64,000 nucleotides of DNA, from contig NZ_AGIK01000001.1 in NCBI RefSeq assembly GCF_000230675.1, positions 434,001-498,000 on the forward strand, read 5' to 3'. The notes under the pieces are model-generated. The model searched no databases and was not told where the DNA came from. It saw only the letters and a list, made by a program, of their open reading frames with translations. Numbering within the stretch: position 1 is the stretch's first letter; every line of letters begins with the position of its first letter. A program made the position numbers and the translations under genes. The DNA comes from Synechococcus sp. WH 8016 (GTDB lineage Bacteria > Cyanobacteriota > Cyanobacteriia > PCC-6307 > Cyanobiaceae). Shown piece after piece: positions 1 through 64,000 of this stretch.

Positions 1-1034
1 AAGAGGTGGTTCCTCGTTACCTTCTTCCGCTAAGGGGTGTTATTGACTCTCCCGACATTCCTTTAAATGTGAGCAGAAGTGCTCTGCAGACCGATCGTCG
101 CGTTCGTTCCATTGGTAATTTTGTTGCCAAAAAGGTTTCTGATCGACTGCGCAGCCTTAAAAAAGACGATCCGCAGGCCTATGCAGAAGCTTGGGAGTCA
201 TTAGCACCGTTTGTAAAAATTGGAGCGATGGAAGATGATAAGTTTGCTGATCAGGTAGAAGAACTGGTGATGTTCGCTACCAGTACCTCCGCTTCTTCAA
301 GCGAACATTGCGACCCCATTAAAGGGAATGAACGCAACTTCACCACCCTTGAGGGTTATCGCGGAAGGTTGCCTGCCGATGAGAAAATCATTTTATATTG
401 TACTGACGAAGTCTCACAATCAGCAGCATTGAACTTATGGACTTCGCAGGATCGTGAGGTGTTGTTCGCAGATACAATCATTGATAGTCAGTTTATTCCA
501 TGGCTTGAATCTCGTCATGAAGAATTAAAATTCCAGCGCGTTGATGCTGAGTTGGATTCATCCCTTAAAGAGGATACGCCAGAGCTGAGTGATGGAGATG
601 GAGAAACGAAAAGTGAAAGCTTGAGGAAATTAATCAAAGATGCCCTTGATAACGATAAAGTTACGATCCAGGTTCAAGCTCTTAAATCTGGGTCTGAAGG
701 GCCTGCCGCTTTGATTTTGCTTCCTGAGCAAATGCGCCGCATGAACGACATTGGTGCGCTCATGGATCAGCGGTTACCGGGATTGCCCGACTATCACGTT
801 CTGCTCGTCAATCAAAAACATCCCCTTGTTGAAGGCTTACTTAAACTTCAATCAGGCGGTGTCATTGTTGGCGATGCCGGTCAATCGCCTAGCGAAATGC
901 TTGCCCGTGATCTGGCCCAACACTTGTACGAAACAGCCAAGCTGTCTGTAGGAGGACTTGATCCGAAAGAGCTTGCAAATTTCCAAACCAAAAATTTGCA
1001 GCTGATGTCCCGTCTGATGGAGCGAGGTTTCTAA
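1..1034 (+). CDS. htpG: Molecular chaperone HtpG (Hsp90 family), 5'-truncated by window edge
   Basis: This is the middle and C-terminal part of an Hsp90-type ATP-dependent cytosolic chaperone. The reading frame is open to the first base of the window, so the true start lies upstream. The visible 342 residues begin at the conserved Hsp90 middle-domain stretch (LRGVIDSPDIPLNVSRS) and run through to a complete C-terminal dimerisation domain. Full bacterial HtpG is about 620-660 residues, so roughly the last 55% is present. The N-terminal ATPase domain is outside the window. It is followed after about 60 bases by rpmB on the same strand. The assignment rests on the diagnostic Hsp90 motif and the length of the C-terminal part. 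Confidence 0.95.
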   Translation, partial: EVVPRYLLPLRGVIDSPDIPLNVSRSALQTDRRVRSIGNFVAKKVSDRLRSLKKDDPQAYAEAWESLAPFVKIGAMEDDKFADQVEELVMFATSTSASSSEHCDPIKGNERNFTTLEGYRGRLPADEKIILYCTDEVSQSAALNLWTSQDREVLFADTIIDSQFIPWLESRHEELKFQRVDAELDSSLKEDTPELSDGDGETKSESLRKLIKDALDNDKVTIQVQALKSGSEGPAALILLPEQMRRMNDIGALMDQRLPGLPDYHVLLVNQKHPLVEGLLKLQSGGVIVGDAGQSPSEMLARDLAQHLYETAKLSVGGLDPKELANFQTKNLQLMSRLMERGF

Positions 1035-1095
1035 GCAGACACTTTGCTAAAGTATCCATTCGGCCATTGGCCATCGCTTTCTCAAGGACGCCGTT

Positions 1096-1332
1096 ATGTC
1101 ACGGGTGTGTCAGCTCACAGGTACTCGCGCCAACAACGGCATGGCTGTGAGCCACTCGCATATACGCACCAAAAAGCTGCAACAGGCAAACCTGCAGCAG
1201 CGTCGTCTCTGGTGGGCAGAGGGCAAACGTTGGATCAACCTGCGTATCACCACCAGAGCTCTTAAGACCATCCAGAAAAAAGGTTTGGGTGCCTACGCCC
1301 GCTCCCTGGGAATCAACCTCGCAAAACTCTGA
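1096..1332 (+). CDS. rpmB: 50S ribosomal protein L28
   Basis: A 78-residue basic protein with the typical L28 beginning (MSRVCQLTG) and the conserved core [14 protein letters not shown], ending LGINLAKL. L28 binds 23S rRNA in the large ribosomal subunit. Length and motifs match the bacterial family closely. It lies alone between htpG and a peroxiredoxin gene on the same strand. A longer overlapping reading frame beginning near 1044 is a shadow. Confidence 0.97.
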
Positions 1333-1366
1333 ATCTCTCTAGAATTCGGTCACTGACACCGGTTTC

Positions 1367-1918
1367 ATGAATAGACGATCCCTCCTCCAGACTGCAGTTC
1401 TGGGGGCAGGGGTTTTTTTATTGGCTCCCGGCCGAGTCAGTGCATTGGGCGGTCAAGCTCCTGAGATCGGAATCAAAGCTCCCGATTTTGATCTTCCTGG
1501 TTTCAGCAGTGTTCATCCAGAGCAAACGCGTTGGAGTTTGACCAACCTCCAAGGACGTTGGTTGGTGGTTTACTTCTATCCAAGGGATTTCACTTCTGGT
1601 TGCACCATCGAAGCTCATGGCTTTCAGGATGCGTTGCCTGCCTTTCAAAAGAAAGGGGCAGAGGTGGTTGCGATCAGTGCTGACTCCGTCAGCGATCACG
1701 AGTCGTTTTGTAGCTCTGAGGAGTTGAAATTTCCGTTGCTCTCCGATCCAGATGGCCTCGTGAGCAAAGCCTATGGGTCGTGGATGGCCCCATACTCGAT
1801 GAGGCATACGTTTCTCATTGATCCTGAGTCTGTTCTTCGAGCTGTATGGACAGGAGTCCGTCCCGTCGGTCATGCCAAGGAGGTGCTAACGCGTCTCAAT
1901 GAGTTACAGACTGGTTGA
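1367..1918 (+). CDS. Peroxiredoxin of the BCP/PrxQ family with Tat-type signal
   Basis: A 183-residue thiol peroxidase-like protein. The N-terminus (MNRRSLLQTAVLGAGVFLLAPGRVSALG) has a twin arginine followed by a hydrophobic stretch and a plausible cleavage site near residue 27, suggesting folded export to the thylakoid lumen or periplasm. The thioredoxin-fold domain carries the peroxidatic site DFTSGC with Cys79. Classical BCP/PrxQ proteins have a resolving Cys five residues later; here that position is His84. The only other nearby cysteine is Cys115. It is therefore either a 1-Cys enzyme or an atypical 2-Cys enzyme. It probably reduces peroxides, but the substrate and electron donor are not visible. 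Confidence 0.88.
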   Translation: MNRRSLLQTAVLGAGVFLLAPGRVSALGGQAPEIGIKAPDFDLPGFSSVHPEQTRWSLTNLQGRWLVVYFYPRDFTSGCTIEAHGFQDALPAFQKKGAEVVAISADSVSDHESFCSSEELKFPLLSDPDGLVSKAYGSWMAPYSMRHTFLIDPESVLRAVWTGVRPVGHAKEVLTRLNELQTG

Positions 1919-1954
1919 GTTATCTGTGCGTGTTAGAGATGGAGGGTTGACCAT

Positions 1955-1968
1955 GGCTCTATAGAGCC
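1955..1968. promoter_or_regulatory. Perfect 14-bp palindrome upstream of ggpS, possible operator
   Basis: The sequence GGCTCTATAGAGCC is a perfect palindrome ending 18 bases before the ggpS start codon and just upstream of its purine-rich ribosome-binding site (GAGAGGTGAAG). Its position in the leader of a salt-response operon makes an operator or a small leader hairpin plausible. No regulator gene is adjacent. Function is inference. Confidence 0.4.
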
Positions 1969-1986
1969 AAAAACGAGAGGTGAAGC

Positions 1987-3483
1987 ATGGCGGTCACAAA
2001 GGGACAAAGTCCTTTCATTCTTCTGTACCATCGCACGCCGTTTGATGAAGGAAGAGATGAAAATGGCAAGAGAATTTGGTGCGATCAGAAAAGTCCCAAT
2101 GGGATTATTCCTACATTAAGGAATTTATTCCGCACAAGAGAAAATGGCACTTGGATCGCCTGGAGGAAGGTTGACAATGTTGAAGATTCGAATGATGAAA
2201 GCATTTCGATGTCGGATCCCAGCCCCTTTACGTTATGCAGAATTCCCCTAGAAGAGAATCAGATATCAAGCTTTTATCACGTCACATCGAAAGAATCCTT
2301 TTGGCCAATTCTGCATACATTCCCAACTCATTTTAATGTCAACAATGCAGATTGGGGTATTTTTGAAGAAGTTAATCTGAGATTTGCTAAAGCTGCCTGT
2401 CGGCAGGCAGCTGAATCAGCCACTGTATGGGTTCATGACTACAATTTATGGCTTGTTCCTGGCTACATCAGAGAATTAAGGCCTGATTTAAAGATTGCTT
2501 TTTTCCATCATACGCCGTTCCCTGGTAATGATGTTTTTGCCATTTTGCCATGGCGTGAGCAAATCCTTGAAAGCCTACTAAGTTGTGATGTGGTGGGATT
2601 CCATATTCCCCGTTATACCGAAAACTTTGCCCGTGCGGCCAACTGCTTACTCGGTGCCAAGAAGGGAGCGAAGCAACCTGTCAATCCTCGATTCGTTTCA
2701 ACTGGCTCCGCTTTAACCGAACCCTCGGAGACCCCTTGCTTACATTACAAGGGCCGTAAGATTCAGCTCTTGTCTTCTCCTGTTGGAACATCTCCGGATG
2801 TTATTCAGGAGCTTGCAGGTCGTGATGATGTTCAAGAATTGGCTGATAAAATTGATGACGACACCAAAAAAGGTAGAAAGCTCATTCTTTCTGCTAGCCG
2901 AGTTGACTACACCAAAGGCAATGAAGAGCTGTTGCTTGCGTTCGAACGTTTACTGGAACGGCGACCTGATTGGCATGGGAAGGTTGTGCTCATGCTCGCC
3001 TGTGTTGCCGCTGCAAGCGGCATGAAAATCTACGAAGATACCCAACGTACGATCGAAGAAACGGCAGGTCGCATCAATGGTCGATTTAGTTTGATTGATT
3101 GGGTTCCTATCCGGTTCTCCACAAGGCGCATACCCTATGAGGAAATGGTTGCATGGTTTACGCGATCAGATATCTGTTGGATTACACCTCTGCGTGATGG
3201 TTTAAATCTCGTCGCAAAGGAATATGCGGCAGCACGTAAGGATCGTGGCGGTGTCTTAGTTCTGTCAGAATTTACGGGTGCTTCTGTTGTTCTTGATGGA
3301 GCAATCTTAACCAATCCCTATTCCCATCGACAGATGGACGAGACGATTGAACGCGCTCTAGAAATGCCAAAAGATGAACAGATTAAACGTATGAGCAGAA
3401 TGAGCAGTGCTGTCGAGAGTTTTACAGTGAGTGACTGGGTTAGTGAGCAAATGAATGCTCTTGAAGGTCAGAATGGTATTTGA
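1987..3483 (+). CDS. ggpS: Glucosylglycerol-phosphate synthase
   Basis: A 498-residue GT20-family enzyme that joins glucose from ADP-glucose to glycerol-3-phosphate, the first step of glucosylglycerol synthesis. Glucosylglycerol is the compatible solute of moderately halotolerant cyanobacteria. The N-terminus (FILLYHRTPFDEG) and the segments HDYNLWLVPGYI, FFHHTPFPGNDVF and SRVDYTKGNEELL match GgpS rather than trehalose-phosphate synthase. The length equals the family norm of about 500 residues, with no fused phosphatase domain, so the dephosphorylating enzyme must be encoded elsewhere. It heads an operon with the ggt transporter: the ggtB start follows its stop within 3 bases. A perfect palindrome precedes its ribosome-binding site. 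Confidence 0.95.
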   Translation: MAVTKGQSPFILLYHRTPFDEGRDENGKRIWCDQKSPNGIIPTLRNLFRTRENGTWIAWRKVDNVEDSNDESISMSDPSPFTLCRIPLEENQISSFYHVTSKESFWPILHTFPTHFNVNNADWGIFEEVNLRFAKAACRQAAESATVWVHDYNLWLVPGYIRELRPDLKIAFFHHTPFPGNDVFAILPWREQILESLLSCDVVGFHIPRYTENFARAANCLLGAKKGAKQPVNPRFVSTGSALTEPSETPCLHYKGRKIQLLSSPVGTSPDVIQELAGRDDVQELADKIDDDTKKGRKLILSASRVDYTKGNEELLLAFERLLERRPDWHGKVVLMLACVAAASGMKIYEDTQRTIEETAGRINGRFSLIDWVPIRFSTRRIPYEEMVAWFTRSDICWITPLRDGLNLVAKEYAAARKDRGGVLVLSEFTGASVVLDGAILTNPYSHRQMDETIERALEMPKDEQIKRMSRMSSAVESFTVSDWVSEQMNALEGQNGI

Positions 3484-3485
3484 AG

Positions 3486-4757
3486 ATGAATTTGAATATG
3501 TTCCTGCGCAGGGTTCTTGTTTCTCTCTCTGTTGTATTGATTTGTACTGCCTGCATTGGGCTCGTCCAAGCAAGATCGATTGAATCAGTTTCTTTTTTGA
3601 TGGCTGCTCCCTTCGCCGATGCGACACAGGATTTGGTCATGCAATTCAACAGGGAGCATCGAGGGGACATTCATCTAAAGGTTATTCGTGGCCCGTTAGA
3701 AACAGAAGCTATTTCTGATTTAGCCATTAGTAGTTTGCTTTTAGGCAAAGCACCTTTTGATGGCTTGCTCATGGATGTGACCTGGCTACCTAAGTATGCT
3801 GCAGCTGGCTGGATGGAACCTCTTGAGGGGTTTTTCAATCAAGATGATTTGGATTCATTAGCGATGGGTGCTCGCGAGGGAAACTCCTATGACGGTCATC
3901 TTTATCGCTGGCCTATGACCTCAGATATGGGATTGCTTTACTACAGAACGGATTTGATGGATAAACCACCAGAAACACCGGATGAATTGGTCTTAATCAG
4001 TCAAACTCTTCAGAAAGATAAAAAAATTGATTGGGGTTATGTCTGGCAAGGCCGACAATATGAGGGGCTTAGTTGTGTCTATTTAGAAATGATTGATGGA
4101 TTTGGTGGTGATTGGTTGGAACCTACTGATAATCAAATTGGCTTAGATTTGAAACCGGGTGTAGAAGCTGCAGCTTGGTTGCAAGGGCTTATTGATCGTG
4201 GCGTTAGCCCAAAGGCCGTTACCAATTATGCGGAACCTGAGGCTCTACAGAGTTTCAAAGTTGGTGATGCAGCTTTTATGCGGAATTGGCCCTACGCCTG
4301 GGCTGAACTGCAAAAATCCGATAGCGCTGTGAAGGGGAACGTTGGCATCACAACGATGGTGGCCAAGCCTGGTCATGCCACTTCAACCCTTGGGAGCTGG
4401 GGACTGACGGTTTTGAAAGGTTCTAAACATGTGGATGCTTCGATTGAAGCGATCCGTTTTTTAACGACTGATGCTGCTCAAAAGCAGCTGTATCTCCAAT
4501 ATGGATATACACCAACACAACAAGCTGTTTTTGATGACCCACAATTGCTAACCGAATCTCCAATACTCGAAGATTTTCAGAAGGCCTTGAAAGTTGTTAA
4601 GCCAAGACCAGAAACTCCTCTGTATGCTCAAATTAGTGATGTTTTGCAACGCCAACTCAGCAGTATTCTTACGCATGAACAGACACCCAAGGCAGGGATG
4701 GATGTGGCAACAGATAACACCAGGCAAATCCTGATCTCAGCAGGTGATCAACCATGA
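3486..4757 (+). CDS. ggtB: Glucosylglycerol ABC transporter, substrate-binding protein
   Basis: An extracytoplasmic solute-binding protein of family 1 (sugar type), about 423 residues. An N-terminal hydrophobic signal (about residues 9-27 of MNLNMFLRRVLVSLSVVLICTACIG) is followed by a typical sugar-binding fold with the motifs FDGLLMDVTWLPKYAAAGWMEPL and MTSDMGLLYYRTD. A TTG six bases earlier could also initiate, but the ATG at 3486 is the natural choice. A cysteine at the end of the signal is near a lipobox, but the lipobox is not canonical. It lies between ggpS and the permease ggtC, whose start overlaps its stop by 4 bases (ATGA). It probably captures glucosylglycerol, and possibly sucrose or trehalose, that leaks from the cell. 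Confidence 0.9.
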   Translation: MNLNMFLRRVLVSLSVVLICTACIGLVQARSIESVSFLMAAPFADATQDLVMQFNREHRGDIHLKVIRGPLETEAISDLAISSLLLGKAPFDGLLMDVTWLPKYAAAGWMEPLEGFFNQDDLDSLAMGAREGNSYDGHLYRWPMTSDMGLLYYRTDLMDKPPETPDELVLISQTLQKDKKIDWGYVWQGRQYEGLSCVYLEMIDGFGGDWLEPTDNQIGLDLKPGVEAAAWLQGLIDRGVSPKAVTNYAEPEALQSFKVGDAAFMRNWPYAWAELQKSDSAVKGNVGITTMVAKPGHATSTLGSWGLTVLKGSKHVDASIEAIRFLTTDAAQKQLYLQYGYTPTQQAVFDDPQLLTESPILEDFQKALKVVKPRPETPLYAQISDVLQRQLSSILTHEQTPKAGMDVATDNTRQILISAGDQP

Positions 4758-5635
4758 TCGCTTTTCTATTACTTCCAGCACTTCTGCTGCTTGTTATTGT
4801 CTTTGTTGGTCCCTTGCTGCGTTATGCATGGCTTAGTTTTCATGCCGACTCTGTTATTACCGGGCTAATCGCGATCCCCAATGGTGGTGCGAATTGGCTG
4901 CGATTGCTTCAGGATCAACGCTATTGGCAGGATCTTGGGCAAACCCTGCGTTTTTCCGGAGTGTCTGTTGGTCTTGAGCTCGTTCTTGCCCTCATGGTTG
5001 CTCTCCTACTGGATCAGCGCTGGCGAGGACGAGATGTTGTGAGAACCCTTGCCCTGATTCCTTGGGCACTCCCTACCACTGTGATGGCACTTGGGTGGCG
5101 CTGGATTTTTAATACCCCTTATGGACCGGTTGATCACTTAACCAGAATCGTTGGATTGGGATCACTGAATATTCTCGGTGACCCAAGACTCACATGGATG
5201 GCAACCGTATGGGCTGATGTTTGGAAAACAACGCCCTTTGCTGCATTGATTTTGTTGGCTGGATTGCAGACGATTCCAGTGGACCTTTATGAAGCCGTGC
5301 GTCTCGAGGGTGGCAATGCGTTTATTTGCTTGCGACGTATCACGCTTCCCTTGCTTCGTCCGTACATCCTACTTGCCTTACTTTTTAGACTTGCACAAGC
5401 CTTTGGTGTGTTTGATCTGATCCAAGTTCTTACAGGAGGTGGACCCGCGAGTAGTACTGAAAGTGTTGCCTTATATGCTTATTGGAATGCCCTTAGATTT
5501 TTAGACTTTGGTTATAGCGCAACGATTATAATGGCTAGTTTTATACTTATCAGCCTTCTTTGTATTCTTGCTTGGATTGTTTTGCAAATTCTTATTCCTA
5601 CGCATTCAAAGTCACAGGAGGTCGTTGAGTCATGA
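4754..5635 (+). CDS. ggtC: Glucosylglycerol ABC transporter, permease 1
   Basis: A 293-residue inner-membrane permease of the CUT1 sugar family (MalF/UgpA type) with about six hydrophobic segments. The cytoplasmic coupling loop is seen at [26 protein letters not shown], the EAA motif that contacts the ATPase. The start codon overlaps the ggtB stop and the stop overlaps the ggtD start by 4 bases, indicating translational coupling. It should form a heterodimer with the ggtD product and use the GgtA ATPase. The substrate assignment rests on operon context with ggpS. Confidence 0.9.
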   Translation: MIAFLLLPALLLLVIVFVGPLLRYAWLSFHADSVITGLIAIPNGGANWLRLLQDQRYWQDLGQTLRFSGVSVGLELVLALMVALLLDQRWRGRDVVRTLALIPWALPTTVMALGWRWIFNTPYGPVDHLTRIVGLGSLNILGDPRLTWMATVWADVWKTTPFAALILLAGLQTIPVDLYEAVRLEGGNAFICLRRITLPLLRPYILLALLFRLAQAFGVFDLIQVLTGGGPASSTESVALYAYWNALRFLDFGYSATIIMASFILISLLCILAWIVLQILIPTHSKSQEVVES

Positions 5636-6444
5636 ACCGTCGTTTTCTTGTTGGACTGCTTTTGTTTTGGTCGTTAGGTCCCTTGCTCTGGCAGGTTTAC
5701 ACATCCCTTTGTAGTGATCAAGCTCTTACACAACCCTTTGCTTCCATCGACCACCGCTGGACTCTTGTTCATTATCAGAATGTTTTAACGGCCAATCCAC
5801 CGTTTTGGCGATATCTCGTTAACAGTTTGATAGTGGGCGTATCTAGTACATTTCTTTGTTTACTGCTCGCTCTCCCTGCTGCCTATGCATTAAATCGGAT
5901 TCCCAGAAAGGTATCCATGTTGAGTCGATTGGCTCTTGTCGGTGCTGCTCTGTTTCCTTACGTGCTGTTGTTCTTGGCCTTGCTTGAATTAGCGCGTGTT
6001 TTGAATCTGGGCAACCAGCTCTTAGCGTTAAGCCTCCCCTACGCTGCACTTTCTCAACCTCTTGCCATTCTTCTACTGAATAGTGCGTTCAGTGATCTGC
6101 CACCTGAATTAGAGGATGCGGCAAAGCTCGAAGGCCTTTCATTGTTTCAAAGATTCCGTTGGATCTTGATCCCTTTGATTTCCCCTGCGACCGCGAGTAC
6201 GGCCATTCTGGTGTTTCTTTTCTCTTGGAATGAGTATCCTATTGCTTTAACTTGGATTAGCGATTCTAATAAATTAACTTTGCCCGTTGCCATGGCCAGA
6301 ATTGCAGGATCTTCCATTTATTCTGTTCCTTATGGTGCTTATGCAGCAGCAACAGTGCTCGGCTCCATCCCCTTGGTCTTACTCGTTCTGATCTTTCAAA
6401 AACCGATTGTTTCTGGTCTTACTAGCGGAGCTGTAAAAGGATGA
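5632..6444 (+). CDS. ggtD: Glucosylglycerol ABC transporter, permease 2
   Basis: A 270-residue CUT1-type permease (MalG family), partner of the upstream ggtC product. Hydrophobic segments alternate with an EAA coupling loop at LEDAAKLEGLSLFQRFRWILIPL. Like ggtC it overlaps both neighbours by 4 bases, so all four transporter genes are translationally linked. It acts in the cytoplasmic membrane in uptake of glucosylglycerol. Confidence 0.9.
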   Translation: MNRRFLVGLLLFWSLGPLLWQVYTSLCSDQALTQPFASIDHRWTLVHYQNVLTANPPFWRYLVNSLIVGVSSTFLCLLLALPAAYALNRIPRKVSMLSRLALVGAALFPYVLLFLALLELARVLNLGNQLLALSLPYAALSQPLAILLLNSAFSDLPPELEDAAKLEGLSLFQRFRWILIPLISPATASTAILVFLFSWNEYPIALTWISDSNKLTLPVAMARIAGSSIYSVPYGAYAAATVLGSIPLVLLVLIFQKPIVSGLTSGAVKG

Positions 6445-7418
6445 CTCTTCAAATTCAAAATTTAGGACGTCGTGTTGGCCAACAATGGATTGTTCGTCAT
6501 CTCAATCTCCATGTTGATAACGGTGAATGTGTTGCCTTAGTTGGTCCATCTGGGTGTGGTAAAAGCACAACTCTGCGCCTCATTGCTGGCCTTGATCCTG
6601 TTTCTGAAGGCGAGATCATTCTTGATCAAGCCAACGTTACGCATGCCACAGCTGCTCAGAGAGCTGTGGGAATGGTTTTTCAAAGTTATGCCTTGCTTCC
6701 ACATTTGAGTGTGATGGCAAATCTAGAACTAGGTCTTCGCGTACGAGGGGTCGGTCCTGCTGAACGGTTGCAACGGATTCAAGACATGCTTGATCTTGTT
6801 CAACTGCAACAGCATGCAGATGTGTTGCCTGCTCAGTTGTCTGGAGGTCAAAGGCAACGGGTGGCGTTAGCCAGGGCTTTGTTACGCGATCCAGATGTGT
6901 ATCTGCTCGATGAGCCTATGAGCAATTTGGATGCTCAACTGCGCGAAGAGTTACGGCCAGAACTTCGTCGTCTCGTTCTTAACCGTCAAAAACCAGTGAT
7001 CCATGTCACGCATGATCAGCATGAAGCGATGGCGATTGCTGATCGTATTGCTGTTCTCCACTCTGGGCGCATTCAACAGGTTGCCACTCCTGCAGATCTT
7101 TATCATCGTCCTGAAACTTTGTTCATTGCCAAATTTATTGGTCGTCCCCAAATCAATTGCCTTTTGCCAAAAAATGGGGTTGTGTGTGCTGTGAGACCTG
7201 AGGCTCTTTTCTTTGCCAAGGAGGGTCTGCCCTGCAAATTAATTTCCCGTGAATGGCTCGGTAGTTCTCAGCTTCTCTACCTTGACTCTCCTCAAGGTCA
7301 GTTGAGATTATCTTGCTCAACGACAGTTGAAATTCCTGAGACGCCTTTTGTTTCTTGGAACTCTTCAGATGAGCATCATTTTGATGAAGAGAGCGGCTGC
7401 CGTCTTTCTAAACATTGA
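6441..7418 (+). CDS. ggtA: Glucosylglycerol ABC transporter, ATP-binding protein
   Basis: A 325-residue MalK/MsmK-type ATPase. Walker A GPSGCGKS lies at residues 35-42, the signature LSGGQ at 133-137, Walker B VYLLDEP at 153-159 and the switch histidine at 191 (HVTHD). After the nucleotide-binding domain only about 85-90 residues remain, with one recognisable OB-type segment (AVRPEALFF, WLGSSQLLYL). The regulatory C-terminus is therefore shorter than in most sugar-importer ATPases, which reach 360-370 residues. It is the last gene of the ggpS-ggtBCDA operon; in Synechocystis ggtA is unlinked from ggtBCD. Its 3' end overlaps the convergent pyruvyl-transferase-like gene by 11 bases. Confidence 0.92.
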   Translation: MTLQIQNLGRRVGQQWIVRHLNLHVDNGECVALVGPSGCGKSTTLRLIAGLDPVSEGEIILDQANVTHATAAQRAVGMVFQSYALLPHLSVMANLELGLRVRGVGPAERLQRIQDMLDLVQLQQHADVLPAQLSGGQRQRVALARALLRDPDVYLLDEPMSNLDAQLREELRPELRRLVLNRQKPVIHVTHDQHEAMAIADRIAVLHSGRIQQVATPADLYHRPETLFIAKFIGRPQINCLLPKNGVVCAVRPEALFFAKEGLPCKLISREWLGSSQLLYLDSPQGQLRLSCSTTVEIPETPFVSWNSSDEHHFDEESGCRLSKH

Positions 7419-8502
7419 TATTATTTTCTAGTCTGCTCAAGGATAACCTGAGTGCTTTTTCGTGTTCGTAGGATTGTGTTCTGATGCTATGAAGATGGCT
7501 CTTGGACGGAGGATTTTTCATGCATGTTTGCCATTGTTCCAGCAATATTTCTAGGCTTGGTAGGTGTGACAGATCAAACCAAGGCACATCAGCCGTACGT
7601 GCTGCTGCTTCTACTTTTGGGTCATAGCTGAGTCCTGCCGTTGGACATTGATTGACAATCGCTAAAATTAAGGCATGCAATCGCATGGCTATCACCAGAC
7701 TTGCCTCACTAAATATCTGTTTTGCATGCTCGATGTTTTCTGCAACAACAGTCTCTGAATTTGCCGCCAAGGTATTGGGTACCAACCCTTTCTCTGTCAG
7801 TGTTTGCAACAAGTTGACATCTTGATTGGCATGAAAGGCCAACCATGTGACCGATCGATTGCTGCTTTTGCTCAAATAATCGACTCCTTGCAGTAGGACT
7901 GACCATCCAGCGTCTGTTAACAATTGGCTTGGTCGCCAACACAGCACAATATTTCCTCCCCCTTTGTGTTCAGTCATCTGATGGGTCCAGACCGGATCGG
8001 GAGCCACTGACATCGTCGTTTTGATTCCCAGTTGCTTGGCCAGTTGTATGGATGCTGTGTCTCTCCAGGTAATGGAGGCAGCACCGTTGAGAACAAGGCC
8101 CACGAGAAAGCGGCTGCATGGATGCTTGAGCGGTCCGAGACCTTGCCCCCATAGCAAGACGGGCTTGCGTTTTGCTCGTGCCACCACAATCAAAACGATG
8201 TAATAAAGAAGGCTTCGAAAACTTGTGCTGTCTTGGAGCAGGCTTCCACCTCCCAGCACCACCACCTGGACGTGTTGAATGCTCTTCAAGACGTCTTTTA
8301 ATGACCTCCTGTTTACGACAGCTGAATTCGGAACAAGCGTTTGAACCGCCGATGCATCGTGGGCTGTAATCAAGGGTTGCCAGCCCTCGGGCAACTGTTT
8401 GTTCAACACCTCAAGCAGGGCGTCATCTCCAAGGTTGTGTTCTCCGTAATAGCCACAGAGGAGAATGCGCCTAGGCGAGAAAGACGGAGCCAGCCCAGAC
8501 AT
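7408..8502 (-). CDS. csaB: Polysaccharide pyruvyl transferase family protein (CsaB-like)
   Basis: About 364 residues, related to CsaB and other enzymes that add pyruvyl ketals to cell-surface polysaccharides. The beginning RRILLCGYYGEHNLGDDALLEVLN is the family hallmark, followed by VVLGGGSLLQD, LLWGQGLGPL and the late segment SLVIAMRLHALILA. Initiation is uncertain: in-frame starts occur at 8526 and at the ATG chosen here, close to the conserved region. It is convergent with ggtA (11-base overlap) and divergent from the small membrane gene at 8575. The precise acceptor sugar is unknown. Confidence 0.85.
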   Translation of the reverse strand: MSGLAPSFSPRRILLCGYYGEHNLGDDALLEVLNKQLPEGWQPLITAHDASAVQTLVPNSAVVNRRSLKDVLKSIQHVQVVVLGGGSLLQDSTSFRSLLYYIVLIVVARAKRKPVLLWGQGLGPLKHPCSRFLVGLVLNGAASITWRDTASIQLAKQLGIKTTMSVAPDPVWTHQMTEHKGGGNIVLCWRPSQLLTDAGWSVLLQGVDYLSKSSNRSVTWLAFHANQDVNLLQTLTEKGLVPNTLAANSETVVAENIEHAKQIFSEASLVIAMRLHALILAIVNQCPTAGLSYDPKVEAAARTADVPWFDLSHLPSLEILLEQWQTCMKNPPSKSHLHSIRTQSYEHEKALRLSLSRLENNINV

Positions 8503-8574
8503 GCACAACACCATGCTTACCCTCATTATCAGCGCTTAGGGCGCCTACGTTGGTGAATCGCTCGGTTGTACTGC

Positions 8575-8889
8575 ATGCATGCCCTTTCGTTTGGCACATG
8601 GTGGATTCATGTGGCTTCTGTCTTTGAGTGGCTGTTGGCGATGGTGTTGATCGCTCAGCGTGGATCTCGCGGCTCTCAGATGAGCATGATCTGGCTCTCT
8701 GCAGCCATGATTCCGGCGCTGATCAGCGCCATGGCTGCATGCACTTGGCACCTCTATGACAATGCTGAGAGTCTTCGCTGGCTCGTTACGTTGCAGGCCA
8801 GTACAACCCTCCTTGGAAACGTCACCCTGGCGATTGCTGCCTGGAATCTGCAACGCGACGCACCGGTTGATATGAAGGTGAAGGGATGA
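8575..8889 (+). CDS. DUF2499 / Ycf49-like small membrane protein
   Basis: A 104-residue integral membrane protein starting MHALSFGTWWIHVASVFEW with about three hydrophobic segments. It resembles the DUF2499 (Ycf49-like) family conserved in cyanobacteria and plastids, which has no settled function. An ATG three codons upstream is also possible. The last codons overlap the next gene by 4 bases (ATGA), so the two are probably co-translated. The pair lies directly upstream of psaK on the same strand. Confidence 0.8.
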   Translation: MHALSFGTWWIHVASVFEWLLAMVLIAQRGSRGSQMSMIWLSAAMIPALISAMAACTWHLYDNAESLRWLVTLQASTTLLGNVTLAIAAWNLQRDAPVDMKVKG

Positions 8890-9215
8890 CATCGAACTTT
8901 GATCCAGCCCCCCTGTTTGCCCTGTCCCTGCTTCCTTATTTGGTGTTTCTTTTTCACCTTGGGCGCAGCCAGCAACTCCCAAAATTGACCGTTCTTGGTT
9001 TTCAGCTCACCCTGTTGTTCGTTGCAGTCACGATTGCGGCGGCGGTGTTTGCGCTTGTTCGTTACGACTCTGAATTGGTCGCTGTGGATTGGCTTCATGG
9101 TGGTGCGGAAGCCTTCCTTACGTTGAGTAATGCCTGCATTGTTGCCGGTTTGCTTCGCACAAAATCGAAACAGCCAGTGAATAACTCTTACGAGGAGGAG
9201 ATCTTGGGGCGATGA
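8886..9215 (+). CDS. DUF3593-type small membrane protein
   Basis: A 109-residue protein with three hydrophobic segments (near LFALSLLPYLVFLFHLG, LGFQLTLLFVAVTIAAAVFAL and LTLSNACIVAGLL) and a polar C-terminus. It resembles the cyanobacterial/plastid DUF3593 family, function unknown. It overlaps the preceding DUF2499 gene by 4 bases and is 33 bases upstream of psaK. A role in photosynthetic membranes is suggested only by this context. Confidence 0.8.
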   Translation: MTSNFDPAPLFALSLLPYLVFLFHLGRSQQLPKLTVLGFQLTLLFVAVTIAAAVFALVRYDSELVAVDWLHGGAEAFLTLSNACIVAGLLRTKSKQPVNNSYEEEILGR

Positions 9216-9248
9216 CCTCGGAAGATGAGGTGTCGCTTGTTGCGTTGC

Positions 9249-9506
9249 ATGTTCACTCCTCTTCTGGCTATTGCTCCCGCCACTGTTTCCTGGTCACCCA
9301 AGGTTGCCCTTGTGATGGTGGTCTGCAATGTCATCGCCATCGGGATTGGCAAAGCCACGATTAAGCATCAAAACGTGGGTCTCAAACTGCCCGGCGCCAA
9401 TTTCTTTGGGGGTATGAGTCACGGCAGCATGCTGGCCACCACAAGCCTGGGGCACATCATTGGCATCGGCGCCATCCAAGGACTCGCCGCTCGAGGCGTT
9501 CTTTAA
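9249..9506 (+). CDS. psaK: Photosystem I reaction centre subunit X (PsaK)
   Basis: An 85-residue thylakoid protein. The N-terminal MFTPLLAIAPATVSWSPK and the C-terminal second transmembrane segment with TSLGHIIGIGAIQGLAARGVL are typical of PsaK, which sits at the edge of photosystem I. An upstream in-frame ATG at 9225 would add eight unconserved residues, so 9249 is preferred. The basic loop KATIKHQNVGLKLP between the two helices is conserved. A strong double hairpin follows the stop codon. Confidence 0.93.
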   Translation: MFTPLLAIAPATVSWSPKVALVMVVCNVIAIGIGKATIKHQNVGLKLPGANFFGGMSHGSMLATTSLGHIIGIGAIQGLAARGVL

Positions 9507-9511
9507 GTCTC

Positions 9512-9568
9512 GGCTGAGGTGTGGTGAGCAAAGGCAGCTCTACTGCCTTTGCTCACCACACCTCAGCC
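9512..9568. terminator. Long perfect inverted repeat between psaK and dxs
   Basis: Two 26-base arms (9512-9537 and 9543-9568) are exact reverse complements with a 5-base loop (CTCTA). The right arm contains the last 6 bases of dxs, whose stop codon lies inside the hairpin. No T-rich tract follows on the minus strand. It is therefore a strong RNA hairpin that could protect transcript ends or block transcription from either side. Confidence 0.75.
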
Positions 9569-11506
9569 AGCTGACGTCATTTCAGCTGGCTTTTTTTCTT
9601 CGAGCTTGAGCGAGCCCGTTGTTTGCAGCTGGAAATGCTGTTTTATCCGGACGGCCATTTGATCCGGTGTCAAACCCAAGGCTTCGAAACTCTGCTGGGG
9701 AGTTGCATGATCCACCAGTTGGTCAGGAATGCCAATGCGGAGCATGGGAATGGCTAACCCCTTCTCCTGGAGAGATTCAAGAACGGCTGAGCCAAAGCCG
9801 CCCGGTAATGCAGCCTCTTCCATCGTGACGATTTTGCCAATCTTCTCGGCCATGGGATGAATGAGGGCTTCATCCAGCGGGCGTAGATAACGCGCGTTGA
9901 TGACCGCAGCCTCAACACCTACAGCGGACAAGCATTTCGCGGTGGCTACTGCCTTCGGAACCATGGCTCCATAGGCCACCACCAAAACATCATGGCCTTC
10001 ACGTACGACCTCACCACAACCAATGGGAAGGGCTTCCCAGCCTTCTTCCATGAGGGGTACCCCTTCACCGGGACCGCGAGGAATTCTCAGAGCCGTGGGG
10101 CCGTCATGGTTGAGACACGTCACCAACATCCTCTGAAGCTCAGCTTCATCCTTGGGTGCCATCACGGTGAAGTTAGGGATTGCACGCATGTAGCTGATGT
10201 CGTACTGCCCTTGGTGGGTCGGACCATCTGCCCCAACAATGCCTGCCCTATCCAAAACAAAGGTCACCGGCAGTTTTTGAATCCCCACATCGTGAATGAG
10301 CTGGTCAAAGGCTCTCTGTAAAAACGTGCTGTAAATCGCCACAACAGGCCTGAGTCCGTCGCAAGCCATGCCAGCCGACAGGGTCACGGCATGCTGCTCA
10401 GCAATGCCGACGTCGATGTATTGCTCGGGTAGCGCTTTTTGAAGGATGTCTAAACCCGTTCCCGTTGCCATGGCAGCTGTGATCCCAACCACCCTTGGGT
10501 TCTGTTCGCAGAGTTTGACAAGCGTTTGTCCAAACACCTTGCTGTAACTCGGTGGTTTGGGGGTTTTGCTCGGCCTTGCTTTGCCTGTACTGAGGTTGAA
10601 GGCTGACTGGGCGTGGTAACCAACTTGATCGGCTTCTGCGTAGGGGTAGCCCTTGCCTTTTTTTGTAACAACATGAACCATCACCGGACCGCCGACGCGA
10701 TGAGCGGCCTGGAAGGTTCGCGTCATTTCGCCAATGTCGTGACCATCGATCGGACCCATGTATGTGAAACCAAGTTCCTCAAACACAGCACCAACTTTGG
10801 GAACCGCCAGTCGGCGCATGCTCTCTTTGAGACGATTGAGTTCCGGTGGAATTTCTCCGCCCATGAAGGGGAGATGGCGCACGCTCTCTTCGACGCTTCC
10901 AGACAAGAATTGAAGAGGCGGGCTTAAGCGCATCCGGTTCAGATAGGTCGATAGCGCACCAACAGGTGGAGAGATCGACATGTCGTTGTCATTCAGAACA
11001 ACGAGAAGTGGAGTGGATGGCAGATGACCGGCATGGTTAATCGCCTCTAGGGCCATGCCACCGGTGAGGGCCCCATCGCCAATCACCGCAACGCATTTGT
11101 AATCAAGACCTTGCCGATCACGGGCCATGGCCATTCCGAGGGCTGCCGAAATGGATGTGCTCGCGTGCCCAGCACCGAAATGATCAAAACGACTTTCCGT
11201 TCTCTTCAGATAACCGGCCACTCCTCCCTGTTGACGCAGGGAGTCGAAGTTTCCATATCGACCTGTAATCAATTTGTGCGGATAGGCCTGATGCCCCACA
11301 TCCCACACCACCTTGTCTTGGTCAAGGTCAAGCGTTTGGTACAGCGCCAGGGTTAATTCAACAACGCCTAATCCAGGCCCAAGATGCCCACCACTGTTGG
11401 ACACCACCTCTAGATGGCGTTCACGAATCTGTTTGGCCACATCCTCAAGCTGCGCTTCAGACAGCCCGTGCAGCTGATTGGGATGGGTCAATTCGCTCAG
11501 TTGCAT
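9563..11506 (-). CDS. dxs: 1-deoxy-D-xylulose-5-phosphate synthase
   Basis: About 647 residues. It condenses pyruvate and glyceraldehyde-3-phosphate to give DXP, the entry step of the MEP isoprenoid pathway that feeds chlorophyll, carotenoid and quinone synthesis. The thiamine-diphosphate site is seen in [18 protein letters not shown] with the following NDND. The second-domain segment [15 protein letters not shown] and the transketolase C-domain are present. The start [16 protein letters not shown] matches the usual cyanobacterial N-terminus; an ATG two codons upstream is less likely. The gene is divergent from ilvA, whose start is 79 bases away. Its last bases form part of the hairpin shared with psaK. 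Confidence 0.97.
9565..9600 (+). terminator. Rho-independent terminator after psaK
   Basis: A 10-base stem (AGCCAGCTGA, 9565-9574, with TCAGCTGGCT, 9582-9591) has a 7-base loop and is followed by a T-rich run. It reads as an intrinsic terminator on the plus strand. It lies almost wholly inside the 3' coding end of dxs and shares its first four bases with the 26-bp hairpin, so the two structures compete. Confidence 0.8.
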
Positions 11507-11585
11507 ACCCATCCCCAGACCTATCCATTCAATCTACGGGCCGTACCGACCCTTCGCGATGTTGAGCAGTTGTCAGACTGCAGGG

Positions 11586-13112
11586 ATGGATCATTACTTG
11601 CCGAGGATCCTGCGCGCCCGTGTCTATGACGTGGCCCGGGAAACCCCTTTAGAACTCGCCAACAACCTGAGCCGAAGGCTGAGCAACAGCATTTGGTTGA
11701 AACGGGAAGACCTGCAACCCGTTTTTTCCTTCAAGTTGCGTGGTGCCTACAACCGCATGGCTCAGCTCTCTGAGGCTGAGCTGAAACTCGGAGTCATCGC
11801 CTCTAGTGCTGGAAATCACGCACAAGGGGTGGCCCTCAGCGCATCCCACCTCGGCTGTAGAGCCGTGATCGTGATGCCCGTGACAACTCCTGGCGTCAAA
11901 GTCGATGCTGTACGCCAACTGGGAGCCGAGGTGGTTCTCCATGGCGAGACCTACGACGAGGCCTACGCCGAAGCCAGGTCACGCAGTGAAGCGGAACATC
12001 TCTGTTTTATCCATCCGTTTGACGATCCGGAGGTGATTGCTGGCCAGGGAACGGTGGGCATGGAAATCCTGCGTCAGTGCCACCAACCACCCGATGCGAT
12101 CTATGTGGCTGTGGGGGGTGGTGGTTTGATCGGCGGGATCGCCGTGTATGTGAAAAGTCTCTGGCCTGACGTTCAAATCATCGGCGTTGAACCCCATGAT
12201 GCCGCCGCCATGACCCTGTCCTTAGAGGCTGGTGAACGCATCCGACTGCCCCAAGTGGGACTGTTTGCCGATGGTGTGGCTGTTCGCGAGGTGGGGGAGC
12301 ACACCTTTGCTTTGGCCCAAAGGTATGTGGATGACATCGTCACCGTGAGCACCGACGAAATCTGTGCGGCCATCAAAGATGTTTTTGAAGACACCCGCTC
12401 CATTCTTGAACCCGCAGGAGCCCTTGCTGTTGCCGGTCTCAAGGCTGATGTGAGCCGAAGGTCGCTGCAAAACCAAAATCTGGTGGCTGTTGCCTGTGGA
12501 GCGAACATCAATTTCGCGCGCCTGCGCTTTGTGGCTGAACGGGCCGAACTGGGTGAAGAACGCGAAGCGATGCTCGCCGTAGAAATCCCAGAGCGGCCAG
12601 GGAGTCTTCGCTGTCTCTGTGAATTGCTTGCAGATCGCAGCCTCACTGAATTTTCTTATCGCATGGGAGCTGGTGAACAGGCCCACATTTTTATGGGCGT
12701 TCAGGTGAGCGGACCCGATGACCGATCGTCCTTAATCGGCCATCTCCAGACCCATGGGTATGCCTGCCTCGATCTCAGTGACGATGAACTGTCCAAGGTG
12801 CATCTCCGGCACATGGTCGGAGGCCGATTGCCGGCAACGTCGACGGCCAGCAATGTGCAGGAGCTGCTTTATCGCTTTGAGTTCCCAGAGCGGCCAGGGG
12901 CATTAATGCGTTTCGTCACGGCCTTGCATCGCGACTGGAGCATCAGCATTTTTCACTACCGAAACCATGGAGCTGATGTGGGTCGGATCGTGGTGGGTGT
13001 TCTTGTCAATACAGATGATCGAGAGGCTTGGCAGGCCTTCCTGCGCGACCTTGGTTACATCAGTTGGGAAGAAACGAGTAACCCGGCTTATCAACTCTTT
13101 CTGGGTGGATAA
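11586..13112 (+). CDS. ilvA: Threonine ammonia-lyase, biosynthetic (threonine deaminase)
   Basis: A 508-residue PLP enzyme that converts threonine to 2-oxobutanoate, the first committed step of isoleucine synthesis. The PLP lysine is in FSFKLRGAYNRM, and SSAGNHAQGVA and the glycine loop VGGGGLIGG bind the cofactor. Two C-terminal ACT-like regulatory repeats are visible (VEIPERPGSLRCLCELL and FEFPERPGALMRFVTAL), consistent with feedback control by isoleucine and valine. The start at 11586 gives a family-length protein; a longer frame reaching back to 11478 would run into the dxs 5' end. Confidence 0.96.
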   Translation: MDHYLPRILRARVYDVARETPLELANNLSRRLSNSIWLKREDLQPVFSFKLRGAYNRMAQLSEAELKLGVIASSAGNHAQGVALSASHLGCRAVIVMPVTTPGVKVDAVRQLGAEVVLHGETYDEAYAEARSRSEAEHLCFIHPFDDPEVIAGQGTVGMEILRQCHQPPDAIYVAVGGGGLIGGIAVYVKSLWPDVQIIGVEPHDAAAMTLSLEAGERIRLPQVGLFADGVAVREVGEHTFALAQRYVDDIVTVSTDEICAAIKDVFEDTRSILEPAGALAVAGLKADVSRRSLQNQNLVAVACGANINFARLRFVAERAELGEEREAMLAVEIPERPGSLRCLCELLADRSLTEFSYRMGAGEQAHIFMGVQVSGPDDRSSLIGHLQTHGYACLDLSDDELSKVHLRHMVGGRLPATSTASNVQELLYRFEFPERPGALMRFVTALHRDWSISIFHYRNHGADVGRIVVGVLVNTDDREAWQAFLRDLGYISWEETSNPAYQLFLGG

Positions 13113-13176
13113 GGAGGAATGCATGGCCAAACCATGCACCAGCGTTACTTTGAATGCCCGTGCCTAGGGGGAGTTC

Positions 13177-13707
13177 ATGGCACAAGAATTAGAGCGAAGC
13201 AACATGCAGGAATTCAATCTCTCCCTTCCAGCTCGCTTGGAGGCGATTCTTTACCTGAAAGGCAAAGCCCTTTCCACTGCGGAGCTGGCCGAGTTGGCCG
13301 ACGCCAGTGAACAAGAAACGGAACAGGGTCTGCTCGCGTTGGTTGCTGGTTATGCCCAACGGGATACTGCCCTGGAAATCCATGAAAACAGCGGTCGGTA
13401 CAGCCTTCAGCTGCGTGCTGGTCTTGGGGAACTGGTGCGCAATCTCTTACCGGTGAACCTCTCCACGGCAACGCTGAGAACGCTGGCAACGATTGCTTTG
13501 AAACGACGGATCCTTCAGTCGGAACTGGTTGAATTAAGGGGATCAGGCGCCTACGACCACATCAAGGAGCTGCTCAGTCAGAACTTCATTGAACGCAAAC
13601 GCCAAAGCGAAGGGCGTTCCTATTGGCTCAGCCTTTCTGAAAAGTTTCACCGCACATTTTCTGTGCTTCCTGATAGAGGGATCTCAGAACCTGATCGGGC
13701 TGCATAA
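13177..13707 (+). CDS. scpB: Segregation and condensation protein B
   Basis: A 176-residue protein of the ScpB family, a winged-helix partner of ScpA and SMC in the bacterial condensin complex. Conserved features are LEAILYLKGKALSTAELAEL near the N-terminus and the second winged helix TLRTLATIALKRRILQSELVELRGSGAYDHIKELL. A GGGGGAG ribosome-binding site supports the ATG at 13177; an internal ATG nine codons later is possible. It lies between ilvA and a YggT-family gene on the same strand. Confidence 0.88.
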   Translation: MAQELERSNMQEFNLSLPARLEAILYLKGKALSTAELAELADASEQETEQGLLALVAGYAQRDTALEIHENSGRYSLQLRAGLGELVRNLLPVNLSTATLRTLATIALKRRILQSELVELRGSGAYDHIKELLSQNFIERKRQSEGRSYWLSLSEKFHRTFSVLPDRGISEPDRAA

Positions 13708-13740
13708 AGTTCATTCAGTATTCACGCTTGAAAGGCACCG

Positions 13741-14043
13741 ATGGATTTGAGTTTTGTTTCCACCTTTCTGCAGATCATTGCCCAGACCCTGCAGATTTAT
13801 TCCTTCGTCTTGATCGTTCGCGTCCTTCTCACCTGGTTTCCGAATGTGGATATGGGGAATCCAGTGCTCAGCACTGTGAGCTCGATCACTGATCCTTACC
13901 TCAATGCCTTTCGTGGCCTGATCCCCCCGCTGGGAGGTTTGGACCTCTCCGCGATTCTGGCGTTCGTGGCCCTGAGCTTGATGCAGCAGCTCTTGGTGTC
14001 AGCCAGCTATGCGTTCGCCGGTGGATTTGGCAACTACGGCTAA
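13741..14043 (+). CDS. YggT/YlmG-family membrane protein
   Basis: A 100-residue protein with two YggT-type hydrophobic segments. The hallmark RVLLTWFPNVDMGNPVLSTVSSITDPYLNAFRGLIPPLGGLDLSAILAF region is intact. In cyanobacteria and plastids YlmG proteins influence nucleoid distribution and photosystem assembly; in other bacteria they sit near division genes. It follows scpB by 33 bases and may be co-transcribed with it. The exact role is unknown. Confidence 0.88.
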   Translation: MDLSFVSTFLQIIAQTLQIYSFVLIVRVLLTWFPNVDMGNPVLSTVSSITDPYLNAFRGLIPPLGGLDLSAILAFVALSLMQQLLVSASYAFAGGFGNYG

Positions 14044-14064
14044 GGGTGACGGCCAGCGATCAGC

Positions 14065-14403
14065 TCAGCGGTGATCGCCACTGCCTTGCAATTGCCCCCG
14101 CGCAGAGCGATCACGCAGTTTGCTGAGATTTTTGTTGGCCACATCCTCCAGGTCGTAGCCCATTTCGCTGGCCAGTTGAGCCACGTACCAGAGCACATCG
14201 CCGAGCTCCAAAGCGATCTCGGCTCTGACTTCATCATCAAAGTGCCCATGGCGATCGCGCAGCACCTTTTTGACTTTGTCCGCGACTTCCCCCGCTTCAC
14301 CACTCAAGCCCAGGGTTGGGTAGATGGGATTGCTTCCAGCATCTGGATAGAGAGCTGTCTCCCGAGCAGCAGCCTGATAGGCGTTCAGGTCCATACGAAT
14401 CAT
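14065..14403 (-). CDS. MazG-like nucleotide pyrophosphohydrolase
   Basis: A 112-residue all-alpha NTP pyrophosphohydrolase of the MazG superfamily. The metal-binding pattern is seen in GLSGEAGEVADKVKKVLRD and in EIALELGDVLWYVAQLASEMG. Such proteins hydrolyse non-canonical or excess NTPs to NMPs. The start chosen (MIRMDLNAYQ) is close to the conserved fold; several upstream in-frame starts exist, including 14418. It is convergent with the YggT gene, and its 5' end faces pyk with an 80-base gap. Confidence 0.85.
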   Translation of the reverse strand: MIRMDLNAYQAAARETALYPDAGSNPIYPTLGLSGEAGEVADKVKKVLRDRHGHFDDEVRAEIALELGDVLWYVAQLASEMGYDLEDVANKNLSKLRDRSARGQLQGSGDHR

Positions 14404-14483
14404 GTGGAAGAGAGTCATCATCCAACAAGTTTTCGAGTCCAAAAGGGCAAGACGGTAGATTCCGCAAGCTTCAAGACCTGTGG

Positions 14484-16268
14484 ATGGCCCAGATCGATCT
14501 AACCCGTAGAACCAAGATCGTGGCCACCATCGGGCCCGCAACGGAGAGTCCTGAACGCATCCGTCAATTAATTCAAGCTGGAGCGACCACGTTCCGACTG
14601 AACTTCTCCCATGGGGACCACAGCGAGCACGCTGAGAGGATTGCCACGATTCGTCAGGTGGCCCATGAATTGGGAGCCCACATCGGCATTCTTCAAGATC
14701 TTCAGGGTCCGAAAATTCGCTTAGGCCGCTTCGAAGACGGTCCGATCACGCTCGCGAAAGGTGATCAATTTGCCCTGACGGCAAAGCAAGTGCGTTGCAA
14801 TCAGACGGTGGCCACCGTCACCTACGACAAGCTGGCCGAAGAAGTCACAGCTGGAAGTCGCATCCTTCTCGATGATGGTCGCGTCGAGATGAAAGTTGAG
14901 AGGGTGGATTCTGTCGACCAGACCCTCCACTGCTCGGTCACCGTTCCTGGTGTGCTCTCCAACAACAAGGGGGTGAACTTCCCGGATGTGCAGCTCTCGG
15001 TCCGTGCGCTCACCACAAAAGACCGTCAAGATCTCGCCTTTGGTCTTCAGCAGGGTGTGGATTGGGTCGCGCTCAGCTTCGTGCGCAACCCCTCTGACAT
15101 GCAGGAGATCAGAGAACTGATTCGTAAGCATGGCTACACCACTCCAGTGGTCGCAAAAATCGAGAAGTTCGAGGCGATTGATCAGATTGACGCGATCTTG
15201 CCTCTTTGCGATGGCGTGATGGTGGCCCGCGGTGACCTGGGGGTTGAGATGCCTGCAGAGGAAGTTCCGCTTCTTCAAAAGGATCTGATCCACAAGGCCA
15301 ACAGCCTTGGGATTCCGATCATCACGGCGACCCAGATGCTCGATTCGATGGCCTCCAGCCCTAGGCCTACGCGCGCCGAGGTCAGTGACGTCGCCAACGC
15401 CATTTTGGATGGCACGGATGCGGTGATGCTCTCGAATGAGACAGCGGTAGGAGACTTTCCCGTGGAGGCTGTTGAGACGATGGCGACGATCGCCAGAAGG
15501 ATCGAGCGCGATTACCCCCAACGGCCCATCGACACCCATCTGCCGAGCACGATCCCAAACGCGATTAGTGGGGCCGTGAGCAGCATTGCTCGCCAGCTCA
15601 ACGCCGCGGCGATTTTGCCTCTTACTAAAAGCGGGGCCACCGCCCATAACGTGAGCAAATTCAGGCCTTCAACGCCGATCCTTGCGATCACCAGCGAAGT
15701 GAATGTGGCGCGCAAACTTCAACTGGTTTGGGGCGTGACGCCTCTGCTGATCGAAACCCAGAAGAGCACCACGGCGACCTTCACCTTGGCGATGGCTTAC
15801 GCCCAAGAGCTCGGCGTGGTGAAAGACGGTGATCTTTGCGTGCAAACAGCAGGAACCCTTGCTGGAATTAGTGGCTCCACCGATCTGATCAAGGTGGGAA
15901 TCGTGAGTGCTGTGCTTGGTCGTGGCACGGGCTTCGGTAGCGGCTCTGTGAGTGGAAAAGTTCGGATTGCGATGTCTGCCAGTGATTGTGCCCGGCTCGA
16001 ACCTGGTGACATCCTCGTGGCTCAAGACACCTCTGCCGACTACCTCGACGGCATCCGTGACGCTGCAGCAGTGATCACAGAAAAACCGGGCGAAGACTCC
16101 CACGCAGCGGTCATCGCCAAGCGTTTAGGCGTTCCTGTGATTACGGGGGTGGCCAATGCCACGCGAGATCTCAGAGAAGGCGAAGTCGTGACCTTGCACG
16201 TGAAGGATGGAGTGGTCCATCGCGGTACCGGCAGCAACATGGCGATGAAATTAGACACCATGCTCTGA
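14484..16268 (+). CDS. pyk: Pyruvate kinase with C-terminal phosphohistidine-type domain
   Basis: A 594-residue enzyme that transfers phosphate from phosphoenolpyruvate to ADP. The N-terminus RRTKIVATIGPATESP, the catalytic region VVAKIEKFEAIDQID and the signature GVMVARGDLGVEMPAEEVP are present. After the normal C-domain an extra domain carries GEDSHAAVIAKRLGVPVI, the swivelling phosphohistidine-like module also found at the end of Bacillus-type pyruvate kinases. The start MAQIDLTRRTKIV is chosen because the upstream frame, back to 14316, lies antisense to the MazG-like gene and is not conserved in kind. Confidence 0.96.
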   Translation: MAQIDLTRRTKIVATIGPATESPERIRQLIQAGATTFRLNFSHGDHSEHAERIATIRQVAHELGAHIGILQDLQGPKIRLGRFEDGPITLAKGDQFALTAKQVRCNQTVATVTYDKLAEEVTAGSRILLDDGRVEMKVERVDSVDQTLHCSVTVPGVLSNNKGVNFPDVQLSVRALTTKDRQDLAFGLQQGVDWVALSFVRNPSDMQEIRELIRKHGYTTPVVAKIEKFEAIDQIDAILPLCDGVMVARGDLGVEMPAEEVPLLQKDLIHKANSLGIPIITATQMLDSMASSPRPTRAEVSDVANAILDGTDAVMLSNETAVGDFPVEAVETMATIARRIERDYPQRPIDTHLPSTIPNAISGAVSSIARQLNAAAILPLTKSGATAHNVSKFRPSTPILAITSEVNVARKLQLVWGVTPLLIETQKSTTATFTLAMAYAQELGVVKDGDLCVQTAGTLAGISGSTDLIKVGIVSAVLGRGTGFGSGSVSGKVRIAMSASDCARLEPGDILVAQDTSADYLDGIRDAAAVITEKPGEDSHAAVIAKRLGVPVITGVANATRDLREGEVVTLHVKDGVVHRGTGSNMAMKLDTML

Positions 16269-16286
16269 GTTTGGTCTTAAACGTTC

Positions 16287-17516
16287 ATGGCCAGCAAGCT
16301 GCCTCTTGCCGACACCGTCGGCATGGCTCTCACCACCCTTAAGGCAAATCGGTTACGCAGTTTGCTCACGATGCTGGGCATCGTGATTGGTAATGCCTCA
16401 GTGATCACCCTGGTTGGTGTGGGTCGAGGTGCCCAGAACTTGGCGGAGGACCAGCTCAGCAGCCTTGGGGCCAACGTGTTGTTTGTGGTTCCTGGGAGCA
16501 ATGACACACGACGGCAAGGGGTGGCCTTTCCCCGCACCTTGGTGCTGGACGACGCCACAGCCATTGCCGCACAAGTGCCAAGCGTGAAACGCGTTGCCCC
16601 ACAAATCTCAGCCAATGAAGTGGTTCAGGCGGGAGCGAGGAGTACGAGCGCCTCGATCTCAGGAGTCACACCGGCCTTTTTACCGGTGCGAAGTTTTGAG
16701 GTTGCCCGGGGTCGATTCATCAGTGCTGAGGATGAGCAGAGCGCCAAGACCGTGGTGGTGATCGGTCCAGATTTGCGGGACAAACTCTTCCCCTCCGGTG
16801 CAGCGGTTGGACAAGCCATCCGGATCAGAGATCAGAGTTTCAGTGTGATCGGCGTGATGGAGCCAAAGGGAGCGGTCTTCGGTTCAAACCAGGACGAAAA
16901 CGCCTACATCCCCCTTACAACCATGGTGAGTCGCCTGACAGGCCGTGATCCAACCTATGGAGTCAGCCTCAGCTTCATCAGTGTTGAAGCGAAGGACGAG
17001 CAAAGCACTGGGCCAGCCAAGTTTCAAATCACCAATTTGCTGAGGCAGCGGCATCGCATTTTGCGCAAAGACGACTTTGCGGTTCGATCTCAAAAAGACG
17101 CCCTCGCCATCGTTGGCACGATTACAGGCGGTCTCACGCTGATGCTCGGTGCGATCGGAGGCGTTTCGCTGCTCGTTGGAGGCATCGGAATCATGAACAT
17201 CATGTTGGTATCGGTGAGTGAACGCACAGAAGAAATTGGCCTACGCAAAGCTTTGGGTGCGCGAAGTTCCGATGTTCTTCGACAGTTTTTGGTTGAGAGT
17301 CTTGTGTTGGCGAGCCTCGGCGGCGTGATTGGAACCGCGGTAGGACTTGGCACCGTGACCGCTGTTGCCTTGTTCTCTCCTCTGCCGGCAGCCATTGGTG
17401 CTTCGACCATTTTGGTCACCGTGGGATTGTCTGGATCGATTGGACTCTTTTTTGGCGTCGTGCCTGCCAAGCGTGCGGCGATGCTCGATCCGATCGTTGC
17501 GTTAAGAAGCCTATAA
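16287..17516 (+). CDS. ABC transporter permease, MacB/FtsX type
   Basis: A 409-residue membrane protein with one N-terminal helix (MALTTLKANRLRSLLTMLGIVIGNASVI), a large MacB-type periplasmic core domain (about residues 45-245) and three C-terminal helices of the FtsX domain (GGLTLMLGAIGGVSLLVGGIGIMNIML, ERTEEIGLRKALGAR). This is the architecture of MacB/DevC/LolE-like permeases, which act in extrusion or lipoprotein transfer rather than solute import. No ATPase or membrane-fusion partner lies next to it: pyk is 18 bases upstream and ftsH about 70 bases downstream. The substrate is unknown. Confidence 0.88.
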   Translation: MASKLPLADTVGMALTTLKANRLRSLLTMLGIVIGNASVITLVGVGRGAQNLAEDQLSSLGANVLFVVPGSNDTRRQGVAFPRTLVLDDATAIAAQVPSVKRVAPQISANEVVQAGARSTSASISGVTPAFLPVRSFEVARGRFISAEDEQSAKTVVVIGPDLRDKLFPSGAAVGQAIRIRDQSFSVIGVMEPKGAVFGSNQDENAYIPLTTMVSRLTGRDPTYGVSLSFISVEAKDEQSTGPAKFQITNLLRQRHRILRKDDFAVRSQKDALAIVGTITGGLTLMLGAIGGVSLLVGGIGIMNIMLVSVSERTEEIGLRKALGARSSDVLRQFLVESLVLASLGGVIGTAVGLGTVTAVALFSPLPAAIGASTILVTVGLSGSIGLFFGVVPAKRAAMLDPIVALRSL

Positions 17517-17584
17517 ATCACCTTGCCCTAAAACAGCGGTTTAGGTAATGAAACTCTTACAGTCGTGAAACTCACGATGAATCC

Positions 17585-19516
17585 ATGAATCAACGCTGGC
17601 GTCAGATAGCCCTCTGGATTCTTCCCATAGGCGTCGCGTTGCTGCTTGTTTGGCAGCTGGTTGGCAGCGGAGCTCTGAATAACCTGCGCAGTAGCAGTCC
17701 CGCCACCAGCGAAGGCACCACTGTTGCTCCCCGAAATGCTGCTGTAGCTCGGATGAGTTACGGCCGTTTCTTGGATTACGTCGAAGCTGGTCGTGTCACG
17801 GCAGTTGATATCTATGACGGTGGCCGCAACGCGGTTGTGGAAGCGGTGGATCCCGATCTTGATAACCGGGTCCAAAGGCTCCGCGTTGACCTCCCTGGGC
17901 TGGCTCCCGAGCTGATTAACACCCTCAAGGAAGAAGGCATCAGCTTCGATATTCATCCACCGAAGACAGCTCCTCCTGCCCTTGGCATCCTCGGCAATCT
18001 TCTCTTCCCCCTGTTGCTGATCGGATCTTTGATCTTTTTGGCTCGCCGTGGCAACTCCATGCCTGGTGGTCCCGGACAAGCCATGCAGTTCGGCAAAACG
18101 AAAGCTCGTTTTGCCATGGAGGCCGATACAGGCGTCAAATTTGACGATGTGGCTGGTGTAAGCGAGGCCAAGCAAGACCTGCAAGAAGTGGTCACCTTCT
18201 TGAAACAGCCGGAGCGCTTCACTTCCGTTGGTGCTCAAATCCCTAAGGGTGTGTTGTTGGTAGGCCCTCCCGGCACAGGCAAAACCCTGCTTGCAAAGGC
18301 CATTGCTGGAGAGGCTGGAGTTCCTTTCTTCTCGCTTTCAGGTTCTGAATTCGTGGAGATGTTTGTAGGTGTTGGCGCAAGCCGTGTCCGCGATCTGTTC
18401 AAACGGGCGAAAGAGAACAGCCCATGTCTGATCTTTATTGATGAAATTGACGCGGTTGGTCGTCAGCGTGGTGCTGGAATTGGTGGTGGCAATGATGAGC
18501 GAGAGCAAACGCTGAATCAGTTGCTCACCGAGATGGATGGTTTTGAAGGAAATAGCGGAATCATCATTCTTGCGGCAACGAACAGGCCTGATGTTCTTGA
18601 CTCTGCGTTGATGCGTCCAGGTCGTTTCGATCGACAAGTCACTGTGGATGCTCCTGATATCAAAGGACGTCTTTCCATCCTTGAAGTTCATTCCAGAAAC
18701 AAAAAACTTGACGATCAGCTCACGCTCGACAGCATTGCCAGAAGAACTCCTGGATTTACAGGAGCAGACCTCGCCAACTTGTTAAATGAAGCGGCGATCC
18801 TGACAGCGAGACGTCGCAAAGACAGCATTGGAATTTCAGAAATTGATGATGCTGTTGATCGCATCATTGCTGGAATGGAAGGTCATCCCCTAACTGATGG
18901 CCGTAGCAAGCGCTTGATCGCTTATCACGAAGTTGGACATGCCTTGGTTGGCACCCTTGTGAAGGATCACGATCCTGTTCAGAAAGTCACCTTGATTCCA
19001 CGGGGACAGGCGCAAGGATTGACCTGGTTCTCACCCGATGAAGAGCAGATGCTCGTTTCGCGTGCCCAACTCAAAGCCCGCATCATGGGTGCGCTCGGCG
19101 GTCGCGCCGCGGAAGACGTGGTTTTTGGCCATTCCGAAGTCACCACCGGTGCTGGTGGCGATATCCAAATGGTGGCCTCGATGGCCCGTCAGATGGTGAC
19201 GCAATTTGGAATGAGCCAGTTGGGTCCAATGGCCCTTGAGGGTGGCAGTCAGGAAGTGTTCCTTGGCCGTGATCTGATGACGCGGAGCGATGTGTCTGAT
19301 GCCATTTCCAAGCAGATTGATGAGCAGGTGCGCTTGATCGTGATGAAGTGCTACGAAGAAACCGTTGCTCTGGTTGGTCAGCATCGGCAAGCCATGGACA
19401 AATTGGTTGAGCAATTGATCGAGCAGGAAACCATGGATGGTGATGAATTCCGAGTTGTTGTTGCCGAATTCGCCGAGATTCCTGAAAAGGAACGTTTCTC
19501 CCCCTTGCTTGCCTAA
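17585..19516 (+). CDS. ftsH: ATP-dependent zinc metalloprotease FtsH
   Basis: A 643-residue membrane-anchored AAA+ protease. Two transmembrane segments (about residues 8-27 and 134-154) flank a lumenal/periplasmic domain. Walker A GPPGTGKT is at 227-234, Walker B FIDEID at 284-289, the SRH region at [19 protein letters not shown], and the zinc site HEVGH at 448-452. In cyanobacteria FtsH hetero-oligomers degrade damaged photosystem proteins such as D1. Which paralogue this is cannot be fixed without alignment. It lies near clpP and psb29; Psb29/Thf1 is known to associate with FtsH complexes. A plus-strand terminator follows. Confidence 0.97.
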
Positions 19517-19521
19517 ATAAA

Positions 19522-19549
19522 AAGACCAGGCTTTAAAAAGCCTGGTCTT
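19522..19549 (-). terminator. Terminator-like hairpin, minus strand, for clpP
   Basis: Arms AAGACCAGGCTT (19522-19533) and AAGCCTGGTCTT (19538-19549) enclose a 4-base loop. On the minus strand the hairpin is followed by a T-rich stretch, which fits an intrinsic terminator for clpP about 50 bases after its stop. It lies just after the ftsH stop. Confidence 0.65.
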
Positions 19550-19572
19550 AAAACAATGGATTAAAACGTTTC

Positions 19573-19601
19573 AAGACCCTCATTCATGAGGGTCTTTTTT
19601 T
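19573..19601 (+). terminator. Rho-independent terminator after ftsH
   Basis: Arms AAGACCCTCAT (19573-19583) and ATGAGGGTCTT (19586-19596) form an almost loop-less palindromic hairpin (probably opened at its tip to ATTCAT), followed by a run of seven Ts. This is a classical plus-strand intrinsic terminator for ftsH. Its end touches the clpP stop codon. Confidence 0.85.
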
Positions 19602-20190
19602 ATACGGAGCGGACAGGGCTCTTATCAATCACGTTATCAATCAAGCCATATTCCATCGCCTGTTGTGGAGACATAAAGAAATCACGGTCCGTATCGGCTT
19701 GGATTTTGTCTAGGGGTTGACCAGTGCGGTCCGAGAGTTCGTGATTCAGGCGATCTTTCAGAAACAAAATCTCATCGGCTTGGATTCGAATATCACTGGC
19801 CTGACCACTTGCACCACCTAAGGGCTGGTGAATCATGATCCGTGAGTGCTGCAAGCTGCTGCGCTTTCCTTTGGCACCGGCGCAAAGCAGGAAGGCCCCC
19901 ATGCTTGCAGCAAGGCCAACACAGACGGTGTGCACATCTGGTTTGATGTGCTGCATCGTGTCAAAAATCCCCAGGCCGTCGTAAACCGAGCCACCTGGAG
20001 AATTGACATATAGGAAGATTTCTTTTTCCGGGTCTTCCGCTTCAAGAAATAGCAGCTGTGCAACGATTCGATTGGCGGAATCACTGGTGACAGGCTCACC
20101 CAAGAAAATGATTCTCTCTCTTAAGAGACGAGAATAAATATCAAAAGCTCTTTCTCCTCGTCCAGACTCCTCGATCACGATCGGGATCAT
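19600..20190 (-). CDS. clpP: ATP-dependent Clp protease proteolytic subunit
   Basis: A 196-residue serine peptidase of the Clp complex. The catalytic triad is visible: Ser96 (GLAASMGAF), His121 ([10 protein letters not shown]) and Asp170 ([12 protein letters not shown]). It is therefore an active ClpP rather than the inactive ClpR. The start [23 protein letters not shown] is the usual cyanobacterial N-terminus; an upstream frame to 20229 would add 13 unconserved residues. It is convergent with ftsH and divergent from psb29, with 81 bases between starts. Confidence 0.95.
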
Positions 20191-20271
20191 GTTGCATAGC
20201 ACCAGTTGGAACAATCCTAACGGCGGCATCAGCGGCGCTATGGTCTTAATTCAAAGTGGGGTGGAAGGACC

Positions 20272-21015
20272 TTGACGGATCAACGGACGATCGCTGACAG
20301 CAAGCGTGCCTTTCACACAGCCTTTCCTTACGTGATTCCGTCCCTGTACAGGAGAACGGCTGATGAGCTCCTGGTTGAGCTGCATCTTCTTAGTCACCAG
20401 CAGCATTTCAAGAGCGATGCCCTGTTTGCTGTTGGCTTGCGTCAGGTGTTCCAGGCGTTCACACAGGGCTACAAACCGGAAGCACACCTCGATGAGCTGT
20501 ATGCGGCCATTTGCTCCAGCAATGGTTTTGATCCGGAGGCTTTGAAACAGCTGGCAGAGGGTTCAACCTCGGCTGTTTCTGGTCACACCATCAGCGAAGT
20601 GCGTGAATGGCTCTCCAATCGCGGAGCTGGGGCTCCAGAGCCCTTAGCGTCCGGTATCTCGAGTGTGGGCGGTGATTCATTTCACTACTCGCGTTTGATG
20701 GCTGTGGGCTTGTTGAGTTTGCTCTCATCCGCTCAAGGTGGTGAGCCCTCAAATCCCGACGAACTCAAAACCCTTGCCCATGAAATTGGTGAGCAACTAG
20801 GTCTGTCCAAGCCACGCTTGGACAAGGACCTCACCTTATACACGTCCAATCTTGAAAAGATGGCTCAAGCGGTGGAACTCATTGAAGAAACCTTGGCCGC
20901 AGAACGTCGCAAACGGGACCGTCAGGCGGCTGATTCTCAAGCGATTGACTCAAAGGCAGAGGAGTCTCAATCTGAGTCCTCTGATGGGTCAGCTGCGGAC
21001 GAGAGCACTAACTGA
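20272..21015 (+). CDS. psb29: Photosystem II biogenesis protein Psb29 / Thf1
   Basis: A 247-residue protein matching Psb29 (Thylakoid formation 1). The N-terminal signature TIADSKRAFHTAFPYVIPSLYRRTADELLVELHLL is intact. The C-terminus has a helical segment followed by a charged, low-complexity tail rich in Ser, Glu and Asp. It appears to start with TTG, preceded by GGAAGGA, and there is no in-frame ATG before the conserved region. Psb29 takes part in PSII repair and stabilises FtsH complexes; ftsH lies 0.75 kb away beyond clpP. Its last 49 bases overlap the convergent 493-residue gene. Confidence 0.93.
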   Translation: MTDQRTIADSKRAFHTAFPYVIPSLYRRTADELLVELHLLSHQQHFKSDALFAVGLRQVFQAFTQGYKPEAHLDELYAAICSSNGFDPEALKQLAEGSTSAVSGHTISEVREWLSNRGAGAPEPLASGISSVGGDSFHYSRLMAVGLLSLLSSAQGGEPSNPDELKTLAHEIGEQLGLSKPRLDKDLTLYTSNLEKMAQAVELIEETLAAERRKRDRQAADSQAIDSKAEESQSESSDGSAADESTN

Positions 21016-22448
21016 CCACGGATCTCCCACCATGCTTGCTGGCCTGATGTTTTCAGGTTGGCTGAGACAATCGCCGGTTTGATTTGAAGGTGGAGTGTAT
21101 CGGCCTGCTTCAGAAGCGCAGGCCACGCTCCATTCATCAGTCCTAATGCCACGAGATTGCGTGGTCGGGCATGGAGCTTCAGGGCTGAATCCGAGGCAGC
21201 AGGAAGTGTTTGATAGAACGGTTTTGTGTCTGGAAGACTTGCGAGTCCGGCACTCAAAAGGGGCAGCGTGCCGGGCTTTTGCAACCAACGCCAACCCCCC
21301 ACGATTTTGTTTTGTCCTCCGCGCTGATCTTTCCAAATCACAGCATCCGTTTTTTTGTCTTTGTCTTGCTTTGAGGTTGGCGTTTGCGATGGCGTTGGAG
21401 ATGGCTTTGGCGTGGAGCGTTGAAAGCCGCGTTCCTCTAAACGGGTACTCACGCGATCAAAGACTGTTGTCCAGGCGGCAGCACCTCCAGGCAAGGGTGC
21501 CTGAAATTGCAGTCCCGCTCGATAGGCCCCTTTTGTTTGCTGCTGTAATCGCAGTGAAAACGGCGAAAGCGCAAGTCTCGATCGGATTGCTTGATTCACT
21601 CCGTACTGAGATTCCAAGGGCTCTTGGATGATTTGGCGACTCAACAGTGTGCCCAGGATCAAATCAACACGGGCTCCATGCACTTCAAGAAGGCTGGCTT
21701 TATCAAAGTCAGGTGGCTTTTGACGATCAGACACTGAAAAATTCCAACCCTGTTTGGGTTGGGTTGCTGCAAGTGCGATCGAGCGATCGCCAACGACGCC
21801 ACCCCAATGCAGTGTGTTGCCATGAAGGCGAAGGGCAAGGCAGCCGTGACTTCCTTGCTGAAGCAAGGGAGCTGTTGTTCCGCTGATCGCAGCTAGAGCA
21901 TCACTGGTCCAAAACACGGCTGGAGCCTGTGCAAGCTGCTGCATACAGCGTTTTTGGAGCGATTTCGGTTGAGCAGGCAGCTCGGATTGGCGTTCAAGTC
22001 GTTGGATGAGTTGTTGACGATGCAGCTCATCGGAGCCAAGCAACGTCAGTCCCGACACTTGGTGTTTGCGTAGATTTTTCGTATCAGTGCCGAGCAGTTG
22101 ATCCGGAAGAATCAAATAGGCATCGCCGTCTTCTGACCAACCCTGCCACCAGATCGACCGCCCTTGCCGCTTCCATAAGTTGCCAGCACGGAGGAGACCC
22201 AGTCTTTGGTTCCAAAGCTTGGGGACGGGTCGTTTTGAATCCCCATGAAACGACTGCATCAAACTGAACGCCCCTGAGATGCGGCCCAGTGATGCAGGGG
22301 GTCCATCGTCTTGACGTGATGGCTGATTCAGAATCACGCCCATCAAACCTGCCAATAAAACAGTCCCTAAACCCGATGCAGTGACGGGTAGGGACTGAAC
22401 GATGGATCGGTATGTGGAGATTTTCAGGAGTGCGTCAGTTGCGGTCAC
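20967..22448 (-). CDS. Hypothetical protein, N-terminally membrane anchored, petN-linked
   Basis: A 493-residue protein I do not recognise. It has one N-terminal hydrophobic segment (about residues 18-41, LPVTASGLGTVLLAGLMGVIL), then a long soluble region with no cysteine-rich, nucleotide-binding or protease motif that I can see. A Pro/Thr/Ser/Lys-rich linker occurs around residue 340. It may be exposed to the lumen or periplasm. It probably starts with GTG at 22448, 14 bases before the end of the 49-residue gene upstream, suggesting translational coupling in a petN-led group. Its 3' end overlaps psb29 by 49 bases. The length and uninterrupted frame support a real gene. Confidence 0.75.
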   Translation of the reverse strand: MTATDALLKISTYRSIVQSLPVTASGLGTVLLAGLMGVILNQPSRQDDGPPASLGRISGAFSLMQSFHGDSKRPVPKLWNQRLGLLRAGNLWKRQGRSIWWQGWSEDGDAYLILPDQLLGTDTKNLRKHQVSGLTLLGSDELHRQQLIQRLERQSELPAQPKSLQKRCMQQLAQAPAVFWTSDALAAISGTTAPLLQQGSHGCLALRLHGNTLHWGGVVGDRSIALAATQPKQGWNFSVSDRQKPPDFDKASLLEVHGARVDLILGTLLSRQIIQEPLESQYGVNQAIRSRLALSPFSLRLQQQTKGAYRAGLQFQAPLPGGAAAWTTVFDRVSTRLEERGFQRSTPKPSPTPSQTPTSKQDKDKKTDAVIWKDQRGGQNKIVGGWRWLQKPGTLPLLSAGLASLPDTKPFYQTLPAASDSALKLHARPRNLVALGLMNGAWPALLKQADTLHLQIKPAIVSANLKTSGQQAWWEIRGQLVLSSAADPSEDSD

Positions 22449-22584
22449 GAGAACGCCTGCGACGACGATCTTTCCACTCGATGGTGGAAAGGTAAGCGAC
22501 TATCACGCTGACAAAGACCAACAGAACCGCAGCGGTCATCGCCAATCCCTGACTGACGATGGGAGCTTGCAGTGCTTCGTTCAC
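22435..22584 (-). CDS. Small single-helix membrane protein between petN and a 493-aa gene
   Basis: A 49-residue frame read directly from the sequence, GTG start one base after the petN stop. It encodes a short amphipathic beginning (VNEALQAPIVSQGLAM), one clear transmembrane helix (about residues 12-33) and a strongly basic tail (KDRRRRRSRDRN). It overlaps the next gene by 14 bases in another frame. The architecture (single helix, positive cytoplasmic tail) and its tight coupling to petN suggest a thylakoid small protein. I cannot match it to a named cytochrome b6f or photosystem subunit. Confidence 0.6.
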   Translation of the reverse strand: MNEALQAPIVSQGLAMTAAVLLVFVSVIVAYLSTIEWKDRRRRRSRDRN

Positions 22585-22585
22585 T

Positions 22586-22687
22586 TCAGAAATTCAGGGT
22601 GCCATCACCGTTGCGGCCCCAGACCACCATCGCGATCGAGAAACTGAAGACAGCAGCCAGTGATGCCCAGGCAATCGTGAACAGCAT
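22586..22687 (-). CDS. petN: Cytochrome b6-f complex subunit 8 (PetN)
   Basis: A 33-residue protein found by direct translation. It reads [19 protein letters not shown] followed by [14 protein letters not shown], which is the almost invariant PetN sequence: one transmembrane helix with the WGRNG end. PetN is a small subunit at the edge of the cytochrome b6f complex that links the two photosystems. A 49-residue unknown gene starts one base after its stop. It is divergent from clpS with 73 bases between the starts. Confidence 0.95.
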
Positions 22688-22760
22688 TGAAATAACGCTT
22701 GAATGCCATGAGTTTACCTAGGTTCCCCCTCGGAACTGACTGGTTGATTCATTACTTCTT

Positions 22761-23057
22761 ATGACTATGGCAACCCCTGGAACGGCAAGCGTCCTTCAAC
22801 CGGAACGCACAACCCTGCGCTACCCCAATGCCAGAGTCATCGTTCTCAACGATGACGTCAATACGTTTGAACACGTGGTTGAGTGTTTATGCAAAATCAT
22901 CCCTGGGATGAATAGCGATAAGGCTTGGACACTTGCCCATCAAATCGATGGTGAAGGGTCTGCTGAAGTGTGGGCAGGCCCCCTTGAACCCGCAGAGCTT
23001 TACCACCAACAACTCAGCAGCGAGGGTCTCACGATGGCTCCGTTGGAACGCAATTAG
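22761..23057 (+). CDS. clpS: ATP-dependent Clp protease adaptor ClpS
   Basis: A 98-residue N-end-rule adaptor that delivers substrates to ClpAP/ClpCP. The conserved core VIVLNDDVNTFEHVVECLCKIIPGM and the helix AWTLAHQIDGEGSAEVWAGPLEPAELYHQQL are typical. The N-terminal extension of about 25 residues is usual for cyanobacterial ClpS. An ATG two codons in (22767) is also possible. The stop is followed after 5 bases by the PucC-like gene. Confidence 0.93.
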   Translation: MTMATPGTASVLQPERTTLRYPNARVIVLNDDVNTFEHVVECLCKIIPGMNSDKAWTLAHQIDGEGSAEVWAGPLEPAELYHQQLSSEGLTMAPLERN

Positions 23058-23062
23058 TGCCC

Positions 23063-24463
23063 ATGGCCGCTTCCATTGAATTCAACGACTTTCAAGGTCT
23101 CCGTTGGCCAACCCTGTTGCGATTAAGTCTCTTTCAGGCTTGTCTTGGAACCCTTGCGGTGTTGTTCACTGGGACCTTCAATCGGATTCTGATCACAGAG
23201 TTGGCTTTTCCTGCCTTGCTGGCGGGTGGAGGGTTGGGATTTGAGCAACTGGTGTCTCCAGCACGGGTGCTGTTCGGACATCTCAGTGATTCCCATCCCT
23301 TAATGGGAAAACATCGGACGCCCTATGTCTTGCTTGGAACCATTGCCATCTGTCTGTTGGCGATTCTGAGTGTTCCCGTCAGTTTCATGGTGAGGGAAGC
23401 CCTCGATAGTGGATCCCCGTTGGTGGCCGCTGCAGGAATTGCAGCATTTTGTGGCTTATTTGCTCTCTACGGATTAGGGACGTCTATGGCAAGTACTTCC
23501 TATTTAGCCCTTGTGATTGACCGCACAACGGAAGAACAAAGGCCTCGCTGCATCGGTGTGATTTGGGCGATGCTCACGGTTGGAATCATCGTTGGAGCGA
23601 TTGCTATCAGTCTTGCTGTCCGCTCGATCGACGGCATTTCAGATCCCGTGATTCTTCAGAGCTGGCTGCAGAAGTTCATGATTGCGATTACGTCGATCGT
23701 GATGCTGCTGGCCATTGTTTCGACCTGGGAAGTGGAGAAACCAATAACATCTGGCACTGTTCGTCCAGTTCAGGATTTGATCACACTTCAGGATGCCTGG
23801 AAGGTGGTGACTTCAAGTCGACAAATCGTGATCTTTTTTGGATTCTTAGTTTTATTCACGATGGGACTCTTTCTTCAGGATCCAATTCTGGAAAGTTTTG
23901 GTGCTGAAGTGTTTGGGATGCCTGTGTCCAAGACCACCTTGCTGAATGCTTGGTGGGGATCAGGAACCCTTGTTGGTTTACTGGTTGCTGGCTGGTTTAT
24001 CACCCCAAAACTCGGAAAGTTGGCCACTGCCCGTTTGGGTTGCTGGATGGTGATGGGCTCCTTATTTCTGTTGTTAATCAGTGGCTGGCAGCAAGCATCC
24101 GGACTTCTTCCTGTGGTGATGGTGCTGTTTGGTTTAGCTGCAGGCGTTGGCACCAACAGTGCACTCACCTTGATGCTGGATCTCACCTTGCCCGCCATGG
24201 CAGGAACCTTCGTGGGCATTTGGGGTTTAGCGCAAGCCCTCTCTCGGGGCTTTGGCAAGGTTGTCGGCGGTGGGTTGCTCGATCTTGGTCGACAACTTCT
24301 TCCCAATGCTGGACCAATGGCTGGTTATGGCTTGGTGTTTTCGATTGAAATTCTGGTGATGGCGAGCGCTTTGATTGTGCTGAATCAGCTCAGTGTCGGT
24401 CAATTCAGAGAATCCACCACACAACGCCTCGACATGGTGTTGATGGCCGAAATCGATGGTTAA
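23063..24463 (+). CDS. PucC-like major facilitator (BCH/PucC family)
   Basis: A 466-residue protein with about twelve transmembrane helices. It shows the PucC/LhaA hallmarks FNRILITELAFPALLAGGGLGFEQLVSPARVLFGHLSDSHPLMGKHRTPYV and, near the end, AGTFVGIWGLAQALSRGFGKVVGGGLLDLGR. The family is linked to assembly of light-harvesting complexes or transport of (bacterio)chlorophyll-type pigments. A GTG overlapping the clpS stop could add two residues. It is probably co-transcribed with clpS and ends 1 base before a convergent small gene. Confidence 0.88.
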   Translation: MAASIEFNDFQGLRWPTLLRLSLFQACLGTLAVLFTGTFNRILITELAFPALLAGGGLGFEQLVSPARVLFGHLSDSHPLMGKHRTPYVLLGTIAICLLAILSVPVSFMVREALDSGSPLVAAAGIAAFCGLFALYGLGTSMASTSYLALVIDRTTEEQRPRCIGVIWAMLTVGIIVGAIAISLAVRSIDGISDPVILQSWLQKFMIAITSIVMLLAIVSTWEVEKPITSGTVRPVQDLITLQDAWKVVTSSRQIVIFFGFLVLFTMGLFLQDPILESFGAEVFGMPVSKTTLLNAWWGSGTLVGLLVAGWFITPKLGKLATARLGCWMVMGSLFLLLISGWQQASGLLPVVMVLFGLAAGVGTNSALTLMLDLTLPAMAGTFVGIWGLAQALSRGFGKVVGGGLLDLGRQLLPNAGPMAGYGLVFSIEILVMASALIVLNQLSVGQFRESTTQRLDMVLMAEIDG

Positions 24464-24464
24464 T

Positions 24465-24692
24465 TCAAGCGGCAGGTTTGCGAGTGGAGCGGGTTAGGGA
24501 TAACAGGGCTTTTGTGCGCAGACGTTGGGTTTGAGCGGCAAACACATACCGAATCACTTTTCCAGGGCAAAGAGCCAGGCCGCGCACTTCGTCTCCATGA
24601 ACCTCTGCTGTAAGGATCTTGGTTTTAGGGCCCATTCGAGATGTCAAAGGACCTGAGATCTCAGTTCTGAGGGAATCGACAGATCGGAGCAT
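24465..24692 (-). CDS. Small conserved-looking hypothetical protein
   Basis: A 75-residue basic protein (start MLRSVDSLRTEISG) without recognised domains. The middle part ILTAEVHGDEVRGLALCPGKVIRYVFAAQTQRLR looks like a small beta-rich fold, and the C-terminus is basic (SLTRSTRKPAA). A TTG three codons upstream is an alternative start. It is convergent with the PucC-like gene. No function is proposed; it is retained because the coding frame is clean and the space is otherwise empty. Confidence 0.55.
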   Translation of the reverse strand: MLRSVDSLRTEISGPLTSRMGPKTKILTAEVHGDEVRGLALCPGKVIRYVFAAQTQRLRTKALLSLTRSTRKPAA

Positions 24693-24765
24693 GGCTCGCA
24701 AGGAACGCTTACCTGATCTCTAGCCAGAGTGGCTAACTTAAACAAGCTTTACTTTTGAACCTGGA

Positions 24766-25050
24766 GTGGGCCGTCTTGTTGTCACCCATAGCACCTACGT
24801 GAAGGGTTTAATCCCTTGGCTCAAGGTGTTGGCGAATGACCCACAGATCCAGACCATTACCCCAGGCGTGATTGCAAGGGTGAAGGGGCGTTGCCAAGAC
24901 TTAACGCTGAGACCATCTGTTCCGATCCGAGGTGGTTTCAAGCTGATGGCACGCCGTGGCCGGACTGCTCAAGAGGTCTTTGTGATTACAAGCTTGGACA
25001 AATCAGACTTAATCGATCGATTGGCCAGTTCTAGGTCTTCGATTCTCTAA
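24766..25050 (+). CDS. DUF2103 family protein (putative metal-binding)
   Basis: A 94-residue protein starting with GTG (GRLVVTHSTYVKGLIPWLKVLA). The segments ITPGVIARVKGRC and LTLRPSVPIRGGFKLMARRGRTAQEVFVIT match my recollection of DUF2103, described as a predicted metal-binding family found in cyanobacteria. Only one cysteine is present, so metal binding is not evident from this sequence. It is monocistronic, with a small tandem repeat downstream. Confidence 0.7.
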   Translation: MGRLVVTHSTYVKGLIPWLKVLANDPQIQTITPGVIARVKGRCQDLTLRPSVPIRGGFKLMARRGRTAQEVFVITSLDKSDLIDRLASSRSSIL

Positions 25051-25100
25051 TCGAATGGGGCAGCGATGCCTTGCTTGTACCAGCTATCGAATTTGATCGG

Positions 25101-25139
25101 GGACTCTGATCGCGGACTCTGGTCGTGGTATCTGATCGT
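25101..25139. repeat. Three tandem 13-bp units
   Basis: Three imperfect 13-base copies follow one another: GGACTCTGATCGC (25101), GGACTCTGGTCGT (25114) and GGTATCTGATCGT (25127), with a related half copy just before. They lie between the DUF2103 gene and the 3' end of the lipoprotein gene. The unit is not a multiple of three codons in any retained gene. Function unknown. Confidence 0.7.
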
Positions 25140-25158
25140 GCTTAGCCAATTGGAAGCT

Positions 25159-25473
25159 TCAGGATTGAGCTAACGCAAAGGTTTTAACAACTTTCCATCT
25201 GGATCTGATCTCTCGATCCTCTTTGCTGTTTCCAGTTTCATAATCACCCTCGTACCCCAAAACCATTGTTTTAGCCTGATTCAGCTTGCATGCACGGTTA
25301 AACAGGGAGTAGTTCATTCCAAACCGTGTGGTTTCTTTTCTGGTTGCTTCTTGCCAGTTATTGCAACGCTCCTCTGCTTCAACACCTTCTGCCATGTTGT
25401 CAGGCGACATGAAGTCGTTGCACGCAACAAGGCCTAGGCTTAACGCCATAGAGACCAATGTAAGGACTTTCAT
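25159..25473 (-). CDS. Small putative lipoprotein, hypothetical
   Basis: A 104-residue protein with a clear lipoprotein signal: MKVLTLVSMALSLGLVAC, giving lipid attachment at Cys18. The mature part is polar, with two further cysteines (about residues 37 and 62) that could form a disulphide. No domain is recognised. It is likely anchored at the periplasmic face of a membrane. A 112-base gap separates it from the small membrane gene upstream on the same strand. Confidence 0.6.
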   Translation of the reverse strand: MKVLTLVSMALSLGLVACNDFMSPDNMAEGVEAEERCNNWQEATRKETTRFGMNYSLFNRACKLNQAKTMVLGYEGDYETGNSKEDREIRSRWKVVKTFALAQS

Positions 25474-25585
25474 CTATGAAGCTTCATTGCCACTATTTTA
25501 ACCTCTTGACTGTGGCAGTTTCAACGATTGCCACCGTTGCTCCTTTGTTCTAGAACCACGATTCGATCACCTCTAATCGAGGACT

Positions 25586-25759
25586 TTAAAGACTGCTCTT
25601 TGTAAGAGATGCTGAATGATATTGCAAGCGACTGGTTGGTAGTTGTTCTGTTTCCAGGCTCTCTAAAAGAATGGCCGTTCCAAGGATGACAAGGGCAGCT
25701 GGAAGAATGGTTGCCAGCTTGTTGACCTTAGATTTGCGCTTGAAGATGTATCGTGCCAT
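25586..25759 (-). CDS. Candidate small membrane protein (57 aa)
   Basis: A 57-residue ATG-started frame read directly from the sequence. It has a basic start (MARYIFKRKSKVNK), one hydrophobic segment (about residues 15-33, LATILPAALVILGTAILL) and a polar tail. The upstream AAAGAA could serve as a weak ribosome-binding site. Charge and hydrophobic pattern fit a single-pass membrane protein, but no homology is known to me, so it may be fortuitous. Confidence 0.4.
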   Translation of the reverse strand: MARYIFKRKSKVNKLATILPAALVILGTAILLESLETEQLPTSRLQYHSASLTKSSL

Positions 25760-26074
25760 CGTTCTTTTACGTATATTTTCGAATCTAGAGGGATGAATGC
25801 TTCGTGGTATGAGTTTTCGGTTGGCATTGTCTTAGAGAGGTCTGAGATCTAGGCAGAAGACCATTTCGAGTGCAATGTATGAGTGCAGAATGAATTCGCT
25901 GGTTGTTGATTCCTGAATTGAATACAATCCGCCTGTGAGCTTTTTGTTGATTGTGTTCAAGCTAAATAGAAAGACATTCAAGTGATGTGTAGGCGACTTT
26001 CATTGCTGATTTGATATCGCTTTCAACCAGTCAGATCACGACTCAAAGATCCTGATCGTGAGATGGGTCTAATT
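25760..26074. other. Non-coding stretch between small ORF and purK-linked element
   Basis: About 300 bases with no convincing gene. It contains scattered AT-rich stretches and, at 26036-26059, a hairpin-capable pair TCACGA/TCGTGA. This could end a minus-strand transcript coming from purK and the structured element. No T-rich tract follows. Confidence 0.5.
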
Positions 26075-26249
26075 TTGGTGAACCGCTGTGCCGTGCGAGC
26101 CCCAGTGTTCGACCTGGAGTTACCAGAAGGGGCGAAAGATTTCGAGAGGATTCGTTTCCGATTACAAGACCGGTTTACGGCACCAACACGACAGTCACCC
26201 CATGTCGAAAGAGAGTCAGATCAGAGCACTAGAGAAAGGCTGTCACCAA
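26075..26249. ncRNA. Candidate structured RNA downstream of purK (6S/ssaA-like?)
   Basis: A 175-base interval closed by complementary ends TTGGTGA (26075-26081) and TCACCAA (26243-26249). Inside are further pairings: GCCCC with GGGGC around a CTGG/CCAG stem, and GTGCCG with CGGCAC. Size and closed-rod character resemble 6S RNA, and the cyanobacterial 6S gene (ssaA, Yfr7) is reported to lie beside purK. The strand is undecided, and I have no sequence-level match. An open frame on the plus strand (26063-26353) runs through this element and into purK antisense; I do not consider it a gene. Confidence 0.4.
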
Positions 26250-26258
26250 CACAGCAGT

Positions 26259-27464
26259 TCATGACCAATTTAGAGGAAGAGGCCAGATTTCACGAATGCG
26301 TTGCAGCATTTGCTGTCCTCTCTCTGCTCGTTCATCAGCGGTACGGCCATTGAGCAGGGTGGTGACATGTCCCACTTTGCGTCCAGGGATTTCATTTTTT
26401 CCGTACCAATGCAGATGCAAGCCTTCGATGGAGCGTAATTTTGAAAGGCGTTCCTCAAGCGGCTCAGCCTGGTCTGCGCCGAGTCCAAGCAGATTGACCA
26501 TCAAGGAACCATCGGCAATGAATTCTGGATTGGGTACATCCAGCCCTGCTGCAATGCACAGTTGTTGATCAAATTGACTGCTGGAACAAGCCTCAATTGA
26601 AAAATGACCTGAATTATGCGTCCGAGGAGCTATTTCATTGACAAATAATCCTTCTGATCCATAGAAAAACTCCAAGGTCATCACACCCACGTAGCTGAGC
26701 TTTGTGAGCAGCGAGGCCGCAATGTTGTAGGCCGTAGCCTCAACGATTTGACTCACGGATGCGGGGGCAATCACCCAGTCGCATACTTGATTTTTTTGAT
26801 GGGTTTCGGCCAAAGGAAGACTGCGAATACGCCCCTTTGCATCTCGGCTAACAACGAGGGCAAGCTCCTGCTCATAGGACACCCAGGCTTCGATTAACCA
26901 CTCATTGGCATCGACGTTTCGAAGCAACTGAGCCAAGCCGTTGAGATCTTCCACAACCCGTGTGCCCTTGCCGTCGTAACCGCCGTAGGCAGCCTTGGCC
27001 ATCACAGGAAAAGTCCACCCGTTCGGCAACGATGGCGATCCAGGATTGAGTTCCGCCAATGAAATCCAATCTGGACTTGGAATTAAAAGATCATCGAGAA
27101 GGCGTCGCTGGGACAACTTATTAACGAGCGGCACCAAACTCGCCAATGAGGGAGTGAACTGCACGCCCTGTCGCTCGAGAGGCATCAGCGCGTCGACAGC
27201 GATCCATTCGTTTTCGAACGTGATACCTAGGCAGTGCGTGGAGAGCTCCCTCGTTGCACGGGCATCGGTGGATCCAGCGATCACTAAATCCTTCGCCAGG
27301 GAGGCAGCAGGGTCTTCAGCTTTTGACGCCTGTACGGCCAGCATCAAACCCCGTGTTTGGGCAGCTTCACCAAGCATGAGGGCCAGTTGCCCGCCACCGA
27401 TCACCCCAATTGTGTTGTCAGCGCTGGGCATCCGTTGCAGCTCGGTCTGAGTGAAGCTTTGCAT
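26259..27464 (-). CDS. purK: N5-carboxyaminoimidazole ribonucleotide synthase
   Basis: A 401-residue ATP-grasp enzyme of purine synthesis that carboxylates AIR using bicarbonate and ATP. The N-terminal nucleotide fold begins TIGVIGGGQLALMLGEAAQ. The ATP-grasp core is marked by MAKAAYGGYDGKGTRV, and the end of the active site by FVNEIAPRTHNSGHFSIEAC. An internal ATG at 27431 could also be the start, since the first 11 residues are unconserved in kind. It is 27 bases downstream of the permease gene on the same strand. A structured non-coding element lies just after its stop. Confidence 0.96.
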   Translation of the reverse strand: MQSFTQTELQRMPSADNTIGVIGGGQLALMLGEAAQTRGLMLAVQASKAEDPAASLAKDLVIAGSTDARATRELSTHCLGITFENEWIAVDALMPLERQGVQFTPSLASLVPLVNKLSQRRLLDDLLIPSPDWISLAELNPGSPSLPNGWTFPVMAKAAYGGYDGKGTRVVEDLNGLAQLLRNVDANEWLIEAWVSYEQELALVVSRDAKGRIRSLPLAETHQKNQVCDWVIAPASVSQIVEATAYNIAASLLTKLSYVGVMTLEFFYGSEGLFVNEIAPRTHNSGHFSIEACSSSQFDQQLCIAAGLDVPNPEFIADGSLMVNLLGLGADQAEPLEERLSKLRSIEGLHLHWYGKNEIPGRKVGHVTTLLNGRTADERAERGQQMLQRIREIWPLPLNWS

Positions 27465-27491
27465 TCTCTCCTTTTAGCAACGATGGCCAAC

Positions 27492-28391
27492 CTAAATAAG
27501 GCTTCGTTCTCCTCCGAACGCAAGTCGAATGGCTGTTAACAACAAAACCAGTAAGAACAGAGCAAGGCCAACCGTGCAGGCATAACTGATTTCTAGTTCT
27601 GCAAAGGCCTGGTCATAGACGTAATAAACCAGGGTCCTTGTGGAGTCTGCAGGACCTCCCTGGGTCATGAGAAACACCTCTTCAAACACCTTGGTTGCAG
27701 CAATGGCGGAGATCACGGCCACCAAGGTGACGTACGGCCGTAGCAATGGAAGGGTGATGTCAACGTGCTTGCGCCAGCCTTCACTTCCATCCAGCTCAGC
27801 GGCCTCATACAGCTCCTTTGGGATGCCTTGAAGTCCTCCCAGGAAAATCACCATGTAGTAGCCCAATCCCTTCCAGAGGGTGACGAGCATTACGGAAGGA
27901 AGGGCCAACAGTGGATTCGTTAAAAAATCAATGGGTATGAATCCTTGACCAAACAAGGCGTCAAGCCAACCGTTGATGAGACCGTTTTCGGCATAGAGCC
28001 ATCGAAAAGCAATGGCAGCCACCACGATCGAGACCAATACCGGCGTATAAAAAGCAGCGCGGAGGATGTGCACACCGGGGAGGATTCGATTCACAAGAAC
28101 CGCCAGCGTTAAGGAGCCGATCACAATGGGAGGAACGACTCCAAATAAATAAATCAACGTGGTGCCGAGCACCTGATAAAACATTGGATCGCCAAGAAGT
28201 CGCTGAAAATTGGTTAAGCCGATGAATTTCAGGGGCTCGGTGACATCTAAACCTGTTTGCGTGAAACTGATCACCAGCGCCATCAATGCCGGAATCAAAA
28301 CGGACAGGCTGAGGAGAATCAGTGCAGGAGCTAAGAACCCCCAAGCAATAAGCGTGGAACGCTGTTTGAACGTTGAGGGCAGGGCCATCAC
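27492..28391 (-). CDS. Sugar-type ABC transporter permease (CUT1, UgpA/MalF-like), orphan
   Basis: A 299-residue permease with six predicted helices, beginning [32 protein letters not shown]. The coupling loop [27 protein letters not shown] is a complete EAA motif. No partner permease, binding protein or ATPase is adjacent: aroB is divergent upstream and purK follows. It could work with subunits encoded elsewhere, possibly sharing an ATPase such as GgtA. It is clearly distinct in sequence from the ggtC product. Substrate unknown. Confidence 0.88.
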
Positions 28392-28438
28392 CAGCGCACG
28401 ATGGTTTGAAGGAGAATAGGGCCGTCACAGCGGGCGGC

Positions 28439-29572
28439 ATGACCCAATCCCAACCGACCAGTACCTCAGCGGCAGGTGTGAGACGTCTCAGCGTTGCGCT
28501 CGAACAGAATCCTTACGACGTCGTGATTCGCTCCGGCGGTGTGGATCAGCTCGGCGCTGAATTGCTTCGAATCGGGATTCGGCCCAACACCAAAATTCTG
28601 GTGGTTAGCAATCCAGATGTTGCTACGCCCTATGGAGCTCGTTGTCTTTCCAGTCTTGAACAGGCGGGATTTCAAGCCAGCTTGCTAACGATTCCCGCGG
28701 GTGAAGAGCAAAAAACATTGGACACCTTCAGCACGATTCTTGATGCTGCCAAAGAGAAAGGATTAGAGCGTCAGTCGCTGATGCTCGCTTTGGGTGGTGG
28801 GGTTGTTGGTGACATGACAGGGTTTGCGGCCGCTTGCTGGCTGCGTGGAATCGGTGTGGTGCAAGTTCCTACAACGCTTTTGGCGATGGTGGATGCCGCC
28901 ATTGGCGGAAAAACCGGTGTGAATCATCCAGGCGGAAAGAACCTGATTGGCGCCTTTCATCAGCCCCGACTGGTGATGATTGATCCAGACACGCTTCAAA
29001 CGCTTCCCGTGCGGGAATTTAGGGCCGGTCTCGCGGAGGTGATCAAATACGGCGTGATCGGAGATTCAGACCTTTTTGCCTTGCTCGAGCGCTCCTCCGG
29101 CTTTGACAATCCTCAGTCGATTAAGACCGAGCTGCTGGAAACGCTTCTCGAACGTTCTGCGCAAGCCAAAGCGCTCGTTGTTGCTGCCGATGAAAAAGAG
29201 GGTGGTCAGAGAGCCATCCTTAATTATGGCCACACGTTTGGACATGTGGTTGAAACACTCACTGGGTATGGCACCTGGCTCCATGGGGAAGCTGTGGCGA
29301 TTGGCATGGTGGCAGTGGCGTCCCTCGCCCTGCAGCGTGGGTTTTTCCCCCAATCCGATGCTGACCGGCAGAAGCGTTTAATTGAACGTGCTGGATTGCC
29401 CATTGACTGGCCTGACCTTGATCCAGATTCGGTTTTAAATACGTTGCAGGGCGATAAGAAGGTCCGCAACGGTCGTCTTCGCTTTGTGTTGCCCTCCCGC
29501 ATTGGCGCTGTGTCGATCGTGGATGACGTCAGCAGTGATGAAATCAGAGCTTGCCTGGCTTCGATGCGTTGA
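28439..29572 (+). CDS. aroB: 3-dehydroquinate synthase
   Basis: A 377-residue enzyme converting DAHP to 3-dehydroquinate in the shikimate pathway, using NAD and a divalent metal. The NAD site [22 protein letters not shown], the segment [34 protein letters not shown] and the metal ligands in [11 protein letters not shown] and [11 protein letters not shown] are present. The start [13 protein letters not shown] is chosen; the frame extends 66 bases further up without conserved features. Its 3' end overlaps the convergent MidA-like gene by 29 bases. Confidence 0.97.
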
Positions 29573-30806
29573 GGCCTAAGGGCTCTTGAAGGAATTGGCT
29601 CCGCTCACCCATTCTTTTGTTGGGAAGCGATGGGTTGATACGCAGGAATGACAGCCAGCGAAATTCTCCAAGGCAAGCAGGATCAACAAGACGCAGCAGC
29701 GCTTCTCGACGTTGCAGACCCTCAGCGAGTTGATGTCCAGGAAGCTGTTGAAGACTGCTGAAGCGCTCAGCCAGACCTAAGGCGAGCAAGGCCTCACCCT
29801 GTCGGCATTGACCCTCCAGGGACCAACCATTGCTGGTGGCTTGATGGACGAGGGTCTCAAGACAGAGATGGGCCGTGATGTCGTTCTTTCCTGCATCCGC
29901 CAAGACGTTTTCACTGGCTCTTTGGTTTCGATAGGCGATGAGGGTCCCCTGGCTGCGCTGAGAGGAGTAGTAGCGATGCGCTTCTAAGGCGTAGTCGACG
30001 ACGAGGAGATGGCCAGCGATCAACGCCTCAGACGCCTCAGCAAACCAACGGGCGCATTGGTCATGCCATTCCGTTGTCCACCCGTCCTCAGCATTGTCTG
30101 GAGGCAAAGCAATCTGCGCTGCTGCCAACGTTGCATTCAAGCGTTCTTGAAGAGGTTGAGGAATGGGCTCGTGGCCCCAGAGCAAACCGAGATCACCATC
30201 GTCGTCTTGTTGCAGTTGAACGGTTTGCCGACGAAGCTGACCGTCAATTAGTTCCAGGCGCTCCACTGGAAGGGCATCGAGCAGCTCGTGAGCAATCAAG
30301 ACCCCTATCACCGGCTTGGTCTTGAGATCGGACAAGGACGCCCAGCGTTGTGAAAGCCGTTGCTGGGGTTCGCAAGAACGCTGGTGCTGCTCCAGGCGGT
30401 TGCGTTGACGCTGTTCCATTCCTGGATTGGCTTCCACCAAAACCAGCTCCAGTCGATGCCTCAGCTCTGGAAGCTGTTCGGCTAGATGGGTGATCAGTTC
30501 ACAGCTCATCTCCGCCTCGCCAGGGCCAACTTCAACGATCGAGAGAGTTTCTGTTGGGTGGTCTTGAGCGAGCGTCCGAATCCACTGGACCAGTTGGCCA
30601 CCCATCAAGGCTGCAAAATCAGGGCCCAGAGTGGCTGAAGTAACAAAATCCCCTGCTTTTCCAATCTTCAGTTGGCCACTGCCATAGGCGCCATGCTCAG
30701 GGTCATGCAAGGCCCAATCCATGAATTGGGAGAAGGGAACGGAACCTCCTACCTGTTCAAAACGCTGTTGAAGCCATAAAGGGCAGGGCGCAGCAGGGCC
30801 TGTCAT
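29544..30806 (-). CDS. Class I SAM-dependent methyltransferase, MidA/NDUFAF7 family
   Basis: About 420 residues. The N-terminal segment [46 protein letters not shown] and the SAM-binding [18 protein letters not shown] are characteristic of COG1565 (MidA/NDUFAF7). In mitochondria the homologue methylates an arginine of a complex I subunit; cyanobacterial NDH-1 has the equivalent subunit, so a similar role is a reasonable inference. The start at [11 protein letters not shown] is preferred over an ATG at 30848 that would overlap the divergent gene. Convergent with aroB. Confidence 0.88.
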
Positions 30807-30836
30807 TGAGGAGAATGCCTGTAATGCGACAGAGCT

Positions 30837-31646
30837 ATGGGAACACATCCGCGCTTCAAACGATTTCTGTTCCCTTTGTTCAGCCTATGTCTGATGCTCC
30901 TGGTCGCAAGCCCGGCCCAGGCGATCGATAACCCAGAGCTATTACCCGACCATCCAACACCGGTGATTGATCTGGCTCGGGCCTTTAGTGACAACCAACT
31001 CAAAGAACTGGAAACATCGCTGGATGCTTTTGAAGAACGAAGTGGTTGGAAGCTGCGTGTTCTCACCCAATATGAAAAAACCCCTGGACTCGCTGTTAAA
31101 GAATTTTGGGGGCTTGATGAACGCAGTTTGTTGATTGTCGGAGATCCCCGTGGTGGAAATCTGCTCAATTTCAACGTGGGCGATGCGTTTTTTGCCTTGA
31201 TGCCCCGCACCTGGTGGGTGGAACTCCAAACGCGCTACGGAAATCAGTATTACGTCCGAGATAATGGTGAGGACGGTTCGCTCTTGGCGACGATCGGAGC
31301 GGTAGAACTTTGCCTAGATCGAGGTGGTTGTCAGTTTGTTCCAGGCTTGCCCCAGGAACAATGGCTCCTAACCCTGGCTACATCCGTTCTCGGTGGATTA
31401 ATCGCCGGTTTTGCTGCCTATCCAAGGAAGGAAGGTGAACGGATCGCCTGGGCTTGGGTGCTTCTGTTATCTCCTCTTTGGGTGATGTTATTTGGTGTGT
31501 TTGGAATAGCACCGGTGGTCACACGCACCAGCGATCTTCTGCCGCTTGTGCGAAACGGCATGGGATTCGTTGGTGGCATGGTGGGCGCTTATCTGATCGC
31601 CCAAGCAACGGTTGGTCGGAAATTAGCCGAAGAATCTGAGGATTAA
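30837..31646 (+). CDS. Psb32-like TPM-domain protein
   Basis: A 269-residue protein with a signal/anchor (KRFLFPLFSLCLMLLVASPAQA), then a TPM domain (about residues 40-165). This contains VIDLARAFSDNQLKELETSLDAFEERSGWKLRVLTQYEKTPG and LIVGDPRGGNLLNFNVG. Two to three transmembrane helices follow near the C-terminus. Lumenal TPM proteins of this type (Psb32) protect or repair photosystem II in Synechocystis. It is divergent from the MidA-like gene with only 30 bases between, so the promoters overlap. The exact function here is inferred. Confidence 0.83.
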   Translation: MGTHPRFKRFLFPLFSLCLMLLVASPAQAIDNPELLPDHPTPVIDLARAFSDNQLKELETSLDAFEERSGWKLRVLTQYEKTPGLAVKEFWGLDERSLLIVGDPRGGNLLNFNVGDAFFALMPRTWWVELQTRYGNQYYVRDNGEDGSLLATIGAVELCLDRGGCQFVPGLPQEQWLLTLATSVLGGLIAGFAAYPRKEGERIAWAWVLLLSPLWVMLFGVFGIAPVVTRTSDLLPLVRNGMGFVGGMVGAYLIAQATVGRKLAEESED

Positions 31647-31672
31647 TTCAGACCGATCAATCAAGACCCGGT

Positions 31673-32425
31673 TCAGGGCATGCCACAAAGAATCTTTGGA
31701 CCGGTGCAAACGGGGGCTTGGACTCCCTTGCTACCCGACTTTCCGCTAAGAGCTTGCTGACGCTGATCCCTGATCTGACGAAGCTGACTCAGATTGACCT
31801 TGTAAAACGATTGAAGATTGGCGAAACGCTTCACAGGCTGACCGTAGTAGCTGCTGCCACGAAGGGTTGGGAACGAAGCCCACTCAGGGGCCAACTTGGC
31901 CGCCAGCAAGGGAGTCATCACACCAACATCAGTAAGGCGTAAGGCTTTACGTCTTTGGACAAGAAATAGGGCGCCCTGGTCTTGAACTTCAGGTCCAAAC
32001 CCTCTAACCCCCAAACTGCGCTTGACCAAGTCCCAGGTGAAGGGCATGAACTGATAGGCACCGGCCGCAGCACTCGCGTAGCGAGAGGAATAAATGACGC
32101 GATCGGGATGGCGATCCATCGAGCCCATCAAACTGCCGCCAAACATGACGCGATAGCCCACGTCGTGTCCGTTTTTCCAAGTTCCTTCAGCGAACCTGAT
32201 CGTATTAAGAAGAGCGCGACGCTCTGGAGTAATGATGTAGGGCAGAGCACTCGTTTGAGACTCTTCAGTGGAAGTAATCAGTCCCGAACGTGAGCTTTGG
32301 AGCGTGGGCAGTGCAGCAACAGCAGCTTGAGCTGACTGAGACGACACCAACAATGGGACCACACTTGCGAGAGCCGCTGGAAGGAGACGACAGACGTTTT
32401 TCGCAAGGAAAGTCATACGTGGCAA
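31673..32425 (-). CDS. Secreted lysozyme-like glycoside hydrolase (muramidase fold)
   Basis: A 250-residue protein with a signal peptide (LLPAALASVVPLLVSSQSAQA). The catalytic-domain core is RRALLNTIRFAEGTWKNGHDVGYRVMFGG and YASAAAGAYQFMPFTWDLVKRSLG. The glutamate in IRFAEGT and the AAGAYQFM motif match lambda-endolysin/GH104-type muramidases. It probably remodels peptidoglycan in the periplasm; no phage genes are nearby. It is convergent with the Psb32-like gene (26 bases apart). A start at MTFLAKN is also possible. Confidence 0.82.
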   Translation of the reverse strand: MPRMTFLAKNVCRLLPAALASVVPLLVSSQSAQAAVAALPTLQSSRSGLITSTEESQTSALPYIITPERRALLNTIRFAEGTWKNGHDVGYRVMFGGSLMGSMDRHPDRVIYSSRYASAAAGAYQFMPFTWDLVKRSLGVRGFGPEVQDQGALFLVQRRKALRLTDVGVMTPLLAAKLAPEWASFPTLRGSSYYGQPVKRFANLQSFYKVNLSQLRQIRDQRQQALSGKSGSKGVQAPVCTGPKILCGMP

Positions 32426-32688
32426 AAAAAGATTGACCGGAGGAGGAGATCAACAAACCGCAGAGGAGGCGGCGCTCGAGATATCAGACAGAAACGAGAT
32501 TGAACACATCTGGTTCAATCGATGGAACTTTGACGAACGGTTCCAGGCGACCCAAGAGCAGGTGTGCCAGATGGGTAAATGTCCTCAGACCATGGCAAGA
32601 CTCAGATGGGACCCAAATTGCGCCAAAGCCAGAAGGGGTGGAGCGTCTCGGTTGAGATAACAAAAAGTAATTGCAGTGATCAGCCGTC

Positions 32689-33774
32689 CTAAACAGTGCT
32701 CATTGCCACCATCGCCAAAGCGTTGGCCGCCTCTTCAGCACCTTGTTTGGAAGCGACCGGACGGACTGCATCGACAAGTTTTTGATCAAGCTCCCATTCA
32801 CCTTTGTTCAAGGCATCACGACTGAGCACTCTGTGGTGTCCGTACAGGCGAAGGCCATCCATGAGAACGGAAGCTTCGGCGAAGCCATCGCGCTCCACAA
32901 CGTGCATTCCTAAGTTTTGGCTGAGGGCCTCACAAAACGTGCTGTAACCAGGCTTGCCTAAAAGCCGATCACAAAAAGGCATCACATCAAAAGGACGCAC
33001 GTTCTCAGGCAAAAGAGTGACATTGGCCAACGCCTCAAAATCAGCAAAAAGGTGAGGAGCCACAGGGGCTGACATCAGAAAATGATGATTGGGCCAGAGA
33101 CGAAACAAGGCAGGGTCGATGGCAACACCTAAGCCCCCAAAGCCCACAAGGATCAGAGGCTCTTGAATCTGTTCCAAATGAAGACGCCATGGCTCAGGAA
33201 GATCACGCAGGGGTGACACGGTGACCCCTAGCTGCTGCTCGCTTAAACCCCACTCCATTGGGAGTGAAAAAGGACATCGCAAAAGCAGATCACCCTGCTG
33301 ATAGTTCGCTTTTGCAGCAGCTGCATACTCGCTAAACAGCCCACCGAGGGGTTCATAAATGTCATCCCAACCGAAATTACCCATCCAAACCAACGGCGCG
33401 TTGAGTCGCTTAGCGAGAACGGCTGCCGCCGGTGGGATGTCAGCAACAACCAGGACTGGAGTGTTCTGCTCGGCAAGCCAGGCCATCTCCTGATCAAGAT
33501 GCTGAGGGAGCTGCGTCTCCAGAGCCTTGAGAGCCTCCAGGGTTCTCTCCTCATCAACTCCGAGTGCATCGGCTTGGATCATTCCCACATCCCAGCCGAC
33601 AAAACGGTGCTCAATGGGGATTGACCCGCAGACAAGCTTGAGAAACTCTGCTGAGACCCGAGAGCTGACGACGAGCCTCCAGGACGGCTGAAGCCGGTGT
33701 AAGGCACTTAAGACAGTTGCCTGTCGCGCAGCATGACCAAACCCATGGCTACTTAGGCACAAATAAATCAGCAT
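32689..33774 (-). CDS. Glycosyltransferase-like protein (GT-B fold, MGT type)
   Basis: A 361-residue protein. The N-terminus YLCLSSHGFGHAARQATVL and the later LPENVRPFDVMPFCDRLLGKPGYSTFCEALSQNLGM resemble UDP-glycosyltransferases and the N-terminal part of bacterial arabinokinase-like proteins. The C-terminal GKPGYST loop would bind the nucleotide sugar. Donor and acceptor are unknown. Its start overlaps the end of the phosphoesterase gene by 7 bases, so the two are likely co-expressed. Confidence 0.75.
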   Translation of the reverse strand: MLIYLCLSSHGFGHAARQATVLSALHRLQPSWRLVVSSRVSAEFLKLVCGSIPIEHRFVGWDVGMIQADALGVDEERTLEALKALETQLPQHLDQEMAWLAEQNTPVLVVADIPPAAAVLAKRLNAPLVWMGNFGWDDIYEPLGGLFSEYAAAAKANYQQGDLLLRCPFSLPMEWGLSEQQLGVTVSPLRDLPEPWRLHLEQIQEPLILVGFGGLGVAIDPALFRLWPNHHFLMSAPVAPHLFADFEALANVTLLPENVRPFDVMPFCDRLLGKPGYSTFCEALSQNLGMHVVERDGFAEASVLMDGLRLYGHHRVLSRDALNKGEWELDQKLVDAVRPVASKQGAEEAANALAMVAMSTV

Positions 33775-34625
33775 GACGATGCGCTTTCACTGGGTTGCCG
33801 CAACAACGTTTGCTCGTAAGCAAGCGTTCCATTGGGATGGAACCAGCGATGACTCACAAGGCTGAGATGGCGCCCCTCAAATTCAACCCAGGTGAAATGA
33901 ATCAAGGTCTGTCCTGCTTCGTCTGACCCAGAACGTGGAACGCAAGCGGCATTGACATAGGCGGTGCCATAGCGATCGCGATGGAACGTCAAACGTTCTC
34001 CCTTCCCACCACGAAGGCTGTGGTGCATGTGCCCGAACACCACAAGATCAGCACCACGGCGACGGCGCATGGTTTCAACAGCGATCGCAAGATCACGATC
34101 ACCCCAATCAATGTGGGGATGCTTCCAATCCCGACCACAGATGCTGGACGCATCGGATCCAAGACCGGTTGGACCGCTATGGGCTAAGAGCACCAAGGGC
34201 CAAGTGTCGGGTGCGTCAGTCGCCGCTTGGACGATGCGATCGACCGACTCTTGCTCCGAAACAGGTCCGAAAACGCTCTGAACAGCTTCCGAAAGGTGAA
34301 ACCCACCTCCTGAACTACATGGACGGGCGCCGACAATGGCGACGGCTGGAGACGACCAATTGCGCATCTTCCAGGAGCAATCGAGATCTCCCAACATGGA
34401 AATCTGCTGACGCAGCCGTTCACCACTGCGGTCTCTGCCGCGATCGTGATTGCCAAGTATCACGGCGCAGGGGAGCTTCAAGCGGGTAATCGCTTTCACT
34501 AAGCGCAAATCACCATCACTCAAATCGCCAACGAACAACAGGGCATCAGGACGCAGCTGATCGAGCAGCTGCTCGTCATGACAGGTCCAATCACCATGAA
34601 GGTCACCGGCTATGGCGAGGCGCAA
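33768..34625 (-). CDS. Metallophosphoesterase (calcineurin-like), cyanobacterial type
   Basis: A 285-residue protein with all calcineurin-like phosphoesterase motifs: IAGDLHGDW (GDxH), FVGDLSDGD (GDxxD), ILGNHDRGRD (GNHD), LLAHSGPTG and FGHMHHSL (GHxH). It probably belongs to a cyanobacterial and plastid subfamily (TIGR04168-like). It is not obviously the PdeM endonuclease of the ligase-associated repair system encoded 1.2 kb away. Upstream of a glycosyltransferase-like gene, with a 7-base overlap, and divergent from nadA. Substrate unknown. Confidence 0.85.
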   Translation of the reverse strand: MRLAIAGDLHGDWTCHDEQLLDQLRPDALLFVGDLSDGDLRLVKAITRLKLPCAVILGNHDRGRDRSGERLRQQISMLGDLDCSWKMRNWSSPAVAIVGARPCSSGGGFHLSEAVQSVFGPVSEQESVDRIVQAATDAPDTWPLVLLAHSGPTGLGSDASSICGRDWKHPHIDWGDRDLAIAVETMRRRRGADLVVFGHMHHSLRGGKGERLTFHRDRYGTAYVNAACVPRSGSDEAGQTLIHFTWVEFEGRHLSLVSHRWFHPNGTLAYEQTLLRQPSESASSC

Positions 34626-34719
34626 TCTGGTCAGGAGTGGTGCCTAGGCTTTGAACATCCTGCCCGATGTGGCCAGAATGTCCGAAATCAACACCGAGAC
34701 AGGTCTAGGGGTCAGGATC

Positions 34720-35655
34720 ATGAGCGACACACCCGATGACTTCGTCAGCGCGATCCACCAACTACGCAAGGATCGCAACGCCATCATTTTGGCGCACTAT
34801 TACCAAGAGCCTGAAATACAAGATATTGCTGATTTCATTGGTGATTCATTAGAGCTTTCACGCAAAGCAGCAAGCACGGATGCAGATGTAATTGTTTTCT
34901 GCGGAGTGCATTTCATGGCAGAGACTGCAAAAATATTGAGTCCAGAAAAGATTGTGATATTGCCTGATATTGAAGCTGGATGCTCACTTGCTGATGATTG
35001 TCCTGCCGAGGAATTCAAAGCATTTAGAGCTGATCATCCTGAGCATTTTGTTGTCAGTTATATAAACTGTACGGCAGCTGTAAAAGCCCAAAGTGACTTA
35101 ATTTGCACCAGCAGCAATGCTGTTGATCTTGTTAATCAACTTCCAACAGACATCCCAATTTTGTTTGCTCCTGATCAAAATCTTGGTCGATGGGTCCAGC
35201 GACAGAGTGGACGCGAACTCACTCTATGGCAGGGTCGCTGCATTGTTCATGAGACATTTAGCGAAGAGGCTTTATTGAAACTGAAGCTTAAATATCCAGA
35301 TGGTGAGGTGATCGCACACCCAGAGTGCATGGAAAATCTCCTAGATCTTGCCGATTACATCGGTTCAACAAGCAAACTTCTGTCCCATGCACAGACCAGC
35401 AGTGCATCAACCTTCATTGTGTTAACAGAGCCCGGAATCATGCATCAAATGCAGAAAATGGTACCAAATAAACAATTCATTGATGTTCCTGGTCTTGATG
35501 GATGTAGCTGCAATACATGTCCCTACATGCGCATGAACACGCTCGAAAAACTATGGAAGTGCTTGGATACACTCGAACCAAAAATTGAGATGGATGAAGA
35601 CATAAGAATCAAAGCCTTAGCTCCCATTCAGCGCATGCTTGAAATGAGCAAGTGA
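34720..35655 (+). CDS. nadA: Quinolinate synthase
   Basis: A 311-residue [4Fe-4S] enzyme that condenses iminoaspartate with dihydroxyacetone phosphate to quinolinate in NAD synthesis. Cluster cysteines are seen in [18 protein letters not shown] and [17 protein letters not shown]. The start at 34720 (MSDTPDDF) has AGGGG at a good distance and leaves the usual short N-terminus before ILAHYYQ; TTG 34651 and ATG 34678 are alternatives. The first about 80 bases are as GC-rich as upstream genes. From about 34,800 the codons become AT-rich, marking the beginning of the AT-rich region. Confidence 0.95.
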
Positions 35656-35876
35656 ATCCTTCGGACAAACAGAAGTTTCTCGTAAATGGACAATTGAATG
35701 GCAATTGATTAGCGATGTGAACGTTGCCATGTAGTGCACAAATTTCAGACGAGCCATCAGCCGGGTGAGGTCAAAGTACGGATACCAAAGGGTTGTCTGG
35801 TCCTTTTCCAAAGACAGACGTTTTGCAAGGAAGTGCAAAGCTCACATCTTGAGCTCTGCTTCGACAAAATGTTTGG
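35656..35876. other. Intergenic stretch before repair cassette
   Basis: About 220 bases between nadA and the exonuclease gene. No coding region, RNA gene or clear hairpin is recognised. It presumably contains the promoter of the exonuclease-ligase pair. Confidence 0.5.
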
Positions 35877-36854
35877 ATGCCGGTGCTTCAACGACACAAA
35901 CAGGGTTTGTATTGCCCAGCAGCTGATGCATGGATTGATCCAAGCTGGCCAGTTGAAAGAGCATTGATCACCCATGCTCATGCAGATCATGCCCGAGCAG
36001 GCAGTCGAGAATATTGGGCGATTGGTCAATCAGCAGGAGTGCTGCGACAACGTCTTGGACAAGACATCAAACTCCACTCAGTCACCTATGGAGAAGAATT
36101 CACACTTGGTCAAGCAACACTTTCGTTTCATAGTGCGGGTCATGTCCTAGGAAGTGCTCAGATTCGCATTGAGGTGGAGGGAGAGGTTTGGCTTGTAACG
36201 GGTGACTACAAACGTTGTCATGATCCAAGTTGCGAACCCTTTGAAAGCGTTAAATGCGACGTGATGATCACTGAATCCACGTTCGGATTGCCGATCTATC
36301 GGTGGGAGTCAGGTCAAGACGTCGCAAAAAACATCCATGCATGGTGGACTGCGTCTAACGAACGTCCATCGTTGTTGTTTTGCTATGCCTTTGGTAAGGC
36401 TCAGAGGGTGCTAGCAGAACTCAAAGGTATCGGTGTAGAGGATGAAGTGCTCCTGCATGGAGCCGTTCAAACAATTACGAAGCACTACCAAGAAGCGGGG
36501 GTCGACATGGTTCAAACGAGACCAGTGAGTGAACTTGACCGTAAAGATCCTCTGAAGGGAAGACTGATCATCGCTCCACCCTCGGCCTATCGCTCGGCAT
36601 GGATGCGACGATTTAAGGAGCCGCAAACAGCATTCGCCTCCGGATGGATGACTGTGAGGGGAGCTCGCCGAAGAAAGGGATATGAACGGGGATTTGTTTT
36701 AAGTGATCATGCTGATTGGAACAGTTTATTGAAAACAATTAAAGAGAGTGAAGCCAAACAAGTGTATGTCACCCATGGACAAGATGATGTTGTCGCAAAA
36801 TACTTGCGAGAAATAGAAGGAATCAAGGCCGATCCTCTTGAAAGCATGAGCTAA
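35877..36854 (+). CDS. Ligase-associated DNA exonuclease, MBL-fold
   Basis: A 325-residue metallo-beta-lactamase/beta-CASP-like nuclease. The zinc motif ITHAHADHARAG (HxHxDH), HSAGHVLGSAQI, TGDYKR and the C-terminal LSDHADWNSLL are present. It matches the ligase-associated exonuclease (TIGR04122 type) that accompanies a bacterial ATP-dependent DNA ligase and a Lhr-like helicase. The ligase start is only 10 bases after its stop, so the two form an operon. A role in DNA damage repair is inferred from family context. Codon usage is AT-richer than in most of the window. Confidence 0.9.
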   Translation: MPVLQRHKQGLYCPAADAWIDPSWPVERALITHAHADHARAGSREYWAIGQSAGVLRQRLGQDIKLHSVTYGEEFTLGQATLSFHSAGHVLGSAQIRIEVEGEVWLVTGDYKRCHDPSCEPFESVKCDVMITESTFGLPIYRWESGQDVAKNIHAWWTASNERPSLLFCYAFGKAQRVLAELKGIGVEDEVLLHGAVQTITKHYQEAGVDMVQTRPVSELDRKDPLKGRLIIAPPSAYRSAWMRRFKEPQTAFASGWMTVRGARRRKGYERGFVLSDHADWNSLLKTIKESEAKQVYVTHGQDDVVAKYLREIEGIKADPLESMS

Positions 36855-36864
36855 GAGATCTGTC

Positions 36865-38565
36865 GTGAAACCAACTAGCTTAAAACAATTTGGCGACCTT
36901 GTTGCACAATTAGATCAATGCAATGGAACCAATAAAAAAATTCATATTATTGCAGATTTCATTAAAGATATTGATCCAAGGGATGGCAGCTGGACGATTA
37001 GCTTATTAATCGGTAATCGGCAAAGAAGACTGATTACTGGCAGGAAACTCAGAGACATCCTCCAAACAAGAACAAAGATGCCATCATGGTTATTCGATGA
37101 TTGCTTTGCACAAGTAGGCGATTCTGCAGAAACAATAAGCTTACTTTGGCCTCAAATAAGGGATGAAATTGCAAATACGACTGCAGAACCCTGTAACAAT
37201 AGAGATTTTGCACAGCTACTACATGTAGACCATAACAAACCACTTCATTGGTGGATGGAAAAAGTTTTACCAGTAATAAAGGATTTACCTGATAGGCAGC
37301 AAAATGATGTGATGATTATGCTGTGGCAAAAAACCCCAGAGAAGGGTCATTATTTAATCAATAAACTAATTACAGGTGGATTTAGGATTGGAGTATCAAA
37401 GGGAATTGTCGTCAAAAGCATTGCACAAGCTTATGAACTAAATGAAAGCATTATTATTGAACGACTCATGCAAACAATTGAAGTTACAAAAGAATGGTTC
37501 GAGCAACTCACAAAACCACAGGAATTAAATCAAGGTGATCGTGGAGCCATTCCTTATCCATTTTACCTGGCAAGTCCAGTTCAACTCAATAAAATAAAGG
37601 AGACTGCGGTTGATGATTGGAGGTTGGAATGTAAATGGGATGGAATACGTGGTCAGTTGATCCGTAGAGAATCAGGATCATATCTCTGGAGTAGAGGTGA
37701 AGAATTAATCAACTCTGCATTTCCTGAAATAATCAAAATGGCTGACAAATTACCATTAGGCACGGTGTTGGATGGAGAAATCATTTGTTGGAGAGAGGGT
37801 GAAGGTAAACCAATGACTTTTGGCTCATTACAGAAACGTCTTGGCAGGAAGACGGTGAGCAAATCACTTCTTAGTGAATACCCCGCTAAATTTCTTGCTT
37901 ATGATCTTCTAGAATTCAACAAGATTGATTTAAGAAGTAATGAACTAACCAACAGGGTAAGTATGCTAAATGTGTTAACCAAGCAACTCAACAATGATGC
38001 ATTAATGATTAGCGAAAGCAAAGACATTCATAGCTGGAATCAATTGGATGAACTCAGACAGCAAACTGGACAGGAAGGGGCAGAGGGGCTAATGATTAAG
38101 AAACTTAATTCGCCCTATTTATCTGGCCGTAAGAAAGGAAGTTGGTGGAAGTATAAACATGAACCAATGACACTGGATGCTGTATTAATCTATGCCCAGG
38201 CTGGGACAGGAAAACGTGCTAATTTATTCACAGACTATACCTTTGCATTGTGGGATAAATCTGAAATGAGCGGAGAAGCGCGAAAATTAGTTACCTTCGC
38301 TAAGGCATATTCTGGTCTTGATAATAACGAAATATTGGCATTGGATCGATGGATTCGAACTCATACGAAAGACCGGTTTGGACCTACACGAGTAGTGGAA
38401 GAAAAACAAGTCTTTGAAATTGCATTTGAAGGGGTATTGGAATCGAAGCGACATAAATGTGGACTAGCTGTACGATTTCCTCGAATCCATCGATGGCGAA
38501 CTGATAAATCAATTGACGATGCTGACTGCATTGAGAGAGCTCATGCTTTTTGTGGAAAAGATTAG
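36865..38565 (+). CDS. ATP-dependent DNA ligase (repair-associated)
   Basis: A 566-residue ligase starting with GTG. The adenylation lysine is Lys257 in motif I (CKWDGIRG). Further motifs are LDGEIICW (motif III/IIIa region), GAEGLMIKKLNSPY (motif IV) and SWWKYKHEP (motif V), then an OB-fold domain. An N-terminal DNA-binding domain occupies about residues 1-220. Bacterial replication uses the NAD-dependent LigA, so this is an accessory repair ligase. It follows an MBL-fold exonuclease by 10 bases and precedes a Lhr-type helicase by 169 bases. The gene is markedly AT-rich, suggesting acquisition or different codon pressure. Confidence 0.94.
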   Translation: MKPTSLKQFGDLVAQLDQCNGTNKKIHIIADFIKDIDPRDGSWTISLLIGNRQRRLITGRKLRDILQTRTKMPSWLFDDCFAQVGDSAETISLLWPQIRDEIANTTAEPCNNRDFAQLLHVDHNKPLHWWMEKVLPVIKDLPDRQQNDVMIMLWQKTPEKGHYLINKLITGGFRIGVSKGIVVKSIAQAYELNESIIIERLMQTIEVTKEWFEQLTKPQELNQGDRGAIPYPFYLASPVQLNKIKETAVDDWRLECKWDGIRGQLIRRESGSYLWSRGEELINSAFPEIIKMADKLPLGTVLDGEIICWREGEGKPMTFGSLQKRLGRKTVSKSLLSEYPAKFLAYDLLEFNKIDLRSNELTNRVSMLNVLTKQLNNDALMISESKDIHSWNQLDELRQQTGQEGAEGLMIKKLNSPYLSGRKKGSWWKYKHEPMTLDAVLIYAQAGTGKRANLFTDYTFALWDKSEMSGEARKLVTFAKAYSGLDNNEILALDRWIRTHTKDRFGPTRVVEEKQVFEIAFEGVLESKRHKCGLAVRFPRIHRWRTDKSIDDADCIERAHAFCGKD

Positions 38566-38734
38566 TTAAGTTGAATAATTGTCACGCTTAAAGATTCATT
38601 CTTATGCATTCCTATTCATATTATCGTCTATTTTACACGTATTTGAATCGCAACCACACGTTATGCTTGATTGAAACTAGAATGAATGATAGATACTTCT
38701 ATAGACAAGACTAATCGTCATAGCCATTAGACAG

Positions 38735-41179
38735 ATGGAGTCCCTTAAACCAATCGAAGCTTGGTTTGCACAGCAAGGTTGGAAACCGGCCTTGTTTCAA
38801 AGACAAACATGGAAAGCATCTCTTGAGGGAGCCAGTGGCCTGATACAAGTCCCTACTGGATCAGGAAAAACCTACGCAGCAGTGCTCGGCCCCATAGCAA
38901 AGATGCTTGCAGAGAAAAGCTCTAAAAGGGGGGTTCGGCTGTTGTACATCACTCCATTAAGGGCTTTAAGTCGCGATTTGGCTGTGTCTATTCATTTGCC
39001 AATTTCAGAAATGAACTGGCCTATACGTGTAGGAACTAGAAATGGAGATACCACAAGCGCAGAAAGAACTAAGCAATTAAGAAATCCTCCCGAGATTCTG
39101 ATAACAACCCCTGAATCACTAAGTGTATTGATCGGAAACCAAAAAGTTTTTGATCTATTCAAAAATCTGGAAACAGTGGTTCTGGACGAATGGCATGAGC
39201 TCATGGGTAGTAAACGAGGGAGTCAAACTGAGTTGTGCCTAAGTTGGCTAAGAACACTGAAACCGTCATTACAAACATGGGCTTTAAGCGCAACAGTTGG
39301 GAATCCTGATGAAGCAGCTAAGCATGCATTAGGTTTACATGAAAGATGCATTCATATCAATAGTGCCAACCCTCGTTCAACCACCATTCGAAGCATTATC
39401 CCGGACACAATTGATGGGTTTCCATGGGCAGGTCATCTTGGACTCCGTATGTATGAAGAATTAGTTGCCAAACTAGATCCAGGAAGAAGCACCCTATTAT
39501 TTACCAATACACGCAATCAATCTGAACGCTGGCATCAATGCCTGCGCTTTGCTTGTCCTGAAATGGAGGGTTTATTGGCTCTTCATCACAGTGCAATCGA
39601 TCGATCAGAGAGAGAAGCCATTGAAGAGAATATGAAAGATGGACGATTAAAATGGGTTGTTTGTACAAGTTCGCTAGATTTAGGTATTGATTTTCAACCA
39701 GTAGAGCAAGTTGTTCAAATTGGAAGTCCTAAAAATATTGCTCGTTTACTACAACGTGCTGGTCGTTCTGCTCATACTCCTGGTGGAACCTCAGACGTAC
39801 TATTCATGCCTACAAATGCTCTAGAACTCCTTGAACTAAGTGCATTAAGACGTGGACTACAAAACAACATTATTGAACACAGAAAATCTCCAGAGAAACC
39901 ACTCGATGTCTTACTTCAACACCTTACAACCTTGGCTTGTGGTCCAGGTTTAAAGTCCACAGAGACCTTAGAAGCTATTCGTAAGACAGCAACATTTGCA
40001 AGCCTTACCGATGATGAATGGAAATGGTGCCTATTATTCCTCGAAAAAGGAGGCGTCTGTTTAAATGCATATCCTCGCTATCGGAAAATCGAATGGGATG
40101 CTGAACATCATCATTATATTGTTAACAATCAATCCATTGCACGTCTACATAAACTAAATATCGGAACGATCACCTCTGCCCCATCAGTACGTGTCAAATT
40201 CAGTAGGGGTCCATATTTAGGACATGTTGAAGAATATTTCATCAGCCAATTAAAGCCCAAGGATGTGTTCTTTTTTGCAGGACGTCAATTAGAACTCATA
40301 AGGTTCAAAGATATGACAGCCTATGTAAAAGCTACTAAACGCAAGAGCAACACTGTGCCTGCTTGGGTGGGAGGACAAATGGCTTTATCAGATTTATTGA
40401 CGACCCAACTGAGAGAGGAGCTAGGGCAAGCTTCTAAATTTATTTTAGATACACCAGAATTAGAAGCTCTAAAACCACTGATTGAACGGCAAATGGATTT
40501 ATCAGTTGTTCCAAACAAAAATGAACTTTTAATAGAAACATGCCTTACGAGAGAGGGTCAACATTTATTTGTCTATCCATTTGAAGGACGCTTTGTGCAT
40601 GAAGGTCTCGGATTTTTATGGGCATCAAGGCTCGCGACTAAACAGAGATCAACAATCACCGTGTCAATCAATGACTATGGATTTGAGCTGTTGGCACCAC
40701 GTGATTATCCGTTGGAGTGTTTACTAGAGGAGAATCTTGAATATCTTCTTGAAGATAGTGACTTAGAAAAAGACTTAGAAAATGCGTTGAACTTATCAGA
40801 GTTATGTAAAAGGCGGTTTCGTAGCATTGCTCAAATTTCTGGACTAATGGTACAAGGGTATCCAGGAAAAAACAAAACGAGTGGTCAGTTACAAATTAGT
40901 AGTTCTCTTCTGTGGGATGTATTTAATAGGTATGAACCAGATAACTTGTTACTATTGCAAGCTAGACGTGAAGTTCTTCAAGATCAACTTGAAATGCCTA
41001 GGTTAGTAAAGGCGTTATCGCGAATGCGCACAGGGAATATCGTTCATAGCCGCATACCAAGACCGGGTCCATTAGCATTTCCACTCCTGGTTGAGCGCCT
41101 AAGATCTAGGTTAAGCAATGAAAGTATTGTCGATAGAGTTTCCAGGATGCAAAAAGATGCATTAAAGCATGAATACTGA
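38735..41179 (+). CDS. Ligase-associated DEXH-box helicase (Lhr-like)
   Basis: An 814-residue superfamily 2 helicase. Walker A VPTGSGKT lies near residue 40-47. The DExH box is DEWH, with WALSATVGN (motif III), VCTSSLDLGIDF and LLQRAGRSAH (motif VI). A long C-terminal region follows, as in the Lhr core. It matches the ligase-associated damage-response helicase (TIGR04121 type). With the exonuclease and ligase just upstream it forms a three-gene repair cassette. The fourth frequent member, the PdeM phosphoesterase, is not seen here. AT-rich like its neighbours. Confidence 0.92.
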   Translation: MESLKPIEAWFAQQGWKPALFQRQTWKASLEGASGLIQVPTGSGKTYAAVLGPIAKMLAEKSSKRGVRLLYITPLRALSRDLAVSIHLPISEMNWPIRVGTRNGDTTSAERTKQLRNPPEILITTPESLSVLIGNQKVFDLFKNLETVVLDEWHELMGSKRGSQTELCLSWLRTLKPSLQTWALSATVGNPDEAAKHALGLHERCIHINSANPRSTTIRSIIPDTIDGFPWAGHLGLRMYEELVAKLDPGRSTLLFTNTRNQSERWHQCLRFACPEMEGLLALHHSAIDRSEREAIEENMKDGRLKWVVCTSSLDLGIDFQPVEQVVQIGSPKNIARLLQRAGRSAHTPGGTSDVLFMPTNALELLELSALRRGLQNNIIEHRKSPEKPLDVLLQHLTTLACGPGLKSTETLEAIRKTATFASLTDDEWKWCLLFLEKGGVCLNAYPRYRKIEWDAEHHHYIVNNQSIARLHKLNIGTITSAPSVRVKFSRGPYLGHVEEYFISQLKPKDVFFFAGRQLELIRFKDMTAYVKATKRKSNTVPAWVGGQMALSDLLTTQLREELGQASKFILDTPELEALKPLIERQMDLSVVPNKNELLIETCLTREGQHLFVYPFEGRFVHEGLGFLWASRLATKQRSTITVSINDYGFELLAPRDYPLECLLEENLEYLLEDSDLEKDLENALNLSELCKRRFRSIAQISGLMVQGYPGKNKTSGQLQISSSLLWDVFNRYEPDNLLLLQARREVLQDQLEMPRLVKALSRMRTGNIVHSRIPRPGPLAFPLLVERLRSRLSNESIVDRVSRMQKDALKHEY

Positions 41180-41365
41180 TCCCTAACTGGATATTTGTTC
41201 TTGTCGATTTTCATGCCATAAGCATTGATATAGTATACAATGTTGAGACAAATGGCAAGAAAGAATGTTTCCACAATCACTGCTTTTGGATTAATACCAT
41301 TCGACTAGACTATCCAACCACTTACACCATTAGAATAACGTGAGCTTAAAGGCATTAGAGATTTT

Positions 41366-41848
41366 ATGCATTCAATAGAAATAGTCTCAGACTATCCAAG
41401 GCCCCCTAAGATTGAAATGATCAATGGTGCCGTTTCAGTCATTGTTGGAAATGAAACGATAGCCGAGGACTCACGCTACATTCGAATCTGTGAAACGTTC
41501 CATCCACCTACCATTTATCTTCATCAGAGTGCATTTACAAGCGGCACTCTTCATCAGACCTCAGGACCAGCATCCTATTGTGAATGGAAAGGAGTAGCAA
41601 ACTATTGGTCACTAAGCAAAACAGATGGGAGTGATCGAAGGGTGCGAGCTGCCTGGAGTTATCCAACCCCAACGGAACGTTATGCCATGCTGGCGGATTG
41701 GATTAGTCTTTACCCTCAAAGAGTTGATGCATGCTTTCTAGAAGGTGAGGCGGTAAAACCACAACCAGGGACCTTTTATGGTGGGTGGATTACGAGCTGG
41801 ACCATTGGTCCATTTAAAGGGGACCCTAATCATCCAGAATTAATCTAA
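41366..41848 (+). CDS. DUF427 domain protein
   Basis: A 160-residue single-domain beta-rich protein. Residues SAFTSGTLHQTSGPASYCEWKGVANYWSL are typical of DUF427, and AWSYPTPTERYAMLADWISLYPQRVDACFLEGEAVKPQPGTFYGGWITSW continues the family pattern. The function is not established. It overlaps the next gene by 1 base (TAATG), implying co-translation. It lies downstream of the repair helicase in the AT-rich region. Confidence 0.87.
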   Translation: MHSIEIVSDYPRPPKIEMINGAVSVIVGNETIAEDSRYIRICETFHPPTIYLHQSAFTSGTLHQTSGPASYCEWKGVANYWSLSKTDGSDRRVRAAWSYPTPTERYAMLADWISLYPQRVDACFLEGEAVKPQPGTFYGGWITSWTIGPFKGDPNHPELI

Positions 41849-42378
41849 TGAATTGCCAAGAAGAGCTCGTTGAACGCCTTGAATTAAATCCTAAGGATCC
41901 AACCATACCCTTATTGATTAAGGATATTGAGGCATTAGCGAAAGTTGATCTATCAACCGACGTAGCCTTATTGAGAGGTGTATGGGAATTGAGATGGAGT
42001 AGTTCAACGCAACCATGGCTTAAGCAAGCGCGGTGGCTAGAAAATCTACAGATCCTTGACCCAGTCCAACAGAAAGGTTTGAACGTGCTCCGTTTAACCG
42101 GCCCCCTTGGATTCCTGGCAGGTATTGCAGTGGAAGCCGAACTATCCGTCAATGGATTGAATCAGGTTGGTGTGAAATTCAAAAAAGGGGGATGGTTAGG
42201 CCCCACTTTTGGTAATGGTTGGAGACCAACATTACTAACCGCCATAAACCAAACATTTCCTGCTTGGCTTGACATTACGGCACTTAACGACTCAATGCGA
42301 ATATGTCGCGGAAATGCTGGAACATGCTTTGTTTTACTGAAACGAAAAGACATGTCTGTTGAAGATTGGATTCGTTAG
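41848..42378 (+). CDS. PAP/fibrillin family protein
   Basis: A 176-residue protein with the fibrillin start LLRGVWELRWSSSTQPWLKQARWLENLQILD and a late segment GGWLGPTFGNGWRP. Fibrillins are lipocalin-like proteins attached to thylakoid or plastoglobule lipids in plants and cyanobacteria, connected with plastoquinone and carotenoid storage under stress. Translationally coupled to the DUF427 gene. The assignment rests on the GxWELxW motif and length. Confidence 0.78.
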   Translation: MNCQEELVERLELNPKDPTIPLLIKDIEALAKVDLSTDVALLRGVWELRWSSSTQPWLKQARWLENLQILDPVQQKGLNVLRLTGPLGFLAGIAVEAELSVNGLNQVGVKFKKGGWLGPTFGNGWRPTLLTAINQTFPAWLDITALNDSMRICRGNAGTCFVLLKRKDMSVEDWIR

Positions 42379-42528
42379 TTTAATAAATAGTAGAAATTAG
42401 CTTTTTGTAAATGATTGAGTGATATACTTTTTCTTAAGTAGAAAGATCTTCTCTAGGATTAACCCAAGGTACCAGCAGGGGTTTTCTGCTTAGTGTCAAT
42501 GTAGAATGAGGAAATCTGATTAAAGCCA

Positions 42529-43044
42529 ATGAAATTAAGTTCTGCCTTTCTAACAATTGTAATCACTTTAACTATTTTACTTACATCTCCTTTTGCTGCT
42601 AATGCTAATTCTAACTTGGACCTTGGCTTAGACAAACTTCGGACTGGAGATTACACAGGTGCGATCAATGCATTTACTGATGAAATAAAGTCTAACCCTT
42701 ATGATGCCACTGCCTATGATTATCGTGGGGTTTCCAAAGCAAAAAGAGGAGATTTTAGTGGCTCCATCATTGACTACACAAGATCACTAGAACTGGATCC
42801 CCAAAACAACTCTACCCTTTCTAATCGAGGGATTGCCAAAGCAAGAGTTGGCGATCTTGAGGGAGCGATCAATGACTTAGAGATGGTCATTTCACTCGAT
42901 CCAGAGAATGGCAATGCCTTTTTCAATCGTGGCGTTGCAATGGAAATGTCTGGTGATTTAAATACAGCATGCGCAGATTGGGACAAAGCAGGTAAGCTTG
43001 GTGATGAATCCGCAATAGTATTTGCAAGAAAAAACTGCAACTAA
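42529..43044 (+). CDS. TPR-repeat protein, exported
   Basis: A 171-residue protein. An N-terminal signal (LSSAFLTIVITLTILLTSPFAANA) is followed by three to four tetratricopeptide repeats of about 34 residues (LDKLRTGDYTGAINAFTDEIKSNPYDATAYDYRGVSKAKRGDFSGSIIDYTRSLELDP and so on). Such proteins serve as scaffolds; the partner is not visible. The repeats are closely similar to one another, e.g. YRGVSKAKRGD, NRGIAKARVGD and NRGVAMEMSGD. AT-rich region; monocistronic. Confidence 0.85.
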   Translation: MKLSSAFLTIVITLTILLTSPFAANANSNLDLGLDKLRTGDYTGAINAFTDEIKSNPYDATAYDYRGVSKAKRGDFSGSIIDYTRSLELDPQNNSTLSNRGIAKARVGDLEGAINDLEMVISLDPENGNAFFNRGVAMEMSGDLNTACADWDKAGKLGDESAIVFARKNCN

Positions 43045-43062
43045 TCTACAACAGTTTGTTCT

Positions 43063-43305
43063 TTGTTTAAACCCAAGAACAATAAAAGAGATGAATTAAT
43101 AGAGCAGCGACGGCGATATGATATAAAGACAATTAATCATATCTTTAATTTTTTCTTCCAAGATCATCACATTAATATCGTTGAAATTCATCATTATGCT
43201 TGGATAGCCGGCTTTCGGAAGTATCTATTTGAGACAAAAGAAAAGTCATCAGTATCGATGAAAGCTTCAGTTGATGCCTGCAGAGACAGATTCATCCAAG
43301 AGTAA
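43063..43305 (+). CDS. Small hypothetical protein, TTG start
   Basis: An 80-residue frame starting TTG (FKPKNNKRDELIEQRRRYDIKTINHIFNFF) just 18 bases after the TPR gene. It is charged, rich in His, Lys and Tyr, and has no domain I recognise. The C-terminal part (FETKEKSSVSMKASVDACRDRFIQE) is polar. It could be a genuine accessory gene, since the frame is clean in an AT-rich context, but the start codon and ribosome-binding site are weak. Confidence 0.4.
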   Translation: MFKPKNNKRDELIEQRRRYDIKTINHIFNFFFQDHHINIVEIHHYAWIAGFRKYLFETKEKSSVSMKASVDACRDRFIQE

Positions 43306-43486
43306 CCAAGAGCAAACACCGTTATCGAGTCAAACAAAACCCTTGATCGCAGAGGCACCGCCCTGCCTGTAGAATCTTTACATTCCGTAATGTTCCTTGC
43401 GAGTTCTCTGATTCATACCCGATCGGCGTTGAACCGAGCTCCAATGATTTCATTTCCACCCTTCGCTTCTATTTGAGTCAGCAGCC

Positions 43487-43693
43487 ATGACCATTGACAA
43501 ACTCTGCAAAAAGCAGCAAGCGTTTGCTGACAAGCTTTTTATGGACTTTAAATACACCAAACCGGGATCTGATGAGCAGCATCGAGCTCTTGAGACATTT
43601 CATACCTTAATCAGTGCATGGTCCTTCTATTTCACTGCATACGAAACATCAGATATATCATCTGATCTAGTAGCTTCTCCTGTTTATAGTTAA
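43487..43693 (+). CDS. Small hypothetical protein (68 aa)
   Basis: A 68-residue protein starting MTIDKLCKKQQAFADKLFMDFKYTK, apparently helical with amphipathic character and a polar C-terminus. No recognised domain. The upstream 180 bases are less AT-rich than the flanks and include a TAGAAT hexamer at 43370-43375 that could be a -10 element. It is the sort of short gene often found in variable regions of marine picocyanobacteria. Confidence 0.5.
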   Translation: MTIDKLCKKQQAFADKLFMDFKYTKPGSDEQHRALETFHTLISAWSFYFTAYETSDISSDLVASPVYS

Positions 43694-43799
43694 GTTTTGC
43701 TATTATTATTTCAAGATTAATTTCGTAAGAATATTTATTTTTTGTATTTTTATATTCAATACTACCTTTTGACTATCATAGATTTTGGCTACTTGATGG

Positions 43800-44057
43800 T
43801 TATTTTCTAAAGCTTGACAGTTTAAGACCTAGAACAATGACTGCTGGTACTAACGTGATCAGGTTGGCAATGAGTACAGGTCCATCGTTCACCATCCAAC
43901 CATAAAGTGACCAGAAAGCCACTCCTGCCGTAAACAGCAGGTACATGCGTAATGAAATGGCGCGAGTATCCCTACTTTTAAGGGTCTTGAGAGCTTGAGG
44001 GAAGAAGCTAACTGTTGTTAGTGTTGCCGCTATATATCCAAATACGTCAGGTTCCAT
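43800..44057 (-). CDS. SemiSWEET-type PQ-loop membrane protein
   Basis: An 85-residue protein with three transmembrane helices, beginning MEPDVFGYIAATLTTVSFFPQALKTLKSRDTRAISLRMYLLF. The proline-glutamine pair in the first helix (FFPQ) and LYGWMVNDGPVLIANLITLV are typical of SemiSWEET sugar facilitators, which dimerise to pass mono- or disaccharides. No sugar-metabolism gene is next to it. AT-rich accessory setting. Confidence 0.83.
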   Translation of the reverse strand: MEPDVFGYIAATLTTVSFFPQALKTLKSRDTRAISLRMYLLFTAGVAFWSLYGWMVNDGPVLIANLITLVPAVIVLGLKLSSFRK

Positions 44058-44178
44058 TTAAGGCATGCATGGTTTGTTTCAATCTTTGCAGTATATTGTC
44101 CGAAATTATCTCCTTGAATTATATCTTATAATTGATAAAACTCAATAGCTGTATGATTAAAGTCTCTTTTTTAGTTTT

Positions 44179-44640
44179 TCAGTTTCTGCCATCATTGGAA
44201 GGAGGTGACGCCAGTAGCAAATCAGCTCTTAATTCACCTAATTGGACAATTAGCATCTTACGTGGATTTTGATTATAACCAGCCTGGGCGATGTCTATTG
44301 CCTTGATTACATCATTAACGGTACAAAATTTCTCAGAATGAGATTGATTATTAAACTTTTGAAGCTCCTCAAAAAAAGTAAGCAAGTCAATAGCGCTTAG
44401 CTGCTGCATTTCACTCCTTGCTGTTTCTTCTCCTCGCGTAATGACAAGTTCCATATAATTAAACAACAATTGTTTCGATAGCATTAAAGGAATATCTATA
44501 TGATTGGTCAACCCCCAAAGTGTAGTTTCATGCAAATCACCATCTTTATTGATGGCGACACATGGAACATTCAAATCAAATGATGACTGATCACGAAGTT
44601 TGATCCAGTGCTGTTCAATATCTTTCCATGAACCTGACAT
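44179..44640 (-). CDS. Hypothetical protein (153 aa)
   Basis: A 153-residue soluble protein with no recognised domain. It starts MSGSWKDIEQHWIKLRDQSSFDLNVPCVAINKDGDLHETTLWGL and contains several amphipathic helices (SKQLLFNYMELVITRGEETARSEMQQL, AIDLLTFFEELQKFN). A possible ribosome-binding site precedes its ATG. It is flanked by the SemiSWEET gene (same strand, 121 bases downstream) and a 294-base gap upstream. Retained because of length and a clear start. Confidence 0.6.
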   Translation of the reverse strand: MSGSWKDIEQHWIKLRDQSSFDLNVPCVAINKDGDLHETTLWGLTNHIDIPLMLSKQLLFNYMELVITRGEETARSEMQQLSAIDLLTFFEELQKFNNQSHSEKFCTVNDVIKAIDIAQAGYNQNPRKMLIVQLGELRADLLLASPPSNDGRN

Positions 44641-44934
44641 GATAGTAGCTGCAAAAATGATTGAGAGAAAATGTCTGAAAATGGTTGGACTAAACTAAAG
44701 AGGTAAATCTTCTCGTAGACATGGATGCTGACTTAAAGTCTAAATCTACGACAGGGGGAGATTTGACTAATTCAGATACGTTCTCATATAAAGTATAAGA
44801 CATATCATCTAATTGTGTTCAAATGTTAGGCAATTCACACATCAGGTTTGTATACTTGATGGCTTCTTGTTGTTTTTATTGTTTGTTCTAAGAGCTTTCT
44901 CGGGTTATTATGGCTGTAACGCTACATTCATCCT
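44641..44934. other. AT-rich intergenic stretch
   Basis: About 290 bases between divergently transcribed hypothetical genes. A TATAAAGTATAA sequence (around 44,787-44,800) could be a promoter -10 region. A 25-codon frame from 44720 is too short to support. No RNA gene or hairpin terminator is seen. Confidence 0.5.
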
Positions 44935-45267
44935 GTGATCTTTCCGTACTTAATTGTATTTGTCATTGCTTCATCATTCTTCAAGCCTTTTTTTAATTTC
45001 TACCGTTTAATACTTCATTGGACTTTTTTACTTGTATTGTCTCCTTGGATTGTTGGAAAAGCATTAAGTGCACGTTGGGCAGAGGATGATTATGGAAATG
45101 GTCCTAGACTCATTGCTCTTCCTATTGCCGTAGGTGGGTATTGGTTGCTATATGGTTCATACGTGCATCCTGAATATTCACTGTTTCCTCTATTTATCTA
45201 TTACTTTGTAGCTTGGCCAGCTTTTCGGCATAGCGATGCATGGGAAAAATTAAATAGAAAATCATAA
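44935..45267 (+). CDS. Small membrane protein, hypothetical (GTG start)
   Basis: A 110-residue protein with three to four hydrophobic stretches (IFPYLIVFVIASSFFKPFF, LILHWTFLLVLSPWIVGKAL, LIALPIAVGGYWLLYGSYV, LFPLFIYYFVAWPAF). Only the short loop ARWAEDDYGNGPR and the tail are polar. No family is recognised. It is convergent with the SPFH operon, 20 bases from its end. Confidence 0.55.
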   Translation: MIFPYLIVFVIASSFFKPFFNFYRLILHWTFLLVLSPWIVGKALSARWAEDDYGNGPRLIALPIAVGGYWLLYGSYVHPEYSLFPLFIYYFVAWPAFRHSDAWEKLNRKS

Positions 45268-45286
45268 TTTGTTGTTTTCAATTATT

Positions 45287-46522
45287 TTATTCAATTGTTT
45301 GATCAGTCTCCTGTTGAGTTAATGAATCTGGTAAGCGCAAACCTGTGCTCGCCTGGAGCTGTTTTAATAGAGTAGCAATAGAAAGATTCGTTTGCCCCTG
45401 ACGTTCACCAATCAGATTCACCTCTTCTACTTCTATCGGTTGTACAGTATCACTCAACATTGTCAGAAGTGGTTCAAGCTTTTGGAGTAGAAATAACCTC
45501 TTGGCATCATCTCCAGAACGCTTGAGGGACTCAACAAGATCTCTTAATCCCTCTGCCTGTGAGCGCCCTTGCTCAATAATCGTTGCTGCTTCTCCCTTTG
45601 CTTCCGCCATCATTGTTTGACATTCTGACTCTGCAGGTGCAATCACATCTGCTTCAAGTTGTTGGATCACTTGTTTGATCCGTTGTTCTTGTACTGGGAG
45701 TTCTGCTTCCGCTCTAGCCAACTCTGCTCCAATCCTTGCTTCTTCCTCGGCAACCAATGCCTCTCGTCTTGTTAGGGCATCTTGTACCCTTTTATTGGCA
45801 TTTGCCGTTGCAACAGCGAGGTCTTTATCGAGACGGCGTAAAGCCGTGATCCGTTCATTCTCGGCACGCTTGACTGCTGATTGTGATTTGGCCTCAGCTT
45901 CAGCAATTCGTGAGTCACGTTTTAATTCAACGAGCTGCTTTCTACCAATTGAATCTAAATATAAAACATCATCTGATATATTTTGTATCTGCAGTGTATC
46001 AAGGACTAAGCCCAATTTTTGAAGATCATCTTCAGCTTCTTCTAGAAGCGTTCGCGCGAACGTCACCTTATCTTCATTTAATTGTTCTGGTGTCAAACTA
46101 GCCATAACTCCCCTTAAATTACCTTCAAGTGTTTCTTTTGCTATGTGACGGATCTCTTCCTGAGATTTTCCAATTAAACGTTCAATAGCATTATGGATTC
46201 CAGGTTCATCCCCTGAGATCTTTATGTTTGCAACGCCAGAAACATTTAAAGGAATACCTCCACGTGAATATGCATTCTCAACTTGTAGGTCGATAATCAT
46301 ATTGCTCAAATCCAATCGCATGACTTCTTCAAGCAATGGAATTCGTAAGGCACTTCCACCACGAACCGTTCGGTAACCTACTGTTTGCCCTGCTCCAGTG
46401 GTCCGTTTAAGACCAGCAAAAATCAAAGCTTCACTCGGTTGACAGATGTAGTACAACTTTTTAAGGAGAAGAACGAAGGCCAATAAGCCCGCTCCTCCTG
46501 TTAGAAGAATAGAAACAAACAT
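45287..46522 (-). CDS. Flotillin-like SPFH protein 2
   Basis: A 411-residue protein with an N-terminal membrane anchor (FVSILLTGGAGLLAFVLLLKKLYYIC), an SPFH/band 7 domain (about 30-200, including QPSEALIFAGLKRTTG and GIPLNVSGVANIKISGDEPGIHNAIERLIGKSQEEI), and a long Glu/Ala/Arg-rich coiled coil (about 215-320) typical of flotillins. It starts at the last base of the upstream SPFH gene's stop (TAATG). Flotillins form membrane scaffolds; with an NfeD protein they make a functional microdomain module. Confidence 0.9.
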   Translation of the reverse strand: MFVSILLTGGAGLLAFVLLLKKLYYICQPSEALIFAGLKRTTGAGQTVGYRTVRGGSALRIPLLEEVMRLDLSNMIIDLQVENAYSRGGIPLNVSGVANIKISGDEPGIHNAIERLIGKSQEEIRHIAKETLEGNLRGVMASLTPEQLNEDKVTFARTLLEEAEDDLQKLGLVLDTLQIQNISDDVLYLDSIGRKQLVELKRDSRIAEAEAKSQSAVKRAENERITALRRLDKDLAVATANANKRVQDALTRREALVAEEEARIGAELARAEAELPVQEQRIKQVIQQLEADVIAPAESECQTMMAEAKGEAATIIEQGRSQAEGLRDLVESLKRSGDDAKRLFLLQKLEPLLTMLSDTVQPIEVEEVNLIGERQGQTNLSIATLLKQLQASTGLRLPDSLTQQETDQTIE

Positions 46523-47841
46523 TACTGATTACCTCTGTTGGAAAGAGTGTCGATGAGATCAATGCCGAAGATTTCTTTGACTTGATCAAAGAACTGACGT
46601 ACGACAACGTGATTAAGTGCTACAAGGCTTGCAAGACTGGATGCGTCATTTCCATCCAACGTTGTAATTCTCTTCAAATGAAGCCGTCCTGGTAGACGAG
46701 TGGCATGGTCCAGAACCATTTCAATTTGCTGGAGCAAAAAGACAAGTTCAGCAGTGCTGCCGGCTTCTTCCCATACCTCTGTCAGCAAGTCATTCACGAG
46801 GGCGCTTGCTTTCACATCTTCAGCTGTTGCGGCAGCCATTCCTCGAGCTCTCAGCTCCTTTGCTTTTTGGTTGGCTTGAGCTGGAAGTACTTTTTCAGCT
46901 TGTAACCGCAAGCGCTCAAGATCAGCTCGTACCTTTTGCAATTTCTGTTCGGCTATCGCTCTTGCCTCCAACTCTGCTGCTTCTGTACGTTGCTCCTCAG
47001 ATCGGGCCTTCTTTTCCATAAGAGCCACTTTGGTCCGCACTCCATTATCTTTTTCAAGCACAACGGTTTGTGCGTCGGTACTCACCACCTCGGCTTTTTC
47101 CTCCATTTCCGCTTCGATGCGTTCGGCTTGCCCGATCGCCTCAGCTTCAGCAATTTCTGCGTCACGAACGATCTGAGCCACCCTTCGTCGACTGATTGAG
47201 TTGAGATAATCAACGTCATCAGAAACACTTTGAATCTTTAACGTATCTAGTTGAAGTCCCAGACGCCTTAAATCATCTCCCACATCCTTGGCGATTTGCT
47301 CAGCGAACCGAAGACGGTCTTCATTGACTTCCTCCGGAGTGAGCTGGGCAAGAACACTTCGCAGATTTCCTTCTAGATTTTCTTGTGCTACTTGAATGAT
47401 TTCACGAGGATCACGACCTAAAAACCGTTCAATTGCATTATTTCGCACATCTGGATCGGTGCTCACCTTCACATTCGCAATCGCTTGAATATTGAGCGGT
47501 GTCCCTCCATTTGAATACGCATTTTTAACCTCTACTAAGACGGGTAGCAGCGTGACATCCATACGCCTTGCTGTCTCGAGAACCGGTTTCACAAATGTCC
47601 AGCCGCCATTGGCCACCACGCGGTATCCCTTTAAGCCCTGACTGCCCTGATTCGAGCGTGATCCTGTTACCACCAACATTTCATTCGGGCGACAGATCCG
47701 AATCATCCATCGGCTGAGCAGCGTTAGCCCCACAAGACTGACGACAACGACGCCCACCCCCCCTGCGATGGTGTTGTTTTGATCTCTGGAAAGAAAACCG
47801 ACCGATGGAGCGGGCTGCTCGCTGAGCAGTCGTATAGACAT
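46522..47841 (-). CDS. Flotillin-like SPFH protein 1
   Basis: A 439-residue flotillin homologue. The membrane anchor is around residues 28-45 (GGVGVVVVSLVGLTLLSRWMI). The SPFH domain carries GTPLNIQAIANVKVSTDPDVRNNAIERFLGRDPREI, and a charged coiled coil (about 230-350) follows. It is similar in layout to the downstream SPFH protein, so the pair probably arose by duplication and may hetero-oligomerise. The downstream gene is translationally coupled (TAATG). Confidence 0.9.
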   Translation of the reverse strand: MSIRLLSEQPAPSVGFLSRDQNNTIAGGVGVVVVSLVGLTLLSRWMIRICRPNEMLVVTGSRSNQGSQGLKGYRVVANGGWTFVKPVLETARRMDVTLLPVLVEVKNAYSNGGTPLNIQAIANVKVSTDPDVRNNAIERFLGRDPREIIQVAQENLEGNLRSVLAQLTPEEVNEDRLRFAEQIAKDVGDDLRRLGLQLDTLKIQSVSDDVDYLNSISRRRVAQIVRDAEIAEAEAIGQAERIEAEMEEKAEVVSTDAQTVVLEKDNGVRTKVALMEKKARSEEQRTEAAELEARAIAEQKLQKVRADLERLRLQAEKVLPAQANQKAKELRARGMAAATAEDVKASALVNDLLTEVWEEAGSTAELVFLLQQIEMVLDHATRLPGRLHLKRITTLDGNDASSLASLVALNHVVVRQFFDQVKEIFGIDLIDTLSNRGNQ

Positions 47842-47897
47842 GGGCCTTAGGTCACTGACCTTGGCTTAGCTCTGGATTTTGAAATTGCCCACAGCCA

Positions 47898-48401
47898 TCA
47901 CAGGCGATCGACGCGCACAGTGTGCTCGTCACTTGCGACGACCACAACGCAGGTGCCTTCTGCCAGCGTGCCTGCATTGCTAAGGGCAGGCCGACGAATC
48001 AAACTTCCGCGCACCCGCAATTCGACGAAGCCCCGTTCCTTGGTGTCAACAGTCAATGTCACCAGACCTTGTCGACCGATTAAGTCGTCATTGCGGATCA
48101 GGGTGTCAGCTTCTCGGCGGCTCATCAAGCGCAAAACATGGGATGCGCCCCATCCCATCCCAACGCCCATGGCCGTAGCCACCAGCAAAGACGCCAGCCC
48201 ATTGTCGACTGGCCTGAGGATCGACATCAGCAATCCGCATAATCCAAAGCCGCAAAGACCAAATGACCAAAATGGAGTGCTGAACAACAGGCTTAGGTTT
48301 CCACCTAAACCGTCGCCATCGAACCCGTCACCATCGTTATCAAGAGACAGGGCAATCAAAACGCCACCGGCTACGAGACAAAAGGAATAGGTCCAAATCA
48401 T
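47898..48401 (-). CDS. NfeD-like membrane protein with OB-fold
   Basis: A 167-residue protein with two to three hydrophobic segments (IWTYSFCLVAGGVLIALSL, FWSFGLCGFGLCGLLMSIL, LASLLVATAMGVGMGWGASHVL) and a C-terminal OB-fold (about 105-167, LIGRQGLVTLTVDTKERGFVELRVRGSLIRRPA). This resembles the short NfeD type (YuaF-like) that partners flotillins. It precedes the two SPFH genes by 56 bases on the same strand, matching the known nfeD-flotillin arrangement. An Asp/Gly-rich stretch (DNDGDGFDGDGLGG) between helices 1 and 2 is unusual and could bind calcium. Confidence 0.85.
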   Translation of the reverse strand: MIWTYSFCLVAGGVLIALSLDNDGDGFDGDGLGGNLSLLFSTPFWSFGLCGFGLCGLLMSILRPVDNGLASLLVATAMGVGMGWGASHVLRLMSRREADTLIRNDDLIGRQGLVTLTVDTKERGFVELRVRGSLIRRPALSNAGTLAEGTCVVVVASDEHTVRVDRL

Positions 48402-48565
48402 CGATTTAAGGAAGCTGCTTGCTCATAATGGACATATTGGTCGATTTTGGTCTCTGTTCATGATTCCTGGCGCTGGATGGCCCAGCTTCACTCTAAAGAT
48501 GGTCACTCGTATGGTTATCTTTTCATTTCTAGAATTATTGATTGGTTCTTCATTGATATCAACAA

Positions 48566-49360
48566 ATGATTGATCGAGTACGAACAGCTGCTCATCAAAA
48601 TTGGGATGCCTTTTGGAATTTTCACCTGGGATCTTGGGATGGGCAATGGGTTCGTTATAACCCGCTCGGTGAGGTATCGGAGAATTTTTTAAGCACGCGA
48701 AATTTTGTATCGAATACCGACAGAAGTATCATTCATCAACACAATCAATACTTTTATCATGACAAGCAAATTGTAGAGAAGAAATGGAATTATAATATTC
48801 AGGATCATTGCAGGGATGATGGCTTTATGCATCCTGCTAGTGACTACATGAGGGGTTTAGCCTTTGCAAATGGAAGTGCAGCGTGGCTCGTTCCTCGCTG
48901 TGAAGCAGAACAATATTTTCCCATTGAACTGTTTCTTGCAAGCAAGAATCTACGACTCAGTGTCGGTATGCTCTACGACACCAGTGGAGAACTGCAAAGG
49001 GTTGCTTGTATTCGCGAACATCGAAGCGATTTTGGTGCTTCTCCCTGGTGTGACTCTATTCAAGTGATCCCAAAATGGAATGTAGAAGCCAATTGGCAAG
49101 GAATCAGCCAAGTGGTCGATTTAGATTTGAGCCGATCTTTTTTCCATGATTCATTTTATCTAAACCATTCGGCCGAAGATAACGAATATTTTTTTCCAGA
49201 TAATATTGTTTTACGTTGCCCAGGCAAAGTTCCTGCTCATCAAGCCTTCACGATCAGTGCATTGTGGCTTGAATCCGATTTTCAAATAAAAACAATCAGT
49301 GCATCCTATGGATCAAATTCCCAGTTGATCGATGTTCGCCACCAACAATTCACACACTAA
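48566..49360 (+). CDS. DUF3598 family protein (lipocalin-like)
   Basis: A 264-residue protein. The start QNWDAFWNFHLGSWDGQWVRYNPLGEV is the DUF3598 hallmark. The family is found in cyanobacteria and is predicted to be built from one or two lipocalin-like barrels; some relatives are phycobilin lyase-like. No lyase or phycobiliprotein gene lies nearby, so a pigment role is only a possibility. It is divergent from the nfeD gene and convergent with the J-domain gene. Confidence 0.75.
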   Translation: MIDRVRTAAHQNWDAFWNFHLGSWDGQWVRYNPLGEVSENFLSTRNFVSNTDRSIIHQHNQYFYHDKQIVEKKWNYNIQDHCRDDGFMHPASDYMRGLAFANGSAAWLVPRCEAEQYFPIELFLASKNLRLSVGMLYDTSGELQRVACIREHRSDFGASPWCDSIQVIPKWNVEANWQGISQVVDLDLSRSFFHDSFYLNHSAEDNEYFFPDNIVLRCPGKVPAHQAFTISALWLESDFQIKTISASYGSNSQLIDVRHQQFTH

Positions 49361-49382
49361 AAGCTTGGGATCTTGGCTTCGC

Positions 49383-50210
49383 TTAAGTGTTTACTATAAG
49401 GAGCTGATAGGCTTCATTGACTCTACGAAATGCCTCAACGGATCCACCTAAATCTGGGTGATGTTGTTTAACTAATTTACGGTACGTTTGTTTTATCTGG
49501 TCCTGCGAGGCGCCCCGCTTAAGGCCTAATACTTCGAGTGCATCGCTGATAGAGCGACACGACGATGCCTCGTTTCTCCCGTTGGATTCAGCATGCCGAT
49601 CAGAAGCCCTCTGATCTGTCCTTGTGCGTCGATTTTTGCGCGAGCTTGACTGTCTATTTTTTAATTCGAAGACCACCCTTTGTGGCTCTTCTTCCAGCCA
49701 CTCACGGGCTCTGATGCCATACAGCGCAAACGTGGCAAGCACTGCACAGCGTTTTTTTGTAAGAGGCTTACGTATGGCAGCAAACAAATCTGTTCCCAGA
49801 CCAGGCATCAACCGGTCCAATCGTTGATGCAGACTGAGCTGAGGGTGAAAACTTGAACGATTTAAAACATCGATCAGATTTTCAAGTTCACTCAGGCGAA
49901 GAGCACTCCATCCCTGTTGTTTAGAAAGCGATTCTCCCCAATGCTCAACTTGATCAGAGGTAACAGATGGAGGATTGCCTACCTGCTCATGCCTGCCCTC
50001 TTGCGTGCGCTGGTAGTGGTGTGACTGCTGTTGTCTGGATTGGGGTTGTCTCCACTGACGCTGACGCAACTGATCAAGCTGCCTTTTCAATTGCAGCACC
50101 TCCCTGCGCAGACTGTCATTTTCAGCCAAAAGTGCATCGACATTGCTGGTAACGGTCTGACGTCGATGCGGCTCAGCCGCTGATGACCATCGCCGTGGAT
50201 CAAACCCCAT
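49383..50210 (-). CDS. J-domain (DnaJ-like) protein with C-terminal J domain
   Basis: A 275-residue protein. An N-terminal coiled coil (about 22-52, LLAENDSLRREVLQLKRQLDQLRQRQ) is followed by a Gln/Arg-rich low-complexity stretch and a helical middle region. The J domain is at the extreme C-terminus (about 213-272) with its HPD motif at 251-253. C-terminal placement differs from ordinary DnaJ. It probably recruits DnaK to a specific client. It is divergent from rsmE, 211 bases away. Confidence 0.87.
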   Translation of the reverse strand: MGFDPRRWSSAAEPHRRQTVTSNVDALLAENDSLRREVLQLKRQLDQLRQRQWRQPQSRQQQSHHYQRTQEGRHEQVGNPPSVTSDQVEHWGESLSKQQGWSALRLSELENLIDVLNRSSFHPQLSLHQRLDRLMPGLGTDLFAAIRKPLTKKRCAVLATFALYGIRAREWLEEEPQRVVFELKNRQSSSRKNRRTRTDQRASDRHAESNGRNEASSCRSISDALEVLGLKRGASQDQIKQTYRKLVKQHHPDLGGSVEAFRRVNEAYQLLIVNT

Positions 50211-50421
50211 TAGCTGTCACAACAACTCACGGCTGGCACTGCCATATCGCTTGGATCACCATAGGGTGATTTTGGAACGTCTCATTGTGGTCGTTGTCAA
50301 TTTCCAAATTTCATTCTGAGCTTCCCTGCAGCGCACTTTTCTCTTGAGGCTGCTTCGGGCTTACGCGATTATGGTTAGCTAGTTCAGAGTTGCCAAGAAT
50401 CCATTCAGCTCTTGACTCCTT

Positions 50422-51156
50422 ATGAATATTATTCATCTCAATCATCAAGACTTTATTGGTGATTCAAATGAAGTTATCATTCGCGACTATCGCCTCACTC
50501 ATATATTAAAGATCTTAAAACCAACGATTGGTCAATCATTACACGTTGGAATACTGGGGGGTCAATGCGGGAATGGAATTGTTGTCTCCATGCATCCAGA
50601 GGCAGTCGTTCTGCGCGTCAGTCTTACAGAGCCGTCACCTCCACGACACACATTTGATATTATTCTTGCCTTACCACGACCAAAGATGCTGCGCCGAATT
50701 TTTCGGACAGTTGCTGAATATGGTGTCAATAACCTTCATTTAATTAACAGCGCAAGAGTCGAAAAAAGTTATTGGCAAAGCCCTTTATTGAAACCAGATA
50801 AAATTCATGATGCGCTTCTTGCTGGAATGGAGCGATCGAAAGATACAATCATCACCAATGTGCACTTACATAAGCGTTTTCGTCCCTTTATAGAAGATCA
50901 ATTGTTATCGGTTTGCGAATCACGAAACTGTTGGATTACAGACATCAACGCAAAGGAAGCAGCCTTTGCTCTCTCTTTAAAACCTGCTGTCGTCATGATC
51001 GGACCTGAAGGTGGTTTTGTACCATTTGAGATTGAATTAGCCGTTTCACAGGCTGCTCAACCTATCCATCTTGGGACGAGAACTCTCAGTGTGGATACAG
51101 CTCTTACCACTGTTTTAGCGCAATCATTACCCTGTACTACATCACCCAAAACCTGA
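50422..51156 (+). CDS. rsmE: 16S rRNA (uracil(1498)-N(3))-methyltransferase
   Basis: A 244-residue SPOUT-class methyltransferase. The N-terminal PUA-like domain begins RDYRLTHILKILKPTIGQSLHVG. The knotted SAM-binding end is VVMIGPEGGFVPFEIELAVSQ with LGTRTLSVDTALTTVLAQ; most family members read LRxETA there, so SVDTA is a variant. It modifies U1498 of 16S rRNA. The segment TVAEYGVNNLHLINSARVEKSYW is also conserved. Confidence 0.92.
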   Translation: MNIIHLNHQDFIGDSNEVIIRDYRLTHILKILKPTIGQSLHVGILGGQCGNGIVVSMHPEAVVLRVSLTEPSPPRHTFDIILALPRPKMLRRIFRTVAEYGVNNLHLINSARVEKSYWQSPLLKPDKIHDALLAGMERSKDTIITNVHLHKRFRPFIEDQLLSVCESRNCWITDINAKEAAFALSLKPAVVMIGPEGGFVPFEIELAVSQAAQPIHLGTRTLSVDTALTTVLAQSLPCTTSPKT

Positions 51157-51250
51157 AAAGCTGTATCGATCCAGACGCAGGCGATCACATGCCGCTACAT
51201 TGCTTTTCGCAAGACTCCATTCCTTTTGTTCTTCATGATCAAAGACTCCC

Positions 51251-51478
51251 ATGACTCTTGATGAGTTCCAGCAGGATCTTTCCAAGCGGATGGGAAAGCG
51301 AGTCACCGAGATCCTTACAAGAGATGGTGAGTCTGTTCAGGATTTAACCGATCTCTATCAACCTTCTCCAGCCGGTTTTGCTGGCCAAGTCGTTTTGGTG
51401 GGTGGCTCACGGCACTCTTGGGAGTTGTGGCAAGAGGCCGAGGCCATGTGGAACTTCCAATCAACACACATCACTTGA
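51251..51478 (+). CDS. Small hypothetical protein (75 aa)
   Basis: A 75-residue acidic soluble protein (MTLDEFQQDLSKRMGKRVTEILTRDGESVQDLTDLY). No domain is recognised; the C-terminal GFAGQVVLVGGSRHSWELWQEAEAMW seems a compact fold. It precedes the VanX-like gene by 6 bases on the same strand. Real coding is likely from the codon pattern and start, but the function is unknown. Confidence 0.6.
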   Translation: MTLDEFQQDLSKRMGKRVTEILTRDGESVQDLTDLYQPSPAGFAGQVVLVGGSRHSWELWQEAEAMWNFQSTHIT

Positions 51479-51484
51479 ACCACG

Positions 51485-52165
51485 ATGTCTTATTTCGGTT
51501 TTATCTTTTCTAGTAACAGTGAATCAATAAAGCCTGCCCAGGTTTTTCAGAGATTATTCATTGGTCTCTTCCTCAGTCTTCCGTTTTATCCATTCCCTAG
51601 TCGTGCCGAGGTGCCACTTCAATGCAGCGGTCTAGAGCTCGTATCCCTCAATAGAATTTCACCCAGGCCATTGTTTGAAATTCGCTACGCCAGTTCTAAC
51701 AATTTTTTAGGACGTACCCTTTATTCCAAGGTTGATCCTCAGCTGCGCTGTCCAGTGGCCCTGGCATTGCAGAAAGTCCAACAAGATCTCTCCAAGGAAG
51801 GGCTTGGATTGAAGGTTTGGGATGCTCATCGCCCTCTCGCTGTACAGCAGTTGATGTGGGATGAGATTCAAGATCCTCGCTATGTTTCGGACCCTTCAGT
51901 GAATGCAGGCCGACATACCCGAGGCGCCTCAGTGGATGTGACTCTGGTTAATCAGAGGGGGAAGCCCTTGCGCATGCCCACGGATTACGACGATTTCTCC
52001 AAGTCCGCCCATGTCAATGCTGATGGAGTTCTCGCAGACCGAGCCGCCAATGCTCAACGATTGCGCAAGGCGATGGAACGACGAGGATTTCGTTCGTTTG
52101 CTACTGAATGGTGGCATTTTGACTGGCATCACTGGAAATCAATGCCGGTGATCCCTCCCTCCTGA
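51485..52165 (+). CDS. VanX-like D-Ala-D-Ala dipeptidase (peptidase M15D)
   Basis: A 226-residue zinc peptidase, probably exported (hydrophobic stretch LFIGLFLSLPFYPFPSRA near residue 30-46). Zinc and catalytic motifs are present: VWDAHRPLAVQQLMW, GRHTRGASVDVTLV (SxHxxGxxxD type) and EWWHFDWHHW. VanX-type enzymes cleave D-alanyl-D-alanine. Outside resistance clusters they are thought to recycle peptidoglycan peptides, and no vanH/vanA-like genes are near, so resistance is not implied. Confidence 0.87.
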   Translation: MSYFGFIFSSNSESIKPAQVFQRLFIGLFLSLPFYPFPSRAEVPLQCSGLELVSLNRISPRPLFEIRYASSNNFLGRTLYSKVDPQLRCPVALALQKVQQDLSKEGLGLKVWDAHRPLAVQQLMWDEIQDPRYVSDPSVNAGRHTRGASVDVTLVNQRGKPLRMPTDYDDFSKSAHVNADGVLADRAANAQRLRKAMERRGFRSFATEWWHFDWHHWKSMPVIPPS

Positions 52166-52201
52166 TTCTGGATCAAACTGATCTCTGACTCAGAGGGTCC
52201 T

Positions 52202-52867
52202 TTGGCCACCTTTCTTGTAACAGGAGCAAACAGGGGAATCGGTCTCGAATTCTGCCGTCAGTTGCAGGCTCGTCATGACCAGGTGATTGCTGTCTGCCGC
52301 CAAGCCTCTCAGGAACTTGAGACGATGGGTGTGGAGATTCAGTCAGGCATCGAACTCACCAGTGAAGCCTCCATTGCTGGGTTGCTTGCCAATCTGAATG
52401 GCCGGCCGTTGGATGGAGTCATCCTCAATGCTGGGACCCTGCAATCGATGGGTCTCGAGGATCTCGATATTGAAGGAGTCAAACGTCAATTCGAAGTGAA
52501 TGCTTTAGCTCCGTTGGTCTTGGCACAATCCTTGGTGGGACAGATGCCCTCAGGAGCAAAGCTGGCCCTGATTACCAGTCGGATGGGATCCATCGACGAC
52601 AACAGCTCAGGTGGGTCCTATGGCTATCGGATGTCCAAAGTGGCACTGAACATGGCGGGCCGATCACTATCCATCGATTTGAAAGCAAGGGGCATCTCGG
52701 TGGCCATCCTCCATCCAGGGCTGGTCAGCACTCGCATGATCAACTACAACCCCAACGGAATCAGCCCAGAAGTGGCAGTCCGAGGCTTATTGGCACGGAT
52801 TGATGCGCTTCAACTAGAGACCAGCGGCACGTTTTGGCATTCCAATGGGCAAGAACTTCCCTGGTGA
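52202..52867 (+). CDS. Short-chain dehydrogenase/reductase
   Basis: A 221-residue SDR starting TTG (ATFLVTGANRGIGLEFCRQL). The nucleotide site TGANRGIG, the NAG-like VILNAGTL, and the catalytic S-x(12)-Y-x-x-x-K pattern (ITSRMGS, YGYRMSK) are all present. The start is inferred from the fold's first residues; no ATG precedes it. Substrate unknown. It lies 36 bases after the VanX-like gene and may be co-transcribed. Confidence 0.88.
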   Translation: MATFLVTGANRGIGLEFCRQLQARHDQVIAVCRQASQELETMGVEIQSGIELTSEASIAGLLANLNGRPLDGVILNAGTLQSMGLEDLDIEGVKRQFEVNALAPLVLAQSLVGQMPSGAKLALITSRMGSIDDNSSGGSYGYRMSKVALNMAGRSLSIDLKARGISVAILHPGLVSTRMINYNPNGISPEVAVRGLLARIDALQLETSGTFWHSNGQELPW

Positions 52868-53215
52868 ATTGATAAGCCGCGATGATGAGCGAGCATGTAA
52901 TTACTGATCCCCCTTGCCGAAAGCCTTTATTCTTCATATTCTTTGATCAGGAAATGCGTTGAGCTCTTCACAGCTGTGGGGGGTTCTTTTTTTTGGTTAG
53001 AAGGACTAGCCATAGCTGATGAGCGCCAGGATGACTGCTCGACAACGGTATGCATTAAAGTGATGGAACGAGAATCGTCCCATCACTGATATAGCGATGC
53101 TGTAATTGTTAATTCAATATCATACAGTAATTCAATATAAAAAGAATTCTCAAACAAGGTTAAGGCAAGAATTCGGCATTTGATTATTTGATAAACTGCA
53201 ACATAAAAGCGTCAT
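52868..53215. other. 348-base intergenic region with U-run, hairpin and repeats
   Basis: No gene of useful length is seen. A run of eight Ts at 52987-52994 follows a G-rich string (52978-52983), with C-rich partner bases 65 nt earlier (52909-52913). This could be a loose terminator or the 3' end of a small RNA. A better hairpin lies at 53059-53087. The last part (53097-53140) is AT-rich with a near repeat of GTAATT and TTCAATAT. Confidence 0.5.
53059..53087 (-). terminator. Hairpin downstream of the epimerase gene
   Basis: Arms AGTGATGG (53059) and CCATCACT, extended by ACGA/TCGT after one mismatch, make a stem of 12 pairs with a GAA loop. It sits about 130 bases after the stop of the minus-strand epimerase gene. 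The following T-tract is short, so termination is uncertain. Confidence 0.45.
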
Positions 53216-54064
53216 TTAGACGGCTATTGGCAGAAGCATCGAAGGTGAATTGAGCAGAAATCCCTCTGATTTAATTTTTTCATTCGCGACTTTGGCATTC
53301 ATTGCTCGTGCTCCTGGCATATTTTCATTGGCCCAAATCACCGGAGGCAATCCATCAATATCACAAATCTCATTGGACAGTTCACGTCGACTGAGCTGCA
53401 TGTCATCGACCAAATTGTAGATACCGACAAGCTGCTTGCTAAAAGCGAAGCTCACACCATTGGTAATATCAAAGATCCCACTCCAAGCAGGAATATCACT
53501 TCCGTTCTTAGGAATCTGTTCTCCAGCTGCCTGCTTGATCATGGCAACCATGTCTCGTCCTGGACCATAGATGCCGCCCAGCCGGAGGACGCAAATCTTC
53601 GTGTCAGGCCGGTCAATGGTGAGCAGAACATTTTCTGCTTCTACCAACATGGCATTCACAGGATTCAAACAGTCGACAGTTGAATCTTCTGTCACCGTCT
53701 GGCCCTGGTGGTCTCCGTAAACACCCGCAGAGCTGATGTAAGTCACGTGAAGTGGCCGCGTGGACTGACGACAACGTATGGCTCGGGCAAGATTACGAAT
53801 GCCGTTCGAAAACACGGATTGATATCCTTCGCCATTTTGCGTGGGTGCCACGCTAATCAGAACACCCTCCTGGTCCTCAAGGAATGAAAAGTCGCAATCT
53901 TGTTGAGCAAGGTCAAGAGCTATTGGTTCATTGACCACGTTGCGTAGCTCAGCAAACCGTTGTGGCGTTCGGGTTGTACCAACAACGTAGTGACCCTGGT
54001 TTTTCATGCTTGCCGCCACGAAGCTACCGACGTAGCCACAGCCAATGACTGAGTAGGTGGACAT
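53216..54064 (-). CDS. NAD(P)-dependent epimerase/dehydratase-like (atypical SDR)
   Basis: A 282-residue protein with a Rossmann start (YSVIGCGYVGSFVAASMKNQGHYVVGTTRT). It reads GCGYVG in place of the GxxGxxG of typical extended SDRs, like YeeZ-type proteins. Conserved points are ISSAGVYGDHQGQTVTEDS and LRLGGIYGPGRDMV. The substrate is probably a nucleotide sugar or related metabolite but is not identifiable. Confidence 0.82.
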   Translation of the reverse strand: MSTYSVIGCGYVGSFVAASMKNQGHYVVGTTRTPQRFAELRNVVNEPIALDLAQQDCDFSFLEDQEGVLISVAPTQNGEGYQSVFSNGIRNLARAIRCRQSTRPLHVTYISSAGVYGDHQGQTVTEDSTVDCLNPVNAMLVEAENVLLTIDRPDTKICVLRLGGIYGPGRDMVAMIKQAAGEQIPKNGSDIPAWSGIFDITNGVSFAFSKQLVGIYNLVDDMQLSRRELSNEICDIDGLPPVIWANENMPGARAMNAKVANEKIKSEGFLLNSPSMLLPIAV

Positions 54065-54387
54065 CAGGACAACAACGAGTCAACACCTTTTTACAACTCT
54101 TTACCCATCAACCGTGAGTCGGTCGATACCGTCTCGACGATTCATGCCGCCATGGCCGACATTCAAAGGGGCCTAGCGGCGCACAAGACTCGCTGCTGGG
54201 CAGCATCAGAGCATGGTTCTTACAGGGCTTGAAAGCTGAGTTTCCAACTCTGTGAGGCTGAGAATTCAGGGCAATGTTTAATTATTTCTCGGTATATCGT
54301 TGATAGAACATATGTTTCTCAACACTCAATCATTTTCAGGCGTAGCGCCAGAACGTCTGAATTAAATGAATGAGAAACCAGATATCA
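54065..54387. other. 323-base intergenic region
   Basis: Between the epimerase start and the P450 stop. It contains a frame on the plus strand (from the ATG near 54152, 26 codons, open for another 30 codons upstream without a start) that could be a fragment or chance. No clear promoter, RNA gene or terminator is seen. The last part has a weak hairpin CAG.CGT/ACG.CTG around 54,335-54,360. Confidence 0.45.
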
Positions 54388-55653
54388 TTATCTTTGCCGT
54401 GAAGTTACAACAAGACCACCACGTGGAGTGGGGCTGGGAATTTGTTGCAATGACAAATCCTGATTGGGTTCAAGTTTTAACTCGATCTTCTTCAACAATC
54501 CAACAGCCATCAAGCGAATTTCAAGATCCGCGAGAGCTTTTCCCAGGCATACCCTTTCCCCACCCCCGAAGGGCATCAAGGTTTGCTGGAACGATCGATC
54601 CAAATGCCGTTGGGGACGAAAAGCAGATAGGTCAGGATCATCGCCCGTTGTGGATGCCGTCAAAACCACTTGAATCACTCGATTGTCCGGAACTTCAATT
54701 CCAGCGAGCATGACCGGACCCTTGGTTCGCCGAAAGAACCCTCCCACCGGAGGGGTTAGGCGCATCACCTCCAACACGGTGGCATCCAAGCGAGGGTGGG
54801 AAAGATCATCAGGGTCTTCAGAAGACAGATGATCCAACTCTGACAACAGCCAGTCGTGAACAGTTGGATTTATCAACAATGCACGAAAAAGACAACTTAA
54901 GGACGATGCCGTTGTTTCATAGCCTGCAAAAAGTAGGAGCAAGAGTTGCTCAGCGAAATCGTCATCGTTGAGTGGAATCCCGGCTTCATCCACCCCACCT
55001 CGGATCAGATCTAAGCCCCCTCGCAACGAGGTGTGATTGACGAGCACCAGTTTCAAGCGTGTAAGCAAGCGTGAGCGTGCCTGCATTGCTTTAGCGAAAG
55101 GGGAAGCCGGTATCGAGATCGAGATCGAAAACAAAGCCTTCGTCCAAATCTCGAAATCAGCAAATAATTCGTCTTTGTCTTGATTATCGAGACCCAAGAC
55201 AACGTTTGCGATCACGCTGAACGCAAAGCGACGCATACGCGGGGCGAGTGGGAGAGCAGATTGGCTGTCCAGCAATTCTGCAACGAGTTCCTGTACGAGA
55301 GCTTCAATCTCTGGTGCATAGCGCCGCAGCGCTGCACTGGAAAACAATTGACCAACCACGCGCCGACGAGCCTTGTGCCCAGCACCATTGCGATTGGCCA
55401 AGGAGCGGCTGCCCAGCAACAAACGAACACTCTTGGGCCACCACCCCTCAAGACAATCTCCTTGTGCCAACAAGTCAGCGATGGCCTCATCCCCTTGGAT
55501 GAACACAATGCGCTGACCGAGGAGAGACGTCTCGAAGAGATCACCATGGGTCTCAAAGCGACGTTGAGCAAAAGAGGGATCACGGAAAAATGCGAGTGCC
55601 TCTAAAACTCCGGTTACAGCACCGGTGCTCGGCAGTTGTGCTTGCGAGATCAA
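54388..55653 (-). CDS. Cytochrome P450
   Basis: A 421-residue P450 monooxygenase. The I-helix LLFAGYETTASSL has the canonical AGxET(T/S). The ExxR is EVMR (ATVLEVMRLTPP), and the heme loop FGGGERVCLGKALADLEIRLM puts the cysteine ligand at residue 369. No transmembrane anchor is apparent. It belongs to the broad bacterial class that includes retinoid/carotenoid-like CYP120 enzymes. It is divergent (207 bases) from the methyltransferase-FAD-polyketide synthase operon, so it may tailor that product. Substrate unknown. Confidence 0.93.
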   Translation of the reverse strand: MISQAQLPSTGAVTGVLEALAFFRDPSFAQRRFETHGDLFETSLLGQRIVFIQGDEAIADLLAQGDCLEGWWPKSVRLLLGSRSLANRNGAGHKARRRVVGQLFSSAALRRYAPEIEALVQELVAELLDSQSALPLAPRMRRFAFSVIANVVLGLDNQDKDELFADFEIWTKALFSISISIPASPFAKAMQARSRLLTRLKLVLVNHTSLRGGLDLIRGGVDEAGIPLNDDDFAEQLLLLLFAGYETTASSLSCLFRALLINPTVHDWLLSELDHLSSEDPDDLSHPRLDATVLEVMRLTPPVGGFFRRTKGPVMLAGIEVPDNRVIQVVLTASTTGDDPDLSAFRPQRHLDRSFQQTLMPFGGGERVCLGKALADLEIRLMAVGLLKKIELKLEPNQDLSLQQIPSPTPRGGLVVTSRQR

Positions 55654-55859
55654 TGTTGATAGGGGCTGATGGACTCATGGATCGGCTATCGATCTAACCA
55701 AAGCTGACTCCAGAAACCCGGAGAAACGGCTCACCAACTAAAAATTGCAGGCTGTCTTATCAAAACAAGGCATCAATTTTGAGGTTTCATTTGTACGACT
55801 GCGCGATACCGCTCTAGCCGATGGTTTTCTTAGCGTGTTGAGACAACAAGGCTCATTGG

Positions 55860-56579
55860 ATGATCTGGGGTGCTGCGCTCAACAATCGCGATCGTCAACC
55901 GGAAGTGATGGATCAACCTGGCCTTGACCCAGGTGAGCATGCAAAAGCATTGATGGGCTTGCGGCGAATTAATACGATCAGTCGCTGTTCCGCCGGTTTG
56001 TTTCGCCCCATCGAGGCCCTTGCAAAGACTCGTCTGACAAAGCCACTGCGCGTTCTTGAACTTGCCTGTGGGGGGGGTGATACCGCCATCGACCTCTCGC
56101 TGATGGCCAAGCAAAAGGGGTTGGCACTTGATCTTCATGCCTGTGATCTCAACCCTGAAGCTGTTGAAATTGCTCGGACCAATGCAAGGACACGAAAAGC
56201 AGCGCTCACGGTTTTTACTGCTGATGCCTTGGCAACACCAACAGACCAAAGCAGCTTTGATGTGGTGTATTGCACGCTGTTCGCACATCACTTAGATGAG
56301 CTTGATGTGGTCCGTCTTTTAGAGGGGATGGCGCTTCGATCACGACAACTCGTCCTGGTGGATGACCTCATTCGTAGTCGACTTGGTTTTGGATTGGCTT
56401 GGATTGGCACCAGGCTTTTAAGTCGCTCCTGGGTGGTTCATACCGATGGCCCTCTGTCTGTACGCGGCGCCCTGAAACCCGATGAAATGATGGCCATCGC
56501 GAAGCGGGCAGGTCTTGAGAACGCGCAGATCAAACGCTCGTGGCCGGAGCGTTACCTCTTGAGCTGGGAACGAGATTGA
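55860..56579 (+). CDS. SAM-dependent methyltransferase of the PKS cluster
   Basis: A 239-residue class I methyltransferase. Motif I is VLELACGGGDTAIDLSLMA. The N-terminal MDQPGLDPGEHAKALMGLRRINTISR is of the kind seen in enzymes linked to type III PKS. Residues 130-150 (SFDVVYCTLFAHHL) complete the fold. Starts at 55908 (MDQPG) are possible. The FAD oxidoreductase begins 1 base after its stop. It likely methylates an aromatic hydroxyl or ring carbon of the polyketide product. Confidence 0.87.
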   Translation: MIWGAALNNRDRQPEVMDQPGLDPGEHAKALMGLRRINTISRCSAGLFRPIEALAKTRLTKPLRVLELACGGGDTAIDLSLMAKQKGLALDLHACDLNPEAVEIARTNARTRKAALTVFTADALATPTDQSSFDVVYCTLFAHHLDELDVVRLLEGMALRSRQLVLVDDLIRSRLGFGLAWIGTRLLSRSWVVHTDGPLSVRGALKPDEMMAIAKRAGLENAQIKRSWPERYLLSWERD

Positions 56580-56580
56580 G

Positions 56581-57741
56581 ATGCAAAACCTGTGGGATGT
56601 TGTGATTATTGGTGGTGGGCCTGCTGGAGGTCTGGCTGCTTTGGATTGTGCACAACGGGGGTTGCGCGTGTTGCTCGTTGAACAACGCGCGTTCCCGCGT
56701 TGGAAAGTTTGTGGATGCTGTTTCAACAATCAGGCTCAGGCCATTTTGAGTTCGCGAGGTCAGCACAATTTGATTGTGGATTGCGGCGGGCAAGCACTGC
56801 AGAGCTTGAGACTTGGACTGCGTGGACGTGAAACATCATTGGCTTTACCAGATGGCTTTGCGCTTTCGCGGGAACGATTCGATCAAGCCCTCATCGAGGC
56901 AGCCATGAACGCTGGAGCATCAGCACGCTTCGAGATGACAGCCCAAGTTGAGTCAGCAAGCCCTGGGTACAGGAGCGTGCGCCTAAAAGACCATCACAGT
57001 GGAACGAGCCGTTCTGTCAAAGCACGGGTTGTGCTTGTGGCCGCTGGCCTGTCCCAGCGTTGCCTTCCCAAAAACGAAGCAGGACAAAGCAGGATTCGCA
57101 AGCAATCAAGACATGGGGCCGGCTGCGTCGTTGATGATGAGTCTTCTCACTACCCCGCGGGAGCCATTCATATGGCGATTGGCGACCAGGGCTATGTGGG
57201 CTTAGTGCGCCGGGAAGATGGATTGCTCAATCTTGCAGGAGCCTTTGATCGCCACGTCCTCTCCAAGGGACAAGGAGCCGTTGATGCCGCTCAGAATGTT
57301 TTAAAACAGGCGGGATTTCCAGTGCCGGCGGCCCTGGAACGAGGTCAACGCTGGCAACTCACTCCAGCGCTCAGCCGCAGTTCAGACGAGGTAGCTGGAG
57401 AACGTTTTCTTGTGATGGGCGATGCCGCAGGTTATGTCGAGCCCTTCACCGGTGAAGGGATGGCTTGGGCCTTAACGGCAGGCGCAGCAGCAGCGCCATT
57501 CGTTCTGGAAGGACTGGAAGGTTGGAGCGACGATTTAGAAGCGCGCTGGAAAAAAGCTCTTCAATGGCACATCGGCAGGCGGCAATCGGTCTGCCGAGCC
57601 TTATCCACCGTCTTGAAACGCCCCGCCCCCACAACCGTGTTATTTGAACTGATCAGACGTTGGCCCTCACTGTCTGAACAGATCATCTCCAACCTGAACG
57701 AGGTCAAGCTGCCAACGCCTTTAGGTGAGCCATGCCACTGA
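56581..57741 (+). CDS. FAD-dependent oxidoreductase of the PKS cluster
   Basis: A 386-residue flavoprotein of the geranylgeranyl-reductase/aromatic-hydroxylase superfamily. The FAD site DVVIIGGGPAGGLAALDCAQRG is at the N-terminus. PRWKVCGCCFN is near residue 40-50, and the second FAD motif VMGDAAGYVEPFTGEGMAWAL near 280-300. It overlaps the PKS gene by 10 bases. It probably hydroxylates, reduces or oxidises the polyketide-derived ring, comparable in place to the flavoprotein of bacterial alkylresorcinol/quinone clusters. The exact reaction is inference. Confidence 0.88.
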   Translation: MQNLWDVVIIGGGPAGGLAALDCAQRGLRVLLVEQRAFPRWKVCGCCFNNQAQAILSSRGQHNLIVDCGGQALQSLRLGLRGRETSLALPDGFALSRERFDQALIEAAMNAGASARFEMTAQVESASPGYRSVRLKDHHSGTSRSVKARVVLVAAGLSQRCLPKNEAGQSRIRKQSRHGAGCVVDDESSHYPAGAIHMAIGDQGYVGLVRREDGLLNLAGAFDRHVLSKGQGAVDAAQNVLKQAGFPVPAALERGQRWQLTPALSRSSDEVAGERFLVMGDAAGYVEPFTGEGMAWALTAGAAAAPFVLEGLEGWSDDLEARWKKALQWHIGRRQSVCRALSTVLKRPAPTTVLFELIRRWPSLSEQIISNLNEVKLPTPLGEPCH

Positions 57742-58826
57742 GTGTTCTCGGGCTCGGGACCGCAGTCCCTACGCAATCTGTCAATCAAACGGAGTCAACA
57801 ACCCTGTCTGAATGGGTCAGTGCAGATCATCCCGAGCGAGCCTCGCTCGTACGCCGCATTCAAAGGCGATCACAAGTGGAAACCAGGGGAAGTGTTTTAT
57901 TAACTGGCGATCCACAGCAAACAATCCATCAGCGCTTGCCGTTTTATGGGGTTGATAGCCCCAACACGGCCGTACGGATGGAGGCATTTCGACTGCATGC
58001 CTCCTCATTGGCGCTCAAAGCATGCCAACGGGCACTGGATGAGTCATCAATCTCTGTTCAACAAATCACCCATCTGATCACCATCAGCTGTACAGGATTT
58101 CATGCTCCAGGCGTTGATTGTGATCTCATTGATCAACTTCAGCTTCCGCTCAATGTCCAACGGACCCATGTGGGGTTCATGGGGTGTCATGCAGCAATCA
58201 ACGGTTTACGCGTCGCCCACGCCTTTGTCAAAGCTGATCCCGAAGCGGTGGTTCTGCTTTGCGCCGTGGAATTATGCAGTCTTCATTTGCAATATGGCTG
58301 GAATCCTGAACATGTTGTGGCCAACACGTTATTTGCCGATGGTGCCGCCGCTTTGGTCGCGACGCATGCTGAATCCACATCCCCGGAATCGAGTTCAACA
58401 GGACTGTTGCTAGAGGCTTCTGGATCCACGGTGATTCCGAGAACCCGCGATTTAATGCATTGGCAGATTGGAGATCATGGCTTTTCCATGGGCTTATCCC
58501 CAAAAGTACCAAAGGCGATTGCGACGACCTTGCAACCATGGCTTAGCCAATGGCTGCAGGTCCGTGGCATCGATCTCAATGCCATTCAACATTGGGCTAT
58601 TCACCCTGGGGGCCCAAGAATTCTTCAAGCATGTGCTGAATCATTGACTCTCAGAGAGGATCAACTTGCTCATTCCAAACATATTCTTAGTCGCTATGGA
58701 AACATGTCTTCAGCCACTATTTTGTTTGTGCTTGACCATATGCGTCAAGATGATTGTCATGGACCATGCGTCGCCCTTGCCTTCGGGCCAGGATTATGCG
58801 CTGAAGTCGCCTTGATGACGTTATAG
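57732..58826 (+). CDS. Type III polyketide synthase
   Basis: A 364-residue chalcone-synthase-fold enzyme. The catalytic triad is visible: Cys152 (VGFMGCHAA), His291 (IHPGGPRIL) and Asn324 (RYGNMSSATI). The N-terminus LGLGTAVPTQSVNQT and the C-terminal AFGPGLCAEVALM complete the family pattern. It would extend an acyl-CoA starter with malonyl-CoA and cyclise it to a pyrone or resorcinol-type lipid. Starter specificity cannot be read safely. It is the last gene of an operon with a methyltransferase and a flavoprotein (10-base overlap with the latter). This resembles srsA-srsB-srsC-like phenolic-lipid clusters in function set, not order. Confidence 0.94.
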   Translation: MPLSVLGLGTAVPTQSVNQTESTTLSEWVSADHPERASLVRRIQRRSQVETRGSVLLTGDPQQTIHQRLPFYGVDSPNTAVRMEAFRLHASSLALKACQRALDESSISVQQITHLITISCTGFHAPGVDCDLIDQLQLPLNVQRTHVGFMGCHAAINGLRVAHAFVKADPEAVVLLCAVELCSLHLQYGWNPEHVVANTLFADGAAALVATHAESTSPESSSTGLLLEASGSTVIPRTRDLMHWQIGDHGFSMGLSPKVPKAIATTLQPWLSQWLQVRGIDLNAIQHWAIHPGGPRILQACAESLTLREDQLAHSKHILSRYGNMSSATILFVLDHMRQDDCHGPCVALAFGPGLCAEVALMTL

Positions 58827-58900
58827 AGGCCTTGCCATCAACGATTTAAGCCCTTTTCTTCCTTAAAATCGAGATCGCATCGAGGCATTTGATACTGACA

Positions 58901-58944
58901 TTGATGTTCACAACAAATTGATGTTCAAAACAAATTGACGTTCC
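58901..58944. repeat. Tandem 17-bp repeat, about 2.6 copies
   Basis: TTGATGTTCACAACAAA (58901-58917) is followed by TTGATGTTCAAAACAAA (58918-58934) and the partial TTGACGTTCC. The array lies in the 240-base gap between the PKS gene and the DUF411 gene. It could bind a regulator in direct-repeat fashion or be simple slippage. Confidence 0.75.
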
Positions 58945-59066
58945 ATTGCGATGGGTGTTCCGTTTGTATGGATATTCAGGGGTGAAAAATAGCCTTCAAA
59001 ACAGCGAGCGAGGATCATAGAAGAGCCTTCACTTATTATCATTGGAACGTTGCTGAGCAGATAGAG

Positions 59067-59561
59067 ATGGAACGGATTTGTTTAGGGTTTTTGATGGCTC
59101 TATTTTTCACCATCCTGCCACTTCCTGCTGATGCTCAGCTGAGGGATGGCCTAGCGACACCATTGGCTGCGACGCCCCTCCCCGAGATCGCCATTTATCG
59201 ATCTGAGAGTTGTGGTTGCTGCACAAAATGGGCTGAACACGTTGAAGCAGCAGGATTCCCAATCCAAGACAAGGTGATCAATGCGATGGACGCCTTCAAA
59301 CAAGCCAATGGCATCACCGAGGAGCTGGCGTCTTGCCACACGGCCATTGTGGATGGCTATGTGGTGGAAGGGCATGTTCCAGCAGCATCCATCAAAAAAA
59401 TGTTGCACGAACGACCTGATATCAGAGGACTCGCAGCTCCTGGAATGCCCATGGGATCTCCTGGCATGGAAACAGCCGGCGTATCACCAGAAGCCTTTGA
59501 TGTTCTTGCGATTGCCCAAGACGGTACGGCTACTGTTTTTGATCAAATCAGACCTCAGTGA
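59067..59561 (+). CDS. DUF411 family protein, exported, probable metal binding
   Basis: A 164-residue protein. The signal peptide is about residues 1-23 (FLMALFFTILPLPADA). The DUF411 core holds SESCGCCTKWAEH with Cys49, Cys51 and Cys52, a later SCHTAIVDGYVVEGHVPA, and a Met-rich tail (APGMPMGSPGMET). Relatives occur in copper and other metal-resistance loci and may bind Cu(I). No copper ATPase or oxidase is adjacent. Monocistronic; its 3' end faces the convergent fghA. Confidence 0.88.
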   Translation: MERICLGFLMALFFTILPLPADAQLRDGLATPLAATPLPEIAIYRSESCGCCTKWAEHVEAAGFPIQDKVINAMDAFKQANGITEELASCHTAIVDGYVVEGHVPAASIKKMLHERPDIRGLAAPGMPMGSPGMETAGVSPEAFDVLAIAQDGTATVFDQIRPQ

Positions 59562-59652
59562 AGCTCTAGGGGATCTCTTTCAAAAGGATCTTCATCACGA
59601 TCCCTCAACGATTATTTGTGATCAAGTGATCTGTTCATCATCATTTGTTGCC

Positions 59653-60519
59653 TTAACCCAATAAACCAAGCGCTCGCCCATGATGATCCAGGTGGCGATC
59701 AATCACGCTTGCGACGAAAAAATAGCTGTGGTCGTACCCCTCGTGAATCAGTAACGCCAGTGGTTGGTGGTGGTTAGCGGCGGCACTCCTCAAATCCTCT
59801 GGACGTAACTGTTCTTGCAGGAAGGGATCAGCGGAGCCCAGGTCAACCAAAAGCTGATCCTTTCGGTGATAGCCATCCTCCAACAAGGCGACGGCATCCC
59901 AATGGCGCCATCGGGCTTGTGCTTCAGGGGTGGTGCCAAAAAAATAACCAAACGCTTTTTGCCCCCAGGGGCATTGGCTGGGATGGCAAATCGGAGCGAC
60001 TGCTGATATGGATTGAAAGCAGTCTGGATGCCGCAAACCAAGAATCAAGGCGCCATGGCCTCCCATCGAATGGCCGGATAGGCCTAGACGCTGACGATCA
60101 AGGGGCAATTCAGCGCAAAGCCGTGAAGGAAGTTCCTCCAGGACATAGCTATGCATGCGGTAGTGCTCAGACCAGGGTTCTTGGTCTGCATCAACGTAAA
60201 AACCGGCGCCATCACCAAAATCCCATTGACCCGAGGGATCGCTGGGAACATCCTCTCCCCTTGGGCTGGTATCGGGAGTGATCAAGGCCAGGCCTAGTTC
60301 AGCAGCTCGCCTCTGGGCTCCGGCTTTCTGCACGAAATTCTCATCGCTACAGGTGAGTCCAGACAGCCAAATCAATGCCGGCACAGATGCCGCATTCGCT
60401 TTGAGAGCACTCGGAGGCAAAAACACACCCACGGTGCTGCTGCCCTTCAGCTGCGCAGACTGCAAGCGGTAGCGGCGTTGTTCACCGTTAAAACAACGTT
60501 GGCTGCTGATCAATTCCAT
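59653..60519 (-). CDS. fghA: S-formylglutathione hydrolase
   Basis: A 288-residue esterase D-type alpha/beta hydrolase that hydrolyses S-formylglutathione to formate and glutathione. The nucleophile is in LGLSGHSMGGHGAL. The start MELISSQRCFNGEQRRYRLQS, VPALIWLSGLTCSDENF and the C-terminal IHEGYDHSYFFVASVIDRHLDHH agree with the family. It follows the glutathione-dependent formaldehyde dehydrogenase gene by 17 bases, forming the two-step formaldehyde detoxification operon. Confidence 0.94.
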   Translation of the reverse strand: MELISSQRCFNGEQRRYRLQSAQLKGSSTVGVFLPPSALKANAASVPALIWLSGLTCSDENFVQKAGAQRRAAELGLALITPDTSPRGEDVPSDPSGQWDFGDGAGFYVDADQEPWSEHYRMHSYVLEELPSRLCAELPLDRQRLGLSGHSMGGHGALILGLRHPDCFQSISAVAPICHPSQCPWGQKAFGYFFGTTPEAQARWRHWDAVALLEDGYHRKDQLLVDLGSADPFLQEQLRPEDLRSAAANHHQPLALLIHEGYDHSYFFVASVIDRHLDHHGRALGLLG

Positions 60520-60536
60520 TCCTATTAAACGCTCCG

Positions 60537-61670
<1,134 letters not shown>

Positions 61671-61816
61671 TCAACCATCATCGCGCTGATGATCTGCACG
61701 TCAGCAGGCACAGTGCAATTCAGAACAGACCCGACAAAGCGGAGACAAGGCACCTTTCCTGCCTCCGTGAGCAGAGGCGTAAACAACCAGCTAGGGGAGA
61801 AAATTAAAACCGATGG

Positions 61817-62182
61817 CTAACCTGATACATGGGACGAACGCATTAAATTACGCTCCCTATTAAACATAAAGAGTCCGAATGAAAAGGCGAAGGAAATTCC
61901 AAAAGTAGCGACAAAGTAAAGATACCAATATTTCATCTGAAGCCTCATCGCCTCAGCAACCATGAATGCAAAGGCAGCTATCAGAACGAGAGTCAGGTCG
62001 GCCGCGATGAAACCGGCGGAAGCATTCGCCCAAACGCCTTGAGAAAACAGGTCAACAATTGCAAGGGGGTCGGTTAGGCCTAAAGCTTCCGTTTCTTGAA
62101 TAAACTGGTAGATGCAATACCAAGGCCAAGCCACTCCAGCGAATGCGGTGGCGGCATAAATGAACAGGCGTAGCTTGGCCAT
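61817..62182 (-). CDS. DUF2834-type small membrane protein
   Basis: A 121-residue protein (start MAKLRLFIYAATAFAGVAWPWYCIYQFIQE; an upstream ATG adds two residues) with three transmembrane segments, including ASAGFIAADLTLVLIAAFAFMVAEAM and YWYLYFVATFGISFAFSFGLFMF. It resembles DUF2834, whose function is not established. It lies between frmA and the second P450 gene on the same strand, with gaps of about 170 and 120 bases. Confidence 0.75.
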   Translation of the reverse strand: MAKLRLFIYAATAFAGVAWPWYCIYQFIQETEALGLTDPLAIVDLFSQGVWANASAGFIAADLTLVLIAAFAFMVAEAMRLQMKYWYLYFVATFGISFAFSFGLFMFNRERNLMRSSHVSG

Positions 62183-62303
62183 ACTCACAATGAGACAACA
62201 TCTAATCTCTCATAGGCCAAGAATTTAATCAGTACATACGCTACAAAATATTCTGGTATCAAACAAACAAAACCATTCAACAAGAGTCTCTGAATGACAA
62301 CGG

Positions 62304-63680
62304 CTAGCGTGAAGATACAACGTTCAAGCGATAGGCATCTGTGGGAATTCGAATCGGAACAAGGGTGTAAGGAATCGCTGCGGTCTGCTCTGAAGCACCC
62401 TCCCAATTCTGAATCGTTTGCATCCAGCGCACCAAAAACACCCTCACGCTGAGCTCAGCCAATGGCAAGCCTGGGCAACCATGTTTGCCGATCCCCCCAG
62501 GGAACCAACCCTCTTTGGGCAGGCGCAGGGCACTGCCTGCAAAAGGGCATCCACGGGTCGGATTGAGGTTGTTGTTGACGTCGAGGTCACGCATCCAGCG
62601 TTCTGGAGTGAACGACTGAGGCTCCGGAAACAGTGCCGACATGCTGTTTCCGATCCGCGGGTCGGCCGTCACGACGGTGCCAGCAGGAATCCTGTAACCG
62701 GAAACCTCAATGTCCTCAGAGGTCAACCTGAAACCACCTCCGGCCGGAGGGATTAATCGAAGCGATTCGCGCAGCACTCCCTGAACGAAGGGAAGATCCC
62801 ATGCAGCGAGGTGGCTAGAGCTGGCAGGGTTCTCCAAATTGTGAATCGCGGCTTCCTTGAGAATCCGATCTCTCACATCAGGACGCTGTCTTGTTTGAAT
62901 CAAACAACTGGCCATAAGGGAGGCAACTTCGATGTAGGCCCCCCAAACCATCAACACCGTGGCGGTCGCTATGCGCTCGTCGCTCCATGGCTGGCCATGT
63001 TCATCGAGATTGTCAGTAAAAATCCTGAAACAAGCCCCATCCAGTTCACCGCGTCGATGTTTTTCCAGGCGCCCGTGCATGCTCTGTTGAAGCTCAGCTA
63101 GCGCCTTCTCTCCCCGACGAAAGGATGGAAGCTGCTTGCTCAGACTTAAAAGTGCATCGTTGTAAGAAATAAAGGCTTCGATCTCCTTTGTTGTTAACGA
63201 TTCACCAGCAAAGAGTTCGGCATAGAGATTGAGACAAAGATGCTTTGCCTCCAGGGCTATGGAGGTGCTTCCTCGCTGAGCAATGTCGGCAGTGAACCGC
63301 ACCATGCTGCGGTTGATCCCAGGGAGGTACGACTCCAGATTGCTTGGGCTGAAAAGGGCGGCATAACCACGCCGCGTGGAACGATGTTTCTCACCAGCCT
63401 GATTTAAGGCACCATCGGCGGTATGCAGTGCGGTGAAGGCAGGAGGTAAGGCGCTTTCACTGATGCTGCTCTCGAGACGAATGAATTGCTCCACCGCTTC
63501 AGGACCACCCAACACAGCCGTCGGTCGAAAGAAGAGGGTTGTTCCAAACACAGGACCAAATTGTTGATGGCGTTCAGCGATAAACCCATCAGGATCCCTC
63601 AGGTAGGCGATGGATTCGCGCACCCCGATCAACGGACCCGTTCTGCAGGGAAGCGGACGCAAGCCATTGGTGGTGCTCAT
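62304..63680 (-). CDS. Atypical cytochrome P450
   Basis: A 458-residue P450-fold protein. The ExxR (RESLRLIPP) and the cysteine loop PGGIGKHGCPGLPLAELSV (Cys402 with this start) define the family. The heme loop has Gly where the usual Phe stands seven residues before Cys. The I-helix is VLMVWGAYIEVASLMAS, without the Gly-x-Asp/Glu-Thr-Thr pair. Lack of the acid-alcohol pair is known in P450s that rearrange oxygenated substrates (CYP8/CYP74-like) or act as peroxygenases (CYP152). It may therefore not be an ordinary monooxygenase. A start three codons upstream (MKRM) is possible. Confidence 0.87.
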   Translation of the reverse strand: MSTTNGLRPLPCRTGPLIGVRESIAYLRDPDGFIAERHQQFGPVFGTTLFFRPTAVLGGPEAVEQFIRLESSISESALPPAFTALHTADGALNQAGEKHRSTRRGYAALFSPSNLESYLPGINRSMVRFTADIAQRGSTSIALEAKHLCLNLYAELFAGESLTTKEIEAFISYNDALLSLSKQLPSFRRGEKALAELQQSMHGRLEKHRRGELDGACFRIFTDNLDEHGQPWSDERIATATVLMVWGAYIEVASLMASCLIQTRQRPDVRDRILKEAAIHNLENPASSSHLAAWDLPFVQGVLRESLRLIPPAGGGFRLTSEDIEVSGYRIPAGTVVTADPRIGNSMSALFPEPQSFTPERWMRDLDVNNNLNPTRGCPFAGSALRLPKEGWFPGGIGKHGCPGLPLAELSVRVFLVRWMQTIQNWEGASEQTAAIPYTLVPIRIPTDAYRLNVVSSR

Positions 63681-63756
63681 TCGCTTCAATCGCTTACCAG
63701 AGGATCATCAGTAGCAGATCGACTGCAACTGGGACTCGGTTCCTGGAGGAAATGAA

Positions 63757-64000
63757 TCAATCCAACTTCAGGCTGATGGGAGCAGCAAGAGCATGAAAAT
63801 TATGATCGGTGAGATTGGTATCTCCCAGCTCCAGGTTGTAAAACAAGGCCGTTGGCGCCTGAAAAAATGGCCCAGCATGCCAAGTGCCCAGATGAAGCTG
63901 CACAGCTTCACCCGGAAGGACCTCCACCAATTGCACGGATGCAGCACAGAGCTGTTCAGGTTGGAGCGCTGGAGCGGCTACGGCCAACCACCAAGGCTGA
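63757..64000 (-). CDS. Ureidoglycolate lyase-like cupin, 5' end outside window
   Basis: The C-terminal 80 or so residues of a protein whose frame is open to the window edge, so the start lies outside. The segment VEVLPGEAVQLHLGTWHAGPFFQAPTALFYNLELGDTNLTDHNFHAL matches the ureidoglycolate lyase (allA-like) cupin fold, with the HxGTWHAG metal/substrate motif. The function could be in allantoin breakdown or unrelated cupin chemistry. It is followed on the same strand by the atypical P450, about 77 bases away. Confidence 0.7.
   Translation of the reverse strand, partial: QPWWLAVAAPALQPEQLCAASVQLVEVLPGEAVQLHLGTWHAGPFFQAPTALFYNLELGDTNLTDHNFHALAAPISLKLD

Follow-up and report, generated by a model that had tools for sequence, protein, structure and literature searches.

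A 49-amino-acid membrane protein encoded directly 3' of petN in Synechococcus sp. WH 8016, here called X49, belongs to a genuine, near-universal family of small membrane proteins of oxygenic cyanobacteria, and its gene has decayed beside an intact petN in two photosystem-less endosymbionts. X49 probably serves photosynthesis rather than the cytochrome b6f complex as such, and the explanation we put foremost, with about even confidence, is that it acts as a photosynthesis-specific accessory factor of this complex. The window analysed is a 64,000-nucleotide stretch of contig NZ_AGIK01000001.1 (positions 434,001 to 498,000), to which the coordinates refer unless another genome is named. Its ORF listing placed petN, X49 and a 493-aa protein, P493, head to tail on the minus strand in the following setting.

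22761..23057, plus strand: clpS, divergent neighbour upstream of petN (PF02617, NF009565; kept in Synechococcus/Prochlorococcus)
22586..22687, minus strand: petN, cytochrome b6f subunit VIII, 33 aa (PF03742 and NF002709)
22435..22584, minus strand: X49, 49-aa single-span membrane protein with GTG start (ORF listing, relatives, family profile)
22435..22448, minus strand: overlap of X49 and P493, 14 bases (ORF listing)
20967..22448, minus strand: P493, 493 aa with GTG start, predicted N-terminal anchor and large soluble part (ORF listing, relatives, model)
20272..21015, plus strand: psb29/thf1, downstream of P493 and convergent with it (PF11264, TIGR03060)

PetN scored 55.1 bits against the Pfam profile PF03742, for which the curated cut-off is 20.3, and is a member of that family; the score against NF002709 of NCBIfam was 85.4 bits. 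The GTG start of X49 lies one base (22585) past the petN stop, and the ORF listing confirmed both this 1-base gap and the 14-base overlap with P493 that had been described in the first-pass annotation. The 3' ends of psb29/thf1 and P493 overlap by 49 bases. A consensus scan of positions 20200-23100 gave no sigma-70-like promoter (mean 1.3 in shuffles) and eight terminator-like sites (mean 3.1 in shuffles), the latter not being evidence of function. Three of the eight were on the minus strand, including one within X49 at 22544-22530 and one within P493. The folding z-score of the locus (-0.10) gave no sign of RNA structure, and nothing in Rfam exceeded the gathering score there.

The X49 gene is real, as had been supposed from the sequence. 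The protein was 92-98% identical in seven close relatives, and the single-sequence search detected it in 47 of 60 relatives. A family profile built from 21 sequences found X49 in 145 of 146 genomes of the class, which had been requested at a completeness of at least 95%, and PetN was found in 144 of the same genomes, so that the two are equally widespread. In a broader, looser and less complete sample, X49 was present in 373 of 388 genomes; this sample overlaps heavily with the first and is not independent of it, and at most 17 candidates were scored per genome, which makes a miss weaker evidence than a match. UCYN-A, which has lost photosystem II but still has photosystem I and b6f, did not turn up in either sample. 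Across the phylum (98 genomes), X49 was detected in 41 of the 42 members of the class and in none of the 56 genomes from other classes. These other classes of Cyanobacteriota are non-photosynthetic. When genomes lacking photosystem II were sought at order level around G087, PsbH was detected in all 38.

Of the 15 genomes of the 388-genome sample in which X49 was missed, eleven gave no petN match either, as expected if one linked locus is absent from the assembly; ten of these were drafts of at least 380 contigs, whereas G323 consists of 20. The petN match of G360 ends at an apparent contig end, and the G197 assembly is a draft in 750 contigs. The last two, the only single-contig genomes without X49 in this sample, were the spheroid-body endosymbionts EtSB and RgSB considered below. 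No Pfam match of X49 exceeded its cut-off and no NCBIfam match was obtained; DUF6338, DUF202 and DUF1146 appeared as weak Pfam matches, all below cut-offs, and were rejected. Among 38 pattern matches in viral contigs no relative of X49 was confirmed, cyanophage copies included.

The adjacency of X49 to petN was conserved too. Of the 144 genomes having both genes, 127 carry X49 downstream of petN in the same orientation; the median gap between profile ends in the linked genomes is 37 bases (range 3 to 684). Of 80 named loci, nearly all from Synechococcus, Prochlorococcus and Cyanobium, 79 carried both genes, and the one-base spacing of the window was seen again in 12 of these 79. clpS was present in 74 and psb29 in 71 of the 80 loci. 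Neither an absent X49 frame nor scrambled neighbours, which the first-pass annotation had named as grounds for abandoning its proposal, were seen for X49 in close relatives. At 32 loci outside the window's family, the commonest other neighbour occurred in eight and the next in four; as these loci were picked for the adjacency of petN and X49, the counts measure only the remaining neighbours. The petN-X49 link is old and very deep.

Seventeen genomes had the two genes unlinked. Six of them are from genus g22 of family f16, and all six have X49 immediately downstream of petE, the gene for plastocyanin; the identity of petE was checked against the plastocyanin Pfam family in one of these genomes, the petE match of G071 is in two pieces, and the count leaves out G289, a member of the genus in the 388-genome sample. 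G106, from the same family, has kept the petN-X49 link. The link to petE is confined to one clade and represents one event. Eight more of the 17 are from genus g29, which is probably Microcystis; X49 precedes a convergent gene read as ribBA in the four of them examined and in G125. In G057 and its congener G245, X49 adjoins rpsO, read from its translation, and pam68, a photosystem II assembly gene, while in G144 it stands among genes taken as unrelated. Taken together, its links to petN and petE assign X49 to the b6f-plastocyanin segment of electron transport.

An alignment of 49 class-wide sequences of 42-63 aa revealed strong conservation in X49. One Y, one W and one R were invariant, and one D and one L were found in 48 of the 49, with the consensus A-x-x-L-L-x-x-V-T-G-G-V-x-Y-L-T-x-x-E-W-R-D-R-R-R. 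The conserved basic motif Y-L-(T/S)-x-x-(E/D)-W-(R/K)-D-(R/K)-R-R follows the span, and X49 of the window shows the same arrangement of a single span and then YL[TS]xx[ED]W[RK]D[RK]RR. N-terminal to the span these sequences have a mean net charge of -1, and C-terminal to it one of +5.6; by the positive-inside rule the N-terminus should therefore be on the lumen side, with the basic tail just inside the cytoplasmic face. X49 was not recognised as a known photosynthetic subunit by Pfam, by NCBIfam or by sequence and profile searches of the PDB. Neither the single sequence nor the profile found a relevant chain, and by sequence match X49 is present as a chain neither in the solved b6f structures nor in those of the photosystems, where it may nevertheless be a chain left unmodelled.

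EtSB and RgSB are the spheroid bodies of the diatoms Epithemia turgida and Rhopalodia gibberula, and the part of the report on these endosymbionts available to us states that most photosystem genes are absent from EtSB and that no functional ones were found in RgSB (PMC5638926). In both genomes petN was over the Pfam cut-off with an intact 29-aa frame, and the two copies differ synonymously in seven codons and non-synonymously in one. The free-living Cyanothece sp. PCC 8801 has an intact petN with a complete X49 directly 3' of it. In EtSB the same position holds a relic of X49, broken up by several insertions and deletions into pieces in different frames; its longest stop-free stretches are 28-33 codons. 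The decay is less advanced in RgSB; here X49, also directly 3' of petN, is interrupted by a stop immediately behind its start position and carries deletions in its first part, the invariant W is replaced along with the R and D next to it in the motif, and 43 codons of one frame are still stop-free downstream. The profile search found no second copy of X49 over threshold in either genome.

Such endosymbionts retain complete respiratory electron transport according to the accessible part of one paper (PMC11070190), and the core proteins they have lost, as given in the available part of another (PMC12903740), include PSI, PSII and antenna classes and 348 'others', with no b6f class. Going by these papers, EtSB and RgSB also have the rest of the b6f complex intact. 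The most parsimonious interpretation is that respiratory b6f can do without X49, which becomes necessary when the cell photosynthesises. The decay beside intact petN therefore indicates that X49 is probably unneeded for b6f as such, and the role in b6f assembly or function in general that had been proposed for it was not borne out. A low-mass b6f subunit is expected to be kept wherever b6f is kept, and X49 departs from this in the two genomes, where petN is intact and the other b6f genes are judged from the papers. A low-mass photosystem subunit is expected to be lost with the photosystems, and X49 was so lost in both photosystem-less genomes. In these endosymbionts, nature has separated the requirements of b6f in respiration from those in photosynthesis. 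X49 is likely important, being retained in nearly all sampled photosynthetic cyanobacteria and decayed in two non-photosynthetic ones.

X49 resembles Sgl0002 of Synechocystis sp. PCC 6803, which is likewise of 49 aa and encoded on the petN strand 3' of petN. In the accessible portion of a survey of small proteins (PMC5126843), sgl0002 is catalogued at 159812-159961 as a hypothetical protein without an Arabidopsis match, and petN (sml0004) at 160004-160093. From these printed coordinates, the gene lies 42 bases 3' of petN, compared with one base for X49 in the window. X49 is regarded as the counterpart of Sgl0002 by position, length and spread of the family, not by sequence comparison. The claim that the 49-aa gene is easily missed by annotation was partly sustained, although the Synechocystis counterpart had been catalogued. 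The part of a microarray meta-analysis available to us places sgl0002 in a cluster of 43 genes that includes 15 PSII, 8 PSI, 3 b6f and 12 phycobilisome genes, and remarks that it has one hydrophobic stretch and lies close to petN (PMC4770689). Of these two papers, which name sgl0002, one points to photosynthesis and neither gives it a function. No function was assigned to X49 or Sgl0002 in the literature found. The co-expression of sgl0002 and its position near petN are already known; the universality of X49, the breadth of its linkage, the petE link and the decay were not found in print, supplements excepted.

As regards other small proteins of these complexes, X49 is similar to PetG, PetL, PetM and PetN in having a single span and fewer than about 60 aa, and PetN is equally widespread. 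It differs from the four in having no sequence match in solved structures and in its basic cytoplasmic tail, and from PetN in decaying where petN stays. X49 is also similar to the photosystem II assembly proteins Psb34 and Psb35, which presumably have a single span and are described, in the sources as far as available, as small cyanobacterial thylakoid proteins. These are encoded at other loci, one being ssl1498 according to a published abstract and the second, we assume, ssl2148; the distinction from X49 is one of locus.

The accessory role in b6f is ranked best because it satisfies the linkage, the decay and the co-expression together; the petN and petE links provide the place and the decay provides the tie to photosynthesis. 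X49 would matter only when b6f runs between the photosystems, and it would bind or act on the complex from the cytoplasm. Its action could be a maturation step peculiar to photosynthesis, such as loading or protecting the b6f chlorophyll a or carotenoid, or the coupling and regulation of photosynthetic electron flow. We infer a joint petN-X49 transcript, as well as the location, partner and action of X49. Several findings count against such a role: the sgl0002 co-expression cluster, as far as it is given in the source, is not b6f-specific; X49 lies by pam68 in G057 and G245 and by unrelated genes in the four g29 genomes examined of eight; no relevant PDB chain was found; and the petE link is that of one clade only. 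A role in the photosystems would explain the decay in the photosystem-less symbionts at least equally well. In an extended form of the accessory role, which we regard as doubtful, oxygenic cyanobacteria would have in X49 a ninth b6f partner, loosely bound and so far overlooked, that may even be older than thylakoids. Only b6f working in photosynthesis would need it, for instance for loading or shielding the b6f chlorophyll a or for tethering the complex to a photosystem; b6f engaged solely in respiration could do without it. The pre-thylakoid part is based on G104, which we take to be a thylakoid-less species.

The decay bears equally on the main alternative, a real possibility that we nevertheless hold only tentatively: X49 would belong to PSII or PSI, as a small subunit or an assembly factor, and its gene would share the petN transcript by chance, balancing the supply of the complexes. 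Photosystems typically contain single-span proteins of such a size, X49 decayed in the two photosystem-less genomes with petN intact, and its position by pam68 in two genomes agrees with such a function, as does the co-expression of sgl0002, mostly with PSII, PSI and phycobilisome genes in the available part of the meta-analysis (PMC4770689). A photosystem factor would make the petN linkage incidental, however, whereas the linkage in 127 of 144 genomes, together with that to petE in six of six genomes of the clade without the petN link, points to the b6f-plastocyanin segment, and no relevant PDB match was obtained. A constitutive place for X49 among the b6f subunits, or a general role in assembling b6f, would agree with its link to petN, with a spread equal to that of PetN (145 and 144 of 146) and with a size and span like those of PetG, PetL, PetM and PetN, but its decay in EtSB and RgSB beside a petN with mostly synonymous differences, and again the missing PDB match, make this improbable. 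Still less probable is a job outside the electron-transport complexes, such as membrane or protease housekeeping, with the place after petN being historical. clpS, psb29 and clpP do all flank the locus in 66 of the 80 named loci of the window's clade; outside the clade these genes are not conserved there and petN is, and the sole single-contig genomes without X49 in the 388-genome sample are the two photosystem-less ones. Thus, of the idea that tight coupling to petN suggests a b6f role, the X49 gene and its deep link to petN stood, while the role in b6f as such and the inclusion of P493 did not.

P493 was detected in 33 of the 60 relatives, all of the window's family, and was 82-95% identical in the same seven close relatives as X49, with dN/dS of 0.10-0.17 in six of the seven close pairs and 0.32 in the closest pair. 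Of the 80 named loci, 64 contain it; it is absent from 10 of the 66 having clpS, psb29 and clpP; petN and X49 were kept in these ten, where X49 and psb29 are separated by only 30-139 bases. Where P493 was present, its match started before the end of X49 in 4 of the 64 loci, and an overlap would be possible in up to 23 when the first possible start codon is counted. In 19 of the 64, over 1.2 kb lay between X49 and the start of the match; for 15 of the 19 the open frame, too, began more than 1 kb away. The assignment of P493 to b6f assembly or function, made in the first pass, was rejected on this distribution, namely the restriction to the window's family and the loss from 10 of the 66 loci, and was further disfavoured by the distance from X49. 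P493 is probably functionally unconnected to petN, a separate clade-specific passenger.

The N-terminal anchor proposed for P493 is consistent with predicted helices at residues 4-19 and 21-40. A structural model made from 34 sequences (mean pLDDT 85.3, pTM 0.79) predicted these N-terminal helices followed by a mixed helix-and-strand body. Its similarity to the TP0453 or RseB-MucB-like fold was weak; the best Foldseek E-value was 7.7e-3 (TP0453), and VIA-align gave Z 6.1 with rmsd 4.7 over 166 aligned residues, a Z that is common. No Pfam match was obtained even at E 10, which leaves P493 below the DUF3352 cut-off, and there was no NCBIfam match. Profile-profile comparison with DUF3352 aligned 230 columns (E 1e-4, probability 58), and one of the 34 family members matched PF11832 (E 0.022). 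A separate gene over the DUF3352 cut-off lies in P493's own genome (G000:C3:46524-48050). We describe P493 as a clade-specific, presumably anchored protein and, judging from these comparisons, possibly a distant relative of DUF3352.

The DNA of petN and X49 showed little divergence among the close relatives. Five 50-base windows over 22700-22451 were 96-99% identical among the seven, and most of the surrounding windows were between about 75 and 95% identity; the first half of clpS (94-97%) and, in four genomes, parts of clpP and psb29 (up to 98%) were also high. In six of the seven close pairs dS was 0.03-0.12 for X49, 0.14-0.25 for petN and 0.63-0.88 for P493, for which it was 0.09 in the closest pair. 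In three genomes the fraction of differing synonymous sites was 0.09-0.12 for X49 and 0.13-0.21 for petN, compared with 0.31-0.60 for five other genes. The low synonymous divergence of petN and X49 may come from codon bias or local recombination. In the closest genome the X49 value of 0.21 (0.11 in the other alignment) was not lower than those of the remaining genes, and at greater distance the synonymous sites of X49 were saturated like those of other genes.

The pair formed by petN and X49, the 49-aa single-span membrane protein gene on its 3' side, is flanked by genes that were assigned from profile matches as follows.

Within 17585-23057: psb29/thf1 and clpS, flanking petN-X49 (Pfam and NCBIfam matches)
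23057-24463: PUCC-family gene, adjoining clpS (Pfam match)

Two further frames around the pair within 17585-23057 were taken by us to be ftsH and clpP. The genes clpS, psb29 and clpP were found together in 66 of the 80 named loci, and ftsH was present as well in 62 of these 66. A gene similar to the PUCC-family neighbour was detected in 9 of the 80, some loci being too short to show one.

The synonymous sites of the petN-X49 stretch (22451-22700) were more conserved than those of the flanking genes in most of the close relatives compared. This elevation was absent in the closest genome and at larger distance, and a search for RNA structure at the conserved stretch found none.

The distance from X49 to the start of the open frame of P493, the 493-aa anchored protein gene, exceeded 1 kb in 15 named loci, including L072, L077, L093 and L095. 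In the loci L055, L058 and L063, the open frame where P493 matched comprised just 59, 150 and 86 codons, respectively, suggesting broken copies or assembly errors. P493 (minus strand) and psb29 (plus strand) are convergent, with their 3' ends overlapping by 49 bases at 20967-21015. A separate gene scoring above the DUF3352 cut-off was located at another place in the genome of the window, at G000:C3:46524-48050.

Among the 32 loci outside the window's family, chosen for the petN-X49 pair, eight harbored a family of frames of 131-192 aa divergent from petN, which were hydrophobic in the members whose sequence was inspected.

L041, L110, L135, L140, L150, L165, L169, L171: petN-divergent frames of 131-192 aa, upstream of petN

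In another genome, a single petN was surrounded by three X49 matches (G140:C4:529297-530222), one of which lay on the opposite strand and contained a stop.
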